DNA of 64,000 bases. It comes from Clostridium sp. (GTDB lineage Bacteria; Bacillota; Clostridia; Clostridiales; Clostridiaceae). Position numbers and translations under genes: made by a program. The stretch is taken from NCBI RefSeq assembly GCF_022482905.1, contig NZ_JAKVOI010000001.1:2667958-2731957 (forward strand), in the 5' to 3' direction. Of the stretch, positions 1 to 64,000 are shown one piece after another. The notes beneath the pieces were generated by a model. It saw nothing but the letters and a program-made list of their open reading frames with translations. It was not told the origin of the DNA and made no database searches. Positions within the stretch are counted from its first letter, which is position 1. Every line of letters starts with the position of its first letter.

Positions 1-985
1 TGTTGCTCTAAAAATCTGTGTCAGTCCTGTATATGACATCACTAAAATCATTCCGGCAACCAGCGGAATAACAGTAGACGTCGACCTGCGGGCACGAGAC
101 ACTGCCTGCCCACACGCGATACGCCATGACGGCAAATGAAACGGAAGGACTGCTGTCCATGTACGGGACAGTCCCTGCCAGGACAGCAGGGCCAGCAAAA
201 CAGATAGCTGCAACAAACAGGACAGCAGCCAACACGCAGCAATAAAACAGCGGAGATAATGTGGAAAAGGATAATTGTTGTATCTGTTCAATATTCACAT
301 GTTTTGTAATAAACATGCTGCAGGTAACGACAGCAATGCTCCCTGCCAATGCAGCTAATGCCAATACACGTTTTGGAAGGCTTACTGTTTTGGGAGTGCT
401 GGCTGCTTGGCGTAATGCCTCAACCGGAGAAATACGGGAAACTGTACGAATTGTTAAAAATGCTCCTACCACTGCGACAACAAATCCGATACCTATACCA
501 TAACTCCAGGACAGTAACATACGAGAGATTCCAACAGCCGCATACGGAAGTCCGGGAGCTTCAAGTTGTACCGCAAAGAAAGAGAACAGTAAACGAGCCA
601 GCTGCGGCGAAAAAAAAAGAGAACCCACGCTTGCTGACACATCCAGCAGCAATACCTGCGCACATGTCCGCAAAGTCAACTGCATTGGTGTGGCCCCCTG
701 CAGGGAAAACAGTGCCAAATCACTTCGACGTTGTTGAATGGAAGCTGATACCACCATCATGATAACCAGTACACCAGCAAACAATGTTACGGGATAGGTC
801 AATCCGCTCATCGAGCCCACAAACCATCCAGCTTTTTCGCCCCAAACTATATTCCCCCGTGAAGCTGCAGCATTTGACATCATAATCCGCATGGTAGGAA
901 TCAAAATCTGTACCACAGCCAGCAGTAAAAACACTCCGCCCCATACCACAGGAGCATCTTTGAAATCTTTTATTAAGCCGCGCAT
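1..985 (-). pseudogene. FtsX-type ABC transporter permease, frameshifted and cut by the window edge
   Basis: Membrane half of an exporter that would pair with the ATPase encoded just upstream (gap of 7 bases). The chosen ATG at 985 has a good ribosome site (AGGTGAGGA, about 6 bases away); an earlier in-frame start at 1030 would overlap the ATPase and has none. Hydrophobic segments lie near residues 13-32, 54-83, 155-180 and 205-275, with the FtsX-like stretch RISPVEALRQ between the third and fourth. Around 170-185 the sensible frame shifts by one base: the original frame runs into an unlikely tail, while the next frame continues as WRIACGQAVSRARRST and another membrane segment to base 1. Either a real inactivating indel or a sequence error; the rest lies outside the window. 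Confidence 0.75.
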
Positions 986-992
986 CAGATCC

Positions 993-1685
993 TCACCTGC
1001 CCTTCGTTGACAGATATAATTTCCCATCACGCATTTGAATTACCCCATCGCATTGAGCTGCAACCTCAGGACTGTGTGTAACCATTACAACTGCATGATC
1101 AGATTGCGCCGCAATTTTCTTTAGTTCACTTACGACACGGGAAACTGATTCTGTGTCCAGTGCGCCAGTTGGCTCATCTGCAAAAATAACTTGCAGATTT
1201 GCAATCAAAACTCGTGCCAGTGCGACGCGCTGCTGTTCGCCGCCGGACAATAATGTCACATTCTTCTTCAGCAATTTAGAAATATTCAGCCTCTGCAATG
1301 TCTGCGAAGCGGCAGCACGAGGATATTTCCTGCCGCGTAATGTAAACGGCAGTTTAAGATTATCTTCTACTGTTATTGATGGCACCAAATTATAGGACTG
1401 AAACACAAATCCTAAATGGCTTCTACGAAACTTTGCTGATTGAGCGCGGCTCATCTTCGCAACATTTTCTTCCAACACTTGCACTGTGCCGGAGGATACC
1501 GGCTCCAAACCTGCCAGACAATACAGCAAGGTTGATTTACCTGAGCCGGACGGGCCAACGATACCCGTCATTTTGCCTGATGCAATAGAAAGATTAATAT
1601 TACGAAGTATGGGAACTGTTTCGTCCTGCCTGACGTTAAAATCTTTACACAGATTTTCAGCTATAATTATTTTATCAGATAACAT
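993..1685 (-). CDS. ABC transporter ATPase (MacB/BceA-like)
   Basis: Nucleotide-binding subunit energising the downstream FtsX-type permease, at the inner face of the membrane. Walker A GPSGSGKST, Q-loop FVFQSYNLVP, signature LSGGEQQRVALAR, Walker B VIFADEPTG and the switch His in VMVTHS are all present, so the ATPase itself looks intact. The start is the ATG at 1685 preceded by AGGAGGTAAC; the 24 codons open upstream of it lack a ribosome site. It is 230 residues, normal for this family. It follows the regulator and kinase genes in the same orientation, after a likely terminator at 1742-1776, an order typical of peptide-sensing resistance modules. The substrate is unknown and the permease partner is broken. 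Confidence 0.9.
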   Translation of the reverse strand: MLSDKIIIAENLCKDFNVRQDETVPILRNINLSIASGKMTGIVGPSGSGKSTLLYCLAGLEPVSSGTVQVLEENVAKMSRAQSAKFRRSHLGFVFQSYNLVPSITVEDNLKLPFTLRGRKYPRAAASQTLQRLNISKLLKKNVTLLSGGEQQRVALARVLIANLQVIFADEPTGALDTESVSRVVSELKKIAAQSDHAVVMVTHSPEVAAQCDGVIQMRDGKLYLSTKGR

Positions 1686-1741
1686 TTCTGTGTTACCTCC
1701 TTTTTTATTCTTTACTCCTGTAACTGTGAAAATAATAGCAT

Positions 1742-1776
1742 AAAAAAGGAGGCACATTTAAAATGTGTCGCCAGAT
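1742..1776 (-). terminator. Intrinsic terminator or attenuator between kinase and ABC genes
   Basis: On the minus strand a short hairpin built on ACATTT/AAATGT, flanked by GGC/GCC, is followed by CCTCCTTTTTT. It lies between the kinase stop (1799) and the ATPase start (1685), so it may end or attenuate the kinase transcript before the transporter genes. Confidence 0.5.
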
Positions 1777-1798
1777 GTATCTACAGGAGAGCCAAATG

Positions 1799-3096
1799 TT
1801 AAATTGGAAGCATAATTTCCAAACGAAACAGCCCGGTTTCTGTTGTAATGGTCATGATGCCCCCGTTCTGTTCCACGTTATCCCGGATGCTTCGCAGGCC
1901 AAATCCATGATTCAACCGGTCTTGTTTTGTTGTCTGTCCGGTATAGGGAAGATCAGCCATCATCGGATTTTCCATGGAGATCATGTAGTAGAAATCGCTT
2001 CTGCTGATGGAAAGCGAAATAAACCGATGTTTTTCACCGGAAACTTTTTGATTGGCCTCAATGGCATTATCCAACGCATTTGCAAAATCGTACATATATC
2101 GAAAGTGGAAATTGATAAGGCTCTGCCAAACGCCCCAGACAATTTAAATTTAATTTGTGCCCTTTGCATTGGAGGAACTTTTGCGTTCAAAATTGCATCC
2201 ACATTATCATCACCTGTATAGAAAAGAGCTTTCGTCATGTTTTCCCAACTCCCCTGTACATGGCCCAGATATTCTTGAACCTTCAAAAGATTCCCTGTTT
2301 CGCAGAGCTGCTCAATCCGGGTAATATGGTGCTTTATATCGTGCCGGAATTTTCGGATGTCCTCCTGGTTTTTCTTGTACATCTCAAAATACTGCAATTC
2401 CTGTTCAATATACTGCTGATTACGCTGTTCCAACTGTTTAAAATAATCTGTCGTTTTACTTTTCCAAAGTGAAATAAAATAAAGGACATCTGCAATAACA
2501 ACTACCGCGGAAAAACAGGCCGAGATATAAAGCTGGATTCCGGTATTTTCAATCCTGTAATTTACCCACATAAACGGGTTCAAAAACATGGCTATCGTCC
2601 ACAAGAGAAACGCAGGCAGAATTTCTATATAGCTAAAGAGTATTCTATGAGCATATTTGCGGTACTTATAGGCTGCTGCAATAATTACGCAATCCATTAC
2701 AAGATTGCCGATTATCAAAGCGTAAAATGTAATTTCTCCACTTGAAATGATAGATTGTTTTATATCCATTGTTCCCGCAAGGAGTGCTGCACTGCTGGCG
2801 GGGAGACTTCTCAGCACCCATAGAAACGCGGCAATAACTATACTGTTTAATCGACGATCCGGTTCATTTACACCCGCAAGAATTACTATAAAAGCAAAGC
2901 AACTTATACCATATGCGATGATAGCTTCATTTACCAGACACACGCATTCCAGTGTGATAAAAAATGCTGCCATTGCAATGTTCTTTTTGTCCGGTGGAAT
3001 TTTGGGGCTGACGAAAAGAAATACAAGTGCACCTGCCGATAACGTGTCAAATACGGCAGCTAATATTTCCAATACCACTAATGCAACTACCATCAT
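1799..3096 (-). pseudogene. GHKL sensor histidine kinase (AgrC-like), frameshifted
   Basis: Sensor of a two-component system with the LytTR regulator encoded directly upstream (stop at 3098, one base before this start). The N-terminal half carries about six membrane segments, then a coiled linker and the phosphoacceptor motif FRHDIKHH near residue 250. The ATPase part (NALDNAIEAN, then HGFGLRSIRDNVEQNGG) sits in another frame: the frames must join near 2090-2105, where a single-base indel turns the codons after STFD into nonsense and MYDFANALDNAI appears in the neighbouring frame. Both halves are well conserved, so the break is recent or a sequence error. ATG at 3096 or the next one at 3093 (better spacing to GAGG) could be the start. 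Confidence 0.8.
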
Positions 3097-3097
3097 A

Positions 3098-3805
3098 TTA
3101 CCTCGCTGTTCGTTTCATATAGGTATGAAACGCTTCGTCAAATTGCTTTTTTCTCAGTCTGCTAATGGGAATGGAATCTCCGTTTACCATAAGGACGTCG
3201 AGACTGTCAATAAATTTGATATATCGCAGATTGATTAAATAGCTGCGGTGTACCCTGTAAAAATCATTTGAACCTAAAAGATGTGTATAGAAATCAATTC
3301 TATTGCGGTCATAATAAGACTGTTTCTGCTGAACAATTTTTACGTTCTTGTCCTGTGCCTCAATATACAAAATATCCTTAACTTTTAAGACAGCCTCTTT
3401 GTCCTTGCTCTCCACATGAATTGTTTTTTGGTTCAGCAATTCCTTTTTTACCGCTGTGATCGCTTCAATCAACTTCTGGGGTTGAATCGGCTTGGTCAGA
3501 AAACGAAATGCCGATACTTCATAGCCAGTCATGGCAAATTCGTCATGGGAAGTGATGAACACAATATACATATCCGCTAAAAGTGCATGAACCTTTTTTG
3601 CAACTTGAATTCCATCAATGTCATCCATTTCTATGTCAAGAAAAAGCAGATCATAAGACATCCCCTGTTTTTCTATGGCCCTTATGAGCGTTTCCCCCGA
3701 TGAATATTGTTCTGTGAGCAAATTAATATCGCGGTACGTCTTATTTATAAAATCAGACAATGATGACAATACAGCAACCTCATCATCACAAATCGCAATC
3801 CGCAT
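3098..3805 (-). CDS. LytTR-family response regulator
   Basis: DNA-binding response regulator of the AgrA/LytR type. The receiver domain covers roughly residues 1-120 with the acidic pocket ICDDE, phosphoacceptor Asp in LLFLDIEM and the switch Lys in LTKPIQ; the LytTR domain follows (about 135-235), including YRVHRSYLINL. The ATG at 3805 is preferred over the GTG at 3814 because AGGCGG sits 8 bases before it and only 2 before the GTG. It begins the minus-strand set regulator-kinase-ATPase-permease. As the kinase and permease are both frameshifted, the pathway may be non-functional although this gene is intact. Confidence 0.9.
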   Translation of the reverse strand: MRIAICDDEVAVLSSLSDFINKTYRDINLLTEQYSSGETLIRAIEKQGMSYDLLFLDIEMDDIDGIQVAKKVHALLADMYIVFITSHDEFAMTGYEVSAFRFLTKPIQPQKLIEAITAVKKELLNQKTIHVESKDKEAVLKVKDILYIEAQDKNVKIVQQKQSYYDRNRIDFYTHLLGSNDFYRVHRSYLINLRYIKFIDSLDVLMVNGDSIPISRLRKKQFDEAFHTYMKRTAR

Positions 3806-3869
3806 AATTTGCACCGCCTTTTCATTTTCTATATCTTTTATATTATTATATACGGTTAACCGAATAGTA

Positions 3870-3971
3870 TCAATAAATTATTACAGCGGATACCCCTGCT
3901 TGTTTAGCAATAGCATTTGCAATTCTCTTTGTATTACCTGATTTTGAATAATAACGCGCTTCAATATTCAT
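3870..3971 (-). pseudogene. N-terminal fragment of a flavodoxin
   Basis: A 33-codon reading frame starting ATG at 3971 encodes ARYYSKSGNTKRIANAIAK, the phosphate-binding loop and first helix of a flavodoxin (FMN-binding SKSGNT), then stops. Flavodoxins are about 140-180 residues, so only the first fifth remains. It follows the small membrane protein gene (end 3994) by 22 bases in the same direction, so the original operon was probably TetR regulator, membrane protein, flavodoxin. The rest seems lost where the two-component module now begins. Confidence 0.7.
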
Positions 3972-3993
3972 AAATCGCCCTATTTTCAGCTAT

Positions 3994-4362
3994 TTATTTA
4001 ACTATCAATAGTGCAAACCTACCAATAATCGACTTTATGACAATGCAGCCAGCAACTACAAAAAGCGCAATTTTGGGATCATAAAGTATGGGGATTTTCC
4101 ATTTGAATATTTGTGTTGCTGTTGTAAGTAATGCGGTTGTCCCAAAGATGTATCCCATGATGGTGAGCGGGTGAGCCGGTGCATTGCTGATAAATTTGCC
4201 GATTGTTGGCATAATCATGCACATTGCAAATCCAATTGCGCCCAAAGTAATAACAGCCGCTCTCGGCCCATTAATGAATAATATTTGTTTGCCAGATAGT
4301 CCTGCATAAACAATCAGGCTGGTTATAAACCACTCTGCCAGCAATATTCCAATTCCTTTCAT
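3994..4362 (-). CDS. Small four-helix membrane protein
   Basis: A 122-residue very hydrophobic protein with about four predicted membrane segments (near residues 5-22, 34-54, 66-86 and 96-118) and no catalytic motif I recognise. Its ATG overlaps the stop of the TetR gene (ATGA-type overlap at 4359-4362), so the two are translationally coupled, and a flavodoxin remnant follows. Similar TetR/membrane protein/flavodoxin strings occur in clostridia, but the function is unknown to me. Expression is expected to follow the TetR operators at 5018-5066. Confidence 0.75.
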   Translation of the reverse strand: MKGIGILLAEWFITSLIVYAGLSGKQILFINGPRAAVITLGAIGFAMCMIMPTIGKFISNAPAHPLTIMGYIFGTTALLTTATQIFKWKIPILYDPKIALFVVAGCIVIKSIIGRFALLIVK

Positions 4363-4994
4363 TGTTTATCGCCCCTTAAATAGATTTTATTGAACATCGT
4401 AATATGTTTTTCTAAAAAAGATAAAGCTTCTTCATATTTTTCGGGCTGATTGTCATATTTTGATAACAGCAAATACAAAGGTGAATAAAACTGCAAGGCC
4501 ATTACCATTGGGTCAGCATCAACATAAACTCCATCATTTATTAAATTAGTGAACACGCCTGATATATAATCTAAGCCCTTGTCTATTATCAATTCCCTGA
4601 AAAACTTGCCTGCCTCCGAAGTTCTATACTGTTCCATTGTCAACATTCTACGCAGTTGCGAACCATACTCTGTTTTAAGATAGAACTGAAACATTGTAAC
4701 ACTAATACGGAATAGTTCCTCCCTTACATCACTTTCTCCTGAGAGAATATTGGCCATGCTTTCAGGGGGAATAAAAGTAGAAACTTCCTCTTGATAACGA
4801 CGCTCAATGTCTTTGAGAATTGAGTTGAAAATGTCTTGTTTTCCGCTATAATGCTTGTAAAGAGCGCTCTCCCGTATTCCGATTTCTTTTGATATGTCAC
4901 GGATACCAACCCCATCATAACCTCTTTCAGAAAACAATTTTAGTGCAACTGTCAAAATAACTTCCTTTGTATCCCGTGTTTTGTTTTTTGGCAT
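4359..4994 (-). CDS. TetR-family transcriptional repressor
   Basis: A 211-residue regulator. The N-terminal helix-turn-helix (about residues 8-55) is typical TetR: ILTVALKLFSERGYDGVGIRD then ALYKHYSGKQDIF; the helical ligand domain follows and is not recognisable by ligand. The start is the ATG at 4994, preceded by GGAGG; codons upstream of it (to 5066) cover the promoter and operators and cannot be coding. The gene is the first of an operon with the membrane protein and the flavodoxin remnant and is almost certainly autoregulated through the paired palindromes in its promoter. Confidence 0.9.
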   Translation of the reverse strand: MPKNKTRDTKEVILTVALKLFSERGYDGVGIRDISKEIGIRESALYKHYSGKQDIFNSILKDIERRYQEEVSTFIPPESMANILSGESDVREELFRISVTMFQFYLKTEYGSQLRRMLTMEQYRTSEAGKFFRELIIDKGLDYISGVFTNLINDGVYVDADPMVMALQFYSPLYLLLSKYDNQPEKYEEALSFLEKHITMFNKIYLRGDKQ

Positions 4995-5017
4995 AATAAC
5001 CTCCATCAATAAATATT

Positions 5018-5066
5018 GTGAGCAGTCGTTCACCATTATTATAGTGAACAGCTGCTCACTTGTCAA
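5018..5066 (-). promoter_or_regulatory. TetR-operon promoter with two operator palindromes
   Basis: On the minus strand TTGACA (5061-5066) and TATAAT (5038-5043) are separated by 17 bases, a consensus sigma-A promoter. The spacer is filled by GTGAGCAGCTGTTCAC (5044-5059) and a near copy, in inverted arrangement, lies at 5018-5033, over the start of transcription. Two 16-bp near-palindromes 26 bases apart are a strong candidate for the binding site of the TetR protein encoded immediately downstream. Confidence 0.85.
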
Positions 5067-5099
5067 GAAAGGCTAGTCGGCCTTCTTCATTGACTGAGT

Positions 5100-5618
5100 T
5101 CAGTAATGTTTCTGTGCTTCAAAGATGTGATTAGGTAACAAGTCATTTAAACTAATGATTTTACTGCCTTTACTTTCATAATAGCGCAGCATTTCGTCAA
5201 TTTTCCTTTTATCATAACTTGTAATGCAATCTGATAATACATTAACGCTATAATTTGCTTTGCGTAAATTATAACAGGTTGATTTAACACAAGCAACAGC
5301 ATCTGCTCCTGTTATGTAGAAATCACATATTTCATTTTTACTAATAAAGTCTGTAAATTCTTCACTACTTAATGCGTTTCCTTTGTATTTTGTAAAAACA
5401 TTTTTTGATACTATTTTCAAGTCTGAAGCTAATTCAGATCCATATGTATTGGGTTTAAAAGTCCTCGTGCCGGCTGATAAATTTTCATGCCTTATATAAA
5501 TAACATGAATATTATTATTGACAATATCAATAGCTTTATTGATATTGTCAATAATACCCTTGTAATTCTTTGTTATGTCATTTTGAATATCAATTATTAC
5601 TAAGGCTTTTTTCTGCAT
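5100..5618 (-). CDS. Isochorismatase-like cysteine hydrolase
   Basis: A 172-residue cytosolic hydrolase of the isochorismatase/nicotinamidase superfamily. The triad is visible: Asp in VIIDIQND near the N-terminus, Lys in FTKYKGNALSS, and the nucleophilic Cys in TGADAVACVKST. Members cleave amide or enol-ether bonds (nicotinamide, isochorismate, N-carbamoyl amines); the substrate here cannot be told. The ATG at 5618 has AGGAGG 7 bases upstream; the longer frame to 5687 lacks a site. It is divergent from the WYL regulator at 5739, with about 120 bases shared between them, so that regulator is a plausible controller. Confidence 0.85.
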   Translation of the reverse strand: MQKKALVIIDIQNDITKNYKGIIDNINKAIDIVNNNIHVIYIRHENLSAGTRTFKPNTYGSELASDLKIVSKNVFTKYKGNALSSEEFTDFISKNEICDFYITGADAVACVKSTCYNLRKANYSVNVLSDCITSYDKRKIDEMLRYYESKGSKIISLNDLLPNHIFEAQKHY

Positions 5619-5738
5619 AGTGTCTCCTCCTGATAGGTAGATTGATTTGTTTACTTTTTTATTGTAACATGTAATTGTTGACAACATTATGGCAACAATC
5701 TATAATGATAAAAATAAATTTTGAAAGGCGGCTATCAG

Positions 5739-6671
5739 ATGAAAGTTGACAGGCTTGTTAGCATTATTATGATACTCCTTGATAAAGAGCGTATAGGCGC
5801 ACAGGAGTTAGCAGATATGTTCGAAGTTTCACCCCGCACAATCTACCGCGACATAGACACTATAAACATGGCGGGTATTCCTGTTCGCGGGGCACCGGGA
5901 GTGGGCGGCGGCTTTGAAATCATGCAGAAATACAAGATTGATAGAAAGGTTTTTTCGACTGCCGACCTTTCCGCTATCTTGATGGGGCTTTCCAGTCTTT
6001 CTAACATGATACGAGGTGATGAACTGGTAAACGCCCTTGCGAAAGTCAAAAGTTTTATCCCCGCCGATAGAGCGAAAGACATTGAATTAAAAGCAAATCA
6101 AATATATATAGATTTAAGTCCGTGGATGGGCAACAGGAACATACAACCATATTTAGGAATTATCAAAACAGCTTTACAGGAAAGTAAGCTACTGACCTTT
6201 GAATATACAGACCGCTACGGAAATAAAACCGCACGAACAGCCGAGCCGTATCAGCTTGTATTGAAAAGTAGTCATTGGTATTGGCAAGGGTATTGCCATA
6301 AAAGAAATGATTTTCGCTTATTCAAACTATCCCGCACATCAAACCTACAAATACAAGAGGAATTTTTTACGCCACGAGATTATCAAAAACCGCAGTTAGA
6401 TTTTACTGATATTTTGACAACTATGCAAATAAAAATCAAAATTCGTATTCATAAATCTGTCATGGACAGGGTACTTGATTATTGCACTTATGAACACTTT
6501 TTGCCAGACGGTGATGAGCATTACATTGTTAGTTTTCCTTTCATAGAGAACGAATACTACTACAATATTCTTTTCAGTTTTGGGGATAAATGCGAGTGTT
6601 TAGAGCCGTTACATATCCGCACAGAAATGAAGCGTAGAATACATGATATAGCTACCTTATACGAAAACTAG
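5739..6671 (+). CDS. WYL-domain transcriptional regulator (YafY/DeoR-like)
   Basis: A 310-residue regulator: N-terminal winged helix-turn-helix (LADMFEVSPRTIYRDIDTINM, about residues 18-40) and a C-terminal WYL domain with LTFEYTDRYGN and LKSSHWYWQGYC, thought to bind a small ligand or nucleic acid. The ATG at 5739 follows AAAGGCGG; an earlier in-frame ATG at 5721 lies before that site. It is divergent from the isochorismatase-like gene and probably regulates it or itself. A second WYL regulator of the same architecture is at 27,400-28,335. Confidence 0.9.
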   Translation: MKVDRLVSIIMILLDKERIGAQELADMFEVSPRTIYRDIDTINMAGIPVRGAPGVGGGFEIMQKYKIDRKVFSTADLSAILMGLSSLSNMIRGDELVNALAKVKSFIPADRAKDIELKANQIYIDLSPWMGNRNIQPYLGIIKTALQESKLLTFEYTDRYGNKTARTAEPYQLVLKSSHWYWQGYCHKRNDFRLFKLSRTSNLQIQEEFFTPRDYQKPQLDFTDILTTMQIKIKIRIHKSVMDRVLDYCTYEHFLPDGDEHYIVSFPFIENEYYYNILFSFGDKCECLEPLHIRTEMKRRIHDIATLYEN

Positions 6672-6819
6672 AACTTTGTTTTGCTATCAAGAATGCTTGA
6701 AAAAGCAGATATTGATAAGCCTTTAACCATTCATCAACTTAGATTAGACATACTTTTGCCAGCAGAGCATTGATAGTCTTCACCTTTCATATTTATTCTT
6801 TGAACTTTGATATTTTGTA

Positions 6820-7965
6820 TTAGTCGAATACCTTATCGTACTGGGAATCAAAATTAACAGGGGCATTTGTCTCCAGATAAAAGTTCACATTTGCATAATT
6901 TGGATTAAATAAAAATGGCCTTTTGCAGTTTCCTTTGGATCCCCGGTTGCAGTAATAGTTGCGTCGAAATTACCACCGCCGTTTTGTTTGTCAAAATTAC
7001 CACTGAAATTCAGTTTCTTATTTCCGTCTTCATAGCCGCTTATATATTTTGTTTCGTAAATTCCGCTTATGGTACTGTTATCTATTTTTTCAATAGTCAC
7101 CGTGGCCTCACCTATTTTTATAAACTTTCCATCTTTTTCAATTGTTATATTCTGGACGTATTTTCCAAGGTATTTTTCAGGGTTGGACAATTTGTCCGGG
7201 TTCGAGGAGTTGGCGGTCTGCACTATTGTTTTTTTACCTGAAAGATCAGGTTTTTTAACTGCAGTTGAGTTAATGTCATCTATTTTCAGCAGCAGTTCAA
7301 AGGTCAAATTGTGATTTTGATTGTTTTTATCGGTACCTGAAAGAACTCCTGATCCAAGTACGGTTTTGATCAACCCGTTCTTGTCTGTGGTGACAGTTCC
7401 CTTGATATTTTTTACAAATATATTGTCCGCGAGTCTGGGAACATTGAATCTGCCATCAGTTTTTTCTTCTCCGGAGGAACTGACAGCAGCATTTCCTCCA
7501 AATAAATTTTTGAATTGAAAGGATACCAGTGCATTTATAAGTGATGGTACCTGGGTGTTGTTCAAGGATCCCGAAAGCTCCCTGGATCCATCCTGCTTTA
7601 CATTGACTGCAACGGAATCTTTTAGATTTCCCACAATGGCATCTGCTATCTTTTCAAAATCGGAAGCCCTGTCTTCATCAAAAGGATTTGCCATATTCCA
7701 GTTTGTGCCGTTTGTAAAATTAGTTACGGAATAAGAGGAAGATTTTTGGGGCTTATTTATTATGGTATTTTTGTCTATATAGTAATAGCTTTCAGCTTTC
7801 TTTGAGCCGTTGTAAATTGTATTTGTATCCTCCTTTGACTTATTCGATATATCGTATTTGGACAGATCACTGCTGGAATACACCACATTGGTGCCGTCCT
7901 TTATGACAAAGGATGTGTCTACGGTATAGTTTGAAAGTTCACCGGTGCAGGCTCTTATCAGTGAT
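6820..7965 (-). pseudogene. Remnant of a large secreted or lipoprotein-like protein of unknown function
   Basis: The frame encodes a Ser/Asn/Lys-rich, beta-strand-like extracellular protein, with repeated short strand patterns such as ITIEKDGKFIKIGEATVTIEK. I do not recognise the family. It is broken at both ends. Upstream the frame stays open past the first usable codon (7886) to about 7965 without a start or signal peptide, reaching only RACTGELSNYTVD before the terminator of ablB. Near 6905-6915 a one-base loss in GGCCATTTTT shifts the frame; the true C-terminus continues as NPNYANVNFYLETNAPV and ends at TAA 6820-6822. Confidence 0.65.
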
Positions 7966-7974
7966 ATTTTGTAT

Positions 7975-8019
7975 TGTAAAAAATAAGCAGAGAAAATTTT
8001 TGGCTTTTCTCTGCTTATT
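7975..8019 (-). terminator. Terminator of the kamA-ablB operon
   Basis: A 15-bp stem (AATAAGCAGAGAAAA at 7982-7996 pairing with 8005-8019) with an 8-base loop is followed on the minus strand by a run of T. It lies 35 bases beyond the ablB stop codon. Confidence 0.85.
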
Positions 8020-8054
8020 GAACAGTTAAGTATCTACACATTGTCCTGTAAATT

Positions 8055-8915
8055 TCAGATATTATTGATGTTTTTTACCCAAATATTCATGTTCTCGAAA
8101 CCACCGCATATATTGCAATTATTTATAAGTTTTCCTCTGAATGTATAGCCTTGCTTGCTGAGTACAAGATTAATACTAGGATGGATTGCTCTGGACAGAC
8201 TATATAGGGTTATAAATCCCATTTTCTTAAGCTCCAATTCCAGGGAATAGATTATATTAGACAGTATGCCTTTATTCCTATAATGTGGATGAGTGACACA
8301 GTCGGTTATTTCTGCATTCAAATTTTCTCTATCCAGATCTGCTGAAGCTATGCCGATTATTCTGCTGTCATTGTCCACAGCTACCTTATATAGGACTTTT
8401 TTATTCAAAGTGTTTCTCAGATAATCTTCATTGAAAATTTCAGAGGGATAAGTGGAAAATATCTGGGAAAATAATTTTATCATATTCTTTATATCACTTT
8501 CCGCTGCATTTCTTATGTGGTAGTTGAAATTGCTGCTTTTATAGATAAAAGTGTCCTTCTTATTCAAGCTCTGTCTTAAAATCAGGTCCTCTTTAGAATG
8601 TTCACTATAGAGTCTTCTGTTTTTGTTGATGAAATAGGACATACAAAATGCATCCTTACCTTTAAAATAGCCATCTATTTTACCTTCCAATTCAAAACCT
8701 GCCTTAGTAAAATTATCCAGATATTCAATATCACAGTTGCATATGATTTTTCCAAGACGCTGTCTTGAAACAAAATGAATAAGTCTTTTTATATTTTGAA
8801 CTGACATAGTGTAAAATTTGATTATTTTTACACGACTGTTGGTGTAGTCCACACATATTTTATCCTTATCTATTTTGATATAATAATTATTTAGCTGACA
8901 ACTGCTTGCACTCAT
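8055..8915 (-). CDS. ablB: Beta-lysine N6-acetyltransferase
   Basis: A 286-residue GNAT-family enzyme that acetylates L-beta-lysine from acetyl-CoA to give N-epsilon-acetyl-beta-lysine, a compatible solute. The GNAT fold is in the C-terminal half: IIGIASADLDRENLNAEITD, then the acetyl-CoA loop HPHYRNKGILSNII and a terminal SKQGYTFRGKL. The N-terminal ~110 residues are the family-specific extension. The ATG at 8915 with GGAGAAG upstream lies inside the end of kamA (29-base overlap), so the pair is translated together. The assignment rests on the fold and on the kamA partner, a hallmark pairing of this pathway. Confidence 0.88.
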   Translation of the reverse strand: MSASSCQLNNYYIKIDKDKICVDYTNSRVKIIKFYTMSVQNIKRLIHFVSRQRLGKIICNCDIEYLDNFTKAGFELEGKIDGYFKGKDAFCMSYFINKNRRLYSEHSKEDLILRQSLNKKDTFIYKSSNFNYHIRNAAESDIKNMIKLFSQIFSTYPSEIFNEDYLRNTLNKKVLYKVAVDNDSRIIGIASADLDRENLNAEITDCVTHPHYRNKGILSNIIYSLELELKKMGFITLYSLSRAIHPSINLVLSKQGYTFRGKLINNCNICGGFENMNIWVKNINNI

Positions 8916-10173
8916 TATATTGTCTTCTCCTTTCCATTCTTGCATTATTGCTGGGAGTCAAACATACTCTCTCATTTCTAAACAATTTTTCCAGGCCTTC
9001 ACGTTTAGTCTTCTTAAATTTTTGACATAGTCCACAATGTTTGCAGTGGTGGCTTTTATCGGATGGCTCAGTATAAGTACACAATACACCCTCATAGTTT
9101 CTGAGTATTAATTTTTCAGGTGTCTGTGAGATCAAATACTGGGGACCTACAGGTATTTTTCCACCGCCGCCTGGAGCGTCAATCACAAAAGTGGGTACTG
9201 CAAATCCAGAGGTATGACCGCGTAAAAGCTCCATGATTTCTATGCCGGTTGAAACTGATGTTCTAAAATGTTCAATACCCTGGGATAGATCACATTGATA
9301 TATATAATAAGGTCTTATTCTGTTTTTTACTAATTTCTGTACAAGATTTCTCATAATATAAGGACAGTCATTGATATTTTTTAAAAGTACTGATTGATTT
9401 CCAAGGGGAATTCCTGAATCAACAAGCATCTTGCAGGCCAGCATTGATTCTTCGGTTACCTCGTTTGGATGGTTAAAATGTGTGTTAATCCAAACCGGAT
9501 GATATTTTTTTATCATTCTGCACAAACTGCTGGTTATTCTCTGAGGCATGACAACTGGTACTCTGGTTCCAATTCTTATGACTTCAACGTGATCTATCTT
9601 TTTTATCTCCTTTAATATAAATTCAAGCTTCTCATCTGAAATACACAGTGCATCACCGCCGGATATCAATACATCTCTAACTTCGCTGTGAGCTTTTACA
9701 TATTCTATAGCTCTTAATATATCATTGTTTGATAGAGAATTATCATCGTGCCCTGCAAACCGCCTTCTTGTGCAGTGTCTGCAGTACATAGAACATTTTT
9801 CAGTAACAAGGATGAGTACTCTGTCAGGATATCTGTGGGTTAATCCGGGAACGGGAGAATCGAGAGTTTCATGCAGTGGGTCATTTATATCACATTCTGA
9901 TATTTTGGTCTCTTCTATGGTGGGAATCGCTTGTCTTCTAATAGGACAATTATAGTCATCCGGATCAATCAATGTTGCATAATAAGGTGTTATTGCCATC
10001 CTTAGCTTTTTAAGACTAGCTTTTACTCCATTTCTTTCGTCTTCAGTAAGATTTACTACCTGTTCCAGTTCCTCCAATGTGGTAAGTCTGTTAGAAATCT
10101 GCCATTTCCAACTGTTCCATTCATCTTTTGTGACGTCTTTCCATAGTGGTATATTCCAGTATTTTCTTCTCAA
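8887..10173 (-). CDS. kamA: Lysine 2,3-aminomutase (radical SAM, PLP)
   Basis: Converts L-lysine to L-beta-lysine. About 428 residues, the usual length. The radical SAM cluster motif CSMYCRHC is at residues 127-134, the PLP lysine in PGGGGKIPVG is near residue 339, and a C-terminal zinc site is suggested by CKHCGLC. The start is probably the TTG at 10173, with AAAAGGAG 7 bases before it; the GTG at 10182 abuts that site. Downstream ablB overlaps, so the beta-lysine is most likely acetylated to an osmolyte rather than fermented; no other lysine fermentation genes are near. A c-di-AMP riboswitch and terminator lie in the leader. Confidence 0.95.
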   Translation of the reverse strand: MRRKYWNIPLWKDVTKDEWNSWKWQISNRLTTLEELEQVVNLTEDERNGVKASLKKLRMAITPYYATLIDPDDYNCPIRRQAIPTIEETKISECDINDPLHETLDSPVPGLTHRYPDRVLILVTEKCSMYCRHCTRRRFAGHDDNSLSNNDILRAIEYVKAHSEVRDVLISGGDALCISDEKLEFILKEIKKIDHVEVIRIGTRVPVVMPQRITSSLCRMIKKYHPVWINTHFNHPNEVTEESMLACKMLVDSGIPLGNQSVLLKNINDCPYIMRNLVQKLVKNRIRPYYIYQCDLSQGIEHFRTSVSTGIEIMELLRGHTSGFAVPTFVIDAPGGGGKIPVGPQYLISQTPEKLILRNYEGVLCTYTEPSDKSHHCKHCGLCQKFKKTKREGLEKLFRNERVCLTPSNNARMERRRQYNECKQLSAK

Positions 10174-10246
10174 ACCAAACACTCCTTTTAAAAGTTAACA
10201 ATATAATATAAAGAATTATTTGTGCTACATGGAAGCTGCTGGATAA

Positions 10247-10284
10247 TCAAAAAACAATAAGCTGCAGAGAAGTCTCCGCAGCTT
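10247..10284 (-). terminator. Intrinsic terminator in the kamA leader (riboswitch expression platform)
   Basis: On the minus strand AAGCTGCGGAGA pairs with TCTCTGCAGCTT (12 potential pairs, one G-U; 10259-10284) and is followed by a T-rich tract (10247-10257). It lies between the aptamer (10350-10455) and the kamA start, about 75 bases before the gene, as expected for a transcription-terminating riboswitch. Confidence 0.85.
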
Positions 10285-10339
10285 ATAAAGCCATAATTCA
10301 AAGGTATATCAAAAAATACAAATTCGTGTATACCAAAAA

Positions 10340-10455
10340 CTTCCCTTCAACGCTTACGAGATTAGCTGACGGATTCGGATCGAAGAAATTAACCCTACCT
10401 GCCTACAGCAGGATTCACCCCAAAATTGGTTTTCCCGTTCAAATTGATTAAGCGC
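10340..10455 (-). promoter_or_regulatory. c-di-AMP riboswitch (ydaO-yuaA class)
   Basis: On the minus strand the conserved blocks of this class appear in order: CGCTTAATC, GGGAAAACCAA, TTTTGGGGTGAATCC, GGTAGGGTTAA, CGAATCCGTCAGCTAATC and CGTAAGCG followed by GAAGGGA. The terminal CGCTTA/TAAGCG pairing forms P1. Known members bind c-di-AMP and switch expression off. Here the target is kamA-ablB, so high c-di-AMP should repress osmolyte synthesis. Recognised from motif memory; a covariance model search would confirm it. Confidence 0.88.
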
Positions 10456-10546
10456 TAGTAACATTGTAACATTTTTCACATTTATTGTTATACACATAAT
10501 CATAACACTTTAACATATACATGTCAAATGCACAAATATCCAAACA

Positions 10547-12029
10547 CACGGCAAAAGCATGAACCCATCTCCTTCCAAAATTCTCTTACAAGAATTTTTT
10601 AAAAAATACCTTTGCAGTATTTATATATGAGATATGCCATATTTCCCCTGAAATATACTCTGGTATTACTGTGAGCTGGTGTAAGAAGCGGGCCAGAGCT
10701 TAGACCTTTACTCATTTAAAAGAAAACCTCATTCGAAACCGGATAGTCCTTGATGGATATATCCAGTCTATAAATTTGTACTCTTTTTAAATTTTCTTAC
10801 ATATGTCTAAAATTTATGAATAATATATATTCAAGATATTCCAGACTAAGCAATGCCTGAAACCTTCTGGATTTCAAGCTTTTCTTAGGATATCTTTCTT
10901 CATCTTTTTTTACTAAGTTAAGAGCAATTCTTTTTAGTAGTCCAATGTTTTGCGGTTTGTTTCCTGTTCTGTTCCTATTTTCATCTTCTCTAAAAGTTAC
11001 ATCCAGGTTCCAATGGGTGCTCTCAATTCCCCAATGTTTTCTTGCTGCTTGTGAGAAATCTTTTACATCCTTGATACTTCCCAGATAGTATCTACACTCC
11101 TCTGTCTTTCTGCCATTTTCTTCACACTTTCTAAATAACCATACCTATGCCATTTAATTTTCTCCACTCATTTTTAGCTTCCATCCATGATATATCAGTA
11201 GAATAGTAAAAGATTCTTTCTTCAATTCTGCCATGGGATTTTTACATAGTGCGGCAGCACTCAATTTTTTCATCCTTTACCTTCTCTCGTTTCACATCTT
11301 TGAAATATTCTTCTACCTCATTGTATAAAACCTTGTGGTTTTCTTTAAGTGCCAGGACATAGTCTGCTTTATTGTTTCTTACAATCTTTTCTGCAATATC
11401 TTTCTGGCATCCCATTGCATCAATTGTAACAATACTGCCCTTTATTAACAGCATATCAAGTAATTCAGGTATTGCAGTAATTTCATTGCTTTTTTCATCT
11501 GTCTTTACCTGCCCTATAATAAGTTTGTTACTGCTGCCCATGCACTTTTACTATATGAACTGCCTTTTTATTATTCCTTTTGTTTTCTGTTCCCCGCATT
11601 GTTTTTCCGTCGATTGCTATTATCGTGTTATTCTCAATCTCTGTTACTTCTCTCATCCAGAGCACAAAACATCTTTCAAACTGTTTGGGATCTATTAAAT
11701 TTAATACTCTTTCAATTGTATGATGTGTTGGTATGCCGTTTGGCAGTTCAAGGTACTTCCTTAGCCAATCCTCTCTTTTAATTGCCCAGGCTTCAATGTC
11801 CTCCCAATCATTGCAGCTGCATATTGTCGCTGCAACTGCAATAAAAATGATATCTATAAGCTTATGCCTAACTTTACCTTCCTGTCTTATATCATAGATT
11901 ACACTAAAATGCTCAAAAAAGCTTCCCTTATATTTTTTTACTACCATATTCAATAACCTTCATAACAGGACTTTAATTTTTAGTGGTAATTTATTCATTG
12001 GACAATCATTCCTTCATGCTTTTGCCGTG
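10547..12029. mobile_element. Decayed ISAs1-family insertion sequence with 17-bp terminal inverted repeats
   Basis: CACGGCAAAAGCATGAA at 10547-10563 is repeated perfectly inverted at 12013-12029, bounding 1,483 bases that contain a broken ISAs1-type transposase on the minus strand. I see no clear target-site duplication. The left flank inside the element (10564-10796, about 230 bases) is longer than the right (60 bases) and holds no gene; it contains a GATGGATATATCC palindrome but nothing else I can name. The element sits directly upstream of the kamA leader. Confidence 0.8.
10797..11953 (-). pseudogene. ISAs1-family transposase, multiply frameshifted
   Basis: A DDE transposase in at least three frames. 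The first part (11528-11953) has HHTIERVLNLIDPKQFER and IIAIDGKTMRGTE, holding the first catalytic Asp. The second (11242-11541) has [18 protein letters not shown] and [11 protein letters not shown] with the second Asp. The third (about 10797-11150) has ARKHWGIESTHWNLDVTFRE with the catalytic Glu region and ends at TAA 10797-10799. Joins lie near 11535 and between about 11130 and 11245. All DDE blocks are recognisable, so the element died fairly recently. Confidence 0.88.
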
Positions 12030-12057
12030 GGCAAAATTGCTGGGAACAAGCAGGCAG

Positions 12058-12092
12058 AACTATGAATGTGTATAAATACATATTCATAGTTA
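12058..12092. repeat. Inverted repeat between IS end and lipoprotein gene
   Basis: AACTATGAAT and ATTCATAGTT form a 10-bp stem around a 14-base loop that can itself pair (TGTAT/ATACA). On the plus strand it is followed by ATTTTCC; it may be a weak terminator. The surrounding stretch 12030-12236 has no gene that I can see. Confidence 0.4.
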
Positions 12093-12236
12093 TTTTCCAA
12101 AAAATAGAAATTACTACAGGAGCATAATCCTATACAATTTTCAAACAAATTCTGTCTCATCTATTATATTTTACACAAATCTATGAACGCTCTCTTTTTG
12201 TGTGCTTGCTAAAATATATCAAATAATAAATATATT

Positions 12237-12845
12237 TTAATTTGTCATATATTTATTAACTAATTCATAACATCTTTTCTTTGTTGAATTATATAAAGAC
12301 ATATAATATGCAACATTTTCAAAAGTTCCTCCATTATATTTTAACCCTTCTTTATTTGCCATATCTTCTTTCCATTCTATCCATTTAATTTGTTCATTTT
12401 TTAAATTCTTCATTATTTCTGGAGATAACTCTTTTTTTAGTAAGGCATAAATCTCATTTAATGCTTTATCATACATATCATAAGATTTTCCGTAATAACT
12501 CTTCATAGCATTTGTTATCCCAGAATCTGAATCCTTCTTTTCCGGTAAATCATCAAGTTCTTTTTGAATATTATCTAATTTTCCTAAAAATTCTTTTCTT
12601 CTTTCCTCTACTTTTGTTATTGTATTATCCTTCTGAATATTATCATTTTGTTTTATTCCATTTGTTAAATCTGACAAGCCTTTCTTATTTGAATTATCAA
12701 CTTTGTCCAGACTATTTTCTGCTCGCTGATTTTGTTTTGGCTCACTTACGTAATTTTGATTTTCTTTACTGCCTTTTGTACATGCTACTAATGCAAGTAT
12801 TAATAATGCCATGATAATAAAAAGTACAATTTTTTTATTTTTCAT
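12237..12845 (-). CDS. Lipoprotein with a LprI/DUF1311-like domain
   Basis: A 202-residue exported lipoprotein. Residues 1-22 are a signal peptide (KNKK, hydrophobic stretch) ending in the lipobox LVAC. A low-complexity Asn/Lys/Asp linker (about 25-80) leads to an alpha-helical C-terminal domain with MYDKALNEIYALLKKELS and QIKWIEWKEDMAN, the pattern of LprI/DUF1311 (lysozyme-inhibitor-like) proteins. Function in clostridia is not established. Its neighbour is another lipoprotein; both precede, in position, the BlaRI-ABC unit in the same minus orientation. Confidence 0.75.
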   Translation of the reverse strand: MKNKKIVLFIIMALLILALVACTKGSKENQNYVSEPKQNQRAENSLDKVDNSNKKGLSDLTNGIKQNDNIQKDNTITKVEERRKEFLGKLDNIQKELDDLPEKKDSDSGITNAMKSYYGKSYDMYDKALNEIYALLKKELSPEIMKNLKNEQIKWIEWKEDMANKEGLKYNGGTFENVAYYMSLYNSTKKRCYELVNKYMTN

Positions 12846-12923
12846 TAGTATTCCCCTTTTGATTTTATTTATAATTACATTGGGATATGTTTAAAATAGC
12901 GTTAATACAAGTATACAAAATTT

Positions 12924-12950
12924 TTAGGGAAGCCATTCTGACTTCCCTAA
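12924..12950 (-). terminator. Hairpin after the VCBS-like lipoprotein gene
   Basis: TTAGGGAAG and CTTCCCTAA form a 9-bp stem with a 9-base loop, 17 bases beyond the stop of the minus-strand lipoprotein gene and followed on that strand by AAAATTTTG. Confidence 0.6.
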
Positions 12951-12966
12951 TGTACCTTTAAGGCAT

Positions 12967-13572
12967 TTAGAATTTTTTAGAAAGATAATACGTTACAGTT
13001 TTTATATCATTATTGTTTCCAGACTCATTCATCTCTTGAGATAGTTTCGTATTACAAGTAAACTTTTTATCATCATTTTGTAACCAAACAGCGGATATTG
13101 GTTTCCCAAAGTTGGCGTTATCAATAACAATGATGATTATATCTTTTAATCCATCTTTATTTACATCTTGAAATGAAACTGCTTTAACATCTACATTATA
13201 TGGGAAAGGTGTATCTTCAAAACTATAAAGAATATCTCCATTTTCACTGGTTAGATAAAACACTACCGGTATGTGGTTGCCGCCTGTAATTTTCCCCGAT
13301 ACAAATTTTACATTACCCCATGAATTTAAATCAACCATAAAAGACTGATTTTCAATAGTAGTAAAACCTTTTATATTTTTTATATTATTGGTGCCAGGAT
13401 CTGACTTTGAACTTGTTGCATTTGTGCTATTTTGAGTATAAGTTTTTGGTGTAGATGACACTGAAGATGATTGATTATTTTGTTGCGGAGGATTAGTAGT
13501 TAAATTGGTTCTTCCACAAGCCGTCATAAGCAAAGATGCTATAATAATTGTTGAAAATATTTTTTTATTCAT
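12967..13572 (-). CDS. Lipoprotein with a single VCBS/FG-GAP-like motif
   Basis: A 201-residue lipoprotein: signal peptide with lipobox LMTAC (Cys at 19), a Ser/Thr/Asn-rich linker to about residue 65, then a beta-rich domain containing FQDVNKDGLKDIIIIV, a calcium-loop-like motif (DxNxDGxxD) typical of FG-GAP/VCBS repeats. Its role is unknown. ATG at 13572 follows a GGAGGG site. It is not close enough to its neighbours (120-150 bases either side) to assume an operon. Confidence 0.75.
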   Translation of the reverse strand: MNKKIFSTIIIASLLMTACGRTNLTTNPPQQNNQSSSVSSTPKTYTQNSTNATSSKSDPGTNNIKNIKGFTTIENQSFMVDLNSWGNVKFVSGKITGGNHIPVVFYLTSENGDILYSFEDTPFPYNVDVKAVSFQDVNKDGLKDIIIIVIDNANFGKPISAVWLQNDDKKFTCNTKLSQEMNESGNNNDIKTVTYYLSKKF

Positions 13573-13724
13573 ATTTTCCCTCCTATGACTATTCTTTATC
13601 TATTCTATATATAATATTTAAATTTGCTATAGTAATGTCCTTTTTTCATTAAACATAACATAATTATATCAAATTTCAACATTAAATTAAAACACAGGCT
13701 GATTATTAAATAGAAAAAACATTC

Positions 13725-13970
13725 TCATTCCTTACCAAGAAGCCATAATATACTTACACCTAAAGCATCACCTATGGCAACAAGTTCCTTGTCTGTAACT
13801 GGCCTTGTTTTGGATTCAATTTTGGATATTGCTGTTTTTTCAAGGGTTATACCTCTTACTGCAAGTCTGGCAAGTAAATCGTTTTGAGTTATTTTATGCT
13901 TGCTTTTAAGCCTTGCATATTTGACCTTGTCACCAATTAAATTTTTATTCCTATTTTTAGTATATGCCAT
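13725..13970 (-). CDS. Small XRE-family DNA-binding protein
   Basis: An 81-residue single-domain helix-turn-helix protein: VKYARLKSKHKITQNDLLA, TAISKIESKTRPVTDKEL and ALGVSILWLLGKE are the classic XRE blocks. The ATG at 13970 has GGAGGA 8 bases before it; an upstream frame start at 13988 does not. It lies between the lipoproteins and BlaR1, all in the minus orientation, and may regulate either. Confidence 0.85.
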   Translation of the reverse strand: MAYTKNRNKNLIGDKVKYARLKSKHKITQNDLLARLAVRGITLEKTAISKIESKTRPVTDKELVAIGDALGVSILWLLGKE

Positions 13971-14032
13971 CAAGCTAATCCTCCACAATAATCCTTTGTC
14001 TATATTGATTATATGTGAGAAATAATATTGTA

Positions 14033-15241
14033 TTATTTATTCCAAACTGCTGAAACAAATTTTCCAATTATATCTGAATCTTTGACCTCTATATTAACCG
14101 CTTTGCAGTTTTCAGCATGTTCTTCTCTCAATTCTTTCGGGGCATCTTTATAGGTATATGTTTCTAACGTTACTGTTGCGCTTCTATTTACTACTGATTT
14201 TTTCTCTGTATAATCACTATTGCTTTGATTTAATCTTTTTTCAGCTACAATATTAGTATTATTTTGTAGAGATGTTGCTGATACCTTATTGATATTTAAT
14301 GCAAACAGTGAGCTCCCTACAATAGCTAGTGATATGGCTATAACTGCCATTCCCTTTTTTCTTGGCTTCAAACTTAACATATTTTCTATCCTCCTTTTCG
14401 TTATATTTACTTTTTTATCAGTTAACTGTGATGATATTGTAGAAAGTTTAAGGTTATTTCTATACCTAACAGATTTTACTAAAAGCAATGCGTATTCTTT
14501 GATATCTTCTGTTTTAGCTCCAATAACAACTGCTTCATCACAGGATAACTCACATTGTTCATTAAAAAATTTTCTAAATATATACATTAACGGATTAAAC
14601 CAATGTAATGACATTGATAATATCATAAGAAGCTTTATGATATTATCTTTCCTTTTAAAGTGGAATAATTCATGCCTGAATATCCATTTTAATTCATTGT
14701 TTGAAAATTTTTGAGCTGGTAGAATTATTGTAGAATTTAATATTCCTATTATAGCTGGTGAAGAAATTCCTTTTACTATTTTAACTTTTATGTTCTTACT
14801 TATATTCAAATTTATTTTTTCATTATCCAAAATTTTTGCTATTCTTGTATCTTTTACAAAAGTCATATTATTTCTAACTTTTAAATAAAATTCACCCTGA
14901 AAATAAATATAGTATAGTAAAATGCCTATTGCTCCGATAATCCAGATCAGCATTGTGATATAAGTGTAATCGATTATATCAATATTGCTTAGATGAGGTT
15001 GGGTTAGGTTATATAGAACTCTATGATAAGCAGTATAATTTTCATTTGCGAAACTATTTATATTTATATCAAGTTTAATATTAACTACTAAAACCATTCT
15101 TATAATGACCATAACAGCTAAAAAGTAATTAAATTTATGGCTATATTTATCTAAAAACTTATCTTTCATAATAATTATTCCCAATATTAATATTCCTGTA
15201 AGCAAACTTGTTCTTAATACTTCTACAAAAATATCTTTCAT
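14033..15241 (-). CDS. BlaR1/MecR1-family M56 membrane metalloprotease sensor without a penicillin-binding domain
   Basis: A 402-residue integral membrane protease. Three to four N-terminal membrane segments surround the zinc motif HELFHFKRKD (near residue 190) with downstream NEQCELSCDEAVV supplying the third ligand; another membrane helix lies near 297-318. Classical BlaR1 has a ~250-residue penicillin-binding sensor after this; here only ~85 residues follow, with no SxxK/KTG motifs. It is therefore a signal-dependent protease of unknown input, expected to cleave the BlaI-type repressor. Its ATG lies 5 bases after the BlaI stop, so they form one operon. Confidence 0.88.
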   Translation of the reverse strand: MKDIFVEVLRTSLLTGILILGIIIMKDKFLDKYSHKFNYFLAVMVIIRMVLVVNIKLDININSFANENYTAYHRVLYNLTQPHLSNIDIIDYTYITMLIWIIGAIGILLYYIYFQGEFYLKVRNNMTFVKDTRIAKILDNEKINLNISKNIKVKIVKGISSPAIIGILNSTIILPAQKFSNNELKWIFRHELFHFKRKDNIIKLLMILSMSLHWFNPLMYIFRKFFNEQCELSCDEAVVIGAKTEDIKEYALLLVKSVRYRNNLKLSTISSQLTDKKVNITKRRIENMLSLKPRKKGMAVIAISLAIVGSSLFALNINKVSATSLQNNTNIVAEKRLNQSNSDYTEKKSVVNRSATVTLETYTYKDAPKELREEHAENCKAVNIEVKDSDIIGKFVSAVWNK

Positions 15242-15246
15242 TTCAA

Positions 15247-15609
15247 TTACCTACTCTTTATCCACTTTTCAAGTTCATCTAAATCTTTATCAGTGATTTC
15301 ATCACTTTCCTCAAGTGTAGATATTATACTTTTTAATGATTTTCCATGAAGATAATTAAAGAAATCTCTAGTTTCAAATTTTAAGTAATCATTTTCTTCT
15401 ACTATTGGGATAAAATAAGATTGCTTGCCTATTCGTTCTGTAGCAAGAAAATCTTTTTTTACAAGTCTTGATAAAGTTTTGGATGTAGTACTGAGTTTCC
15501 ACTCCAGAATATCTTCCATATGTTTGGCTACATCCTTTGTAGATACTTTATCTTTTCTACTCCAGATAAATTTCATTATTTCAAGTTCTGTTCTGGGAAG
15601 TTTTTTCAT
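15247..15609 (-). CDS. BlaI/MecI-family repressor
   Basis: A 120-residue winged-helix repressor: LPRTELEIMKFIWSRKDKVS at the N-terminus, then WKLSTTSKTLSRLVKKDFL, the recognition region of BlaI/MecI/CopY proteins, and an acidic dimerisation tail. ATG at 15609 is chosen because the frame upstream covers operator DNA. It is cotranscribed with the BlaR1-like protease, and palindromes of the TACAnnTGTA/TACGACAATTGTCGTA type lie in the region it shares with the divergent ABC exporter genes, the likely regulon. Confidence 0.9.
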   Translation of the reverse strand: MKKLPRTELEIMKFIWSRKDKVSTKDVAKHMEDILEWKLSTTSKTLSRLVKKDFLATERIGKQSYFIPIVEENDYLKFETRDFFNYLHGKSLKSIISTLEESDEITDKDLDELEKWIKSR

Positions 15610-15652
15610 TTTACAATCAACCTTTCTTTTATTATTTCTTAAACAAAGTGTA

Positions 15653-15668
15653 TACGACAATTGTCGTA
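15653..15668. promoter_or_regulatory. Palindromic operator 1 (blaI side)
   Basis: TACGACAATTGTCGTA is a perfect 16-bp palindrome 44 bases before the blaI-like start, in the position of an autoregulatory operator. BlaI/MecI-family proteins bind such dyads; assignment is inference. Confidence 0.7.
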
Positions 15669-15708
15669 ATGTCAATATTTTTATTAAATATTTTCAAATA
15701 AGGTCTTT

Positions 15709-15728
15709 ACTTTTACAGTTGTAAAAGT
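15709..15728. promoter_or_regulatory. Palindromic operator 2 (CopY/MecI-like box)
   Basis: A 20-bp near-perfect palindrome, ACTTTTACAGTTGTAAAAGT, contains TACAnnTGTA, the core recognised by CopY/MecI-type repressors. It lies in the divergent region between the repressor and the ABC exporter. Confidence 0.65.
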
Positions 15729-15730
15729 TA

Positions 15731-15764
15731 TAATTTAGTTAACAAGTACTTGTTAACTAAATTA
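15731..15764. promoter_or_regulatory. 34-bp perfect palindrome (operator 3)
   Basis: All 34 bases are self-complementary around the centre at 15747/15748; the core is AGTTAACAAGTACTTGTTAACT. A partial further copy (TGCTAGTTAAATTAG) starts near 15772. It sits about 100 bases before the exporter permease start and may be bound by the BlaI-like protein or another regulator; with no loop it is better as a DNA site than as an RNA hairpin. Confidence 0.65.
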
Positions 15765-15861
15765 ACCTGTTGTGCTAGTTAAATTAGGAATAATAAAGTA
15801 GTGAAATATTATAAACATTGGCTGCTCTTATATCGAAAATAAATAGCATGGAGGAGTTTTT

Positions 15862-17850
15862 TTGAAAAAAATCAAGTATATCATTAGTTTTTGTATTGTG
15901 TTTATAGGACTTTTAATTATCGGGGAAAGTCATATTTTCTATTTGGATAATTTTTATACTAAATATGCCAATACTACATTGTATCTGCAAAATGATACGA
16001 CAAGTGATGAAATGATTGGTGATATTATTGATTCAGCAGCTGATAATAGAGTTGAAGTATTTACTTTTATACGATCTCAGCCAAATAGTTCCCTTACTGA
16101 ATACGATATTTACGGGACACCGGGAGTTGAAAAAAGTATAAATCAGAATTCAAATATACTTAAAGGAAAGTATACAAGCCTTTTCCTAGGGAATATCAAC
16201 TTTAAATTCAAAGATATTGGTAGTATACCTGATATCAAAAATCAAAATGAATATTACATTATCGGAAGCAGGGAAAAAGCCAATCAATTTAAAATGGGCT
16301 TAATTGACAAGTATGCAGGCAATCATCCCAAACAAGGCTATCCTGACAGGGAGTCAGAAAAGAATACAATTGCCATATGGATACTTGTCATTAGTATTAT
16401 ATTGTTATTTTCCTTTTATGATGTTGTTTCACAAAAAAAAGAAGCTGTTGTTAGAATGACTATGGGAGAAAAAATAAGTACTATTATCTGGCAGAATATT
16501 CTTTTGGATTCTCTTGCATTTACAGCATCTTTTATCTTCATATTGTCTGTTTTGTCTAAATATACTTACGTATTCTTCAATTTAAAAATCTCAATTATAC
16601 TGTTTGTTGTATTATTATGTATCAATGGATTGTTGTATGTAAATTTATATTTTTATAATATAAAAGAAGTTTTCTCCAATGGCAGAAGTTCTAAGAAATT
16701 ATTGACACTTAATTATGGATTGAAATCAGCGACAACCATTATCACCATTTTTATAATATCCAGCAATATTGCTTTCATTTTTCAATCCTATACTTTTTAC
16801 AGACAAAAAACTTTTTTTCAGGACCATTCGGATTATCACTATATTAAGTTCATGTATAAGTCAATTAGGAATACTGACGGTTCTATCAATGATGTATTTG
16901 ATAAATCCATAGCCGTACGGGAAACATTTTATAGAGAATTTTTCAGAGAATTTAATGCAATTGCCTTGAAAGATATCTCCCAGGTTGTAAGTGTAAAAAC
17001 TATTTCTGCAAATAGAAATGCCTTTGATTATTTATCCAGTAAAATAAAAGAATTTAATCATTTAAATTCAGGTAAAGATTTCTATTTCATATTACCTGAT
17101 AGAATGAAGGGCAATTCTAAAATTATCGAGGAACTAAAAAAAAGTATACCATACAATGATACTATTAATTTTGTTCGAGATTATAATGTGATTTATTATC
17201 ACGATAACATTGATATTGTGGGAATAGACGAGGATTACATATATGGAAGTGATTTAATTAGAAATCCTGTTATTGTTTATAATAACATGTCAGCGGATCA
17301 AGTTGAAAATCAGAGCGTTTTGAAATCCATAGGATCAGTAGATGAAATATACGATGTCATGTACAGGATATCTTCGGAGGAGCAACGTGATAAATTCAAT
17401 AAATTTATAGTTAAACATAATTTACAAGATCAAATTGTACAGAAGATAAATGTGTTGGAAAAATATCAAAAAATGTGGATTATATCTAAAAGAATTTTAT
17501 ATATTAATCTAGTATTCAGTATTTTAATTCTACTTTTAGAAATTATCATCATCAACTCAATTATCACATTGGAGTATAAAGTAAATGCTGTGGAGCTTTC
17601 CATCAAGAAAATTCTTGGATATAGTATTTTGCAGAAAAATAGAAAAATTATCATGATGACAGTTATAACTACAGCAGCAAGCATATTAACAGCTTTTGTC
17701 ATCAATATGATAATGAAAACCGAGAAAGGCTATTATCTGGCCTTTGGAGGAATAAGCATCCTGATATTGGAGCTGGTCATTATCACATTTTATATATATA
17801 AAATTGAAAATTCTCAGGTTCAGAAAATCTTAAAGGGTGGGAGTCTATGA
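15862..17850 (+). CDS. Bacteriocin-associated ABC transporter permease
   Basis: A 662-residue membrane protein of the 'bacteriocin-associated integral membrane protein' type (DUF1430-like). One N-terminal helix (residues 7-25), a large extracellular region, three to four helices around 170-300 (IWILVISIILLFSFYDVVSQKKE), a second extracellular region of about 230 residues, and three C-terminal helices from about 545 on. This double FtsX-like layout fits exporters that confer immunity to, or export, lactococcin-972-like peptides. The start is TTG at 15862 with GGAGG before it. It overlaps the ATPase gene by 4 bases. No peptide precursor gene is evident nearby. Confidence 0.8.
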   Translation: MKKIKYIISFCIVFIGLLIIGESHIFYLDNFYTKYANTTLYLQNDTTSDEMIGDIIDSAADNRVEVFTFIRSQPNSSLTEYDIYGTPGVEKSINQNSNILKGKYTSLFLGNINFKFKDIGSIPDIKNQNEYYIIGSREKANQFKMGLIDKYAGNHPKQGYPDRESEKNTIAIWILVISIILLFSFYDVVSQKKEAVVRMTMGEKISTIIWQNILLDSLAFTASFIFILSVLSKYTYVFFNLKISIILFVVLLCINGLLYVNLYFYNIKEVFSNGRSSKKLLTLNYGLKSATTIITIFIISSNIAFIFQSYTFYRQKTFFQDHSDYHYIKFMYKSIRNTDGSINDVFDKSIAVRETFYREFFREFNAIALKDISQVVSVKTISANRNAFDYLSSKIKEFNHLNSGKDFYFILPDRMKGNSKIIEELKKSIPYNDTINFVRDYNVIYYHDNIDIVGIDEDYIYGSDLIRNPVIVYNNMSADQVENQSVLKSIGSVDEIYDVMYRISSEEQRDKFNKFIVKHNLQDQIVQKINVLEKYQKMWIISKRILYINLVFSILILLLEIIIINSIITLEYKVNAVELSIKKILGYSILQKNRKIIMMTVITTAASILTAFVINMIMKTEKGYYLAFGGISILILELVIITFYIYKIENSQVQKILKGGSL

Positions 17851-18455
17851 TTGAAATAAAAAAAGTAACTAAAAAATTTGATGAAAAGGTAGTATTCCAG
17901 GATTTAAGTTTAACAATAGAAGATGGGGATTTTATTATATTTTCAGGGCCAAGCGGCTGTGGTAAAACTACTTTATTGAATATGATTGGTGCGATTGAAA
18001 AAATTGACAGCGGACAAATAATTGCTGATGATATTGACATTAAAAATAAAAAAAATCATCTGAACTATTTTAGGACAAAAGTGGGCTTTTTATTTCAGAA
18101 CTTTGCATTAATTGATAATAAGACTGTTAAAGAAAATTTGAAGCTTGTTAGAAATAATTGCAAGACAAATTTATCAATAGAAGAGGCCTTGAGGACTGTA
18201 GGGTTGGAAGAGAAGTTAAATAAAAAGGTATACACATTATCGGGCGGAGAACAGCAAAGAGTGGCATTGGCCAGATTAATGCTGAAAAAATGTGATATTA
18301 TACTGGCCGATGAGCCTACAGGTTCTCTTGATAAAAAGAATGCAGAATCCGTACTTGATATTTTAAAACAATTAAATAAACAGGGTAAAACAATTATACT
18401 GGTTACCCATGACGAGAATATAAAAAAGCAGGGAAACAGGGTGGTGAATTTATGA
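17847..18455 (+). CDS. ABC transporter ATPase (bacteriocin-export type)
   Basis: A 202-residue ATPase with Walker A GPSGCGKTT, Q-loop FLFQNFALID, signature LSGGEQQRVALARLM, Walker B IILADEPTG and switch His in LVTHDE. It is short, as in the lactococcin-972 group of ATPases. Start and stop overlap both neighbours by 4 bases, so the three plus-strand genes are one tightly coupled operon. It energises the 662-residue permease. Confidence 0.9.
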   Translation: MIEIKKVTKKFDEKVVFQDLSLTIEDGDFIIFSGPSGCGKTTLLNMIGAIEKIDSGQIIADDIDIKNKKNHLNYFRTKVGFLFQNFALIDNKTVKENLKLVRNNCKTNLSIEEALRTVGLEEKLNKKVYTLSGGEQQRVALARLMLKKCDIILADEPTGSLDKKNAESVLDILKQLNKQGKTIILVTHDENIKKQGNRVVNL

Positions 18456-18898
18456 ATAAAATTAATGGAAAAAGAATTATAATATTTATAATATCAGCAT
18501 TTGCAATTATGAATATTAGCTGGTTTTTAATAACAACAGTCAAATACGATAAATTTATAAAAGATCTACCTAAAGTTGAAGGCAGTTCCTATGGCATGAA
18601 AAAAGAAGATGGGTATAACTATAGTGTAAAGAAACCGGGTTATTTGCATTATACAGGGAATCTGGCAGTTTCCAACAGTAAAAAAGGTGAACTTTTGATT
18701 ATATGGCCATTGATATCCGGTGGATATGAGTATGGTGTAAGAATAGAAGAAGATGGAGAAGCATATGAAATATATGTTGATGGAAATATGAAACCAATAG
18801 ATAAAAATGACACATATGCTGTTCAAAATATTGAGCAACATAGAGCCGGTGTAGAAAAGTTGTTTTCCAAAGCCAATAAAATGTGGCAGTTAAAATAG
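18452..18898 (+). CDS. Membrane-anchored protein of unknown function, third gene of the ABC operon
   Basis: A 148-residue protein with one N-terminal membrane helix (about residues 9-29, no lipobox) and an extracellular domain carrying GGYEYGVRIEEDGEAYEIYV, a beta-rich segment. I do not recognise the family. The ATG overlaps the ATPase stop by 4 bases. By position it could be an accessory subunit, an immunity protein or a substrate-capturing protein for the exporter. A hairpin with a long T tract at 19,081-19,119 probably ends the operon. Confidence 0.75.
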   Translation: MNKINGKRIIIFIISAFAIMNISWFLITTVKYDKFIKDLPKVEGSSYGMKKEDGYNYSVKKPGYLHYTGNLAVSNSKKGELLIIWPLISGGYEYGVRIEEDGEAYEIYVDGNMKPIDKNDTYAVQNIEQHRAGVEKLFSKANKMWQLK

Positions 18899-19080
18899 CA
18901 ATCCTATTTATCTTTGGTAATATACATTAGAAAATATAACTCAGTATAAGATTTTATATAAAAAGTGAAAGAAAACATCAGGTAACTGTATTAACTGATA
19001 TGCTCTCCTTGTGCTAGATAGTAAAACTGTTTACTTGAGAATATAGATAGATTTGTGTAAAATATATTAGATTTAGTTTT

Positions 19081-19119
19081 ATATAACTGGAAATTTTGAT
19101 TTTCAGTTATATTTTTTTA
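19081..19119 (+). terminator. Probable terminator of the bacteriocin-type ABC operon
   Basis: ATATAACTG (19081-19089) pairs with CAGTTATAT (19104-19112) and is followed by a run of T. It lies about 180 bases beyond the last gene of the operon; the interval 18,899-19,080 holds no gene I can support. Confidence 0.65.
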
Positions 19120-19159
19120 TATTTAGCTAATACTAATACTGGTTTAGTATTATATTTTT

Positions 19160-19500
19160 ATATCTTTTAGATTATTCAGACTATTAAGTGCATCTTCTTC
19201 ATTAGATGCTTTATATACACATCTTAAGTCTCTCATAAATTTTTTTTATCTTTGGATACTATATATTTAATCGGATTCCTTATTTGATGTATAATACAAT
19301 TTTGAATACTAACGTCAGGAAACACTGACTTTATTGCATCTGAAAGACCTTTAAGTCCATCCATGCAGGCAATTAATATTTCTTTTACACCTCTGTTTTT
19401 TAAATCATTGCAGACTGACAGCCAGAATTTAGCACCTTCGGCTTCACCAATCCATATTCCCAAAATATCTTTATAGCCTTTCATATCAAGCGTCATAATA
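19160..19500 (-). pseudogene. IS256-family transposase fragment
   Basis: The middle of a mutator-type transposase: GVKEILIACMDGLKGLSDAI then VFPDVSIQNCIIHQIRNPIK, containing the second catalytic Asp and the conserved C/H region. The frame breaks at a poly-A tract near 19232 and continues as FMRDLRCVYKASNEEDAL. Both ends of the roughly 400-residue protein are missing. No inverted repeats are visible. It borders the CPBP cassette at 19,500, which has a decayed second copy at 26,497. Confidence 0.85.
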
Positions 19501-19565
19501 CCCTGTGCTTTCTTTTATGTTAAAATAGAGTCTAGATAATGAAATAAATTAAAAGGAGCATCAAT

Positions 19566-20420
19566 ATGGGAAAAAATAGATTGTATCATCTGTGGAAGTC
19601 CATACTGGTTATTTATCTGATATGTTTTGTATTGAGAGTATTTGAATACATGTTTATCCGCACTGATCAGAGTATTTTCGGTGAAGCATTCATACACAAA
19701 CTGGCTGGTATCCTTGTGCTGGCATTTTCAATACGATATTTTTCATTCAGCTGGTCTCAAGTTGGTTTCACTGGAAGATCAGCAGTCAGAAATGCACTAT
19801 ATGGCTTCCTGCTTGGAGCAGCCGTATTTACAATTGCCTATGGTATTGAATTTTTTATGCAATTGTCAGGAGGTAACACCCCTTCACTGCAGATCTATGT
19901 AACCAGCTATGCCATTGATGGAAATCAAGGCAGACAAACCTGTTTGTTGTTTTTCACTTTTTGCATTATCGGGAATATTATAAATGTGGCCATGGAAGAA
20001 GGTATCTTCCGGGGTTTGTTCATCAAACTCTTCGAAATAAAATACTCCTTTGTCAAAGCTGCTGTTTTATCCTCTCTCCTATTTGGCATCTGGCATATAG
20101 CAGCTCCTGTGCGCAATCTACTGGACGGGAAAACCAGCATGAGCGGAACTGTCATGATTTCCCTTATACTTATTTTAACAACAGGAATTACAGGAATAAA
20201 ATTCTGTCTGCTTACTAAAATTACAGGTTCACTCTGGATGTCTATGGCTGATCACTTCACAAATAATATAATCATCAATATTTTACATATAGCAACGGCC
20301 TCCGGCACAGATGAATTGCAAATGCTCCGCATTGCCATTGCCCAAACCGTATCCTTCCTTATTGTACTTTTCATCTACCGGAAAAGCAGAGCACACTATA
20401 AACAGACATTTCGTGCATAA
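19566..20420 (+). CDS. CPBP-family intramembrane metalloprotease
   Basis: A 284-residue membrane protein with about eight hydrophobic segments and the CPBP/Abi motifs: EEGIFRG (motif 1, near residue 147), FGIWHI (motif 2) and DHFTNN (motif 3). Such proteins are putative CAAX-like or bacteriocin-immunity proteases; the substrate is unknown. ATG at 19566 follows AAAGGAG. The promoter region and pieces of the coding sequence recur at 26,497-26,725 as a deleted copy. A different CPBP gene converges on it at 20,427. Confidence 0.88.
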
Positions 20421-20426
20421 AGAACA

Positions 20427-21200
20427 TCAGCATTCATAAGCTTTATTTTTTCTTTTTACAAACCATATAACCAACAACAGTGCAACAGCCATCCATGCAC
20501 TAAAAAGCCATGTGTTTACATGTGAGCCATAGTTGGGGAAAATACCTGTTGTCACATTTATCATGGTATGAAAAGCCAGACCTGTGAACAAACTTTTGCC
20601 ACCATACATATAGGCATAGATCATTGCAGTTCTCATAAGAACATTTAAAATGCACATTCCAATAATCCACCCTGCGGGATGTGCCCAGCTCCAGGGAATG
20701 ATATGCCAGACGGCCCACACTCCCCCGATAATTATACCTGCTTTAATTGGCCCATATTCTTTGGTCAGTGGTTCAGTCAGGATAGCTGTCCATCCAAATT
20801 CTTCAGGTATTGCTCCCAGAAAATAAAGAACTATCATCAGCGGAATCTCTCTATAGGGAAACACTATTTCTGCCGGCAGTGGAAAAGGAAACACCCGCAT
20901 TGTAAAATATGTTAACACCGTAACTAAAGGCATACATGCCAGGCAAAAAATTATCCACCATCTGCTGGCCCTGTTTATATCGAAAATACTTTTAAACAAA
21001 AATGTAATTCTTTCTATTCCATTTTCTTTCCATGCATATATCAATGACAAGAAGAAAGGTACCATAATCATTAAAAAGCTGATTGGCAGGCCAAAAGGCA
21101 GCCCTTTAACGGGAAAGAATGCACCCCAGATATAAAACGGTACTGATAATATTAAAGTTGTCATCAAAAACATAAAATATTTTACATTTGATTTTATCAT
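20427..21200 (-). CDS. CPBP-family intramembrane metalloprotease
   Basis: A 257-residue membrane protein, seven to eight helices, with PEEFGW as motif 1, WAVWHIIPW as motif 2 and FHTMIN as motif 3. It is only distantly related to the 19,566 gene. It converges with that gene (6-base gap) and follows a broken third CPBP gene (21,209-21,620) in the same direction. Function and substrate are unknown; bacteriocin self-immunity is a common role for the family. Confidence 0.88.
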   Translation of the reverse strand: MIKSNVKYFMFLMTTLILSVPFYIWGAFFPVKGLPFGLPISFLMIMVPFFLSLIYAWKENGIERITFLFKSIFDINRASRWWIIFCLACMPLVTVLTYFTMRVFPFPLPAEIVFPYREIPLMIVLYFLGAIPEEFGWTAILTEPLTKEYGPIKAGIIIGGVWAVWHIIPWSWAHPAGWIIGMCILNVLMRTAMIYAYMYGGKSLFTGLAFHTMINVTTGIFPNYGSHVNTWLFSAWMAVALLLVIWFVKRKNKAYEC

Positions 21201-21208
21201 ATATTACC

Positions 21209-21620
21209 TCACGCTTTATTTTTTCCATGTAGGAATTTTGAAAGATATATCGCATAAAATAAGGAAATAATCAAAATTACTATCAGCAAAGAGGATTGTG
21301 CACTGACTGATGCATTTGTAATAGTTCCGCCAATATTAAATACAATATGAAAAAGAATACCCGGCAGGATATTTTTTGTGACAGCCACAAGCAGTGCAAG
21401 AACAATGCCTATTACTATTGCAACACCAATCTGTGCTGCCAGCTCTACAGCAGCATATCCTCTAAACAAATTGACAACATGCCCTATACCAAATGTTATT
21501 CCGGAAATAAAAATCCCCTGAACAGCACCTCTTCTACAAAACCCGTCCCTATCATTAAAAAGCAGGAAAGAACAATCATGGTAATTGAAAACGCAGGATT
21601 CAATCCTGCAAAAAAGATGT
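21209..21620 (-). pseudogene. CPBP protease remnant, N-terminus lost and frameshifted
   Basis: Upstream codons read FAGLNPAFSITMIVLSC and then VEEVLFRGF, the first CPBP motif; the frame is broken in a T run near 21510 and continues as ISGITFGIGHVVNLFRG (motif 2), ending with FHIVFNIGG (motif 3) and a final helix. No start or signal region remains for the first ~100 residues. It is the third CPBP gene within 2 kb. Confidence 0.8.
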
Positions 21621-21679
21621 AATAATCATATCATCTCTTATAGGATTAAGCAATAATAAACCATGGTATAAAAAGATAG

Positions 21680-21731
21680 TTGACAGCAATAGCAGATTAT
21701 GCTATATTAATGACTGATGTCAGTCATTAAT
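21680..21731 (+). promoter_or_regulatory. Promoter and 26-bp operator of the second TetR gene
   Basis: TTGACA (21680-21685) and TATATT (21703-21708) are 17 bases apart. A perfect inverted repeat, ATTAATGACTGA and its complement around a 2-base centre, spans 21706-21731, from the -10 element past the expected transcription start. This is a textbook autoregulatory site for the TetR protein starting at 21,750. Confidence 0.85.
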
Positions 21732-21749
21732 CATTTGGAGGTGTTACTA

Positions 21750-22403
21750 ATGGCAAGACAATCAAGCATCAAAAAAGAAGACCTGCTTTCCACCGCATTA
21801 GCTTTATTTCGTAAAAATGGTGTAGATCACACCAGCGTGAGCGATATCGTCAAAGAACTGCATATTGCACAAGGATCGTTTTACAACTATTTCCGATCAA
21901 AGGATGATATTTTTGCAGCAGTGTTAGAACTGGTCACGGAAAATACTATAAAGGAGATGCAGAAAACACTGAATCGGACCGATATCAACCCGGTCCAGAA
22001 ACTTAATCTGCTTACCATACAGGACTTTTGCATGAACCGACATAACGATAGCCTTTTTGATGTTTTATACGAAAGCCGCTATACATCTGCCCATCTGCAG
22101 TATATCGTCAGCCGCATCAACAAGCTCAAGCCCATTTATGCAGAACTGATTCGACAAGGCGTAAAAGAAGGATGCTTCACCACCCCTTATCCGGAAGAAG
22201 CAGCACAGTTTCTACTTACAGCCACCAAGTTTGTTTTCGACCCTGCGTTCTTTACTTACAATCGGGAAGAAATGCTTCGCATGGCAAGGGCTGTTGGTGA
22301 CTTTTATGAACGGGTACTGGGGTCAGCACATAACATGCAGATGCAGAACGAGATGGAACAAAATATTGCCGCATATTGGGAGAGTGAATATCATGAAAAT
22401 TAA
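21750..22403 (+). CDS. TetR-family transcriptional regulator
   Basis: A 217-residue repressor with helix-turn-helix residues in TALALFRKNGVDHTSVSDIV and GSFYNYFRSKDDIF. The ligand domain is not diagnostic. ATG at 21750 has TTGGAGGTG before it; the frame upstream to 21717 covers the operator. The next gene starts inside this one's 3' end (22,393), so an alpha/beta hydrolase is coexpressed. The base composition of this and the next two genes looks richer in GC than surrounding DNA, suggesting transfer as a block. Confidence 0.9.
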   Translation: MARQSSIKKEDLLSTALALFRKNGVDHTSVSDIVKELHIAQGSFYNYFRSKDDIFAAVLELVTENTIKEMQKTLNRTDINPVQKLNLLTIQDFCMNRHNDSLFDVLYESRYTSAHLQYIVSRINKLKPIYAELIRQGVKEGCFTTPYPEEAAQFLLTATKFVFDPAFFTYNREEMLRMARAVGDFYERVLGSAHNMQMQNEMEQNIAAYWESEYHEN

Positions 22404-23622
22404 TATTGAAGACGAACAGATTTCTTTTCAAGTACTACGTATGCTCAGTGAAGTATCTTCAGAGCAAGCTGATGTCAATGAGGTCCTCAATACAGTCCGG
22501 ACCATCCGGGAGGGTGATTACAACAGTTGGTATGGGGAATGGGCCAGTACGGCAGACCGGGTGTGTCATATTGCCGAAGAATTCCTTGCTGGCCATCATC
22601 TCACGAGTGCTGCCGAAACATTTCTGCGAGCGTCCAACTATTATCGGGCCGCAGCTTTCTACCGCGGCGTTTTGATGACGGAAAACTGCAGTGCAGAAAC
22701 AAGTGACAAACTGGAGCAGATGGATGCACTTGCTCTGGACTGCTTTCAAAAAGTCATCCAATATGGAACAACCGTTATCCTACCTATGGAAATTCCTTAT
22801 GAAAAGACAACTCTTCCGGCACTTTTTTACCCTGTTTCCAAAGAAGAAGACACAAAGACCGCACCCACATTGATCCTTCTCAACGGATATGACGGCACAA
22901 AAGAAGAAATGCACGGCATCGCACTGAAGGCCCTAAAACGTGGGATGAATTGCCTATCGTTTGAAGGCCCAGGTCAGGGTGAGATGATCCGCAGAAGAGA
23001 AATCCCGTTCCGTCCGGATTGGGAAAATGTATTGTCACCCGTGGTGGATTTTCTAATTGAGAAGCTAGGCGTCAATTCCCAAAAAATCATTCTGTGGGGG
23101 CAAAGCATGGGAGGATATCTGGCACCTCGAGCAGCCGCATTTGAACATAGATTGGCAGCTTGTGTCGCCAACAGCGGAGTTTATGATTTTATGGGTGAGC
23201 GCCGGCCTGAGGGTATGGAACGAGAAGAGTTTTTTCAAAACATCGCTACTACGCCAGAGACAAAAGTGGACACCATTATGAAAAAGCAGATGGCTCAAAG
23301 CACTCAAGTCAATTGGGCACTTAGGCATGGAATGTATGTCTTTGGGGTCAAAAATCTCAAAGAATTCATGCTCAAGGCAAAATACTATTATCTAGGTGAT
23401 GTGGTGCAACAAATCAAATGCCCCACACTAATTGTAGACAGTGAAAATGAAACCAACTTTCCAGGTCAGGCAAAGCGGCTCTATGATCAGCTCCGCTGCC
23501 CCAAGAAGTATCTGCTGTTTACTCGAGAGCAGGACGCAGCCGAACACTGTGAGGTAGGTGCCAAACTTTTTGCGAACAGCAGCACCTTCAACTGGATCGA
23601 AGAGACCCTCCAAAGCATATAA
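22393..23622 (+). CDS. Alpha/beta hydrolase (FrsA/dihydropseudooxynicotine-hydrolase-like)
   Basis: A 409-residue cytosolic hydrolase: a helical N-terminal domain (about residues 1-120), then the hydrolase fold with LLNGYDGTKEEMHG (oxyanion side), nucleophile Ser238 in GQSMGG, Asp in VDSENETNF and His in AAEHCEV. All triad residues are present. Relatives act on small esters or C-C bonds, but the substrate is unknown. The start at 22393 overlaps the TetR gene by 11 bases, so the TetR protein probably senses the substrate or a related compound. Confidence 0.85.
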   Translation: MKINIEDEQISFQVLRMLSEVSSEQADVNEVLNTVRTIREGDYNSWYGEWASTADRVCHIAEEFLAGHHLTSAAETFLRASNYYRAAAFYRGVLMTENCSAETSDKLEQMDALALDCFQKVIQYGTTVILPMEIPYEKTTLPALFYPVSKEEDTKTAPTLILLNGYDGTKEEMHGIALKALKRGMNCLSFEGPGQGEMIRRREIPFRPDWENVLSPVVDFLIEKLGVNSQKIILWGQSMGGYLAPRAAAFEHRLAACVANSGVYDFMGERRPEGMEREEFFQNIATTPETKVDTIMKKQMAQSTQVNWALRHGMYVFGVKNLKEFMLKAKYYYLGDVVQQIKCPTLIVDSENETNFPGQAKRLYDQLRCPKKYLLFTREQDAAEHCEVGAKLFANSSTFNWIEETLQSI

Positions 23623-23645
23623 AAGCGATAAAGGCAGGTTTACAT

Positions 23646-24405
23646 ATGAATCTTACGGACAAAAATAAAGGCTTTATTTGCAGTGCATCGGCATCTGCTC
23701 TCTGGGGAATTCTGCCACTGTTCTGGAATCTCCTCAAGCAGGTACCTTCGGATCAAATACTAGCGCACAGAATTGTATGGGCACTTGCATTCATGGTGAT
23801 TTATATCTCCTCAATTGGGAAAAAAGGCCAACTGCTCCGTAGTTTTTTACATCCAAAAAATATTGGCTTAGTTTTTCTGGCGACTCTTTTTAACTGCGGC
23901 AACTGGTATCTTGATTCTGGTTGCTGCTTACGGAAAATTTCCGTGGATCTCCCTAATCTTAGCCGTCAGCTTCGCTCTCTACGGACTCATCAAGAAAATA
24001 GTTCCGCTGAACGCATCTGTGGGGCTAACGATGGAAATGATGCTGACCTCACCCTTTGCCATCGGTTATATCCTTTGGATACAATATGTTGGCGCAGGTG
24101 CCATCGGTAAAATTGACCTTTTGACGACGGCGTTATTGCTTAGTTCGGGAATTGTCACAGCTGTGCCGCTTTTACTGTTTGCCGAAGGAGCAAAGCGAAC
24201 CCGTCTCTCCATAGTAGGTTTTTTACAGTACATTTCCCCTACAATTAGTTTCCTGCTAGGAATTTTCGTTTTTCATGAAAAACTGTCATCCATCGATTGG
24301 ATCAGCTACAGTTGCATCTGGACAGCCGTTCTTATGTTTGCCTTAGCAGGTATTTTACAACCTAAGTTCGCCCCACCAGCCTATAAACTAGGCTGCAAAA
24401 AGTAA
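23646..24405 (+). pseudogene. rarD: RarD-type EamA transporter, internally deleted and frameshifted
   Basis: The N-terminal part reads KGFICSASASALWGILPLFW and HRIVWALAFM, the usual start of RarD permeases, up to FNCGNWYL. It then jumps, out of frame, to ILVAAYGKFPWISLILAVSF, normally found about 60 residues later; the helix pair with the GYFINPL region is missing. The C-terminal half is intact through LQYISPTISFLLGIF. The join is at about 23905-23920. A 1-frame shift plus a deletion make a functional transporter unlikely. Confidence 0.85.
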
Positions 24406-24430
24406 AAAAGAAACAAATTACTTTTTGCAG
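24393..24430. repeat. 13-bp inverted repeat at the end of the rarD remnant
   Basis: CTGCAAAAAGTAA pairs with TTACTTTTTGCAG around a 12-base loop, overlapping the last codons. No T tract follows the stem on the plus strand, so it is at best a weak terminator. Confidence 0.45.
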
Positions 24431-24556
24431 GAATAGTAGTAATCTGCTTACTCATTTCAAAACCTCCTTAACGCAAAAATACAGCATCCACTTGGACACT
24501 GTAAACTTAAAATAATATTTTAGAGAAGAGGACTGACCTATGAAATTAAGCAGGAA

Positions 24557-25438
24557 TTGAAAAACTATTACTGTATTAATGTGCCAACGAACTTAGGTAC
24601 AAATAATATTTGGGAATCGAAAATCTCAGTACAGGCCGACGAGTCTGGAAGAATTTCTCTAAAAGATAGCTGCGCAATTGATGGATCTTACAAAGGAATA
24701 GCTCAAATGGGCTTATTTTACAATAGCCAGCCCAAAAATACAAAAAAGATCAAATTGCCTCAAAATCTGAAAAGTATTGCAAAAAACGATAAATTTCAAA
24801 TTGTAATTTCAATCGTCGAACATGGAAAAGTGATTGCAGCAAACTCATTTCTCAGGTATTACCAATTGCCGACAATTGCATCAAAAGATATCGACTTAGG
24901 TGAAGCCTGTGGAAGAGTTTTCTTCGAGAAAAGACAATCACAGAAGCCGGCGATTATCGTTGTCAGTGGTAGCGACGGGCGTATAGAGAAAGCTCAAAAT
25001 ATCGCACAGCTGTTTGCAAGTCATGGTTTTGTGGCCTTAGCGGTGGGTTACTTTGGGTTAGCAGGTTTGTCTAGGAATTTAGAGAAAATTCCGATTGAAA
25101 TCATTGAACGAAGTGCTTCATATTTAGCATTACTACCGCAAGTTGACGAAAAAAGGATAGGTTTGTACGGGCGCTCAAAAGGGGCTGAACTGGCTTTGAC
25201 TGCCGCAACATACTTTCAAAACATTAAGTGCGTAGTTGCAAATTCACCTTCGAATATTGTTTTAGAAGGCATGTGTGGGTGGAGACCTTCGCATTCGTCT
25301 TCATGGACATACCAAGGTAAAGAACTTCCTTTTAAGAAATTCCACATTGTACAATATTTGCTCACTAAAATTGCTAAGCTGTCTCCGTCAAACAATCCCC
25401 AAAATGCTGAAATAAGGAAGTTTACAAGATTCAATTGA
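24557..25438 (+). pseudogene. Acyl-CoA thioester hydrolase/BAAT-family protein, C-terminally truncated
   Basis: The first ~100 residues match the BAAT N-terminal beta domain; the hydrolase part has IIVVSGSDGRIEKAQNIAQ and the nucleophile elbow GLYGRSKGAEL (Ser in the Cys/Ser position), then VANSPSNIVLEG. After HIVQYLLTKIAKL the sequence runs out of family character and stops at 293 residues; full proteins are about 400-430 and carry Asp and His later, both absent here. The proposed TTG start (24557) has only a weak AGCAGGA site; an ATG at 24541 in another frame stops after six codons. Probably dead. Confidence 0.65.
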
Positions 25439-25496
25439 TTCTTGGGAGCAAACAATCAACTTTTTTCAGCAGGATCTGTAAAAAACAAGCTCATTA

Positions 25497-25545
25497 CACA
25501 GCATTGAAACAGAAAAAACATAAGGAAAAGCACAGGGGACGATAG
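25497..25545. repeat. Imperfect direct repeat, copy 1
   Basis: About 49 bases containing ACAGAAAAAACATAAGGAAA and GGACGATAG recur, with a few changes, at 26445-26495. The stretch 25,440-25,629 has no gene. These copies look like recombination scars around the inserted genes between them. Confidence 0.6.
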
Positions 25546-25629
25546 TATTGATGTCAATCCTTCCACTACAGACTACACATAACAAGTACATCAATACCAT
25601 AATCGTGAGATAAGCTGAACTTCAATTCT

Positions 25630-26061
25630 CTACATATGTCTTTCATAATGGATTTCAACAACTATCTCAACTATCAGTAAAAAGCCCAGCAATCCACCAG
25701 TAACTGTAACAGTAGGAATCCACACTAAATTTGAAGTTAGTCCATACGCCACCAGACCTCCTGCAGTAATAAGAATCAGACAGCCATAAAGAACCTTTAA
25801 TGTCAGTGACTTGGTTTTCAATTGTAAAAGACTGTTTCTTTCATCCTGTTTTTCAACAATATCTTCTCTTGTAGCTTGTTTGGAAAAAGCACGGGTGAAA
25901 CCGTTAATACCCATTATGATAAGCACTATAGCAATGACAACACCTTTGATTCGTTGTGGCAAAGAGCTATCCTGCGATAAAATATTAATGATCGCACTAA
26001 AGGCACCCAATGCTGTCCATATAACTGCAAAAAACAATCCCCTTTTATTATAAATTTTCAT
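25630..26061 (-). CDS. DUF2178-like membrane protein
   Basis: A 143-residue protein with about four membrane helices; two N-terminal, then a cytosolic segment with ATREDIVEKQDERNSLLQLK and two C-terminal ones. The DERNxxxxxKxxxxT pattern is typical of small membrane proteins paired with Cro-like regulators. ATG at 26061 has GGAGG 8 bases upstream and lies within the end of the XRE gene (14-base overlap), so the two are coupled. Function unknown. Confidence 0.75.
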   Translation of the reverse strand: MKIYNKRGLFFAVIWTALGAFSAIINILSQDSSLPQRIKGVVIAIVLIIMGINGFTRAFSKQATREDIVEKQDERNSLLQLKTKSLTLKVLYGCLILITAGGLVAYGLTSNLVWIPTVTVTGGLLGFLLIVEIVVEIHYERHM

Positions 26062-26278
26062 ATTGTTGATCCTCCAACTCTTTATTTTCTTTGAGGCAGC
26101 ATAAATCCTCCACCGTTGTTCCGAATACCTCTGCCATTCGATATGCCAGCATAAGAGAAGGCCTATACTGTTCTTTCTCGATAGAAATGATAGTTCTTGA
26201 AGAAACATAAACTAAGTCAGCTAATTGTTGTTGTGTCAAATTAGCTTTTTTCCGTAATTCTCTCACTCTTGTTCTCAT
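26048..26278 (-). CDS. Small XRE/Cro-family regulator
   Basis: A 76-residue helix-turn-helix protein: RVRELRKKANLTQQQLADLV, SSRTIISIEKEQYRPSL and AEVFGTTVEDLC, the common YozG-like architecture. It is the first gene of a two-gene operon with the DUF2178-like membrane protein. A 17-bp-arm inverted repeat 20 bases upstream is its likely operator. Confidence 0.88.
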   Translation of the reverse strand: MRTRVRELRKKANLTQQQLADLVYVSSRTIISIEKEQYRPSLMLAYRMAEVFGTTVEDLCCLKENKELEDQQYENL

Positions 26279-26295
26279 GATTTTCTTCCCTTCCT

Positions 26296-26333
26296 AATAT
26301 GAAGTTAGCTTCACGGGAAGCTAACTTCATATT
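26296..26333. promoter_or_regulatory. Inverted repeat upstream of the XRE gene
   Basis: AATATGAAGTTAGCTTC (26296-26312) and its exact complement (26317-26333) flank ACGG. A 17-bp perfect dyad just before the regulator start suggests autoregulation. Confidence 0.65.
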
Positions 26334-26444
26334 ACTATAAAACTTCAGGTACTGTCAAGATTGAATATATCTTTTTTATCTCTCCATCTTTTTCCTACAT
26401 CCGGCGAAGTTTTCATTAATGGAAATTCCGTTTCAAGTGAATAC

Positions 26445-26495
26445 CACAGGGCATTGGGACAGAAAAAACATAGGGAAAAACACAGAGGACGATAG
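26445..26495. repeat. Imperfect direct repeat, copy 2
   Basis: Matches 25497-25545; here it directly precedes the duplicated CPBP promoter segment (TGTGCTTTCTTTTATGTTAA). Confidence 0.6.
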
Positions 26496-26496
26496 C

Positions 26497-26725
26497 ACTC
26501 TGTGCTTTCTTTTATGTTAAAATGAATCTTAGATAATGAAATAAACTAAAACTGATCAAAGTATTTTCGGTGAAGCATTCATACACAAACTGGCCGGTAT
26601 TCTCGTGCTGGCATTTTCAGTACGATATTTTTGATTCAGCTGGTCTCAAGTGGGTTTCACTGGCAGATCAACTGTCAGGAGGTAAAGCAGAGCACATCAT
26701 AAACAGACATTTCGTACATAAAATA
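26497..26725 (+). pseudogene. Internally deleted copy of the 19.5 kb CPBP protease cassette
   Basis: The segment follows 19,500-20,422 with three deletions. The promoter part (TGTGCTTTCTTTTATGTTAA onward) matches 19,502-19,558; it then skips about 100 bases to match 19,662-19,785, skips to GTCAGGAGGTAA (19,865), and skips again to AGCAGAGCAC (20,386) through the stop region. An in-frame TGA breaks the coding part after TACGATATTTT. The mean identity is high by eye, so the duplication is fairly recent. Confidence 0.8.
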
Positions 26726-26766
26726 ATAAGGCAATCCTTCTACACGACAGGACTACCTTATTATTC
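26723..26766. terminator. Hairpin between CPBP remnant and effector-binding gene
   Basis: AATAATAAGG pairs with CCTTATTATT with an inner CCT/AGG pairing. It lies beyond the stop of the minus-strand gene at 26,787 and may end that transcript; no long T tract is present. Confidence 0.5.
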
Positions 26767-26786
26767 ACAATCTACATCAGAACATG

Positions 26787-27068
26787 CTACTTAACGGCTA
26801 CATATATATCTACTTCAGAATTTTCACTGCCATCATATCTCTTGTCATAGAATTCAAAATCCCCTGTATAAGTCCTTTCTATATCACCTTTCCATACATA
26901 TTCCCAAACCTTACGTATACTGTCAGGCATCTTTCCTCTAGCAGTTATCACACAATATTTTGAGGATGGTATTACTTTTGATACCATACTCTTAGGTATT
27001 GTAGCCAAATCTGAAACTTCACATCCAACTATTATAGCCTCATCTTTTTCAACTATTTTAAAATTCAT
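26787..27068 (-). CDS. GyrI-like/AraC effector-binding-domain protein, short form
   Basis: A 93-residue protein resembling the second half of a GyrI-like small-molecule-binding domain: IVEKDEAIIVGCEV, KYCVITARGKMPDSIRKVW and the C-terminal FEFYDKRYDGSENSEVDIYV. Full domains are about 150 residues, so this is a reduced version, although it starts cleanly at an ATG (27068) overlapping the stop of the zinc-ribbon gene. Together they look like one split 'zinc ribbon plus effector domain' unit. Ligand unknown. Confidence 0.75.
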   Translation of the reverse strand: MNFKIVEKDEAIIVGCEVSDLATIPKSMVSKVIPSSKYCVITARGKMPDSIRKVWEYVWKGDIERTYTGDFEFYDKRYDGSENSEVDIYVAVK

Positions 27069-27325
27069 AAACGCTTTTTCCACCTTTTAAGATTGGGAAG
27101 ACAGTTTTTCATGAGTGCTCTTGCCTCATTTTCATCCATACCCTTTTCCTTCATAAAAGGCACACAAGTTTCAATCATCTCTTCCATGGTTAAATCCGGC
27201 TGCTTGAAGGCCCCTTTTTCGTAACAATATATGCAGTATTCATGATTTTTACTATCATTTGAGTTAGTTCCATAAAATTCCTCACTTAAAGGCATCCCGC
27301 AGCTTTGGCAATATTCCCGTTCCAT
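27065..27325 (-). CDS. Zinc-ribbon domain protein
   Basis: An 86-residue protein. The N-terminus carries CQSCGMPLSEEFYGTNSNDS and later YCIYCYEKGAF, the four cysteines of the putative zinc-ribbon domain common in clostridia; a helical tail follows (MEEMIETCVPFMKEKGMDE). ATG at 27325 follows GGAG. It is cotranscribed with the effector-binding protein, and downstream of the WYL regulator, so it is probably part of a small ligand-sensing set. Precise role unknown. Confidence 0.8.
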   Translation of the reverse strand: MEREYCQSCGMPLSEEFYGTNSNDSKNHEYCIYCYEKGAFKQPDLTMEEMIETCVPFMKEKGMDENEARALMKNCLPNLKRWKKRL

Positions 27326-27399
27326 AATATATTCTCCTTTCATATGTTGATACAACCATTATACAGGAAAGCTTTGACAGCATTATGTCATGTTCGAAT

Positions 27400-28335
27400 T
27401 CATTTATACGATTCTATTATCTTTCTGCACTTTTCTTTTATAATTTCCTGTATATGCCGTGGTTTCAGAACCTCTACATATTCACCATAGCTCAATATCA
27501 TTGAATAAACCCAGCTGTCTTCAATAACTTCAGTATTCACTATGACACTTCCATCTTCAAGAAATTTAACTTCGTCTTCATTAAAATAGTCCTGTATTCT
27601 ATACCTTACCTTTCCTGAAAATTTAAGAGAGATTTTTATAGGGGGCTTTTGAGGAGATTCAGTCTTTACATACTCCCCATAGGAAATTCTGGACTTGCAA
27701 ATTTCTTCATCCATAATCTCCAATCCATCTATTCTGGTCAATTTAAACATCCTATAGTCTTTCCTAAATGTGCAAAATGAAAAAACATACCAGGAGAATC
27801 CTTTAAACACAAGGGTAACAGGTTCCACCTTTCTGAATATATATTCTCCTCTTGCGTTCCTGTAGTTAAAACTTATACATTTATTATCCTTTAGTGCTCT
27901 ATATACCGTTTTATATTTAATATTTTCCTTTTCAGACTTTTTAAAGCCCCAGGGCAGTGTATCTATAAATACCTGTTTAAAGTGCAAATCAACTGCACTC
28001 CTTTTGTTGGAGGGTATGATACTCTTGACTTTTTCCATGGCTATCTCCACATTTCTGTCACTCAGAACTCCGTTTATATTTTTCAAAGCTTCCACTATGG
28101 ATATCATATCCTCCAATGTGAGAAACTGATGATTTATCTTGTAGTTGTCCAGAATATAAAAGCCTCCATTGTTGCCCTGACTTGAAGCTATTGGAATTCC
28201 TGACATATTGATCGCTTCGATATCCCTGTAAATAGTTCTTACGGAAACTTCAAATTTTTCAGCCAATGCCATTGCAGGTATTTTCTCCCTGTTTAAAAGC
28301 ATTATCACAATTGCCAGTAATCTGTTTATTTTCAT
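27400..28335 (-). CDS. WYL-domain transcriptional regulator
   Basis: A 311-residue YafY-like regulator: EKFEVSVRTIYRDIEAINMS (helix-turn-helix) and a WYL domain with CISFNYRNARGEYIF and VFKGFSWYVFSFC. It has the same layout as the 5,739 gene, though the two are clearly different in sequence. It lies 75 bases upstream of the zinc-ribbon/effector-binding pair in the same orientation and probably controls it. Confidence 0.9.
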   Translation of the reverse strand: MKINRLLAIVIMLLNREKIPAMALAEKFEVSVRTIYRDIEAINMSGIPIASSQGNNGGFYILDNYKINHQFLTLEDMISIVEALKNINGVLSDRNVEIAMEKVKSIIPSNKRSAVDLHFKQVFIDTLPWGFKKSEKENIKYKTVYRALKDNKCISFNYRNARGEYIFRKVEPVTLVFKGFSWYVFSFCTFRKDYRMFKLTRIDGLEIMDEEICKSRISYGEYVKTESPQKPPIKISLKFSGKVRYRIQDYFNEDEVKFLEDGSVIVNTEVIEDSWVYSMILSYGEYVEVLKPRHIQEIIKEKCRKIIESYK

Positions 28336-28369
28336 TAATTACAAACCCCATTTCCGACAACTAAAGTCT

Positions 28370-29089
28370 CTATTTTATAAAACAAACTAATGCCCAGGAT
28401 AAAATTAACATAAAACAAAGAATATAGTATATACTGTTGGATACATTCAGAATATTAAATATATTTAAAGCTACTGAAATTACAGACAATAAAAGCATAA
28501 TCATAACTAAAGCAGCTATAATTTTATAATTTTTGCTGGAAACCTTGTTTCTATTTTTGTTGACTTTATTTATTCTAAAATAAAAGGACATACATGGAAG
28601 CCCTGAAAAAACAGCAACTATAACTGCAGGTATTAAAAGGCTTCCAAAAATTTTTCTACATATATCGGGTATATAGCCATATTTGGAAAGCAATGTTAAA
28701 ATAAAAAGTAAAATAGTACATAGAGACGCTGGTATTGCCGTTTTTTGGGTCATATTATATTGACATATATATTTTTCCAATTCAGTATCATTGTCAGTAT
28801 ATATAGAGTTTGTTTCTTGAGGTGCACTAAATATGTGAATTGTATTTCCTAAAGAACATACATGAGACCACCCGGCTTCTTTAAAGTACAAAAAATATTC
28901 TTTATCTGGATTTATTCTATAATCAAGTGAATATTGCAGCCGCTGTGGCTCGGCCTTTTTTAGCTTATATCCAAAAATCCAAAATTTATACAGAATCCAG
29001 CCTTTCCCCGCATAGGATGATAGCATTTCCATTTCTTGCTTTTCTGCAAAAGCTAAACCCATACTCATAACATACTTTGTGTTAAACAT
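28370..29089 (-). CDS. DUF2812-family membrane protein
   Basis: A 239-residue protein. The N-terminal ~110 residues are the soluble DUF2812 part (EMEMLSSYAGKGWILYKFW, YSLDYRINPDKEYFLYFKEA, GWSHVCSLGNTIHIFSA); four membrane helices fill the C-terminal half. Such proteins are regularly encoded next to PadR regulators, as here (start 3 bases after the PadR stop). Their function is not established; the context suggests an envelope-stress or drug response. Confidence 0.85.
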   Translation of the reverse strand: MFNTKYVMSMGLAFAEKQEMEMLSSYAGKGWILYKFWIFGYKLKKAEPQRLQYSLDYRINPDKEYFLYFKEAGWSHVCSLGNTIHIFSAPQETNSIYTDNDTELEKYICQYNMTQKTAIPASLCTILLFILTLLSKYGYIPDICRKIFGSLLIPAVIVAVFSGLPCMSFYFRINKVNKNRNKVSSKNYKIIAALVMIMLLLSVISVALNIFNILNVSNSIYYILCFMLILSWALVCFIK

Positions 29090-29092
29090 ATT

Positions 29093-29422
29093 TTATAACA
29101 TCTCCTTGTTAAATATCTTTTCAGCAATTTCAACCATTTGACGTTTTTTTTCAACTTCATTTTTCAAAAACCTAATACCTTTATCTGTAATAATATAAAT
29201 TTTCCTTTGTTGTAATTCCCCATTAAGCTTTATCAGACCACCATCAAGAAGTTTTTTTATACTTGTATATAATGATGCAGGTCCTATTGAAAATTTACCT
29301 TGAGACAACTCTTCAATTGATTTCATAATCAGATATCCGTGTTTAGGCTTTATTAAAGAAAGTAAAATATAATAATAGGCATCCGTAAGTTCACCCATCT
29401 TTAAAGAATTACTTCTAGGCAT
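29093..29422 (-). CDS. PadR-family transcriptional regulator
   Basis: A 109-residue winged-helix protein: YYYILLSLIKPKHGYLIMK, then IGPASLYTSIKKLLDGGLI and RKIYIITDKGIRFL, all PadR hallmarks. It is the first gene of an operon with the DUF2812 protein. ATG at 29422 has AGGAGG upstream. Paired palindromes at 29439-29487 are its probable operators. Confidence 0.92.
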   Translation of the reverse strand: MPRSNSLKMGELTDAYYYILLSLIKPKHGYLIMKSIEELSQGKFSIGPASLYTSIKKLLDGGLIKLNGELQQRKIYIITDKGIRFLKNEVEKKRQMVEIAEKIFNKEML

Positions 29423-29438
29423 GTTTACCTCCTATACT

Positions 29439-29487
29439 ATATCATTTAATGATATATATTTTATTAAATTATATCATTAAATGATAT
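29439..29487. promoter_or_regulatory. Paired PadR operators
   Basis: ATATCATTTAATGATAT (29439-29455) and its exact complement ATATCATTAAATGATAT (29471-29487) are two palindromic sites 32 bases apart directly before the PadR start; together they form a larger dyad. Confidence 0.75.
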
Positions 29488-29553
29488 ATGCGTCAATAGA
29501 TGTGAAATTGTTCGATGTTACTATATGTTTAAGGTAACTGCAAACTATAGGTT

Positions 29554-29919
29554 TTATCTGCTTTCAACTATCTGAATCTCCACTCCATCTGGATCTTCTA
29601 TAAAAAAGAATCTGACTCCCGCTGAAGGTGAGATAGGTCCTCTTTTAATTGAAATACCTTTCTCTTTCATATATTCAATAATTTCATCCAGTGAGTTTAC
29701 TTGAAATCCAATGGAAATTCCCCTGGTCTGAATCCGTGAATTATTATCTCCACTGCATATCAGTTCAACTTTAGGCCCATCTTTTTTCCCAATCATTGCA
29801 ATATCAATTCCTGGATTTGGACTAAACCTTTTAAAAATTTCAATTCCCAGAAGTTCGTTATAGAATTTCAAAGATTCCCGCATGTTTTTTACACTTAATG
29901 TTATCCAGCATAAATTCAC
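29554..29919 (-). CDS. VOC-family (glyoxalase/bleomycin-resistance-like) protein
   Basis: A 121-residue single-domain protein of the vicinal oxygen chelate fold: WITLSVKNMRESLKFYNELL at the start and VRFFFIEDPDGVEIQIVES at the end, with Glu in the metal position of the last strand. Substrate unknown. The start is GTG at 29919 with GGAGGAG 6 bases before it; the longer frame to 30030 overlaps the region upstream of the divergent SDR gene. Confidence 0.85.
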   Translation of the reverse strand: MNLCWITLSVKNMRESLKFYNELLGIEIFKRFSPNPGIDIAMIGKKDGPKVELICSGDNNSRIQTRGISIGFQVNSLDEIIEYMKEKGISIKRGPISPSAGVRFFFIEDPDGVEIQIVESR

Positions 29920-30045
29920 ATTATCTCCTCCTTTTGATGAGTAATTCAAATATATTACACCCATATTATAGCATATAAGAAAATCTCTATGGAAAACACA
30001 GATATGCAATTTTTTGTGATATACTATCATGGAGGTGGTAATAAA

Positions 30046-30819
30046 ATGGGAATAGCCATAGTAACTGGTGCTTCAAGTGGATTGGGCAAAGAATTCGTCT
30101 ATCAGATTGCCTCTAAAGAAAAGAATATTAATGAGATCTGGGTTATTGCCAGGCGGGAGGAACGTCTAAAAGAACTGGCTGACAAGGTTGACATTCCGAT
30201 TCGGATTCTGCCGCTTGACCTTGCCAAAAGGGAAAATATCGATTATTTTATAGAATATCTGGAAACACGGAAACCTCAAATCGACATGCTGGTAAATGCT
30301 GCAGGATTCGGGAAAATCGGCAGTTACAGTGACATAAGCCGTCTGGACAATGACAATATGATAGGTTTGAATTGTCGCGCTGCCGTGGATATGACTACAG
30401 CAGTATTACCATATATGAAAAGAAAAAGCCGCATTCTTGAGATCTGCTCAACATCGGCCTTTCAGCCCTTTCAGTATCTGAATGTATATGCAGCTACCAA
30501 AGCATTTCTTTACAGGTACAGCAGAGCTCTTAGAATAGAGCTGCTGCCGAGAGGTATACATGTAACCGCAGTATGTCCCTACTGGATCAGGGATACTGAA
30601 TTTATCCCCAGGGCAAGACACAACGGAAATGAGAAAAGAATTAAAAATTTCATATTTGCAGGCAAAGCAAGAAATGTGGTGATCATGGCACTTAATGACA
30701 GCAAAATAGGTTTTCCTGTATCTACTCCGGGGCCAGTATGTTTTATTCACAGGATAGCGGCCAAATTCATTCCCCATGAAATCATGATGTGGGTATGGGA
30801 ATTGATAAGGAGACTATAA
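30046..30819 (+). CDS. Short-chain dehydrogenase/reductase
   Basis: A 257-residue NAD(P)-dependent oxidoreductase: TGASSGLGKEF (dinucleotide loop), NAAGFG, the catalytic Ser in CSTSAFQP and YxxxK in YAATK. ATG at 30046 follows GGAGGTGG. The C-terminal RIAAKFIPHEIMMWVWELI helix is similar to other small SDRs of unknown substrate. It is divergent from the VOC gene, with a 126-base shared interval. Confidence 0.88.
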   Translation: MGIAIVTGASSGLGKEFVYQIASKEKNINEIWVIARREERLKELADKVDIPIRILPLDLAKRENIDYFIEYLETRKPQIDMLVNAAGFGKIGSYSDISRLDNDNMIGLNCRAAVDMTTAVLPYMKRKSRILEICSTSAFQPFQYLNVYAATKAFLYRYSRALRIELLPRGIHVTAVCPYWIRDTEFIPRARHNGNEKRIKNFIFAGKARNVVIMALNDSKIGFPVSTPGPVCFIHRIAAKFIPHEIMMWVWELIRRL

Positions 30820-30944
30820 TCCCATCTACTACCCTTTTATTATTGTGTTTATTGCACAAAATGATGTAATATATATTATAATACTGGAGTTATATACCTA
30901 CAAGACAGTATACAAACTATAATAAGTCGGAGGGGGAATACCAT

Positions 30945-31790
30945 ATGTCAATTAGAACTGTAAAAAAAATAGTAAAGGGAACTATTCAGCAGGATGGTGC
31001 AGGAGTAAAACTTTTACGTGTACTTGCCCTTGATACAGTCAAGGAATTTGATCCTTTTCTAATGCTGGATGTTTTTGATTCAGAAAATCCTTCAGATTAT
31101 ATTAAAGGATTTCCATGGCATCCTCATAGAGGCATTGAAACTGTAACATATCTTATTAGCGGGAAAATTGAACATAGTGATAATCTTCACAACAAAGGTA
31201 TTATTGAGGATGGCTGCTGTCAGTGGATGACTGCCGGAAGTGGAATAATCCACCAGGAGATGCCTCAGCCTTCAAAAAGAATGCTGGGATTTCAACTCTG
31301 GATAAATATTCCCGGGAAAGACAAGATGTGTATTCCCAGATACCACGATATAAATGAAAACAGTGTGCCCAAAATAGAGGGAGAAGGCCTTACTGCAAAA
31401 ATAATATCAGGACATTGTGGAAATACTCCTGGAGCTTTTAACGGAGAATACGTAAAAGCTGACATTTGGGATATTAATATGGAGACACAAGCTGAATGGT
31501 CTATTGAAACAGATATACAGTCTACTGTATTCATATATATTTTTAATGGATACGGATATTCCGGCAAAGATGAGAAAGATTGCATTAAAGAAAAAACTGC
31601 AGTTTTGTTCAATAGTGGAGAAGAAATTAGAATTTGCTCCGGTAAAGATGGAATGCGTTTTATAATATTTATGGGTAAGCCCCTTAAAGAACCTGTAGCC
31701 TGGGGAGGTCCTATTGTTATGAACACAAATGAGGAACTTGAAAGGGCCTTTAAAGAAATTGACAATGGAACTTTTATAAAGAATCACTGA
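30945..31790 (+). CDS. Pirin family protein
   Basis: A 281-residue bicupin. The N-terminal cupin has the metal ligands in PWHPHRGIETVTYLISG (His, His, and later His in HSDN) with Glu in SGIIHQEMP; the C-terminal cupin has MRFIIFMGKPLKEPVAWGG. Pirins may act as quercetinases or redox regulators; the activity here is not predictable. ATG at 30945 has GGAGGGGG upstream. A strong terminator follows at 31,803. Confidence 0.92.
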   Translation: MSIRTVKKIVKGTIQQDGAGVKLLRVLALDTVKEFDPFLMLDVFDSENPSDYIKGFPWHPHRGIETVTYLISGKIEHSDNLHNKGIIEDGCCQWMTAGSGIIHQEMPQPSKRMLGFQLWINIPGKDKMCIPRYHDINENSVPKIEGEGLTAKIISGHCGNTPGAFNGEYVKADIWDINMETQAEWSIETDIQSTVFIYIFNGYGYSGKDEKDCIKEKTAVLFNSGEEIRICSGKDGMRFIIFMGKPLKEPVAWGGPIVMNTNEELERAFKEIDNGTFIKNH

Positions 31791-31802
31791 TTCCCATAAG
31801 AA

Positions 31803-31845
31803 CAGCAGGTGATTTATAAATTACCTGCTGCAATTTCATTTTTTG
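31803..31845 (+). terminator. Terminator after the pirin gene
   Basis: CAGCAGGT pairs with ACCTGCTG (31803-31830, 12-base loop) followed by CAATTTCATTTTTT. It may also serve the convergent MerR gene. Confidence 0.8.
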
Positions 31846-31846
31846 A

Positions 31847-32731
31847 CTATATATTTTTTACTCCGGGATATTTCTTGAGCATTATTTCATTTGCAGCCTC
31901 CAGGTTCTGAAGATATTCACAATATGATTTACTAAGTATTTTCATATTGCATACAAGAATTTCCCTATAACCACTTTTTTGTTGAAATGTCCTCATAGCT
32001 TGTTGAATTTTAGCAGCTGTTGAATTTTTATATTCATCCGAATTTTTATATTCAATATACTGTTCTATCTCCTCATGATGACGTTCCAGATAACCCCCGG
32101 TATCACTTATAACTTCAATAATATTATTATTCATTTCAGTTTCCAGTTCTGCAATGTCTATTTTACCGTTTACGCTTAAAAATGCTTCTAAAAATTTAGA
32201 GAGTTCCTCAGATAAATACAAATCTACATTATCAAGATAGTTGACAATTGCCTCATAAGCCTTCTGTTTTTCACAGGAATCAACAGATTCATTTAGAAAT
32301 CTCCCGAAATGGAGAGTCAGAAATAAACCGTAGTCTCCGGGAAATGCAAATATAAGCTTTTCTTTTATTGTATATAAATTTTTATCATGAACCTGCATAT
32401 AATCGAATTCCCGATTTATATCATAGTCTTCGATCAAGTTTGTCATAAATTTTTTTATGGCATCAAGGTGCTGTATTCTCAGTTCTGTAACATATCTGAA
32501 TTTTGCCAGCTCTGACGGCTTATTTGAACTTGCCAATATTTTTTTAATACCTGCGGTGCTTATTCCACATCTTCTAAGAACCGATATTTCCTTAAGTGTA
32601 GATATATCATGGTCACTGTAATCCCTATAACCATTTTCAAGAATATGTGGGTTAATCAAACCTTTAGCCTCATAATATTTTATCGCCTTTTTTGTGAGTC
32701 TGCATTTCTCACATACTTCTTTTATCAGCAT
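31847..32731 (-). CDS. MerR-family regulator with a long C-terminal domain
   Basis: A 294-residue protein. Residues 1-70 are the MerR DNA-binding domain (IKEVCEKCRLTKKAIKYYEA, GYRDYSDHDISTLKEI, RRCGISTAGIKKIL). The remaining ~220 residues are helical and unlike the usual effector domains; no cysteine metal site is obvious. ATG at 32731 follows GGGAGG. The promoter at 32,771-32,801 has the 19-base spacer of MerR-controlled genes, so autoregulation is expected. Confidence 0.88.
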   Translation of the reverse strand: MLIKEVCEKCRLTKKAIKYYEAKGLINPHILENGYRDYSDHDISTLKEISVLRRCGISTAGIKKILASSNKPSELAKFRYVTELRIQHLDAIKKFMTNLIEDYDINREFDYMQVHDKNLYTIKEKLIFAFPGDYGLFLTLHFGRFLNESVDSCEKQKAYEAIVNYLDNVDLYLSEELSKFLEAFLSVNGKIDIAELETEMNNNIIEVISDTGGYLERHHEEIEQYIEYKNSDEYKNSTAAKIQQAMRTFQQKSGYREILVCNMKILSKSYCEYLQNLEAANEIMLKKYPGVKNI

Positions 32732-32770
32732 AGTTTTCCTCCCAATACTGTTTCTATTGCTTTTAAAACT

Positions 32771-32801
32771 ATCTTAATCCAAATCCCAGGGGAACAGTCA
32801 A
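32771..32801 (-). promoter_or_regulatory. MerR-type promoter with 19-bp spacer
   Basis: On the minus strand TTGACT (32796-32801) and TAAGAT (32771-32776) are separated by 19 bases containing GTTCCCCTGGGATTTGG, an imperfect dyad. The over-long spacer is characteristic of promoters activated by MerR proteins. Confidence 0.7.
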
Positions 32802-32874
32802 ATCTTTATCTCATCAGCAACAAGCCCAAAATGATATTGGCGTTATTAAATTGTTTACCGGACTGATTCCAGCC

Positions 32875-32922
32875 TAAAAAAGAGAAACACTCTGCTTTCT
32901 TCTAAAAAAGCAAAGTGTTTCT
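32875..32922 (-). terminator. Terminator of the tRNA-Leu transcript
   Basis: AGAAACACTTTGCTTT pairs with AAAGCAGAGTGTTTCT (one mismatch) and is followed on the minus strand by CTTTTTTA. Confidence 0.8.
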
Positions 32923-33022
32923 GTGAAAAACGAAGGTTCTAAATTTTTCATTTAAAACCCTCGTCAAGCCACATAAGCGTTGGTTTTTAAGCCTTGCGTC
33001 TATTTTGGCATAATCCTTGATT

Positions 33023-33109
33023 TGGTGCGGATAACAGGAATTGAACCTGCATGAAGTTGCCTTCACTAGAACCTGAATCTAGCGCGTCTGCCAGTTCCGC
33101 CATATCCGC
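33023..33109 (-). tRNA. tRNA-Leu (anticodon CAG)
   Basis: On the minus strand an 87-base cloverleaf from GCGGATATGG to ...CCGCACCA: acceptor GCGGATA/TATCCGC, D-arm with GGCAGACGC, anticodon stem CTAGA/TCTAG around loop TTCAGGT (anticodon CAG), a long variable arm and T-loop GGTTCAATTCC. CCA is encoded. The long variable arm and anticodon make it leucine-specific. Confidence 0.95.
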
Positions 33110-33235
33110 ATGATTATAAACTCACATGACACGAGGTATATTATAACACAAACAAGTCAAGAAAACAATATATAAATTGCACTGATTTCTATTGTCTATA
33201 AATATGATTTATGATATCATAAGTACTATAAATTT

Positions 33236-33332
33236 TAAAAGGGAGTAACTGCCTGTATTGGTGATAAAGTCAACATACTGACCTTTGGGTCTGGCTTTAT
33301 CGTGGCTGCTTTCAGTCAAAGTGAGACTTTTA
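33236..33332 (+). promoter_or_regulatory. yybP-ykoY manganese riboswitch
   Basis: Conserved blocks appear in order: AAAGGGAGTAACTGCC, AAGTCAACATACTGACC, GGTCTGGCTTTATC, GTGGCTGC and GTGAGACTTT. P1 is TAAAAG/CTTTTA. It precedes a Mn exporter-family gene, the classic target. The 3' P1 strand also belongs to the following terminator stem, so Mn binding should favour expression. Confidence 0.92.
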
Positions 33333-33368
33333 ATACAATGTTTTTGTTGTATTTTAAAGTCTTTTTTT
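33325..33368 (+). terminator. Riboswitch-controlled terminator
   Basis: GACTTTTAATACAA (33325-33338) pairs with TTGTATTTTAAAGTC (33347-33361, one bulge) and is followed by a T run. It shares GACTTTTA with the P1 stem of the aptamer. Confidence 0.85.
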
Positions 33369-33395
33369 ATTGTTTTAAAAGGAGGTATTATTAAA

Positions 33396-34085
33396 ATGAC
33401 AGTAATTATCAAGGCACTGCTGCTCGTAGTTGCAGCTGAAATGGGTGACAAGACCCAGTTGCTTGCTATGGCAATGGCAAGCAAGTATAGGATAAAGCAG
33501 GTATTAACAGGGGTATTTGTTGCCACAATCCTCAATCATGCCCTTGCAGTAGCTGTTGGAAATTATTTAAGCTACATGATACCAATGGATACAGTAAAAA
33601 TTGCTGCCGGTGCAGCATTTCTTGGATTTGGTTTCTGGACCCTGCGTGGAGATAAAATTGACGAGGATGGCAAAAAAAAGAGCAAATTCGGACCTGTTAT
33701 TACAGTAGCAACAGCTTTTTTCCTGGCAGAAATGGGTGATAAAACTCAGCTCATGACAATAACCATATCTGCACAAAGCAGCCAGCCGCTACTTGTACTT
33801 ATGGGATCTACAATAGGAATGTTAATTGCAGATGGAATAGGAATACTTGGAGGTGCATGGATGTGCAGACACATTCCCGAAATGTACATAAAATGGGCGG
33901 CAGGAATAATATTTATATTCTTCGGAACAATTACCATCTACAACGCCGTCCCTCTCTGGATGATTAATACTTTTTATATAACCATCTACATTATATCAGT
34001 AGCTGTATTGGCATATTTATTCGGAATTAAATTTTCAAATCTTGGCCAGGCCTGTACTATGCCCCGAAAAAACAACACAAGATAG
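33396..34085 (+). CDS. Mn2+ exporter, TMEM165/GDT1 (UPF0016) family
   Basis: A 229-residue membrane protein made of two related halves, each with the family signature: AAEMGDKTQLLAMAMA near residue 15 and LAEMGDKTQLMTITIS near residue 112. About six or seven membrane helices. Family members (MneA/Gdt1) export Mn2+. ATG at 33396 follows AAAGGAGG; the open frame upstream is the riboswitch. Its control by a manganese-responsive riboswitch supports this substrate. Confidence 0.93.
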   Translation: MTVIIKALLLVVAAEMGDKTQLLAMAMASKYRIKQVLTGVFVATILNHALAVAVGNYLSYMIPMDTVKIAAGAAFLGFGFWTLRGDKIDEDGKKKSKFGPVITVATAFFLAEMGDKTQLMTITISAQSSQPLLVLMGSTIGMLIADGIGILGGAWMCRHIPEMYIKWAAGIIFIFFGTITIYNAVPLWMINTFYITIYIISVAVLAYLFGIKFSNLGQACTMPRKNNTR

Positions 34086-34104
34086 TTAATACCTTGTTAT
34101 GGCA

Positions 34105-34150
34105 AGGAGCTGCCCAAAAATCAATTTTGGGACAGCTCCTAAAAATTTTG
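34105..34150 (+). terminator. Terminator after the Mn exporter gene
   Basis: A long stem, AGGAGCTG...CAGCTCCT with inner CCCAAAA/TTTTGGG, lies 20 bases beyond the stop; it also faces the end of the convergent VanW gene. Confidence 0.75.
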
Positions 34151-34154
34151 GCAA

Positions 34155-35324
34155 TTACCTTGAAGCAGCTGAATTGGAGTATAGATTAAATACAACATTC
34201 CCTCCGGAAGTATAGCCCTGTATATAAAGAGGATATTTGAAATCATTCCTGAATTTATAGTCTATATTTCCATAATCCACAGTTGCATCCATTCCCTCCT
34301 CAACATAGTGTACCGGAAGTGTGTGATGCACCCTTTCAGTGGATGTAAGCTTGGCCGCATTTACTGCATTATAGAGCGTTGTAGATACCTGACATATACC
34401 TCCTCCCAAGCCATCCTCCAGCTTATCGCCAATTATCACCGGAGCGGCTTTATAACCTTTAGCTGCAGTTCTTTCACCTACCACTCCATTAAAGCTGAAC
34501 TCATCACCCGGCATGATCACTGTTCCATTTATACTTTTGGTGGCAAGGACTATATTATTTGCCCTCTGTGAGGATGATACTGAGCCATAGTTTGTACTAA
34601 AACTTGAAACAAGCGTATCCACTTTTTTCAAGTCACTGCTTTTTATCTGTGCAGAGGTAATTTTTAACCTGGCCTTTATATCAAGATTACCGGATACATC
34701 TCCATCTATTTTTGACAATAACTGCTTTTCAAGTTCTTCCTGGTCCAGTTTAATTCCATTTTGCTCAGGTGTTACATTAAATCCGATTCCACCCATACTT
34801 ATAGTTGAATTTATAGGATCTCTATCTACTTCAGACGCAATTTTCTTGATTAATTCCTTAACTGGAGCTTTATTATAAAAAAATTTCAAGTTATAGTTTA
34901 CCATATCAGGATATTTGATCAATTTATACTTCTTAAATATGTTGGCATCTTTTCCATAAGAATATGCTAAATTCACAGTATCATCCACATTAAACCTGGC
35001 ATTAATGCGTGAATAACTTAAATTATAATTCATGTCTCCTGCCGATATATTTATTTTCTTGTTCTGTATTTTCTGAACAAAAGCTTTATTTAAAATGTCC
35101 CTGGCTTCTTGTTTTGTCCTTCCGGATAAGTCCAAATTTTGAATAGTTACACCCGGATAAATTAAATTGTCCCATTTTTTTATATCCTTATAGTTATATA
35201 ATAAAATTCCTGTAATGACACTAAAAAAAATAACCAAACAAGAAATGATTATTACTGCCAATTTCTTTTTTCTTGAGTTTTTTCCATGTCGTTTAGATCT
35301 CCTTGAGTTATTTGTCTCTCCCAT
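34155..35324 (-). CDS. VanW-family protein with peptidoglycan-binding-like domain
   Basis: A 389-residue membrane-anchored extracellular protein. A basic N-terminus and one helix (about residues 23-45) are followed by two repeated beta/alpha modules of the 'PG_binding_4' type (about 50-245; both include the sequence xNxxxxxFNVxxxxxG) and the VanW domain from about 250, with ILATKSINGTVIMPGDEF and VIIGDKLEDGLGGGICQVST. VanW domains occur near vancomycin-resistance genes, but most clostridial copies are of unknown function in the cell wall. ATG at 35324 follows AGAGGTG. Confidence 0.9.
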   Translation of the reverse strand: MGETNNSRRSKRHGKNSRKKKLAVIIISCLVIFFSVITGILLYNYKDIKKWDNLIYPGVTIQNLDLSGRTKQEARDILNKAFVQKIQNKKINISAGDMNYNLSYSRINARFNVDDTVNLAYSYGKDANIFKKYKLIKYPDMVNYNLKFFYNKAPVKELIKKIASEVDRDPINSTISMGGIGFNVTPEQNGIKLDQEELEKQLLSKIDGDVSGNLDIKARLKITSAQIKSSDLKKVDTLVSSFSTNYGSVSSSQRANNIVLATKSINGTVIMPGDEFSFNGVVGERTAAKGYKAAPVIIGDKLEDGLGGGICQVSTTLYNAVNAAKLTSTERVHHTLPVHYVEEGMDATVDYGNIDYKFRNDFKYPLYIQGYTSGGNVVFNLYSNSAASR

Positions 35325-35457
35325 GTCCAATCACCTCTTTCCACAATTCACACATAATATTATACTATAGAGTTATAAACTTTTATATACCATACAGTAA
35401 AGTATATGTATTTTATGATATTATAAGTCTATAAATTATTTTATGGAGGCAGTATTT

Positions 35458-36708
35458 ATGAAAGCAGAAATTTTATGTGTTGGAACAGAACTCCTGCTGG
35501 GAGATATAGTAAATACCAATGCCCAGTTTATTTCAAAAGAGCTGGCAAATCTAGGCATAAACGTATATCATCAATCCGTAGTAGGCGATAACCCTGAAAG
35601 ACTTTTAGAAGAACTCCACAATTCCTTTAAAAGGGTCGACCTTGTTGTAACTTCAGGAGGCCTCGGTCCAACTCCAGATGACCTCACAAAGGAAATTGGG
35701 GCCAAGTATTTCAATAAAAAGATGATTCTTGACGATTACACTGTTGATAAGTTGAAAAACTATTTTGAGGCAATGGGAAGATCCTATCTCAAAGGAAACA
35801 ATCTAAAACAGGCATACTTCCCGGAGGACTGCATCATACTTAAAAATGATCACGGAACCGCGCCTGGATGCATTATAAATGAAAAAGGGAAAATACTTAT
35901 AGTTTTACCCGGACCTCCAAGAGAAATACATCCAATGTTTCTAAATTATGTACTCCCTTTTCTGAAGAACTATCAGGATGGAATTATCAAATCGGAAGTT
36001 TTAAGGATATATGGAATTGGTGAAGGTGAGATGGCCGAAAGAATAAGAAATCTAATAGACAATAGTAAAAACCCTACAATAGCCCCTTATGCCAAGGACA
36101 ATGATGTAACGCTTAGAATAACGGCCAGGGCAGATACAGAAACTGATGCATTAAATCTTATAAAACCTCTCAGAGAAAAAGTAGAAAGAGCTTTTGGTGA
36201 AAATATATATGGATATGGAGAAACTTCAATGGAGGAGGTAGTATCACATCTTTTGATTGAGAATAATCTTACCATATCCACGGCAGAATCCTGTACAGGC
36301 GGGCTTGTGGCTGCAAAGCTGATAAATTGTACCGGTATATCTTCAGTATTTTTAGACGGAGCCATAACCTACAGCAACAGAGCAAAAATGTACAGATTAC
36401 ATGTAAAAAAGGAAACACTTGATAATTTTGGAGCTGTAAGCGAACAGACAGCAAAACAAATGGCCGAGGGCATAGCCAGGACTTCAAATACCGACATAGG
36501 ATTATCTACGACGGGAATAGCAGGACCGGACGGAGGAACTTCTGAAAAACCAGTTGGCCTCGTATATGTAGGTCTTTATATAAAAGGGAAATTATTTGTA
36601 AAAGAACTTCATATTTCAGGAGAAAGAAACAGGGTAAGGAACAGGGCAGCTGTATCTGCTCTTGACTTTTTAAGAAGAACACTTGCAGGGAAAAGGGATA
36701 AGGACTAA
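35458..36708 (+). CDS. cinA: CinA-family protein (nicotinamide-nucleotide amidase/ADP-ribose pyrophosphatase)
   Basis: A 416-residue protein with an N-terminal MoaB/MogA-like COG1058 domain (ILCVGTELLLGDIVNTNAQF, VVTSGGLGPTPDDLTKE) and the C-terminal CinA amidase domain (TISTAESCTGGLVAAKLINC, GIAGPDGGTSEKPVGLVY). Such proteins recycle nicotinamide mononucleotide and degrade ADP-ribose. ATG at 35458 follows GGAGG. The gene ends inside a perfect hairpin that also supplies the last codons of the convergent nth. Confidence 0.95.
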   Translation: MKAEILCVGTELLLGDIVNTNAQFISKELANLGINVYHQSVVGDNPERLLEELHNSFKRVDLVVTSGGLGPTPDDLTKEIGAKYFNKKMILDDYTVDKLKNYFEAMGRSYLKGNNLKQAYFPEDCIILKNDHGTAPGCIINEKGKILIVLPGPPREIHPMFLNYVLPFLKNYQDGIIKSEVLRIYGIGEGEMAERIRNLIDNSKNPTIAPYAKDNDVTLRITARADTETDALNLIKPLREKVERAFGENIYGYGETSMEEVVSHLLIENNLTISTAESCTGGLVAAKLINCTGISSVFLDGAITYSNRAKMYRLHVKKETLDNFGAVSEQTAKQMAEGIARTSNTDIGLSTTGIAGPDGGTSEKPVGLVYVGLYIKGKLFVKELHISGERNRVRNRAAVSALDFLRRTLAGKRDKD

Positions 36709-36726
36709 ATCAGTCCTTATCCCTTT
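36692..36726. terminator. Bidirectional hairpin coding the C-termini of both cinA and nth
   Basis: A perfect 15-bp stem (AAAGGGATAAGGACT and its complement, 5-base loop) ends both genes. Because it is symmetrical, both proteins end in Arg-Asp-Lys-Asp. Short T tracts follow in each direction. Confidence 0.75.
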
Positions 36727-37351
36727 CTCCATTAAAGTATTCGCAATAAGGTGCCACCGGACAGTGATCACAATCCGGTTTCCTCGATTTGCATATACGT
36801 CTTCCATGCCATATAAGATAATGATGGGAAATACTCCATTTGTCCCTGGGTATATTTTTCATGAGTTCCTCTTCAACTTTAAGCGGTGTCTTCCCCCTGC
36901 CAATGCCAAGTCTGTTTGATACCCTGAACACATGGGTATCTACTGCAATGGCTGGAACCCCAAAGGCGTTGGACAGAACCACATCCGCAGTCTTCCTTCC
37001 GACTCCAGGGAGTTTTATAAGTTCATCCATAGTATCCGGTACTTTCCCGCCATAATCTTCTATAATTGCCCTGCTGGCCGCAAGTATATTTTTACTTTTG
37101 TTTCTATAGAATCCACAGCTTCTGATTTTCTCCGCAAGTTCCGATTCCGTAAGTGTAATCATTTTCTCCGGAGTATTGAATTCCTTGTATAACTCATCTG
37201 TAACCTTGTTCACCCTGACATCGGTGCACTGGGCGGACAATATGGTTGAAACCAGCAATTCGTAAGGTGAATTGAACTCAAGTGCACATTTTGCCTCGGG
37301 ATAGGTTTCCCCCAGTATTTCAAGTATTTTTTCTACATTTTTACTTATCAT
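36710..37351 (-). CDS. nth: Endonuclease III
   Basis: A 213-residue base-excision-repair glycosylase/AP lyase. Helix-hairpin-helix LPGVGRKTADVVL carries the catalytic Lys, and Asp lies in AIAVDTHVFRVSNR; the 4Fe-4S cluster motif is C-x6-C-x2-C-x5-C in CKSRKPDCDHCPVAPYC. The start is taken as ATG 37351, preceded by AAGGTGG, overlapping the end of plsC by 11 bases; ATG 37366 is possible. Confidence 0.94.
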   Translation of the reverse strand: MISKNVEKILEILGETYPEAKCALEFNSPYELLVSTILSAQCTDVRVNKVTDELYKEFNTPEKMITLTESELAEKIRSCGFYRNKSKNILAASRAIIEDYGGKVPDTMDELIKLPGVGRKTADVVLSNAFGVPAIAVDTHVFRVSNRLGIGRGKTPLKVEEELMKNIPRDKWSISHHYLIWHGRRICKSRKPDCDHCPVAPYCEYFNGERDKD

Positions 37352-38066
37352 TTTTGCCACCTTCATTAAAGCTATATATGCCTCTATATTTCTCTGGTAG
37401 AAGTTTTGCTATCTCATACATCAAGAAATCAGTTGCCCTCTCTTCATATGCATGTTTTCCTTCATTTTTGTTTCTTTCCGGTATTTCAGTATACCTTCCT
37501 ATATTGACTGTAATTTTAGCAGGGTGAAACTTCTCAAGCGCCATATCCTTGTCACTTATAGGCAAAAACTTTTCTGTGCCGTATATTCCTACGGGAACTA
37601 CTGATGCACCGGTCAATTTCTGTATTAACACCAATCCCCTCTTTCCCTTGTTCAAAGACGCTGTTCTACTCCTGGTTCCCTCTGGAAATATAAGCACATT
37701 TTCACCACTTTTCAGGGCTTCCACCGTACTTGATATTGCCTTTTTATCAGCTGAATTTGGTTTTATAACTATAGTCCGTGCCATACTCATTCCCAATTTG
37801 GTTAAAGAATTATTGTTCAATTTCATACCTGCAACAAAGATCGGATTCTCATGTTTGAGCACTTCTCCAAGCACCAGCGCATCTGAATTACTAAGATGGT
37901 TGCATAGGAACAATATAGGCCTTTTTACATCATTCAAATTTTCTATACCTATTGTAGTTATATCAGCATATTTTTTTAAATATCCATTGAGTATTTTTTT
38001 CGATGCAAATCCCAGAAATCTTTGTGGAAGACATCCTATTAATTTTACCATAAATGGAGAAATCAT
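37341..38066 (-). CDS. 1-acyl-sn-glycerol-3-phosphate acyltransferase (PlsC family)
   Basis: A 241-residue membrane-associated acyltransferase of phospholipid synthesis. The catalytic HX4D is NHLSNSD, followed by FVAGMKLNN and the glycerophosphate-binding FPEGTRSRT. ATG at 38066 follows AAAGGTGG. It precedes and overlaps nth, so they are one transcription unit. Residues after 215 are unremarkable. Confidence 0.92.
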   Translation of the reverse strand: MISPFMVKLIGCLPQRFLGFASKKILNGYLKKYADITTIGIENLNDVKRPILFLCNHLSNSDALVLGEVLKHENPIFVAGMKLNNNSLTKLGMSMARTIVIKPNSADKKAISSTVEALKSGENVLIFPEGTRSRTASLNKGKRGLVLIQKLTGASVVPVGIYGTEKFLPISDKDMALEKFHPAKITVNIGRYTEIPERNKNEGKHAYEERATDFLMYEIAKLLPEKYRGIYSFNEGGKNDK

Positions 38067-38120
38067 AATGAAGCCACCTTTCCTCAATAAACCCTTATAA
38101 AATTCAACACCTATATTAAA

Positions 38121-39095
38121 TTATAAGTTGAAAAGCTGTAAAAGTCTATCGTAATAATATTTTACATAAGGCGACCTCATATTTTTAATTTCTATCTCTT
38201 TACTCAGAGTAAACGCATTTATCAATCCATTTCTAATAATAATATTCTTCCCTCTCCAGCCGCAGGATGTCCTTCCATATTTCTGTCTGAATATTTTATT
38301 GTCCATATTTATAATTTCATTTAAATTTATGTGTTCCATAAAATCAAAGGGCTTAAATTCAGGTATATGTGAAAAATGCATATTTTTGTTATATGGACAT
38401 ACATTCTGACATACATCACATCCAAATAATCTTCCCTGAAATTTAAAAAACCATTCATCATCAATACTTTTTTTCTGAGTTATATACGACATACATATAT
38501 TATAATTGTTTCTGCTTATAGCTTTAGTAGGACAAGCCTTCAAACACAAATCACAGCTCCCACATCCACAATTTAAAATATTATCAACATCAGCATCAAT
38601 ATCAATATCAGTTATTACTTCACCAAGAAACACATAAGAACCATACTTTGGAGTAATAAGTGTATTATTTTTTCCTATAAATCCGATACCGGCCAGTTTA
38701 GCTATGTACCTTTCAGGAAGAGCATTGCTGTCTACAAGAGCCACTGCTCTTCCGCCGATACTTTCTATAAAAGAACATATCATGTTCAAATATTTAAGTA
38801 CAACGCCATGATAGTCCTCCCCCATGGTATAGAATGAAAAGCCTATATCACTTTTATATATTTTCGGAAATAAATAGGGAAAGGCAACAGATATTATTGT
38901 CTTTCCCCCTTTCATATATATACAAGGATCAATCCTCTTTTTTTCATCTTTTTCTTCAAATTCATTACTTATCAACTTTAAATTTCTATAATGAAAATAA
39001 TCATACAGTTCATAGAATATTCTGCATTCAATAAATCCAACTGTATCCAGTCCTATACTATTACAATAGTCAACGATGGAATCCCTTACGGTCAT
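38121..39095 (-). CDS. Epoxyqueuosine reductase-like iron-sulfur protein (QueG family)
   Basis: A 324-residue cytosolic protein. The N-terminal DUF1730/cobalamin-binding domain includes YHGVVLKYLNMI and DSNALPERYIAKLAGIGFIG with the catalytic-type Asp; the C-terminal part has two 4Fe-4S motifs, CGCGSCDLCLKACPTKAI and CDVCQNVCPYNK. QueG makes queuosine in tRNA; this shorter form lacks the C-terminal HEAT repeats, so a related reductase function cannot be excluded. ATG at 39095 follows AGGTG. Confidence 0.85.
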   Translation of the reverse strand: MTVRDSIVDYCNSIGLDTVGFIECRIFYELYDYFHYRNLKLISNEFEEKDEKKRIDPCIYMKGGKTIISVAFPYLFPKIYKSDIGFSFYTMGEDYHGVVLKYLNMICSFIESIGGRAVALVDSNALPERYIAKLAGIGFIGKNNTLITPKYGSYVFLGEVITDIDIDADVDNILNCGCGSCDLCLKACPTKAISRNNYNICMSYITQKKSIDDEWFFKFQGRLFGCDVCQNVCPYNKNMHFSHIPEFKPFDFMEHINLNEIINMDNKIFRQKYGRTSCGWRGKNIIIRNGLINAFTLSKEIEIKNMRSPYVKYYYDRLLQLFNL

Positions 39096-39119
39096 ATATT
39101 CACCTACTTTAAAGAAAAA

Positions 39120-39710
39120 CTATATCATCATCTCATTATATATCTTTTTTCTCTTTCCTGCATAGTCATTTATCTCTATAACTTCGCATCTTTTTCTATA
39201 TATTATTCTCACAGGTACACCAACTGCCGTACAATCCGATGGAATATCTTCAAGTACAACTGCATTGGCACCTATTTTGACTCTGTCACCCACAACTATT
39301 GGTCCCAGTAATTTTGCGCCACTTCCAATAAAGACATTGTTTCCAACAGTAGGATGCCTTTTACCAGTTTCCTTGCCTGTTCCACCAAGAGTTACTCCAT
39401 GATATAAGGTAACATTATCTCCGACCTCAGCCGTCTCTCCTATTACAACACCCATGCCATGATCTATAAAAAGTCCCTTTCCTATTTTTGCTCCAGGATG
39501 TATTTCTATTCCGGTAAAGAACCTTGAAAGCTGAGATATTGCCCTTGCAATAAAAAACATTTTTTTATTGTAGAAAAAATGAGCTATTCTATAATGTATT
39601 AATGCATGGATACATGGATACAATAAAAATACTTCAAGTGAGTTTCTAGCTGCAGGATCATTTTTCATAGCATTTTTTATGTCATATTTCAAAATTTTAA
39701 AAAAATTCAT
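39120..39710 (-). CDS. cysE: Serine O-acetyltransferase
   Basis: A 196-residue trimeric left-handed beta-helix enzyme making O-acetylserine from serine and acetyl-CoA. The N-terminal helical region is followed by hexapeptide repeats with [18 protein letters not shown] (active His), [13 protein letters not shown] and [18 protein letters not shown] at 39710 follows GAAGGGAAG. It lies downstream of cysK in the same direction, separated by 137 bases containing an inverted repeat (CTATCCGGG/CCCGGATAG). Confidence 0.93.
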
Positions 39711-39765
39711 AATCAAATCTTCCCTTCATTCAATCTTAAAATTCAAATGATTGATTAATACTATC

Positions 39766-39807
39766 CGGGCTTTAAGCCGCTCATAATTAACCCGAGTCCC
39801 GGATAGA
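39766..39807. repeat. Inverted repeat between cysK and cysE
   Basis: CTATCCGGG and CCCGGATAG bracket a 26-base loop. It may be an mRNA processing or partial termination structure; no T tract follows. Confidence 0.5.
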
Positions 39808-39847
39808 TATTAAAATCTAGCTTTACAACTCACACTAGGTTAAAGCT

Positions 39848-40759
39848 TTAACTATATAATCCCATTGATAGATATTTTTCTCCTCCATCAGGTGCTACTG
39901 TAACTACAGCTTTTCCACTTCCAAGTTCCTTGGCTACCTGCAGTGCAGCATATACATTGGCTCCGGAAGATATTCCTACCAGAATTCCTTCTTCTTTTGC
40001 CACAATTCTTGCATACTTGAAGGCATCTTCATCGGTTACAGTTATTATTTTATCAATTAATTCAGGCTTATATATATCAGGTACAAAACCTGCTCCGATT
40101 CCCTGTATTTTATGCGGTCCTGTCTGCCCTCCGGAAAGCACTGGCGAATTTGCCGGTTCAACTGATATTACTTCTATATTTTTGTCATGTTTTTTTAAAT
40201 TCTCTCCTACTCCTATAACTGTACCACCAGTTCCAACACCTGCAACAAATGCATCCACCTTATCAAGATCCTTAAGTATTTCTTCTGCAGTTGTTTCATA
40301 ATGTTTCTGTGGATTGGCAATATTTACAAATTGCTGTGGTATATAGAATCCTGGCTTATCCTTTGCTATCTCATAAGCTTTCTCTATGGCACCTTTCATT
40401 CCCTTTGTTCCATCAGTGAGAACCAACTCTGCGCCATAGGCCTTTATGGTATTTCTTCTTTCAATACTCATGGTCTCAGGCATTACTATTATAACTTTAT
40501 ATCCCTTCAATTTTCCTATCATGGCAAGAGCTATACCGGTATTCCCGCTTGTAGGCTCAACTATGGTATCACCTTTTTTCAACAAGTTTTCCCTTTCAGC
40601 TCTTTCAATCATTCCAAGTGCGGCTCTGTCCTTTATGCTTCCACCGGGATTGAACTTCTCAAGCTTTAGATACACATCTGCTGCCCCTTCTATTTTGAGA
40701 TTATTTAATTTCAATAATGGCGTACTTCCAATCAAGTCTATAGCATTTTCAAATATCAT
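39848..40759 (-). CDS. cysK: Cysteine synthase (O-acetylserine sulfhydrylase)
   Basis: A 303-residue PLP enzyme producing cysteine from O-acetylserine and sulfide. The PLP Lys is K43 in [11 protein letters not shown]; substrate loop [12 protein letters not shown], phosphate-binding [12 protein letters not shown] and GISSGANV are intact. ATG at 40759 follows AGGAGG. A T-box leader with a TGC specifier precedes it, so transcription should rise when tRNA-Cys is uncharged; cysE follows. Confidence 0.96.
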
Positions 40760-41103
40760 TTATAGTCCTCCTAATATAAAAATTAATATTTTAAAATAGA
40801 TTTTCAGCATATCAAAAAGCTTCATCTCTATGACATTCATATAGAGACGAAGCTCAAACTCCGCGGTTCCACTCTCATTGGACAAATAGTCCCAACTTAA
40901 TCAAGCACCTTGTTAATGCTCAATCACTATAACGGGTGAACCCGATGCAGCCTACTGTTATTTCAGTACACGACTCAAAAGGGCACTTCATTTAAAGTAA
41001 ATTTAGAAATCTCCCAGCATAAAATTTCCTCTCTTAAAAATTTGCCTTCAAATTACTTTCCTTTTTCAATGTCTTTTCAGTTTCATAGTATTTTATATTT
41101 ACA
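40760..41103 (-). promoter_or_regulatory. T-box leader (cysteine) controlling cysK-cysE
   Basis: On the minus strand the T-box core AGTGGAACCGCGG (rc of 40861-40873) precedes a strong terminator (40818-40854, AGCTTCGTCTCTATATG pairing with CATAGAGATGAAGCT, then T run). Upstream, AGTGCCC near 40981-40988 offers TGC as specifier codon, consistent with cysteine. The long leader explains the gene-free stretch 40,760-41,150. Confidence 0.93.
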
Positions 41104-41109
41104 CTATAT

Positions 41110-41137
41110 ATTATACATCTAACTGCATTTTTGTCAA
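41110..41137 (-). promoter_or_regulatory. Promoter of the T-box/cysK transcript
   Basis: Minus-strand TTGACA (41132-41137) and TATAAT (41110-41115) with a 16-base spacer, placing the start near 41,103. Confidence 0.8.
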
Positions 41138-41150
41138 TAAATTTTTAAAT

Positions 41151-41849
41151 TTATCTGCAGAATCTATGCTTGCCGATAACCTTTATAAGTGGTCTTGACC
41201 ATATCCATGAACTGGTTGCTGTTGCAGGGTTAAAGTAATAGATGGCCCCTCCGGACGGATCCCAGCCATTCAATGCATCCCTTGCAGCATTTATGGAGCT
41301 CTGCTCCAGATTTGCATGTATCTGGCCGTCAACTATGGCTGTAAAAGCTCCTGGCTGGTATATTACCCCTGCCACCGTAGATGGGAATTTGGAATCCCTT
41401 GTTCTATTGAGTACGACTGAACCAACTGCAACTTGACCCTCATAAGGTTCTCCTCTTGCTTCCCCATTTATGAGCCTTGCAAGAAGCAGTTCGTCCTGAC
41501 TATTTGTGGATGCGTTTTGAGAGGATGATCCTGTATTTATACCGAGAGCCTTCAAAGTAGCATCTCCTGCTACCCCATCAGCTTTAAGCCCATTTTTGGA
41601 TTGAAAATACTTCACTGCAGTAAAAGTCTGATATCCATATACACTGTCTATACTTCCATTATAATATCCCCAGTTCTTCAGTTTTGTCTGTATCCTGGCC
41701 ACGGCACTGCCCTTTGATCCATAGTAATATGCTATTGCTTTTACTGCATTATTGTAGGGTGCTATGAACATAGAACTTCCCATATATGTGACAATAATTG
41801 CGAGAGCAAGTATCACTTCCCTTTTGAATCTCAGTATTTTTTTTGCCAT
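41151..41849 (-). CDS. sleB: Spore cortex-lytic enzyme, SleB type
   Basis: A 232-residue exported lytic transglycosylase for spore germination. An N-terminal helix (about residues 12-33) leads to a peptidoglycan-binding domain (SAVARIQTKLKNWGYYNGSI, GVAGDATLKALG) and the SleB/hydrolase-2 domain with the catalytic Glu in LLARLINGEARGEPYEGQ and YYFNPATATSSWIWSRP at the end. ATG at 41849 follows GTGAGGTG. No YpeB partner gene lies next to it here. Confidence 0.93.
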   Translation of the reverse strand: MAKKILRFKREVILALAIIVTYMGSSMFIAPYNNAVKAIAYYYGSKGSAVARIQTKLKNWGYYNGSIDSVYGYQTFTAVKYFQSKNGLKADGVAGDATLKALGINTGSSSQNASTNSQDELLLARLINGEARGEPYEGQVAVGSVVLNRTRDSKFPSTVAGVIYQPGAFTAIVDGQIHANLEQSSINAARDALNGWDPSGGAIYYFNPATATSSWIWSRPLIKVIGKHRFCR

Positions 41850-41940
41850 ACAAATATGCACCTCACATTCAATATAAATAAAACTGACTTCACATGTAAT
41901 ATACTTATATGGTGTGCATATGGCATAAAAAAATACATAA

Positions 41941-43161
41941 TCAAGTAAACAATTTTAAAAGGACAATTAAAAAAACACCCTGCGAAAATAAAATGAAAAC
42001 ATACAGTACAAAATTCTGAAAACCGCGATTCACCCTGTCCTCCATTATTTCTGGGTCATTTGCAATTTTAATTATAAAAACAAGTATAGCAGAAGATAGA
42101 ACTCCGACTACGGCCTGGGTGACTACTATGGTATCAAAAAAATTACAGCGGGACACAACGGCAACAAGTGAACCCAATATTATAACGAATAAAAAAATAC
42201 CAGAAAATACAGGTACATCTTTTATTTTGTTGTCTTCTCCGCTTTCAAATCCAAAAGACTGGCATATTGAAAATGCCGTACATGAAGGTATTATAAAACA
42301 GGCTAAAACAGACACTGAAAACATTATTGCCGTATATATAATATATGGTCTATTTGAAAGAGGTATAAAAATTGCGGACATATTAATTACACTGTCTGCA
42401 GCGATACCACTCTTTCCAAGTACTTCGAAAGCTCCTGCAATTATGAAAAAATCTATAATTACAACAGCCATACTTTCTATACATATGGCTATTTTTTGAT
42501 ATCCATATTTTTTTACAGGTATTGATTTTTCCACTATTGAAGACTGTATGTAAAATTGGATGTAGGGAGCAGTTAACACCCCTACAACAGCCAGAAGCAA
42601 AATAAAATACGTGGTTTGGAATTTAATTCCAGGATTCAATGCCCTAAAAGCTATATAACTCATATCCGGCTTTACTACAAGTACCAGTGCTATATAAAAA
42701 AGGAGAACTATTTGCAGCACAATAAACACTTTTCTTGTCAATTTACAATTATTCCTGGCAAATACAAGCCCTATTACAATTGCAGCACAGGGAATTGATA
42801 TGTATCTGCTTATGTTAAATACAACTAAAGCCAGGGCAATACCTGAAAAATTCGCGGCAGCCGAACAAATATTTGCCGCCAGGAATATAATCATAGCAAT
42901 AAAAGTCCATTTGACTCCAAACTTTTCCCTTATAAGATCAGATAATCCTTTTCCTGTAACTACAGCTATTCTGGATATCATTTCCTGGATAAGTACAAAA
43001 AATATTCCTGTAACAGCCAGTTCCCACACTATGGAATATCCATATCTCGACCCCAAAATAGAAAAAACAGTTATGGCACCTGCATCATTCAACACTGCAG
43101 CTGCCATAATACCTGATAAAATTATAGTACATACAAGGAGCAGTCCTCCTCTATTTTTCAT
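41941..43161 (-). CDS. NRAMP-family metal transporter with altered metal-site motifs (NRMT-like)
   Basis: A 406-residue protein with about 11 membrane helices and the NRAMP layout. In helix 1 the canonical DPGN is replaced by DAGA (LNDAGAITV), and in helix 6 the MPH motif reads APYIQFY, so both the Asn and the soft-metal Met are Ala. This is the kind of change described for NRAMP-related magnesium transporters, so Mg2+ rather than Mn2+/Fe2+ is the likelier substrate. ATG at 43161 follows AAAGGAG, 16 bases after the MgtE-sensor-like gene, so they are cotranscribed. Confidence 0.85.
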   Translation of the reverse strand: MKNRGGLLLVCTIILSGIMAAAVLNDAGAITVFSILGSRYGYSIVWELAVTGIFFVLIQEMISRIAVVTGKGLSDLIREKFGVKWTFIAMIIFLAANICSAAANFSGIALALVVFNISRYISIPCAAIVIGLVFARNNCKLTRKVFIVLQIVLLFYIALVLVVKPDMSYIAFRALNPGIKFQTTYFILLLAVVGVLTAPYIQFYIQSSIVEKSIPVKKYGYQKIAICIESMAVVIIDFFIIAGAFEVLGKSGIAADSVINMSAIFIPLSNRPYIIYTAIMFSVSVLACFIIPSCTAFSICQSFGFESGEDNKIKDVPVFSGIFLFVIILGSLVAVVSRCNFFDTIVVTQAVVGVLSSAILVFIIKIANDPEIMEDRVNRGFQNFVLYVFILFSQGVFLIVLLKLFT

Positions 43162-43177
43162 TATTGCATTAACTCCT

Positions 43178-44440
43178 TTATACCACCTTTTTTAGTTTTT
43201 TTCTCCAGCTTGGTACAAGTATTTCTGTCACTATATCGTTCATTATAACTATACCGCATAATCTGTCATTATCATCTACTACAGGAAGCGACAGCAGATT
43301 ATACTTTGTACAAATTTCTATGGCTTCATCTATATTATCCTTATGTCTGACTTTCTCTACCTTTGATTCCATTATATCTTTTAACTTGCTTTCTGAGTCC
43401 GACAATAACAATTCCTTCAATGATACAACTCCCTGAATCTTGTTCTCAAAATCAGTTACATAGATATAATTGGAAACTTCATCATCAGGATTCATTTTTC
43501 TTAAAATATCTATAGTTTCATCAACTCTTATATTTATGTTGAAGGATATAAAATCCGTATTCATGATGCTTCCTACAGTTTCTTCCTTATAGTTCATAAG
43601 CGACTTAACCTCATCCGCATCCTCTTTTTTCATATTGAGAAGTATTTTATCTGCCGTTTCCTCATCAACCTCATAAAGCATATCGGCAATTTCATCATTC
43701 GGCATATTCTGTAAAACTTCACTTTTTTTCATCTGACTCAGATTTTGAAAAATATCCACCTGCATATCCGGTTCTATTTCCTCCAGTGTATCTGCGGCAA
43801 GATCCTTGTCAAGACTCTCGAAAACCTTCTTTCTGTAATTCACATCCATGTCTTCAACTATATCTGCCAGATCTGCAGGGTGAAGTTTGGACAGTTTCTT
43901 ATATGGAACAGAAAGTTTTAGATTCTTGCTTACCATCTCAAGTGACTCCACATTATCCCATACTATAAGACTGTCTTCTATTCTCTTATTGAATTTTTCA
44001 CATAATCTCTTTATAAATTTCTCCACTCCCAGTCTTCTGCCAAGTGCAAGCACTCCCGTATCTACGGCTACAACCCTATATTCTCCCGCCATTTCCGTAA
44101 TTCTAAGATCATTTACCCTTACAAGTTCTTTACCGTTTATATCCACTATCTGTTTGTCAAGAAGATGCTTTGAAAGAAGATATGAATACTTTTGAAGCAT
44201 GATATCCCTTATACCTTCACATTTGATTACTATCCTGTCTTCATTTTCATAAAAATTTATATGCTTGAATTCACAATTAGATATTTCCGAGCCGTTTTTT
44301 ATCTGATATGCTATAGCTCTTGGCATTCCGAGGTCTGTGGATACATAGATATCCCATAGTCTGCCTACAAACTCATTCAGCTCATTGTAGACTTTTTTAT
44401 GAAGAATTTTGCTTAGAAAAAAGCTGGATAATCTTTTCAT
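43178..44440 (-). CDS. MgtE-sensor-like cytosolic protein (PRC-barrel-like, MgtE-N and two CBS domains, no pore)
   Basis: A 420-residue soluble protein. Residues 1-160 form a duplicated PRC-barrel-like region (NELNEFVGRLWDIYVST, VDTGVLALGRRLGVEKF). The MgtE N-terminal superhelix follows (KKLSKLHPADLADIVEDMD, about 180-290, with EIADMLYEVDEETADKIL), then two CBS domains (EETVGSIMNTDFISF and EKVRHKDNIDEAIEI) to the end. MgtE's Mg2+-sensing cytosolic module is thus present without the membrane channel. It is cotranscribed with the NRAMP-like transporter, and likely gates or regulates it. Confidence 0.88.
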   Translation of the reverse strand: MKRLSSFFLSKILHKKVYNELNEFVGRLWDIYVSTDLGMPRAIAYQIKNGSEISNCEFKHINFYENEDRIVIKCEGIRDIMLQKYSYLLSKHLLDKQIVDINGKELVRVNDLRITEMAGEYRVVAVDTGVLALGRRLGVEKFIKRLCEKFNKRIEDSLIVWDNVESLEMVSKNLKLSVPYKKLSKLHPADLADIVEDMDVNYRKKVFESLDKDLAADTLEEIEPDMQVDIFQNLSQMKKSEVLQNMPNDEIADMLYEVDEETADKILLNMKKEDADEVKSLMNYKEETVGSIMNTDFISFNINIRVDETIDILRKMNPDDEVSNYIYVTDFENKIQGVVSLKELLLSDSESKLKDIMESKVEKVRHKDNIDEAIEICTKYNLLSLPVVDDNDRLCGIVIMNDIVTEILVPSWRKKLKKVV

Positions 44441-44487
44441 AAATATTCCTCCTTTAGATATACAGAGAAATATTATGAGATCGAAAT

Positions 44488-44595
44488 TTATAGGATTGGT
44501 ATTAAAATGCAGCTGCCAAATAATATTTTTCCGTATATCAAATATTCTATTTTTTGTTTAAGACCGCACCGGCCTCCATAAGGGCCAATATCCAT
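44488..44595 (-). CDS. Candidate 35-residue small protein upstream of the MgtE-like gene
   Basis: ATG at 44595 with AGGTGGTG 8 bases before it opens 35 codons ending TAA at 44488-44490, 47 bases before the MgtE-like gene start. The peptide begins MDIGPYGGRCGLKQK and ends in a hydrophobic stretch (ILFGSCILIPIL), suggesting a small membrane-associated protein. It contains GGCC...GGCC sequence that could also fold as RNA. It could be a translated leader regulating the Mg2+ genes or a small subunit; conservation is needed to decide. Not homologous to anything I recognise. Confidence 0.5.
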   Translation of the reverse strand: MDIGPYGGRCGLKQKIEYLIYGKILFGSCILIPIL

Positions 44596-44709
44596 TTAAT
44601 ATACACCACCTAAAAATATATTTGGTACAAATCCAAGTTTCCTATAATAATTATATTACATATGCGTTAAAATACAACCCTAAAAATATAATTTTCCCCT
44701 GCATCATAT

Positions 44710-46488
44710 TTAAAAAAACATATTATTCATAAATTGGGTGTTAAATTCATCATCCATAGATATATCAATGCTTTCTATGGTATTCATTATATGCTCCATT
44801 TCACTTTTAGTGTTTTTATTTATCAGATATTCCACCGTTCCTGAAAGAGAACTATTTCCCACAAGTTCAATTTTATCCTCCAGTCTTTCCGGAATGAGTC
44901 CAATAATAACGGCATTTTTTAAATTGATTTTGCTTCCAAAGCCTCCCGCTATATAAACTTTATCTATTTCATCATAACTGCATCCGAATTTTTTTATGAG
45001 AATTTCCATACCTGACCTTATGGCAGATTTGGCCGTTTGAATTTCTCTTATATCCTTCTGTGTAAAGTTTATGTCGGATGCTATGGTGATAAAATTAATT
45101 TTGCAATTATCTCCGTAAAATTTTCCCGTAATATCTATTATCCCATTTTTCACAAGTTCCGCTGTTATGTCTATAATTCCAGAACCGCATATTCCAACAG
45201 GTGTATCATTGCCTATAGTTTCATAATCTATTTCATATTTATTTTCTCCTTCTTTTGAACTTTTATTTATTTTCACTGATGAAATAGCTCCATTCACGCT
45301 CCCAACCCCACATTCTATACTTGCACCTTCAAAAGCAGGCCCGGCAGCAGTAGAAATGCAGAGCCCTCTATCCTTGTTTCCAAGCACCATTTCACCATTT
45401 GTACCTATATCTACAAGCATTGAAATGTTATCCGAATCGCAGCAATTACAGGCTATCATTCCAGCAAGTATGTCTGCCCCTACATAGCTTGATATGGATG
45501 GCAGAATACTGACCCTGCAGTTCAGCAGTCTTTTTTTGAACAGCTCGTTGAAACTCACTTCCACAATATCATTTGTGATGCTTTTAAACGGATAAAGTGA
45601 CATGCAATCGCAAAAAAGACCCATAAGCAGATGCTGCATTATATTATTTCCTGAAATGGCAACTTCATATACATTCGTGCTGTTTACTCCAGATGATGTC
45701 AGTAATTTTTCAATACCTTCCGTTATATCATCTTTTACTGCCATACTTATAATATCCATGCTTTTTTCCATACTGTACTGAATTCTTGACAGTACATCTG
45801 CTCCAAATTGTCTCTGGGAATTCGTCATGGATACAGAACCCAATATTCTTCCTGAAAGTATATCAACCATACTCATTGCTATAGTTGTAGTACCTACATC
45901 TACAGCAATTCCAAACACATCTGCTTCAGGCTCTGTTTTAAATACATCCACAACCTTATTTCCAAAACAGAGAATATAAATCTCTTTGACTCCATAAAGA
46001 CAGTATTTATTTTGCTTGATTGAACTCTCATTTATGACAGTAGACAACTTTCTAAGAGCTTTTAAAGTAAATTTGAATTCTGAACCAAGCATTGAGCTTA
46101 TATGTTCCGCCAGACTTCTTTCAGTAAAACCATCTGTCTCCACGTTTACTTTTACTTTTCTGAACTCTGAATTGACCTCGACTTCATTTGATATAAAATC
46201 CTTCAGTATTGAAAAGTCTCTGTCTTCAACCCTAGACAGTTCTATTGTACAGTCACTTTGACAGCAGGTCTGGCATGCCAGATATTCATTATTGCCAACA
46301 TATGCACAATCGCTTTTCTGACTGACATTTCCTTCTACAAGTTTGACTCTGCATTTCCCGCATGTTCCACGTCCGCCGCAGGGTGCCGAAACTTTCATAC
46401 CACCGTCTATCAAATTCTCCATTATGGTTTTTTGAGGGCTGCATCTTATACTATAGACATTTTTCCCCTGTATTATATTTAAATTCAT
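44710..46488 (-). CDS. RACo-like corrinoid-activation ATPase (2Fe-2S plus ASKHA, DUF4445)
   Basis: A 592-residue protein. The N-terminal ferredoxin domain binds 2Fe-2S through CGGRGTCGKC and ACQTC (about residues 34-80). A linker and middle domain lead to the ASKHA ATPase region with AVDVGTTTIAMSMVD, MLVDIGTNGEMVLGN and VYIAGGFGSKINLKNAVIIG. Members reductively reactivate Co(II) corrinoid proteins in methyltransferase or Wood-Ljungdahl systems. No corrinoid protein or methyltransferase is adjacent here. ATG at 46488 is spaced 7 bases from GGGAGA, preferred to the ATG two codons upstream. Confidence 0.9.
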   Translation of the reverse strand: MNLNIIQGKNVYSIRCSPQKTIMENLIDGGMKVSAPCGGRGTCGKCRVKLVEGNVSQKSDCAYVGNNEYLACQTCCQSDCTIELSRVEDRDFSILKDFISNEVEVNSEFRKVKVNVETDGFTERSLAEHISSMLGSEFKFTLKALRKLSTVINESSIKQNKYCLYGVKEIYILCFGNKVVDVFKTEPEADVFGIAVDVGTTTIAMSMVDILSGRILGSVSMTNSQRQFGADVLSRIQYSMEKSMDIISMAVKDDITEGIEKLLTSSGVNSTNVYEVAISGNNIMQHLLMGLFCDCMSLYPFKSITNDIVEVSFNELFKKRLLNCRVSILPSISSYVGADILAGMIACNCCDSDNISMLVDIGTNGEMVLGNKDRGLCISTAAGPAFEGASIECGVGSVNGAISSVKINKSSKEGENKYEIDYETIGNDTPVGICGSGIIDITAELVKNGIIDITGKFYGDNCKINFITIASDINFTQKDIREIQTAKSAIRSGMEILIKKFGCSYDEIDKVYIAGGFGSKINLKNAVIIGLIPERLEDKIELVGNSSLSGTVEYLINKNTKSEMEHIMNTIESIDISMDDEFNTQFMNNMFF

Positions 46489-46585
46489 ATACATCTCTCC
46501 CAAATCATAATATTTAAAAACATCAATCAAATATGCTATACTATGATATATTATAGTTTCTATTTTATTAAAAAGGGAGATCCAG

Positions 46586-48406
46586 ATGAAATTAAACAAT
46601 AAATTTTTACCTATAAGTAGAAAAGACATGGAATCAGACAATATAGATCAGCTTGATTTTATACTTATAACGGGTGATGCCTATGTGGACCATCCTTCTT
46701 TTGGCAGTGCAATAATATCCAGGGTACTTGAAAGAGAAGGCTTCAGGATAGGCATAATACCACAGCCCAACTGGCGAAATACAAGCGATTTCAGAAAACT
46801 CGGGAAACCTAAACTTGGCTTTTTGATAAACTCCGGCAACATTGATTCCATGGTAAATCACTACACCGCCGCCAAGAAGAAAAGGCACAATGATCTGTAT
46901 TCTCCCGGGGGAAAATCAGGCTTCAGACCGGACAGGGCTGTAATAGTATATTCCAATCGTGCCAGGGAAGCATATAAGGATGTTCCCATAATAATAGGCG
47001 GAATAGAAGCAAGTCTGAGAAGATTCGCACATTATGACTACTGGAGCGACAAAATAAGGAGGAGCATACTTCTTGATGCTAAAGCCGATCTTCTGATATA
47101 CGGCATGGGTGAAAAAGCAATAATTCAGATTGCAAATTTACTAAAATACGGAATGGATATACACCATATGACGGATGTGAGGGGTACGGTTTACTGTTCC
47201 AGCAACAGACCGGAGCCAGGTAATCTGGTGGAAGTACCTTCTTTCGAAAAGGCCTGTGAAAGCAAGACAGCCTATGGGGAAAGTTACCGGCTGGAATATC
47301 TTGAACAGGATGCTATAAGCGGAAAGCCTGTGATTCAGAAACATGGTGATAGATATATAGTTCAAAATCCTCCTCAATTTCCACTCACCCAGGACGAAAT
47401 GGATATAGTATACAACCTGCCCTATACAAGAACCTATCATCCTATATACAAAGACATGGGTGGAATTCCGGCCATAAAAGAAGTACAATTTTCCATAACA
47501 AGTCACCGCGGGTGCTACGGCGGCTGTTCATTTTGCGCCCTTACTTTCCATCAGGGAAGAATAATACAGAATAGAAGCCAGAAATCCATACTGGAGGAAG
47601 CGGAACTTTTAACCACACTGAAAGATTTCAAAGGATATATTCATGACGTGGGAGGTCCCACGGCAAACTTCAGACACAAGGCATGCAGAATACAGGAAGT
47701 TAAAGGAGCCTGCAGAAACAGGCAGTGCCTTTTCCCGACTCCCTGTAAAAATCTGATAATAGATCACAGCGAATATGTTAATCTGCTTAAAAAGATAAGG
47801 AAAATTCCAAATGTTAAAAAGGTATTCATACGTTCCGGAATAAGATATGACTACTTGATGTATGACAAGAACAACAATGAGTTCTTTGAAGAACTGTGCA
47901 AATATCATGTAAGCGGACAGCTTAAAGTTGCACCTGAGCATATAAGCAACAGGGTGCTACAGCAAATGGGAAAACCTGATATGGAGGTATACGAAAAGTT
48001 TGTAAAAAAATATAATTCTCTAAACAGAAAACTTGGTAAAAAACAATATCTCGTTCCATATCTCATGTCCAGCCATCCTGGAAGTGATTTGAATGCAGCA
48101 ATAGAACTAGCTCAGTACATAAAACATATGGGCTATACTCCGGAGCAGGTACAGGACTTTTACCCTACACCGGGAAGTCTGTCTACAACAATGTACTATA
48201 CAGGCATAAATCCTATCACAGGTGAAAAAGTCTACGTTCCCGTAAAACAGGGTGAAAAAAATATGCAGAGAGCTCTTCTGCAATTTTCAATTCCTAGAAA
48301 TTATAAATTGGTAAGAAAGGCCTTAATTGATGCCGGTAGAAAAGATTTAATAGGCAAAGGACACGACTGCCTTGTACCGGAAGCACCTTCAAAAGGGAAA
48401 CTCTGA
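46586..48406 (+). CDS. YgiQ-family radical SAM protein
   Basis: A 606-residue member of the YgiQ family. The N-terminal ~285 residues are the family-specific domain ([59 protein letters not shown]); the cluster motif CYGGCSFC is near residue 312. C-terminal half: TRGYxxG-like [19 protein letters not shown] and [20 protein letters not shown]. Substrate not established in the family. ATG at 46586 has GGGAG 8 bases before it. It is divergent from the RACo-like gene. Confidence 0.93.
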
Positions 48407-48410
48407 AATA

Positions 48411-49052
48411 TTACTTCCTCAATTTTGAAAGTGCATATATAAATGTGATTATAAACAACAGATCTCCAAATATATTTGCAGGGAAAAATCCTTTATCAAT
48501 CACAAGGCCTATATTTTCAACTATGGTTACAGCCGCTGAAAACACAAGCATATAAAGTCCCTTGCTATTTACATTTGGCTTCCTTGAAAATATAATAGAC
48601 AAAAATAACATGACTGTAATAAAAATTATGTATATCCAATATGTCGGCATACTTCCCTTTAAAAGCATGGTATATCCGAAATTATCCATTCCCCGGACAA
48701 CTACATCAGATTTATACATTTGAATTATATAAATTACTGCTGCAATAATAGAAAACAAAAATACATAATTGAAATTTATATAGTTTCTTCGTATAAATAC
48801 ATAAAATAAAATAAATATGAGTATTGAGATTCCAAGGAAATCAACAAAATACGGTATTTTCAGGGCATATAAGTATACCATGCTGTGCGTTAAAAGCATT
48901 ACAAGGGCACATATATATCTAATCAATAAGATGGCAACAGCCACAGTCCCTATTATTTTAATCTTGTTGGGAGAAAATCTTATAAAATAAACTGAATAAA
49001 GTAAAACCAAAATAATAAAAAACAAACCAAAAATATAAATATCGTACAACAT
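48411..49052 (-). CDS. Membrane protein of unknown function
   Basis: A 213-residue protein consisting of seven or so hydrophobic segments with short loops (first about residues 4-22, last about 185-205); no enzymatic motif is visible. It is convergent with ygiQ (4-base gap) and shares direction with the lipid kinase gene. Start ATG 49052, GAGG 6 bases upstream; the frame's TTG at 49058 is less well placed. I do not recognise the family. Confidence 0.75.
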   Translation of the reverse strand: MLYDIYIFGLFFIILVLLYSVYFIRFSPNKIKIIGTVAVAILLIRYICALVMLLTHSMVYLYALKIPYFVDFLGISILIFILFYVFIRRNYINFNYVFLFSIIAAVIYIIQMYKSDVVVRGMDNFGYTMLLKGSMPTYWIYIIFITVMLFLSIIFSRKPNVNSKGLYMLVFSAAVTIVENIGLVIDKGFFPANIFGDLLFIITFIYALSKLRK

Positions 49053-49123
49053 AACCAAACCTCATCCTGTATTGCTATATTTATATTTACTATTTGAGGT
49101 CAATTTATATTACTATTTTTTAG

Positions 49124-50017
49124 CTAATCCGAAGATAATTTTACTCCAAGAACTTGAAGGCCACCCTTGATACACTCTATAACAAGCGGAAAATCAGGCC
49201 CTCTTTCTCCATCTATATCAGTTACTATATCTTCATTACATTCTATTTCTATTCTATTCGCCTTGAAATATATAAGTCCTGCAGTATTTTCCAGGTGATC
49301 CCCTCTTAGCATCTTTATAAAGAGGGTTATGATATCCTTTATCATGGATGCCTTTACTATAATGACATCAAGTAGTCCATCGTCTACTTCTGCCTTATAG
49401 GCAAGATTAAGATTTCCTGCAGTCTTGCCGTTGAATACAAGTATCAAATACATGTTTCCGTCAAATACAGCATTTTCAGACTTAACCTTTACTTTCAGCT
49501 TTCTCAAATTTGCAAGCTGTTCCATTCCCTTGACATAATAGGCAAGCTTTCCCATCGTGTTTTTCAAATTTATATCAGTCTTTTGTGAAACATCTGTAAA
49601 AAGACCTGTACTGGCAACATTTATAAAATACTTGTCGTTTACTTTTCCTATATCTACACTTACAGGTTTACTTTCCAGTATCTGCTTACAAGCAAGACTT
49701 ATTTTTTGAGGCATACCTATAAACTTTGCAAAATCGTTGGCAGTTCCAACAGGCAGAATTCCTATGGGAATATCAATGTCCTGCTTTTTTAAACAATTTA
49801 CCGCATTGTCTACCGTACCATCCCCACCTGCTACAAGCACATATTTATAATTCTCATCCATATCCGAAAAAGCTTTCTCAAGTTCACAGTTGTCCCCTAT
49901 TCTGAAAGGTACTATCTGACAGTTGTACTGTTGATGAATCCTGATTACCTCATCCAAATGGGAAATTATAGTATTTTCACCTGCATACGGATTATAAATA
50001 AATCTTACTTTATTCAT
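49124..50017 (-). CDS. Diacylglycerol/lipid kinase (YegS/DgkB family)
   Basis: A 297-residue cytosolic lipid kinase: FIYNPYAGENTI at the start, catalytic glycine loop YVLVAGGDGTVDNAVNCL, GILPVGTANDFAKFIG and a beta-sandwich C-terminal domain with AEVDDGLLDVIIVKA and DIDGERGPDFP. DgkB proteins return diacylglycerol to phospholipid synthesis; lipoteichoic-acid-coupled recycling is possible. ATG at 50017. Confidence 0.92.
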   Translation of the reverse strand: MNKVRFIYNPYAGENTIISHLDEVIRIHQQYNCQIVPFRIGDNCELEKAFSDMDENYKYVLVAGGDGTVDNAVNCLKKQDIDIPIGILPVGTANDFAKFIGMPQKISLACKQILESKPVSVDIGKVNDKYFINVASTGLFTDVSQKTDINLKNTMGKLAYYVKGMEQLANLRKLKVKVKSENAVFDGNMYLILVFNGKTAGNLNLAYKAEVDDGLLDVIIVKASMIKDIITLFIKMLRGDHLENTAGLIYFKANRIEIECNEDIVTDIDGERGPDFPLVIECIKGGLQVLGVKLSSD

Positions 50018-50087
50018 AGTAAATTCCCTACTTCCAAATAAACTTCATACCTAAAGTCAACTATTATATTATATCACCACATACAAC

Positions 50088-50123
50088 AAATCCACAAGAT
50101 CAGTAAAAATATCTTGTGGATTT
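50088..50123 (-). terminator. Hairpin after the CBS-protein gene
   Basis: AAATCCACAAGAT pairs exactly with ATCTTGTGGATTT (13-bp stem, 10-base loop), 38 bases beyond the CBS gene stop, followed on the minus strand by GTTGTATG. Likely intrinsic terminator with a modest T tract. Confidence 0.65.
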
Positions 50124-50161
50124 ATTTTCCTGTCAGATTAATTTATTTTAATTCAAGTGAA

Positions 50162-50590
50162 TTAAAATGCAGATCCGGAAGTTTCTGAAATACTAGAAAG
50201 TGCTCCTTCCGCTTCGTGTTCTAATTTAGGATCTACGGCCAGATCTCCCAAAGCCACTATTCCTACCAGATTGTCATTTTCAACAATAGGAATTCTTCTT
50301 ATCTGTCTTTCACTCATTATTCTTGATACTTCACACACATCCATATCCGGTGATGCAGTTACAGGATTGGAGGACATCACATCTCTTACAACTTTTGTTT
50401 TTGAATTCTGCCCCTGTGAGGAAGATCTGATGGCAATATCCCTATCAGTTATCATTCCAACTACCTTGTTTCCTTCACATACAGGTACCGACCCTATATT
50501 GTATTGTTCCATAAGTTCGGCAGCTCTTTCTATAGTATCGTTGACATTCAGACTAACTACAGATTGCGTCATTATATCCCTTATCTTCAT
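50162..50590 (-). CDS. Two-CBS-domain protein
   Basis: A 142-residue protein made of two CBS motifs: MKIRDIMTQSVVSLNVNDTI... with VGMITDRDIAIR, then VRDVMSSNPVTASPDMDV with VGIVALGDLAVD. CBS pairs bind adenosyl ligands (AMP, ATP, SAM); which ligand is unknown. Such stand-alone proteins are common in clostridia, with regulatory roles. ATG at 50590 follows GAGGTG. Confidence 0.92.
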   Translation of the reverse strand: MKIRDIMTQSVVSLNVNDTIERAAELMEQYNIGSVPVCEGNKVVGMITDRDIAIRSSSQGQNSKTKVVRDVMSSNPVTASPDMDVCEVSRIMSERQIRRIPIVENDNLVGIVALGDLAVDPKLEHEAEGALSSISETSGSAF

Positions 50591-50659
50591 TACAAATCAC
50601 CTCGTGAATTTTATTTTCACGTATATTATGTGCTGTATCAGGATTTTCTTACATATAAA

Positions 50660-51331
50660 TTACTGGATATTTTTTGTCCTTTTTTTTAGAGTTATTGTAA
50701 TAATCACCACAGCTGCCAAAAATAATATGGGAATAAAAAATTTTACCGAAAATGGCTTTATTATGTTTGTACCCATAAATGAATATGTAATCATTTCAGG
50801 CAGTATTCCAACAAGAGTTCCAAAAATAAAGTCTTTATATTTCATTTTGCTAAGTCCTGCAGCATAACTCAATCCGTCAAAAGGGAAAACGAATGACAAT
50901 CTCATTACCGTCATTATCCTAAAGCCATATTTTTCTATGTTCTTATCCAAATCCATTGCTTTCCCCCTGAGTATTTTGTCTACAAATGATCTTCCAAAGA
51001 ACTTTGCCAGAGAAAATGCTACAGTAGCAGATCCAAAACACCCTATCATGCTTAGAATTGTAGCTATGTAAGGCCCATATATACTTCCTGCTATGATTGA
51101 CATTACAGAGGATGGAACTATAAAGAGAACCGGCTTGAACACATATATAATTATGAATATAAGTGCAGAAAGACTTCCATAACTTTTTATATAGCGTATA
51201 AAGCTGTGAATTCTTATATGCCTTAAATATTTTCCATACTTTACTATTACGAACGCCAATGCTATTACAAATATTCCAAATAATACATAATTTATAATAC
51301 TTTTTATTTTGTCATTCATATTGTTTCTCAT
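50660..51331 (-). CDS. TVP38/TMEM64 (VTT/DedA-like) membrane protein
   Basis: A 223-residue protein with about five or six membrane segments and the VTT core: FIVPSSVMSIIAGSIYGPY, GSATVAFSLAKFFGRSFVD and RLSFVFPFDGLSYAAGLSKM. The family has been linked to lipid transport/scrambling in the cytoplasmic membrane. ATG at 51331 chosen (GGAAAG upstream, loose spacing); ATG 51319 is also possible. Divergent from pssA. Confidence 0.88.
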   Translation of the reverse strand: MRNNMNDKIKSIINYVLFGIFVIALAFVIVKYGKYLRHIRIHSFIRYIKSYGSLSALIFIIIYVFKPVLFIVPSSVMSIIAGSIYGPYIATILSMIGCFGSATVAFSLAKFFGRSFVDKILRGKAMDLDKNIEKYGFRIMTVMRLSFVFPFDGLSYAAGLSKMKYKDFIFGTLVGILPEMITYSFMGTNIIKPFSVKFFIPILFLAAVVIITITLKKRTKNIQ

Positions 51332-51562
51332 AAACAACAACTACTTTCCATAACAAATTTAATATATCTTATATTTATTATAAGGTATTTCTAATTAAAT
51401 AATACTAATTTATATGAAAATAAAATTATCCCTGCAGCCTTAATTTAACAGAAAGTTTATATTACTAAGTTTACTCTTGTCACGGAAATAGAGTATAATA
51501 GATAAAAGATATGTTTTTATATTTTTTTATTTTCAGAATTTTGTTTATAGGGAGTGATAATA

Positions 51563-52084
51563 ATGGCTAAAATGGCTAGGAGCACTGTACCTAATGCTTT
51601 TACTCTTGCAAATCTTGGCTGTGGTATAATGTCTCTGATGATGTCTTTTCAAGAAGACTACAAATTAGCCGGACTTTTTATTTTATTTGCTTGTGTTGCA
51701 GATAGATACGATGGAAGAGTAGCTAGATATTTAAACGCCTCCAGTGAATTGGGGAAAGAATTGGATTCTCTTGCAGATTTGGTATCCTTCGGAGTTGCAC
51801 CTTCAGTTTTAATATTTAATGTTTATAATTTTTCTATTTTAGGAATACTTGGTTACATCATGGTTCTTTTGTTTCCTCTATGTGGAGCATATAGACTGGC
51901 AAGATACAACATAACTGAATTTGATGGTAAATATTTCGGTATACCAATAACTCTCTCAGGTATGTTTGTAGCTTTATTTTGTTTGATTACAATCAGGAAT
52001 CCAGTCCACATCAATTTTGCAGTATTGTTAGTAATAGTTCTTTCCTATCTAATGATATGTACCCATAGATTTAAAAAACTTTAA
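51563..52084 (+). CDS. pssA: CDP-diacylglycerol-serine O-phosphatidyltransferase
   Basis: A 173-residue integral membrane enzyme producing phosphatidylserine from CDP-diacylglycerol and serine. The CDP-alcohol phosphatidyltransferase motif is complete: DGRVAR, 8 residues, G, then KELDSLADLVSFG. About five or six membrane helices. ATG at 51563 follows GGGAGTG. Followed by a hairpin terminator shared with the convergent gene. Confidence 0.92.
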   Translation: MAKMARSTVPNAFTLANLGCGIMSLMMSFQEDYKLAGLFILFACVADRYDGRVARYLNASSELGKELDSLADLVSFGVAPSVLIFNVYNFSILGILGYIMVLLFPLCGAYRLARYNITEFDGKYFGIPITLSGMFVALFCLITIRNPVHINFAVLLVIVLSYLMICTHRFKKL

Positions 52085-52118
52085 TAGGTGTGGATAATAT
52101 CTCCCACCTATTCTTTAT
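52083..52118. terminator. Terminator after pssA, also facing the convergent gene
   Basis: AATAGGTG pairs with CACCTATT (52083-52112), followed by TCTTTATC on the plus strand. Confidence 0.65.
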
Positions 52119-52470
52119 CATCATTCTCATCTATTTCATCCAAATTGTCAATAAACAACTCTTCATCTATTTCATTTTCAATATACTCCATTTTCACCTT
52201 GCCCTGTATGAGTTCTGAACGAAGTTCACAATAATTCATATAGCAACCTGTAGATTTGTCAAGAACCTTTATTATATCATCAATAGTATTTCCAATCTTA
52301 TTCACCCTGTCTATAGCAGATTTTACATCCTTCTTATGAGCTAGTGCTATTGTATTCAACTCACTAGCCCCGCCAATAAGTAATCTATAGGAATTAGTCA
52401 ATTTGGACAAAAGATCTGCCAAATTGTTTATATCACAGTAATAATCTTGTATTATCTTTCTATGGGACAC
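52108..52470 (-). CDS. Helical protein of unknown function, downstream of the HD protein
   Basis: A 120-residue, soluble, mostly helical protein (NLADLLSKLTNSYRLL, AIDRVNKIGNTIDDIIKVL) with a very acidic tail (IDELFIDNLDEIDENDDKE-like). No family is recognised. ATG at 52470 is 5 bases from the stop of the HD-domain gene, so they are cotranscribed; it might be a partner of the polyphosphate-related proteins, but that is inference. Confidence 0.7.
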   Translation of the reverse strand: MSHRKIIQDYYCDINNLADLLSKLTNSYRLLIGGASELNTIALAHKKDVKSAIDRVNKIGNTIDDIIKVLDKSTGCYMNYCELRSELIQGKVKMEYIENEIDEELFIDNLDEIDENDDKE

Positions 52471-52475
52471 TCAAA

Positions 52476-53069
52476 TCACCTTGTTTCCATTTCCAATCTC
52501 GGCCTTACCTTGAAAATATCATTGAACAGCTGACTTTTTATGTCAAATTTTACAAGAGTTTTTTGAAAATCATCACTATTTATATGCAACGTAAGATATT
52601 TGTCCCCAAGAGTAATATTTTCAAGAGTATTTCCCAACTTATGAGTATGATCAAGTGAATCTGAAATTCGAAGTATGGATATTAAAACTTTTAATTTATA
52701 TTGCATGCTTTCACTATAAAAATTTATACTTTTGTCTATTTTTTTTCTATGGCTTGATGCAACTATTGCCAGATATTTTCTCAAGCAATCAGGAATGTTG
52801 TCCAATATTGACTCCGATAAAATTATATATCTTGTATGCTTATGGTGTTTTGACTTATTTAAAAAGTAACCCGAATCATGAATAAGCGAACTGCAGTACA
52901 AAAGATTCCTGTAGGTATCAGTAAGCCTATGCAATTCTCTTGTTTCGTCAAATATGGCTGCTGCAAAAGAAGCAACCTTAATCTCATGATTTATCAATTT
53001 ACCTACGTTGTATTTTTCTGCAATACAAGCCACAGACTGAAGGCTTAAATAATTACATATATCAAGCAT
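52476..53069 (-). CDS. Stand-alone HD-domain protein resembling the Ppx/GppA C-terminal domain
   Basis: A 197-residue HD-superfamily protein: HD motif SSLIHDSGYF, then HHKHTRYIILSESIL and IVASSHRKK, ending in the small beta domain typical of the C-termini of Ppx/GppA proteins. It lacks the ASKHA phosphatase domain that both neighbouring Ppx genes have, so it looks like a detached C-terminal half. ATG at 53069 follows GGGAG; the frame upstream to 53120 lies in the interval to the Ppx gene. Likely phosphohydrolase or regulator; substrate unknown. Confidence 0.8.
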   Translation of the reverse strand: MLDICNYLSLQSVACIAEKYNVGKLINHEIKVASFAAAIFDETRELHRLTDTYRNLLYCSSLIHDSGYFLNKSKHHKHTRYIILSESILDNIPDCLRKYLAIVASSHRKKIDKSINFYSESMQYKLKVLISILRISDSLDHTHKLGNTLENITLGDKYLTLHINSDDFQKTLVKFDIKSQLFNDIFKVRPRLEMETR

Positions 53070-53132
53070 GAAAAATCTCCCATTACATAATTTATATATT
53101 ATATGACAGAAGATTTCCATTTATTATAATAT

Positions 53133-54635
53133 CTATTTTATAACCAACTTTTTCCCGAATATATTTTCAAAATCATATTTACAGTTAGAAGCCGTGCTTA
53201 TTTCAAGTGATGGTTCTTTTTTTGATATAAGCTCAATGAGCACACTGTCCTTGCCGATGTCAGTTTTTATATCCATAATGTTCCCATCCATAGCCCTGTC
53301 AAGCCCTTTTGCTATATGTAAAATTACAGACATCTGATTTACAAGCACTATATCCTCCTCCTTGATTATACTGTTAAAGTATTGGGAATCTTTTATCTTA
53401 TATTCTTCAAGGTGAGAGACTACAAAAGCTGCCATGATCTGCTCCCTATGGGTAATTCCATATATCTTCAGATCTTTTATAATGGAAAATGAATATTTCT
53501 CGTGACTGTCGAACCCTATTGATATTCCACAATCATGCAGATATGCCGCTGTTTTAAGTATTTTATAATCTTGAACGGATAGGGAAACCATATCTGAAAT
53601 ATCTTGGCTCAATTTCTTGCACAGCCTCCAAACTTGTCTTACATGTCCTTTATTGAGATCAAAATTGTTTACTATGTTGTTAAGTGAAAAATCCAATATA
53701 TTCTGAATCACAGGTGGATAATCCTCCAAAAGCACTCTATAGACAATTCCCTGGCGAAGCCCATTTCCACTTATAGCTACATCCCTCAATTTACAATATT
53801 TGATTACGGATACAATAGATACAAGTGCTCCATAAAATATATCCGCCCTGTCCTTGGAAATACCTTTGATTTTTTTATATTGAGATATGTCCACATATTT
53901 GAGACAGTCGTATAACTCAAAAACAGATTTTGAACTAATACAGTAATTATGGTTGTTATTTAAAGGGTATGAATATTTATTTCTGTGAATCTTGCCTAAA
54001 GTCCTGAAGCTTCCTCCAATTCCTATCAGCGGTATGCCTCTGACATCCTTCAGCCATCCAATGGAATCAAACATATCATTCAAATATCTGACCAGTTCCT
54101 TTAACTTCTTCTGCTTGTTTCCATTTAAAGATAAAAACTTGTCTGTAAGGCTTATGGCCCCAACAGGTATGCTTATACTTTTCTGTATACTTCTGTCCTT
54201 AACAAACACAAATTCCGTGCTGCTTCCACCTATATCCATAAGGAGAGCTGAATTTACATCTATACTGTTTATGACACCTAAATAATCATGATATGCTTCC
54301 TCTTCTCCCGTAAGAACTCTTATATCAATTCCCACCCTGTCCTTTGCCATATTCAAAAACTCAGTTTGATTTTTAGCTTTTCTAACGGCTTCCGTTGCCA
54401 CCGCAACAATTTCATCAACTTCATTGGCATCACAGAGACGCTTGAAATATGACAACACCTTCAATGCAGCTTCCATTCTATCCGAATTGAGATTTCCCTC
54501 TTCCGTCATATCCTTGCCCAAACGTACAGTACCTTTCAGTTCATCCATAATTTCATAAGATCTGTTTTTTAAAATTTTTACAATTATTACTCTCATGGAG
54601 TTTGACCCGATATCTATTACAGCTAGTCTGCTCAT
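53133..54635 (-). CDS. ppx: Exopolyphosphatase/GppA phosphatase with C-terminal HD domain
   Basis: A 500-residue protein. The ASKHA phosphatase half has VIDIGSNSMRVIIVK, the catalytic-Glu region LTGEEEAYHDYLGV, phosphate loop LLMDIGGSSTEFVF and PLIGIGGSFRTLGK; the C-terminal HD domain has AAYLHDCGISIGFDSHEKYS. All residues usually needed for polyphosphate or pppGpp hydrolysis are present. ATG at 54635 follows AGGAG. It faces away from the second Ppx-like gene and ppk1, with a 147-base divergent region. Confidence 0.9.
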   Translation of the reverse strand: MSRLAVIDIGSNSMRVIIVKILKNRSYEIMDELKGTVRLGKDMTEEGNLNSDRMEAALKVLSYFKRLCDANEVDEIVAVATEAVRKAKNQTEFLNMAKDRVGIDIRVLTGEEEAYHDYLGVINSIDVNSALLMDIGGSSTEFVFVKDRSIQKSISIPVGAISLTDKFLSLNGNKQKKLKELVRYLNDMFDSIGWLKDVRGIPLIGIGGSFRTLGKIHRNKYSYPLNNNHNYCISSKSVFELYDCLKYVDISQYKKIKGISKDRADIFYGALVSIVSVIKYCKLRDVAISGNGLRQGIVYRVLLEDYPPVIQNILDFSLNNIVNNFDLNKGHVRQVWRLCKKLSQDISDMVSLSVQDYKILKTAAYLHDCGISIGFDSHEKYSFSIIKDLKIYGITHREQIMAAFVVSHLEEYKIKDSQYFNSIIKEEDIVLVNQMSVILHIAKGLDRAMDGNIMDIKTDIGKDSVLIELISKKEPSLEISTASNCKYDFENIFGKKLVIK

Positions 54636-54782
54636 ATATTCACTCCTAACATCAGCTTTTATACAAATTCTACCCATATATTAAAAAAAAATCAACGTTA
54701 AAATATTGTTAACTTAATAATATTAATGTAGAATTAGGATATAATTATATATATTACTAAAAAATATATAAGGTGATATAGG

Positions 54783-56324
54783 ATGAAAAATATTAAACCA
54801 ACCCAGACTGTTGCAGTAATAGATGTAGGTTCCAATTATTTGAGGATGGCAACAGCAGATATAGACAACGCCGGTAATATAAAAATACTGGAAGATGTAA
54901 TCAAGCCTACAAACATAGGAAAAGATACCTTTTCAAATGGGAGAATATCCGTAGAGACCATTCACAAGACGTGTGATGACATAAAAGGGTTTTCTCAAAT
55001 AATGAGAGATTATAAAATAAAACATTACAAAGCTGTTTCCACAAGCGGAATCAGGGAGGCTTCAAACAGACAATACATATTACAGCAGATAAGACTTAGA
55101 ACTGGAATTCAAGTAGAAATCATAAATACTTCACAAGAACGATTTTATATTATGAAGGCTCTTCGATATGAAACCTCAAATACCGATGCACTTGCTGCCA
55201 AAACAACTCTGGTAGTAAATATATCTACAGGCTCTGTAGAGGCATCTATATTCAATGATGGAAATCTGAAATTCACAGAACATGTAAAAATAGGTTCACT
55301 TAGAGTAAAAGAAGCTCTGGATGAACTTGAATATTCCGCCCCGGATTTTACCAAATTAACGGAACAATATATTGAAAGTAAACTATATTGGGCCAAGTCA
55401 AATATAGGAGAATTTAAAATCAAAAATTTCATAGCTCTCGGCGGAGAATTGTCCACTATAATAAAACTCATTAAAAAAGCAGGCAAAACATCAGTTTCAA
55501 CAAACTTTATATCCAAGGACGATTTCGATAGACTATACAAGAAAATCAAAACAATGAGCAATGATCAAATTGTATTTGAATATGGTTTAAGCAAACAGAA
55601 AATAGATCTCTTGATACCAACCATATTGATATTTAATAACTTTTTGAAAATGACAGAATCTCCTAAAATTTATACACCTGATATAACCTTGAGATTGGGT
55701 GTATTATATGATCTATCAGATGAGATATTTAAATTTCCAAGAAAAATTTCTTCTACAAATGATATTTTAAGTTCCATATTTTATATTTGTGATAAATACA
55801 GAATAAACAAGACCCATGCAACTTATGTGGAGAAAATCTCTTTATCCATATTCGACCAGACACTGAAAATTCATAAATTGGGTGAAAGAGAACGTCTGTA
55901 TCTGCAAATATCCAGCAGACTCCATGATGTAGGTGGATTTATAGATATAGCAAATCATGAGAACCAATCCTACAATATAATAATCTGTCAGGATATAATG
56001 GGATTTTCATACAGGGAACTCTCAATAATTGCAAATATAACCAAGTATCATTCTTCCATGGTACCGGATGAAGATGACTACAATTATTTCATATTGAATG
56101 ACAAAGACAAGATGATTGTTTCCATTCTATCGGCCATAATAAAAATGGCAGAAGCTCTGGATACTTCACATCTTCAGAAAATAGAAGAATTGAAGCTCTC
56201 TAAAAGTAACAATACGTTGTACTTCAACGTTGCTTCCAATGATGACTTATCCCTGGAAGAGTGGAATTTCAACAAGAGAGCCAACTTCTTTGAAGAAGTT
56301 CTCGGAGTGAAACCAATTATCTAA
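54783..56324 (+). CDS. Ppx/GppA paralogue with degenerate phosphate-binding loops
   Basis: A 513-residue protein of the same two-domain layout. The phosphatase signatures are eroded: the catalytic Glu segment TGEEEA reads NTSQERF, and DIGGSSTE reads NISTGSVEA; GIGGSFRT reads ALGGELSTI. The first loop VIDVGSNYLRMA and the HD motif SSRLHDVGGFIDIANHEN are kept. Loss of the key Glu and Asp suggests a non-hydrolytic, perhaps regulatory, phosphatase domain, with any activity in the HD part. ATG at 54783 follows AGGTG. ppk1 follows 31 bases downstream. Confidence 0.85.
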   Translation: MKNIKPTQTVAVIDVGSNYLRMATADIDNAGNIKILEDVIKPTNIGKDTFSNGRISVETIHKTCDDIKGFSQIMRDYKIKHYKAVSTSGIREASNRQYILQQIRLRTGIQVEIINTSQERFYIMKALRYETSNTDALAAKTTLVVNISTGSVEASIFNDGNLKFTEHVKIGSLRVKEALDELEYSAPDFTKLTEQYIESKLYWAKSNIGEFKIKNFIALGGELSTIIKLIKKAGKTSVSTNFISKDDFDRLYKKIKTMSNDQIVFEYGLSKQKIDLLIPTILIFNNFLKMTESPKIYTPDITLRLGVLYDLSDEIFKFPRKISSTNDILSSIFYICDKYRINKTHATYVEKISLSIFDQTLKIHKLGERERLYLQISSRLHDVGGFIDIANHENQSYNIIICQDIMGFSYRELSIIANITKYHSSMVPDEDDYNYFILNDKDKMIVSILSAIIKMAEALDTSHLQKIEELKLSKSNNTLYFNVASNDDLSLEEWNFNKRANFFEEVLGVKPII

Positions 56325-56355
56325 AATTCAATATACTGACAGGAGGTATACAAAA

Positions 56356-58479
56356 TTGAATAACTTCAATGATCCAAAAAATTTTATAAATAGAGAATTG
56401 AGCTGGCTTGAATTCAATAAAAGAGTTTTGGAAGAATGCAGGAATACAAAACATCCTCTCTTTGAAAGACTGAGATTTGTTTCAATCACGAGTTCAAATT
56501 TAGATGAATTTTTCATGGTAAGGGTAGGCTCACTTATAGACCAGATAAAGGCAGGTTTTACAAAACCTGATCCATCAGGACTGACTCCAAAGCAGCAATT
56601 AAAGGAAATTTGCAAAAGCACAGCCAAATTGGTCAATAAACAATGCAGCTATTACAATCGGTCTTTAAAGATAGCCCTTGGCAAGGAGAATATAAATTTT
56701 CTGACTATAAATGATTTAAATAAAAAACAACTTGATTATGTTCAGGATTATTATCATAAAAATGTATTTCCTGTAATTACTCCTATTTTAATTGACCAAA
56801 GTACTTCATTTCCTTTAATTTTAAATAAAAGTTTAAATATAGGATTGATTATAGAAGAAAACAAGGAAAAAGTTTTTGCTACAGTTGAAGTACCTTCCGT
56901 ATTGAAAAGGATAATAGAAATACCTTCTGAAACAGGACTTAATGTAATAATGATAGAGGACTTAATCAAAAAAAATCTTTCTTCGCTGTTCGGTACTTCC
57001 AAAATATTGGCCTCGGGGTGTTACAGAGTTACAAGAAATGCAGATTTGACTCTTGATGAAGAAGGAGCTGAAGATCTGCTTGAAGCTATAGAGGAATCAA
57101 TAAAGCAGCGTAAATGGGGAGCTGCCGTGCGCCTTGAAATAGAGCATGGAATAGACAAAGATATAGTTGATATTTTAGAGAGAGAACTTGAAATATCAAA
57201 AATTCAAGAATATGAGATAAATACTCCTCTTGATATGACTTTTTTAAAAGAATTGATAGGTATGAAAGACTACAAATACTTATGCTATGAATCTATAAAG
57301 CCTTATAATCCTCTAAAAAACATGGACAATAATGATATATTCCAAATTATTTCAGACAGGGATATACTGCTTCACCATCCTTATGAATCTTTCGATCCCA
57401 TAGTAAATCTTGTAAGGCAGGCTGCACTTGATCCTTCAGTTCTGGCTATAAAGCAGACTCTCTACAGGGTAAGCGGGGACTCTCCCATTATAAAAGCCTT
57501 GATTTCAGCGGCTGAAAACAAAAAGCAGGTAACTGTTCTTGTAGAATTGAAGGCCAGATTTGATGAAGAAAGCAATATAAATTGGGCAAAACAGCTTGAA
57601 GAATCTGGATGTCATGTCATATATGGACTTGTAGGGCTTAAAACCCACTGCAAATTACTTCTCATAGTCAGGAGAGAAAAAAATGGAATAAAGAGATATG
57701 TACATATGGGAACCGGAAACTATAATGACGTGACGGCAAAATTGTATACGGACATAGGGCTTTTATCTTCAAATCCCTATTATGGTGAAGATGCTTCTAC
57801 AATATTCAACATGTTGAGCGGTCATTCCATTCCGAAGGATTTGAAGAAATTGTGCATTGCTCCACTGAATTTAAGAGAACGATTTTTATATCTCATAGAT
57901 CAGGAAATCCAAAATGCCAAAAGTGGAAAGCCAGCAAAAATAATTGCCAAAATGAATTCACTGGTAGACAAGAATATAATTCAAAACCTGTATAAGGCAT
58001 CTTCTGCCGGGGTAAAAATTCATCTTGTTGTACGTGGAATTTGCTGTCTTCGTCCCAATGTTCCCAACGTAAGTGAGAATATAACCGTAATAAGTATAGT
58101 TGGGAGATTTCTTGAACACAGCAGAATATTCTATTTTTACAATAATGGCGAGGAACTCATATATTTGTCCAGTGCGGATTGGATGACAAGGAATCTTGAC
58201 AGAAGAGTTGAACTTCTATTTCCAATTGAAAATATGGAGATAAAGGAAAACATCAAAAAAATTCTGAGTATATATCTGAAAGACACTATACAGAGTAAAA
58301 AATTAAATACGGACGGTACATACTCAAATATAGATAAGCGCGGGAAACAATTACTGGACAGCCAAAACACCTTTTATCAATATTCTCTGATAAGGAACAA
58401 TGAAAACTCTAAAAAAACAGAGCTTTCAAAATCAAAATGGAGAGAAGAAGGTTTTGAGGTAAAGCAGGCAGATAGCTGA
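56356..58479 (+). CDS. ppk1: Polyphosphate kinase 1
   Basis: A 707-residue enzyme synthesising polyphosphate from ATP. The N-terminal region NRELSWLEFNKRVLEE is diagnostic, and both catalytic histidines are visible: His450 in VHMGTGNYND and His588 in LEHSRIF. Length matches the family. It starts with TTG at 56356 behind AGGAGG. Cotranscribed with the degenerate Ppx paralogue; a divergent intact Ppx lies beyond, making a polyphosphate synthesis/turnover cluster. Confidence 0.96.
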   Translation: MNNFNDPKNFINRELSWLEFNKRVLEECRNTKHPLFERLRFVSITSSNLDEFFMVRVGSLIDQIKAGFTKPDPSGLTPKQQLKEICKSTAKLVNKQCSYYNRSLKIALGKENINFLTINDLNKKQLDYVQDYYHKNVFPVITPILIDQSTSFPLILNKSLNIGLIIEENKEKVFATVEVPSVLKRIIEIPSETGLNVIMIEDLIKKNLSSLFGTSKILASGCYRVTRNADLTLDEEGAEDLLEAIEESIKQRKWGAAVRLEIEHGIDKDIVDILERELEISKIQEYEINTPLDMTFLKELIGMKDYKYLCYESIKPYNPLKNMDNNDIFQIISDRDILLHHPYESFDPIVNLVRQAALDPSVLAIKQTLYRVSGDSPIIKALISAAENKKQVTVLVELKARFDEESNINWAKQLEESGCHVIYGLVGLKTHCKLLLIVRREKNGIKRYVHMGTGNYNDVTAKLYTDIGLLSSNPYYGEDASTIFNMLSGHSIPKDLKKLCIAPLNLRERFLYLIDQEIQNAKSGKPAKIIAKMNSLVDKNIIQNLYKASSAGVKIHLVVRGICCLRPNVPNVSENITVISIVGRFLEHSRIFYFYNNGEELIYLSSADWMTRNLDRRVELLFPIENMEIKENIKKILSIYLKDTIQSKKLNTDGTYSNIDKRGKQLLDSQNTFYQYSLIRNNENSKKTELSKSKWREEGFEVKQADS

Positions 58480-58509
58480 GTTTTATTTCTTCTCAGCTAT
58501 TCTTTTTTT
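58470..58509. terminator. Bidirectional terminator between ppk1 and sdaAA
   Basis: ATAGCTGAG pairs with CTCAGCTAT (58472-58500) followed by a T run on the plus strand; on the other strand A-rich sequence gives AAAATAAAACT. The ppk1 stop codon lies in the stem. Confidence 0.8.
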
Positions 58510-59358
58510 CAATTCCAATCCTGTTTTGGTAACTGCAAGACCACCAAGTGCCGTTTCCCTTAGTTCACAGGGCATGGATTTTCCGACCTCATACATAGCA
58601 GACACTACATCATCAAAAGGTATACGGCTGTGTACGCCTGCCATTACCATATCTGCCGCAGTAACTGCATTCACTGCCCCGGATACATTCCTCTTTGCAC
58701 AAGGTATCTCCACAAGACCTGCTACAGGATCACACACGAGTCCCATTATATTTTTTATAACTATGGCCGCCGCACTAAGGCACATTTCCGGTGTCCCTCC
58801 CATCATTTCCACAACTGCCCCGGCTGCCATTGCAGCTGCCGATCCGCACTCTGCCTGACATCCTCCTTCCGCCCCTGCCAGAGTGGCATTTTTAGCTATT
58901 ATGACACCTATACAACTTGCAGTAAACAGCGCCCTTACCAGCTCATCTTCATTCTTTTCCAGTTTTTCACCGGCAGTTATTATTACCGCCGGCAGAATCC
59001 CACAGGACCCTGCTGTTGGCGCAGCCACTATTTTACCCATGGAAGCATTCACTTCCGAACATGACAATGCCCTGGACATGACTTTTATCATAAAATTCCC
59101 GGTTAGAGAACTTGAATTCTGCAAATATGTATTTAGCCTGCAGGCATCTCCACCTATAAGACCGCTTACTGACTTTATGCTGTGAGTGAGCGCATATTCA
59201 GAAGATTGTTTCATTACATCCAGATTCCTCTTCATCTTCCGTATTATTTCCTGTTCAGAGATACCTGTTGAATTCACTTCATCTTCAATAGCATATTCCC
59301 ATATTTTAATATTTCTCCTTCTACACAGTTCTATAAGTTCCTTTCCGCAATCAACCAT
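58483..59358 (-). CDS. sdaAA: L-serine dehydratase, alpha subunit (4Fe-4S)
   Basis: A 291-residue subunit converting L-serine to pyruvate and ammonia together with the beta subunit. Diagnostic: AAPTAGSCGILPAVIITAG, GGCQAECGSAAAMAAGAV and LVCDPVAGLVEIPCAKRN, with the cysteines that hold the oxygen-sensitive 4Fe-4S cluster. ATG at 59358 starts 2 bases beyond the beta-subunit stop with a GGGGG site. Links serine breakdown with the O-acetylserine pathway genes elsewhere in the window. Confidence 0.95.
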   Translation of the reverse strand: MVDCGKELIELCRRRNIKIWEYAIEDEVNSTGISEQEIIRKMKRNLDVMKQSSEYALTHSIKSVSGLIGGDACRLNTYLQNSSSLTGNFMIKVMSRALSCSEVNASMGKIVAAPTAGSCGILPAVIITAGEKLEKNEDELVRALFTASCIGVIIAKNATLAGAEGGCQAECGSAAAMAAGAVVEMMGGTPEMCLSAAAIVIKNIMGLVCDPVAGLVEIPCAKRNVSGAVNAVTAADMVMAGVHSRIPFDDVVSAMYEVGKSMPCELRETALGGLAVTKTGLELKKRIAEKK

Positions 59359-59359
59359 A

Positions 59360-60043
59360 TCACGATTCCCCCTGTACAGGATTTATAGCTACAGCTTCCC
59401 TTATTCTGGAAATGCCTCTTATTTCGTCTATAAGTTCTGTTTGTATTATATTATCAAGCTCAAGAACCATAAAAGCTGTGGAGCCTTTCCCCCTGGTTCT
59501 GTAAACCCTCATAAATGCTATATTTATATCATACTTATACAGCACTTCACACACATTCTTAATCATTCCCGGAATATCATAATGACTTATTATAAGCGTG
59601 GGATAATTCCCGGTGAACTCCACCTTGGTCCCATTTATTTCACTTACCAATATGTTTCCGCCGCCTATGGAGGATCCTACCATTTCAGTTTTGCTGCCAT
59701 TTGTACTGCTGATTATGAACTTCACAGTATTGGGATGGACATCTCCCAGATCAGTCTCTAGAAACTCAATTTTAATATTCTGTTTTCTTGCAATCTCCAT
59801 GGAATTTCTCAAGTTGTCATCCCATGGATTCATTCCAATCAGGCCTGCAGTCAATGCCTTGTCAGTACCATGTCCCCTATAGGTCCTGGCAAAAGATCCG
59901 TGAAGATAGCATTTTACACTTGATATATCTCCAGCTGCTACAATTCTTGCAATTTTACCCAATCTTGCGGCTCCTGCCGTATGGGAACTTGAAGGTCCTA
60001 TCATGATCGGGCCCAAAATATCAAAGACTCCATATTGTCTCAT
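59360..60043 (-). CDS. sdaAB: L-serine dehydratase, beta subunit
   Basis: A 227-residue subunit: SSSHTAGAARLGKIARIV is the conserved start of the fold, GHGTDKALTAGLIGM follows, and the C-terminal part is an ACT domain (FTGNYPTLIISHYDIPGMIK, about 145-220) for allosteric control. ATG at 60043; AGGAGG-like AGGAAGC upstream. Cotranscribed with sdaAA. Confidence 0.95.
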   Translation of the reverse strand: MRQYGVFDILGPIMIGPSSSHTAGAARLGKIARIVAAGDISSVKCYLHGSFARTYRGHGTDKALTAGLIGMNPWDDNLRNSMEIARKQNIKIEFLETDLGDVHPNTVKFIISSTNGSKTEMVGSSIGGGNILVSEINGTKVEFTGNYPTLIISHYDIPGMIKNVCEVLYKYDINIAFMRVYRTRGKGSTAFMVLELDNIIQTELIDEIRGISRIREAVAINPVQGES

Positions 60044-60063
60044 ATAAAGCTTCCTCCTAATCC

Positions 60064-61758
60064 TTAGTATTTATAAAAACAACTTCCGCCTATAAATTCT
60101 CTCAATATTGAATTATCAGGCACGAGATCCTCATCCACACTTTTGAAAAAGCTCAGGAAGCTTCTCAATCTAAGTGCTTCACAATATACCGGGCTGCTTT
60201 TTCTGATCTTTCTAAGTTCCTGCAGTGCATACTTCTTGAGCACACATAATTCGTATACCAGCGTAGAATTAAACATTACATCCGCATTTTCCTGAAATAC
60301 GAATATATTTTTTTCCTCGCCTCTTTTTATTGACGGCCGCATCTTAAGTGTATCCTCTCCTTTATACCCTCTTGATATATAGTCTCTCACTATTCTTCTT
60401 ATTATTCTTACATCCGTAGTTGCTATTCTATTATGGTTATCAAGATTTAACTGGGTAAGAGCACTTATATATATTTTGAATTTGTTTTCTGCAGGTATTG
60501 AGGATGTAAGAATTTCATTCAATCCATGAATTCCTTCTATGAGTATTATGCCATTTTGAGGCAGCTTAACTTTCTGTCCCGACCATTCCCTATGTCCACT
60601 TTTAAAATTAAATTCCGGGAGTTGTACTTCTCTTCCATCCATCAGCATTTGAAGATTTTTATTGAACAAATCTAAATCCAAGGCATATATGGATTCAAAA
60701 TCATAATTGCCATTTTCATCTAAAGGAGTATATTTTCTTTCCACAAAATAATTATCAAGAGAAATCGGCAGTGGTTTATATCCATTGACTCCCATCTGTA
60801 TTGCAAGCCTTCTTGAAAATGTGGTTTTCCCCGAAGAACTTGGACCGGCAATCAATACTGCCTTGACAGATTTCCTTTCACTTATCATATCTGCAATATA
60901 TGCAATTTTTTTCTCATGGAGTGCTTCTGCAACTCTTATCATATATGATATATCATTATTTCTAACCTTGTCATTTAAAGAAGCCACATCGGATACTTCC
61001 AATATATTGTGCCATTTCTTGGTTTCAATAAATATCCTGTTTAACTTTCTGTATTCTACAAATTCAGGCAGAACTTCAGGATTATCCTTATCCGGGTATA
61101 TCAATATAAAACCGGAATCATAGTATATCAAATCAAACAGTTTCAAAACTCCTGTTGAATATGCCATGCTGCTGTAAAAATAATCATATATTCCATCCAT
61201 CTCATACAAATCCACGTAATCTGTATTTATATGTTCAAGTAGTTTTACCTTGTCTGCCATATTGTATTTTCTAAAAATACAAAGTGCCCTTTTTTTTGGA
61301 ACCCTTACTTTATTTATAGGCATATCCCTGTCTATTATTTCCTGCATTCTATTTTTTATTTTTATTATGTCCTTTTCATTTAGAGGACTTGTTTTATTTA
61401 TCTCGCCATATATTCCTTTTCCGAGAGAATGTTCTATAATAATCTCACAATCCTCGAATACATCATATACAGCTTTTATAAGTACAAATTGAAGGGTTCT
61501 CTCATAGGTCCTGTTTCCAATAATATCTGATAAATAAACAGGTTCAAAAACTCCACCTTCATTCAATGAATCTGTAAACTCGAAATATTTGCCATTTATC
61601 TTTGCAAGTAATGCAGGTTTATTATCATCATAATTTCCCCTGAATATTTTATACAAATTTGTACCCTTTTTCAAATTCAGTATCCTATCTTTTATTTTTA
61701 CTTTTACATATAAATCATTGCAGATTGTATTATGCTCCCGATATTCCAGTTCACTCAT
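60064..61758 (-). CDS. Uridine-kinase/phosphoribulokinase-family protein with TGS-like N-terminus
   Basis: A 564-residue cytosolic protein. The N-terminal ~60 residues are a TGS-like module (VKIKDRILNLKKGTNLYKI); the middle resembles the threonyl-tRNA synthetase additional domain region; the C-terminal kinase domain begins at Walker A AVLIAGPSSSGKTTFSRR (near residue 305) with LEGIHG-type ILIEGIHGLNE. Such 'nucleoside kinase' proteins are widespread in clostridia; the real phosphate acceptor is uncertain. ATG at 61758 is divergent to the YetF-like gene. About 20 bases separate it from sdaAB. Confidence 0.87.
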   Translation of the reverse strand: MSELEYREHNTICNDLYVKVKIKDRILNLKKGTNLYKIFRGNYDDNKPALLAKINGKYFEFTDSLNEGGVFEPVYLSDIIGNRTYERTLQFVLIKAVYDVFEDCEIIIEHSLGKGIYGEINKTSPLNEKDIIKIKNRMQEIIDRDMPINKVRVPKKRALCIFRKYNMADKVKLLEHINTDYVDLYEMDGIYDYFYSSMAYSTGVLKLFDLIYYDSGFILIYPDKDNPEVLPEFVEYRKLNRIFIETKKWHNILEVSDVASLNDKVRNNDISYMIRVAEALHEKKIAYIADMISERKSVKAVLIAGPSSSGKTTFSRRLAIQMGVNGYKPLPISLDNYFVERKYTPLDENGNYDFESIYALDLDLFNKNLQMLMDGREVQLPEFNFKSGHREWSGQKVKLPQNGIILIEGIHGLNEILTSSIPAENKFKIYISALTQLNLDNHNRIATTDVRIIRRIVRDYISRGYKGEDTLKMRPSIKRGEEKNIFVFQENADVMFNSTLVYELCVLKKYALQELRKIRKSSPVYCEALRLRSFLSFFKSVDEDLVPDNSILREFIGGSCFYKY

Positions 61759-61876
61759 CGTCTCATCTCCTTGGATTTATACTACTTCTATATTATACTT
61801 CATATTAATCTACAAATGTTCTTGTTTTGCTTATATTTTTACTATTAATGCAAAATATAAGCATGAGGTGATTTTT

Positions 61877-62545
61877 GTGTTTATTGTACTTTTTAGAACA
61901 ATTATACTCTATATAGTAGTAGTAATTTCAATGAGACTTATGGGGAAAAAACAGATAGGTGAAATGGAACCTTTTGAACTCGTAATAGCCATAATGATAT
62001 CCGAACTTGCATCTCTTCCAATGCAGGATACCAGAATATCAATATTAAGAGGTATAATACCTATAATTACTCTTTTATTTCTTCAAACCTGTTTTGCACT
62101 CATACAGCTTAAGAGTGAGAAAATGAGACTTATTCTAAGCGGCAAACCGAGCATACTTATAAGCAACGGCAAATTAGACTTTAAAGAACTGAAAAAGGAG
62201 AAATTCAATTTAAATGATCTTCTGGAGGAATTAAGGCTTCAAGGTTATTACAATGTATCCGATGTGGAATATGCTATTCTTGAGACAAGTGGAAAAATCT
62301 CTGTAATACCAAAAACAAATCTTTCACCCACAACCAAGGAAGACATGAAAATTCCATCTACACAGGATACACTTCCTCTAACTTTGATATTGGACGGAAA
62401 GATAAATTTGAAAAATTTGAACACGCTGAATAAAAACAGAAGCTGGCTAAAAAACATGCTAAAGAAGAACAACGTACATTCTATAGAGGAAGTACTGATA
62501 GCCATGGTAGATTCAAAAGGGAAATTTTTTTATCAGTGTAAATAA
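61877..62545 (+). CDS. YetF/DUF421-family membrane protein
   Basis: A 222-residue protein. Two to three N-terminal helices (RTIILYIVVVISMRLMGKKQ and SILRGIIPIITLLFLQTCFA), then a cytosolic DUF421 domain with FNLNDLLEELRLQGYYNVSDV. In Bacillus such proteins affect spore or envelope properties. The start is GTG 61877 behind GAGGTG; the open frame upstream overlaps the divergent kinase gene. DUF4363 follows 36 bases downstream. Confidence 0.88.
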   Translation: MFIVLFRTIILYIVVVISMRLMGKKQIGEMEPFELVIAIMISELASLPMQDTRISILRGIIPIITLLFLQTCFALIQLKSEKMRLILSGKPSILISNGKLDFKELKKEKFNLNDLLEELRLQGYYNVSDVEYAILETSGKISVIPKTNLSPTTKEDMKIPSTQDTLPLTLILDGKINLKNLNTLNKNRSWLKNMLKKNNVHSIEEVLIAMVDSKGKFFYQCK

Positions 62546-62581
62546 TTCAATAAAACAATCTAGTGAAATGGATGTGATAAA

Positions 62582-62962
62582 ATGAGGAGTTCCATAGCTT
62601 CCATAATTATGTTTGTAGTTATGGTAATATGTATAACATTTTCTATAAATTATCTAAAAAACAAAACACATATGCTGGAGTACTCGAATAATAAAATTGA
62701 AACAGCTATAAAATCCAATTCCTTTGAAAATGCTTCAAGATCCTTGAATGAATTTAAAACAATCTGGGATAATTACTCGCGAAACATATCAATATTTACA
62801 AATCACAATGAATTGGATGATATAGATGAACAAATTGAAAAACTAACCCAGTATATAAAATATGAAAATAAAGAAGAGTCTTTAATATCTACAAATATAA
62901 TAAGAAGTATATTAAACCGCATACCTGAAATGGAAAAAGTGGATGTACAAAATTTGTTTTAG
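62582..62962 (+). CDS. DUF4363-family protein
   Basis: A 126-residue protein with one N-terminal helix (about residues 5-20) and an extracytoplasmic helical domain (IETAIKSNSFENASRSL, DIDEQIEKLTQYIKYENKEE) as in DUF4363 proteins. It follows the YetF-like gene as in other clostridia, so the two form a unit. Function unknown. Confidence 0.85.
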   Translation: MRSSIASIIMFVVMVICITFSINYLKNKTHMLEYSNNKIETAIKSNSFENASRSLNEFKTIWDNYSRNISIFTNHNELDDIDEQIEKLTQYIKYENKEESLISTNIIRSILNRIPEMEKVDVQNLF

Positions 62963-63167
62963 TTTATCTGAAACTCAGGTTCACAAAGTTTACAAAATAA
63001 TTTATAATTAAGTTATGGAAAATATCATACTTATAGACTATAATAGATTATAGGAATTAACATCAAAGTCCCAGCGGGACTTGTACAGTCCCTTTCTGTG
63101 ACTTATATACAGTTTAATTGATAAAATCAATTCACAAGTCAAATAAATTTTGAAAGGTGGAATAGAA

Positions 63168-64000
63168 ATGGCGTTAGTTACTACAAAGGAGATGTTCAAG
63201 AAAGCATATGCTGGGAAATACTCAATAGGTGCTTTCAATATCAACAATCTCGAAATACTTCAAGGGGTTGTTAGAGGAGCAAAGGCCAGAAACTCTGCTG
63301 TTATTATTCAGTGTTCATCAGGAGCAATAAAATATGCTGGTTCAACATATATAGAGGCAATGGTCAGGGCTGCTATAGATGAAACCGGTATTGATGCAGC
63401 TCTTCATCTGGATCATGGTCCTGATCTGGAAACCGTAAAATTATGCGTAAAAAGTGGATTTACATCTGTTATGTTTGATGGTTCCCATTTTGACTATGAT
63501 GAAAACGTAAAAAAGACAAAAGAGGTAGTTGAATATGCTCATGCCAATGGAGTAGTAGTTGAAGCAGAACTTGGAGTTTTGGCCGGAGTAGAAGACGATG
63601 TATCTGCAGACAAGCATATATATACTGATCCTGATCAAGCTGTAGATTTTGTAGACAGGACCGGCATTGATTCTCTGGCAATAGCTATAGGAACATCTCA
63701 TGGAGCATTTAAATTCCCGCCGAACTTTAAACCAGCTTTAAGATTTGATATACTGGAACAGGTACAGGAAAAATTGCCTGGTTTTCCTATAGTACTTCAC
63801 GGTGCCTCGGCTGTAGACCCGGAAGCAGTCAACACCTGTAATAAATACGGTGGAAACATAGCCAATGCAAAGGGAATACCTGTAGATATGCTTAGAAAGG
63901 CTTCCTCCATGGCTGTATGTAAAATAAACATGGATACCGATCTTAGATTGGCTATGACTGCTGCAGTAAGGAAAACATTCGCAGAACATCCGGAAGTATT
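63168..64000 (+). CDS. fba: Class II fructose-1,6-bisphosphate aldolase, 3' end outside window
   Basis: The first ~277 residues of a glycolytic aldolase splitting fructose-1,6-bisphosphate. It starts ALVTTKEMFKKAYAGKYSIG; AALHLDHGPD carries a zinc-ligand His and the catalytic Asp; EAELGVLAGVEDDV holds another ligand, and SLAIAIGTSHGAF and IVLHGASAV the remaining zinc/phosphate residues. ATG at 63168 has AAAGGTGG 8 bases upstream. About 200 bases between it and the previous gene hold a small hairpin (AAGTCCC/GGGACTT, 63065-63082) but no other gene. Confidence 0.95.
   Translation, partial: MALVTTKEMFKKAYAGKYSIGAFNINNLEILQGVVRGAKARNSAVIIQCSSGAIKYAGSTYIEAMVRAAIDETGIDAALHLDHGPDLETVKLCVKSGFTSVMFDGSHFDYDENVKKTKEVVEYAHANGVVVEAELGVLAGVEDDVSADKHIYTDPDQAVDFVDRTGIDSLAIAIGTSHGAFKFPPNFKPALRFDILEQVQEKLPGFPIVLHGASAVDPEAVNTCNKYGGNIANAKGIPVDMLRKASSMAVCKINMDTDLRLAMTAAVRKTFAEHPEV

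Follow-up and report, generated by a model that had tools for sequence, protein, structure and literature searches.

The 64,000-nucleotide stretch of Clostridium sp. DNA analysed here (the window) carries a c-di-AMP riboswitch ahead of kamA and ablB, and we consider it very likely that this riboswitch is a transcriptional OFF switch on the two genes, and with them on the synthesis of N-epsilon-acetyl-beta-lysine. An earlier reading of the sequence alone had set the extent of this unit at 8055 to 10455. The locus is correct but the end is not, as the aptamer starts at 10464, and together with the promoter-like site the unit runs from about 10527 to 8055.

Architecture of the kamA leader

A covariance-model search, as suggested along with the sequence-only proposal of a ydaO-yuaA aptamer in the kamA leader, places a c-di-AMP riboswitch aptamer (RF00379, ydaO/yuaA) at 10336–10464 on the minus strand. 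The match covers the full model (1–134 of 134) and scores 98.7 bits, where the gathering score is 38; its E-value for the whole window, 3.5e-22, rules out a chance match. It is among three Rfam matches in the whole window, which has no other RF00379 match, and the genome contains just one more. Elsewhere in the window, a T-box leader (40840–41078, minus strand; 115.7 bits) precedes a PLP-dependent PALP-family gene (39848–40759). A permissive Rfam search of 10150–11250 returned the c-di-AMP aptamer and one chance-level match. A hidden Na+ aptamer (RF03071) upstream of the c-di-AMP aptamer was sought in the same interval with no match up to E 5, so that the kamA leader lacks the tandem Na+/c-di-AMP arrangement; the genome's one Na+ aptamer match stands elsewhere, before a Na+/H+ exchanger gene.

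Upstream of the aptamer is a promoter-like site (10499–10527, minus strand) consisting of TTGACA, a 17-base spacer and TATGAT, with TG before the second hexamer. It has 11 of 12 consensus matches and is the best of the 15 sites listed in 8000–11000, although we argue for its function by strength and place only, because shuffled sequences give a mean of 12.5 promoter-like sites at the 9-of-12 threshold. Upstream of this site lies an ISAs1-family transposase gene, apparently in pieces (10800–11953, minus strand), an assignment that rests on one scanned piece (11528–11953).

The expression platform downstream of the aptamer is an intrinsic terminator between aptamer and kamA (10257–10286, minus strand), with 13 pairs (6 G-C), a 4-nt loop, the U-rich tail TGTTTTTT and a calculated stability of -19.8 kcal/mol; the strong terminator described previously from sequence is thus borne out. 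Across 26 related leaders the nine core pairs of the terminator retain standard pairing in 233 of 234 cells, and three of the pairs show two-sided changes; a terminator scan left only the L057 leader without a good terminator. The whole leader folds with a stability only slightly above that of shuffles (z -1.45).

Duplex calculation yields a candidate antiterminator, in which the edge of P1 and the 3' tail of the aptamer (10333–10352, minus strand) would provide the 5' strand, and the terminator loop and its flanks (10260–10279, minus strand) the 3' strand. The predicted duplex of 10352–10333 with 10279–10260 comes to -21.1 kcal/mol, compared with -19.8 kcal/mol for the terminator; it occupies the terminator loop and 3' arm, and bases 10351–10348 are common to it and to the predicted 9-bp P1. 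It is matched in strength by 2 of 200 shuffles of the window leader, and a strong alternative duplex (no more than 6 of 200 shuffles as strong) is predicted in 25 of the 26 family leaders, the exception being L080 with 36 of 200; these are mononucleotide shuffles within one homologous leader family whose columns hardly vary, and covariation therefore does not prove the antiterminator. Only two of ten leaders from other families reach the level of 6 of 200 shuffles or fewer, and we have dropped the antiterminator as a general feature beyond the Clostridiaceae. Folding the leader without the terminator 3' arm pairs 10342–10335 with 10277–10270 and keeps P1, albeit with a stability below that of shuffles (z +1.26). 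In the Dehalobacter switch, according to the portion of PMC9337991 available, it is the left arm of the terminator that pairs with the aptamer core, and a pairing of this type remains an alternative to the proposed antiterminator; its five-base counterpart (CAGCU with AGCUG) is present in only 18 of the 26 leaders.

We propose that when K+ and turgor are sufficient, c-di-AMP would be high and would bind the nascent leader, stabilising the aptamer and its closing helix P1, such that the terminator at 10286–10257 forms and kamA-ablB is off. Under osmotic stress c-di-AMP would fall, the 3' edge of the aptamer would pair with the terminator loop and 3' arm, and this antiterminator pairing would permit RNA polymerase to read through into kamA-ablB. 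KamA and AblB would then convert lysine to the compatible solute N-epsilon-acetyl-beta-lysine. That c-di-AMP promotes termination on the window leader we infer by analogy with the ablA leader of Dehalobacter sp. CF, for which c-di-AMP-dependent termination in vitro is described in the accessible part of White et al. 2022 (PMC9337991). The sequence-only reading, in which the switch turns off the synthesis of N-epsilon-acetyl-beta-lysine, is supported in that it agrees with this result on a similar leader.

The kamA-ablB genes and alternative readings of the switch

The switch is followed by kamA (ablA), encoding a lysine 2,3-aminomutase of 428 aa (8887–10173, minus strand), and by ablB, encoding a putative beta-lysine N-acetyltransferase of 286 aa (8055–8915, minus strand) whose gene overlaps the end of kamA. 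Both assignments, made earlier from the letters and translations, are upheld by the curated cut-offs: KamA scores 619 bits with the AblA model TIGR03820 (cut-off 525) and AblB 250 bits with TIGR03827 (cut-off 205), whereas KamA falls below the cut-offs of the sister glutamate (496 against 650) and arginine (414 against 600) aminomutases. KamA most likely starts at the TTG at 10173, a few bases past AAAAGGAG at 10189–10182. Residues 9–416 align with the solved L-lysine 2,3-aminomutase 2a5h (E 9.1e-175), and the two proteins share CSMYCRHC and DAPGGGGK, which we take to be the radical SAM CxxxCxxC motif and the PLP-lysine loop respectively. Nine named relatives of AblB were found, the nearest being that of Clostridium luticellarii at 97% identity. 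In Bacillus subtilis (yodP-kamA) and in methanogens (ablAB), KamA and AblB make N-epsilon-acetyl-beta-lysine, and the window genes would resemble these in providing the same two-enzyme pathway; we know of no c-di-AMP riboswitch on yodP-kamA or on methanogen ablAB. The previous description of the solute as better known from methanogens needs care, because PMC9337991, in the part available, cites this solute type in bacteria too.

The genome encodes two proteins with a c-di-AMP synthase domain. Its other c-di-AMP aptamer (G000:C1:3223578-3223710; 2579–2711 of locus L086, minus strand) lies ahead of a gene for a cell wall hydrolase (PF07486), with cdaA, a c-di-AMP synthase gene, adjoining back to back on the opposite strand. 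By coordinates, an aptamer is similarly close to a synthase gene in six relatives (G094, G095, G096, G100, G131 and G135).

Some clostridia ferment lysine via a KamA of the same family, and the present genome has a lysine-fermentation cluster, in which case the aptamer and terminator could be real and yet control catabolism. That cluster, however, has its own KamA, the second in the genome, beside kal, kce, kdd, kamB, kamC and the lysine 5,6-aminomutase alpha subunit, whereas the window KamA overlaps ablB, for which we know of no role in fermentation. With a separate KamA for fermentation and an overlap with ablB, the window KamA is therefore best read from its sequence context as the osmolyte copy, and a role in lysine fermentation appears highly improbable. 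An aptamer alone gives no direction of switching, and GGAGAGG, a possible ribosome site, closes the second c-di-AMP aptamer of the genome immediately ahead of its gene; an ON switch, or one acting on translation, would accommodate both points. The terminator with its U-rich tail between the window aptamer and kamA argues against this, as does the Dehalobacter leader, where c-di-AMP gave more termination (PMC9337991, in the part available), and we regard such a switch as very unlikely.

The apparently fragmented transposase gene upstream of kamA could be taken as a sign that the aptamer is no longer responsive and has simply been left beside kamA. We give this hardly any credence; the aptamer keeps its score over the full model, the same leader in close relatives scores 98.7 bits (L074) and 95.9 bits (L072) with RF00379, and the promoter-like site and terminator are intact. 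The reading that we favour is a c-di-AMP-dependent OFF switch on the probable osmolyte genes.

Riboswitch-linked ablB in the Clostridiaceae and the wider phylum

Our Clostridiaceae sample comprised 206 genomes, 32 of them with AblB above the cut-off, and 42 full ablB copies plus one truncated copy were examined for an upstream riboswitch. A survey of other clostridial leaders had been suggested from the window sequence, and it extends the association well past the window: 25 of the 42 full ablB genes, and the truncated copy as well, have RF00379 upstream in the same orientation. On a tree of the 42 AblB proteins (rooted by midpoint placement only), one well-supported branch has the riboswitch in 25 of 26 members and the remaining 16 proteins have none. 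L081 is the one member of the riboswitch branch without it; a degenerate riboswitch was sought there, but RF00379 gave no match up to E 5, and other Rfam families matched only far below their gathering scores.

Four operon types are represented among the 25: riboswitch-dapB-kamA-ablB (seven, including L054 with a broken dapB and transporter genes in between), riboswitch-kamA-ablB (four, including the window and L061, in which kamA is split in two pieces), riboswitch-dapB-ablB (two) and riboswitch-ablB alone (12). The gene dapB is thus present in nine of the 25, and an intact riboswitch-linked dapB occurs in nine genomes (G003, G005, G008, G030, G032, G050, G069, G100 and G141). Eight of these, all except G100, have a second dapB above the cut-off elsewhere, so the linked dapB is mostly an extra copy; this fits a role in lysine supply for the solute. 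In G096 a c-di-AMP aptamer also abuts dapB away from the ablB locus, by coordinates (G096:C2:209424-210321, minus strand).

Several other features of these loci may be recorded. In L057, group II intron matches (5995–6821) lie between the c-di-AMP aptamer and dapB-kamA-ablB. L069 encodes a ClC-type chloride transporter of 528 aa (7775–9361) beside its riboswitch-dapB-kamA-ablB operon, with a C-terminal match to TrkA models, and ORFs of 526–530 aa are at similar places in seven more loci; the TrkA-type domain binds c-di-AMP in other proteins. The Na+ aptamer (RF03071) occurs in six of 26 riboswitch-ablB loci (L057, L060, L071, L079, L082 and L085), in each case outside the c-di-AMP leader, and in none of the 17 other ablB loci. 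Where its neighbours were scanned, they proved to be NhaA in L057 and L060 and a CPA2 antiporter in L079.

An AblA-type KamA is missing from 11 of the 23 genomes with a riboswitch-linked full AblB: seven have no TIGR03820 match up to E 0.001, three show nothing beyond weak matches (E 9.7e-8 to 4.9e-4), and the eleventh, G032, has a short kamA relic. A twelfth genome, G096, has kamA in pieces. In L068 pieces of kamA remain between dapB and ablB; in L085 such pieces separate dapB from the truncated ablB, and L077 holds a piece of dapB. These observations suggest that some species have lost the first enzyme of the pathway and kept the riboswitch. On the AblB tree, the KamA-less state requires at least two changes on well-supported branches, and five at best fit, counted irrespective of direction. 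The wider phylum sample presents a contrast, in that every one of its 61 AblB genomes gives a KamA-family match with an E-value of 1e-40 or lower, and 58 of 61 have KamA above the AblA cut-off.

AblB looks constrained in the KamA-less genomes. Its dN/dS is 0.05–0.18 in nine pairs chosen around them, values that are rough in the five pairs with dS above 1, only one of the nine setting a KamA-less against a KamA-bearing genome; four KamA-bearing pairs give 0.15–0.20. We also looked for AblB residues separating KamA-less from KamA-bearing riboswitch-linked copies, and found a single column, 137 in the numbering of the window protein (L076) and partly gapped, in which the two groups have no residue in common; we take this as noise. 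A retained switch and an apparently constrained AblB in the absence of the first enzyme therefore point to another substrate, and suggest that AblB in these genomes acetylates alpha-lysine, the simplest guess, or another diamine. Alternatively, beta-lysine may be imported or supplied by an unrelated aminomutase, or kamA may be hidden by assembly gaps.

In a phylum sample of 398 genomes, AblB was found in 62, including that of the window. Among the 71 ablB genes of the 61 other genomes, 14 (in 13 genomes) have a riboswitch no more than 6 kb upstream, and of 115 riboswitches 35 are followed by ablB or by one of 53 entered KamA-family places, in a search whose stricter filters lose weak matches. 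For thirteen riboswitches a KamA-family gene with a score of 439–477 bits lies no more than 500 bases away, and all five of these genes that were scanned pass the glutamate 2,3-aminomutase cut-off. In eight cases the riboswitch is followed by a KamA-like protein of some 600 residues; each of the three scanned passes the cut-off of the general KamA family and no other. Immediately downstream of c-di-AMP aptamers, L091 (2059–3918), L092 (546–2372) and L097 (507–2303) encode KamA-like radical SAM proteins of about 600 aa, and in L096 the riboswitch precedes a dapB.

One joint reading, which we offer tentatively as somewhat short of probable, is that osmolyte operons under a c-di-AMP riboswitch are eroding from riboswitch-dapB-kamA-ablB, with kamA and dapB each lost in several lineages. 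The remaining AblB would produce N-epsilon-acetyl-alpha-lysine, or a different acetylated diamine, in a single step that c-di-AMP continues to switch, and across the phylum the same riboswitch would control a broader beta-amino-acid osmolyte programme that includes glutamate 2,3-aminomutase and the KamA-like protein of about 600 residues.

Relation to known c-di-AMP switches

A c-di-AMP riboswitch on kdpFABC has reportedly been seen in Bacillus thuringiensis (PMC6488665); that would be the same riboswitch class on an osmotic-balance operon, with K+ uptake there and solute synthesis here. The closest parallel is the Dehalobacter ablA leader, where a c-di-AMP aptamer likewise precedes ablA with the same osmolyte logic. 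There, however, a Na+ aptamer with its own terminator stands in tandem before the c-di-AMP aptamer, whereas none was found in 10150–11250 of the window. As far as the available text of PMC9337991 goes, the Na+ riboswitch targets named are dapB, ablA and eam, and tandem Na+/c-di-AMP riboswitches on dapB are tied to lysine and peptidoglycan; in our survey dapB shares operons with kamA-ablB. A later tandem-riboswitch paper, in its available part, counts six Na+/c-di-AMP tandems (PMC9481103). The link of the c-di-AMP riboswitch to ablA and the dapB association of the tandems are thus already in print, to judge from that part of PMC9337991, and the window is therefore a further, single-aptamer case of a known kind.

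A search of the open-licence literature for a connection of c-di-AMP or ydaO with beta-lysine, an aminomutase or beta-glutamate found only PMC9337991, although an earlier mention of kamA in Nelson 2013 or Block 2010 is possible. No report was found there of a family-wide riboswitch-ablB association or of dapB-kamA-ablB operons, nor, among papers retrieved on neighbouring topics, of a KamA-less AblB under a c-di-AMP riboswitch.

The survey extends one tested example to a pattern within a bacterial family, and the substrate of AblB in species with the riboswitch and ablB but without kamA is now a testable question. The window itself adds a further case, without the Na+ aptamer of the published one, in which a second messenger of K+ and turgor appears to switch the synthesis of an organic solute, beyond transport.
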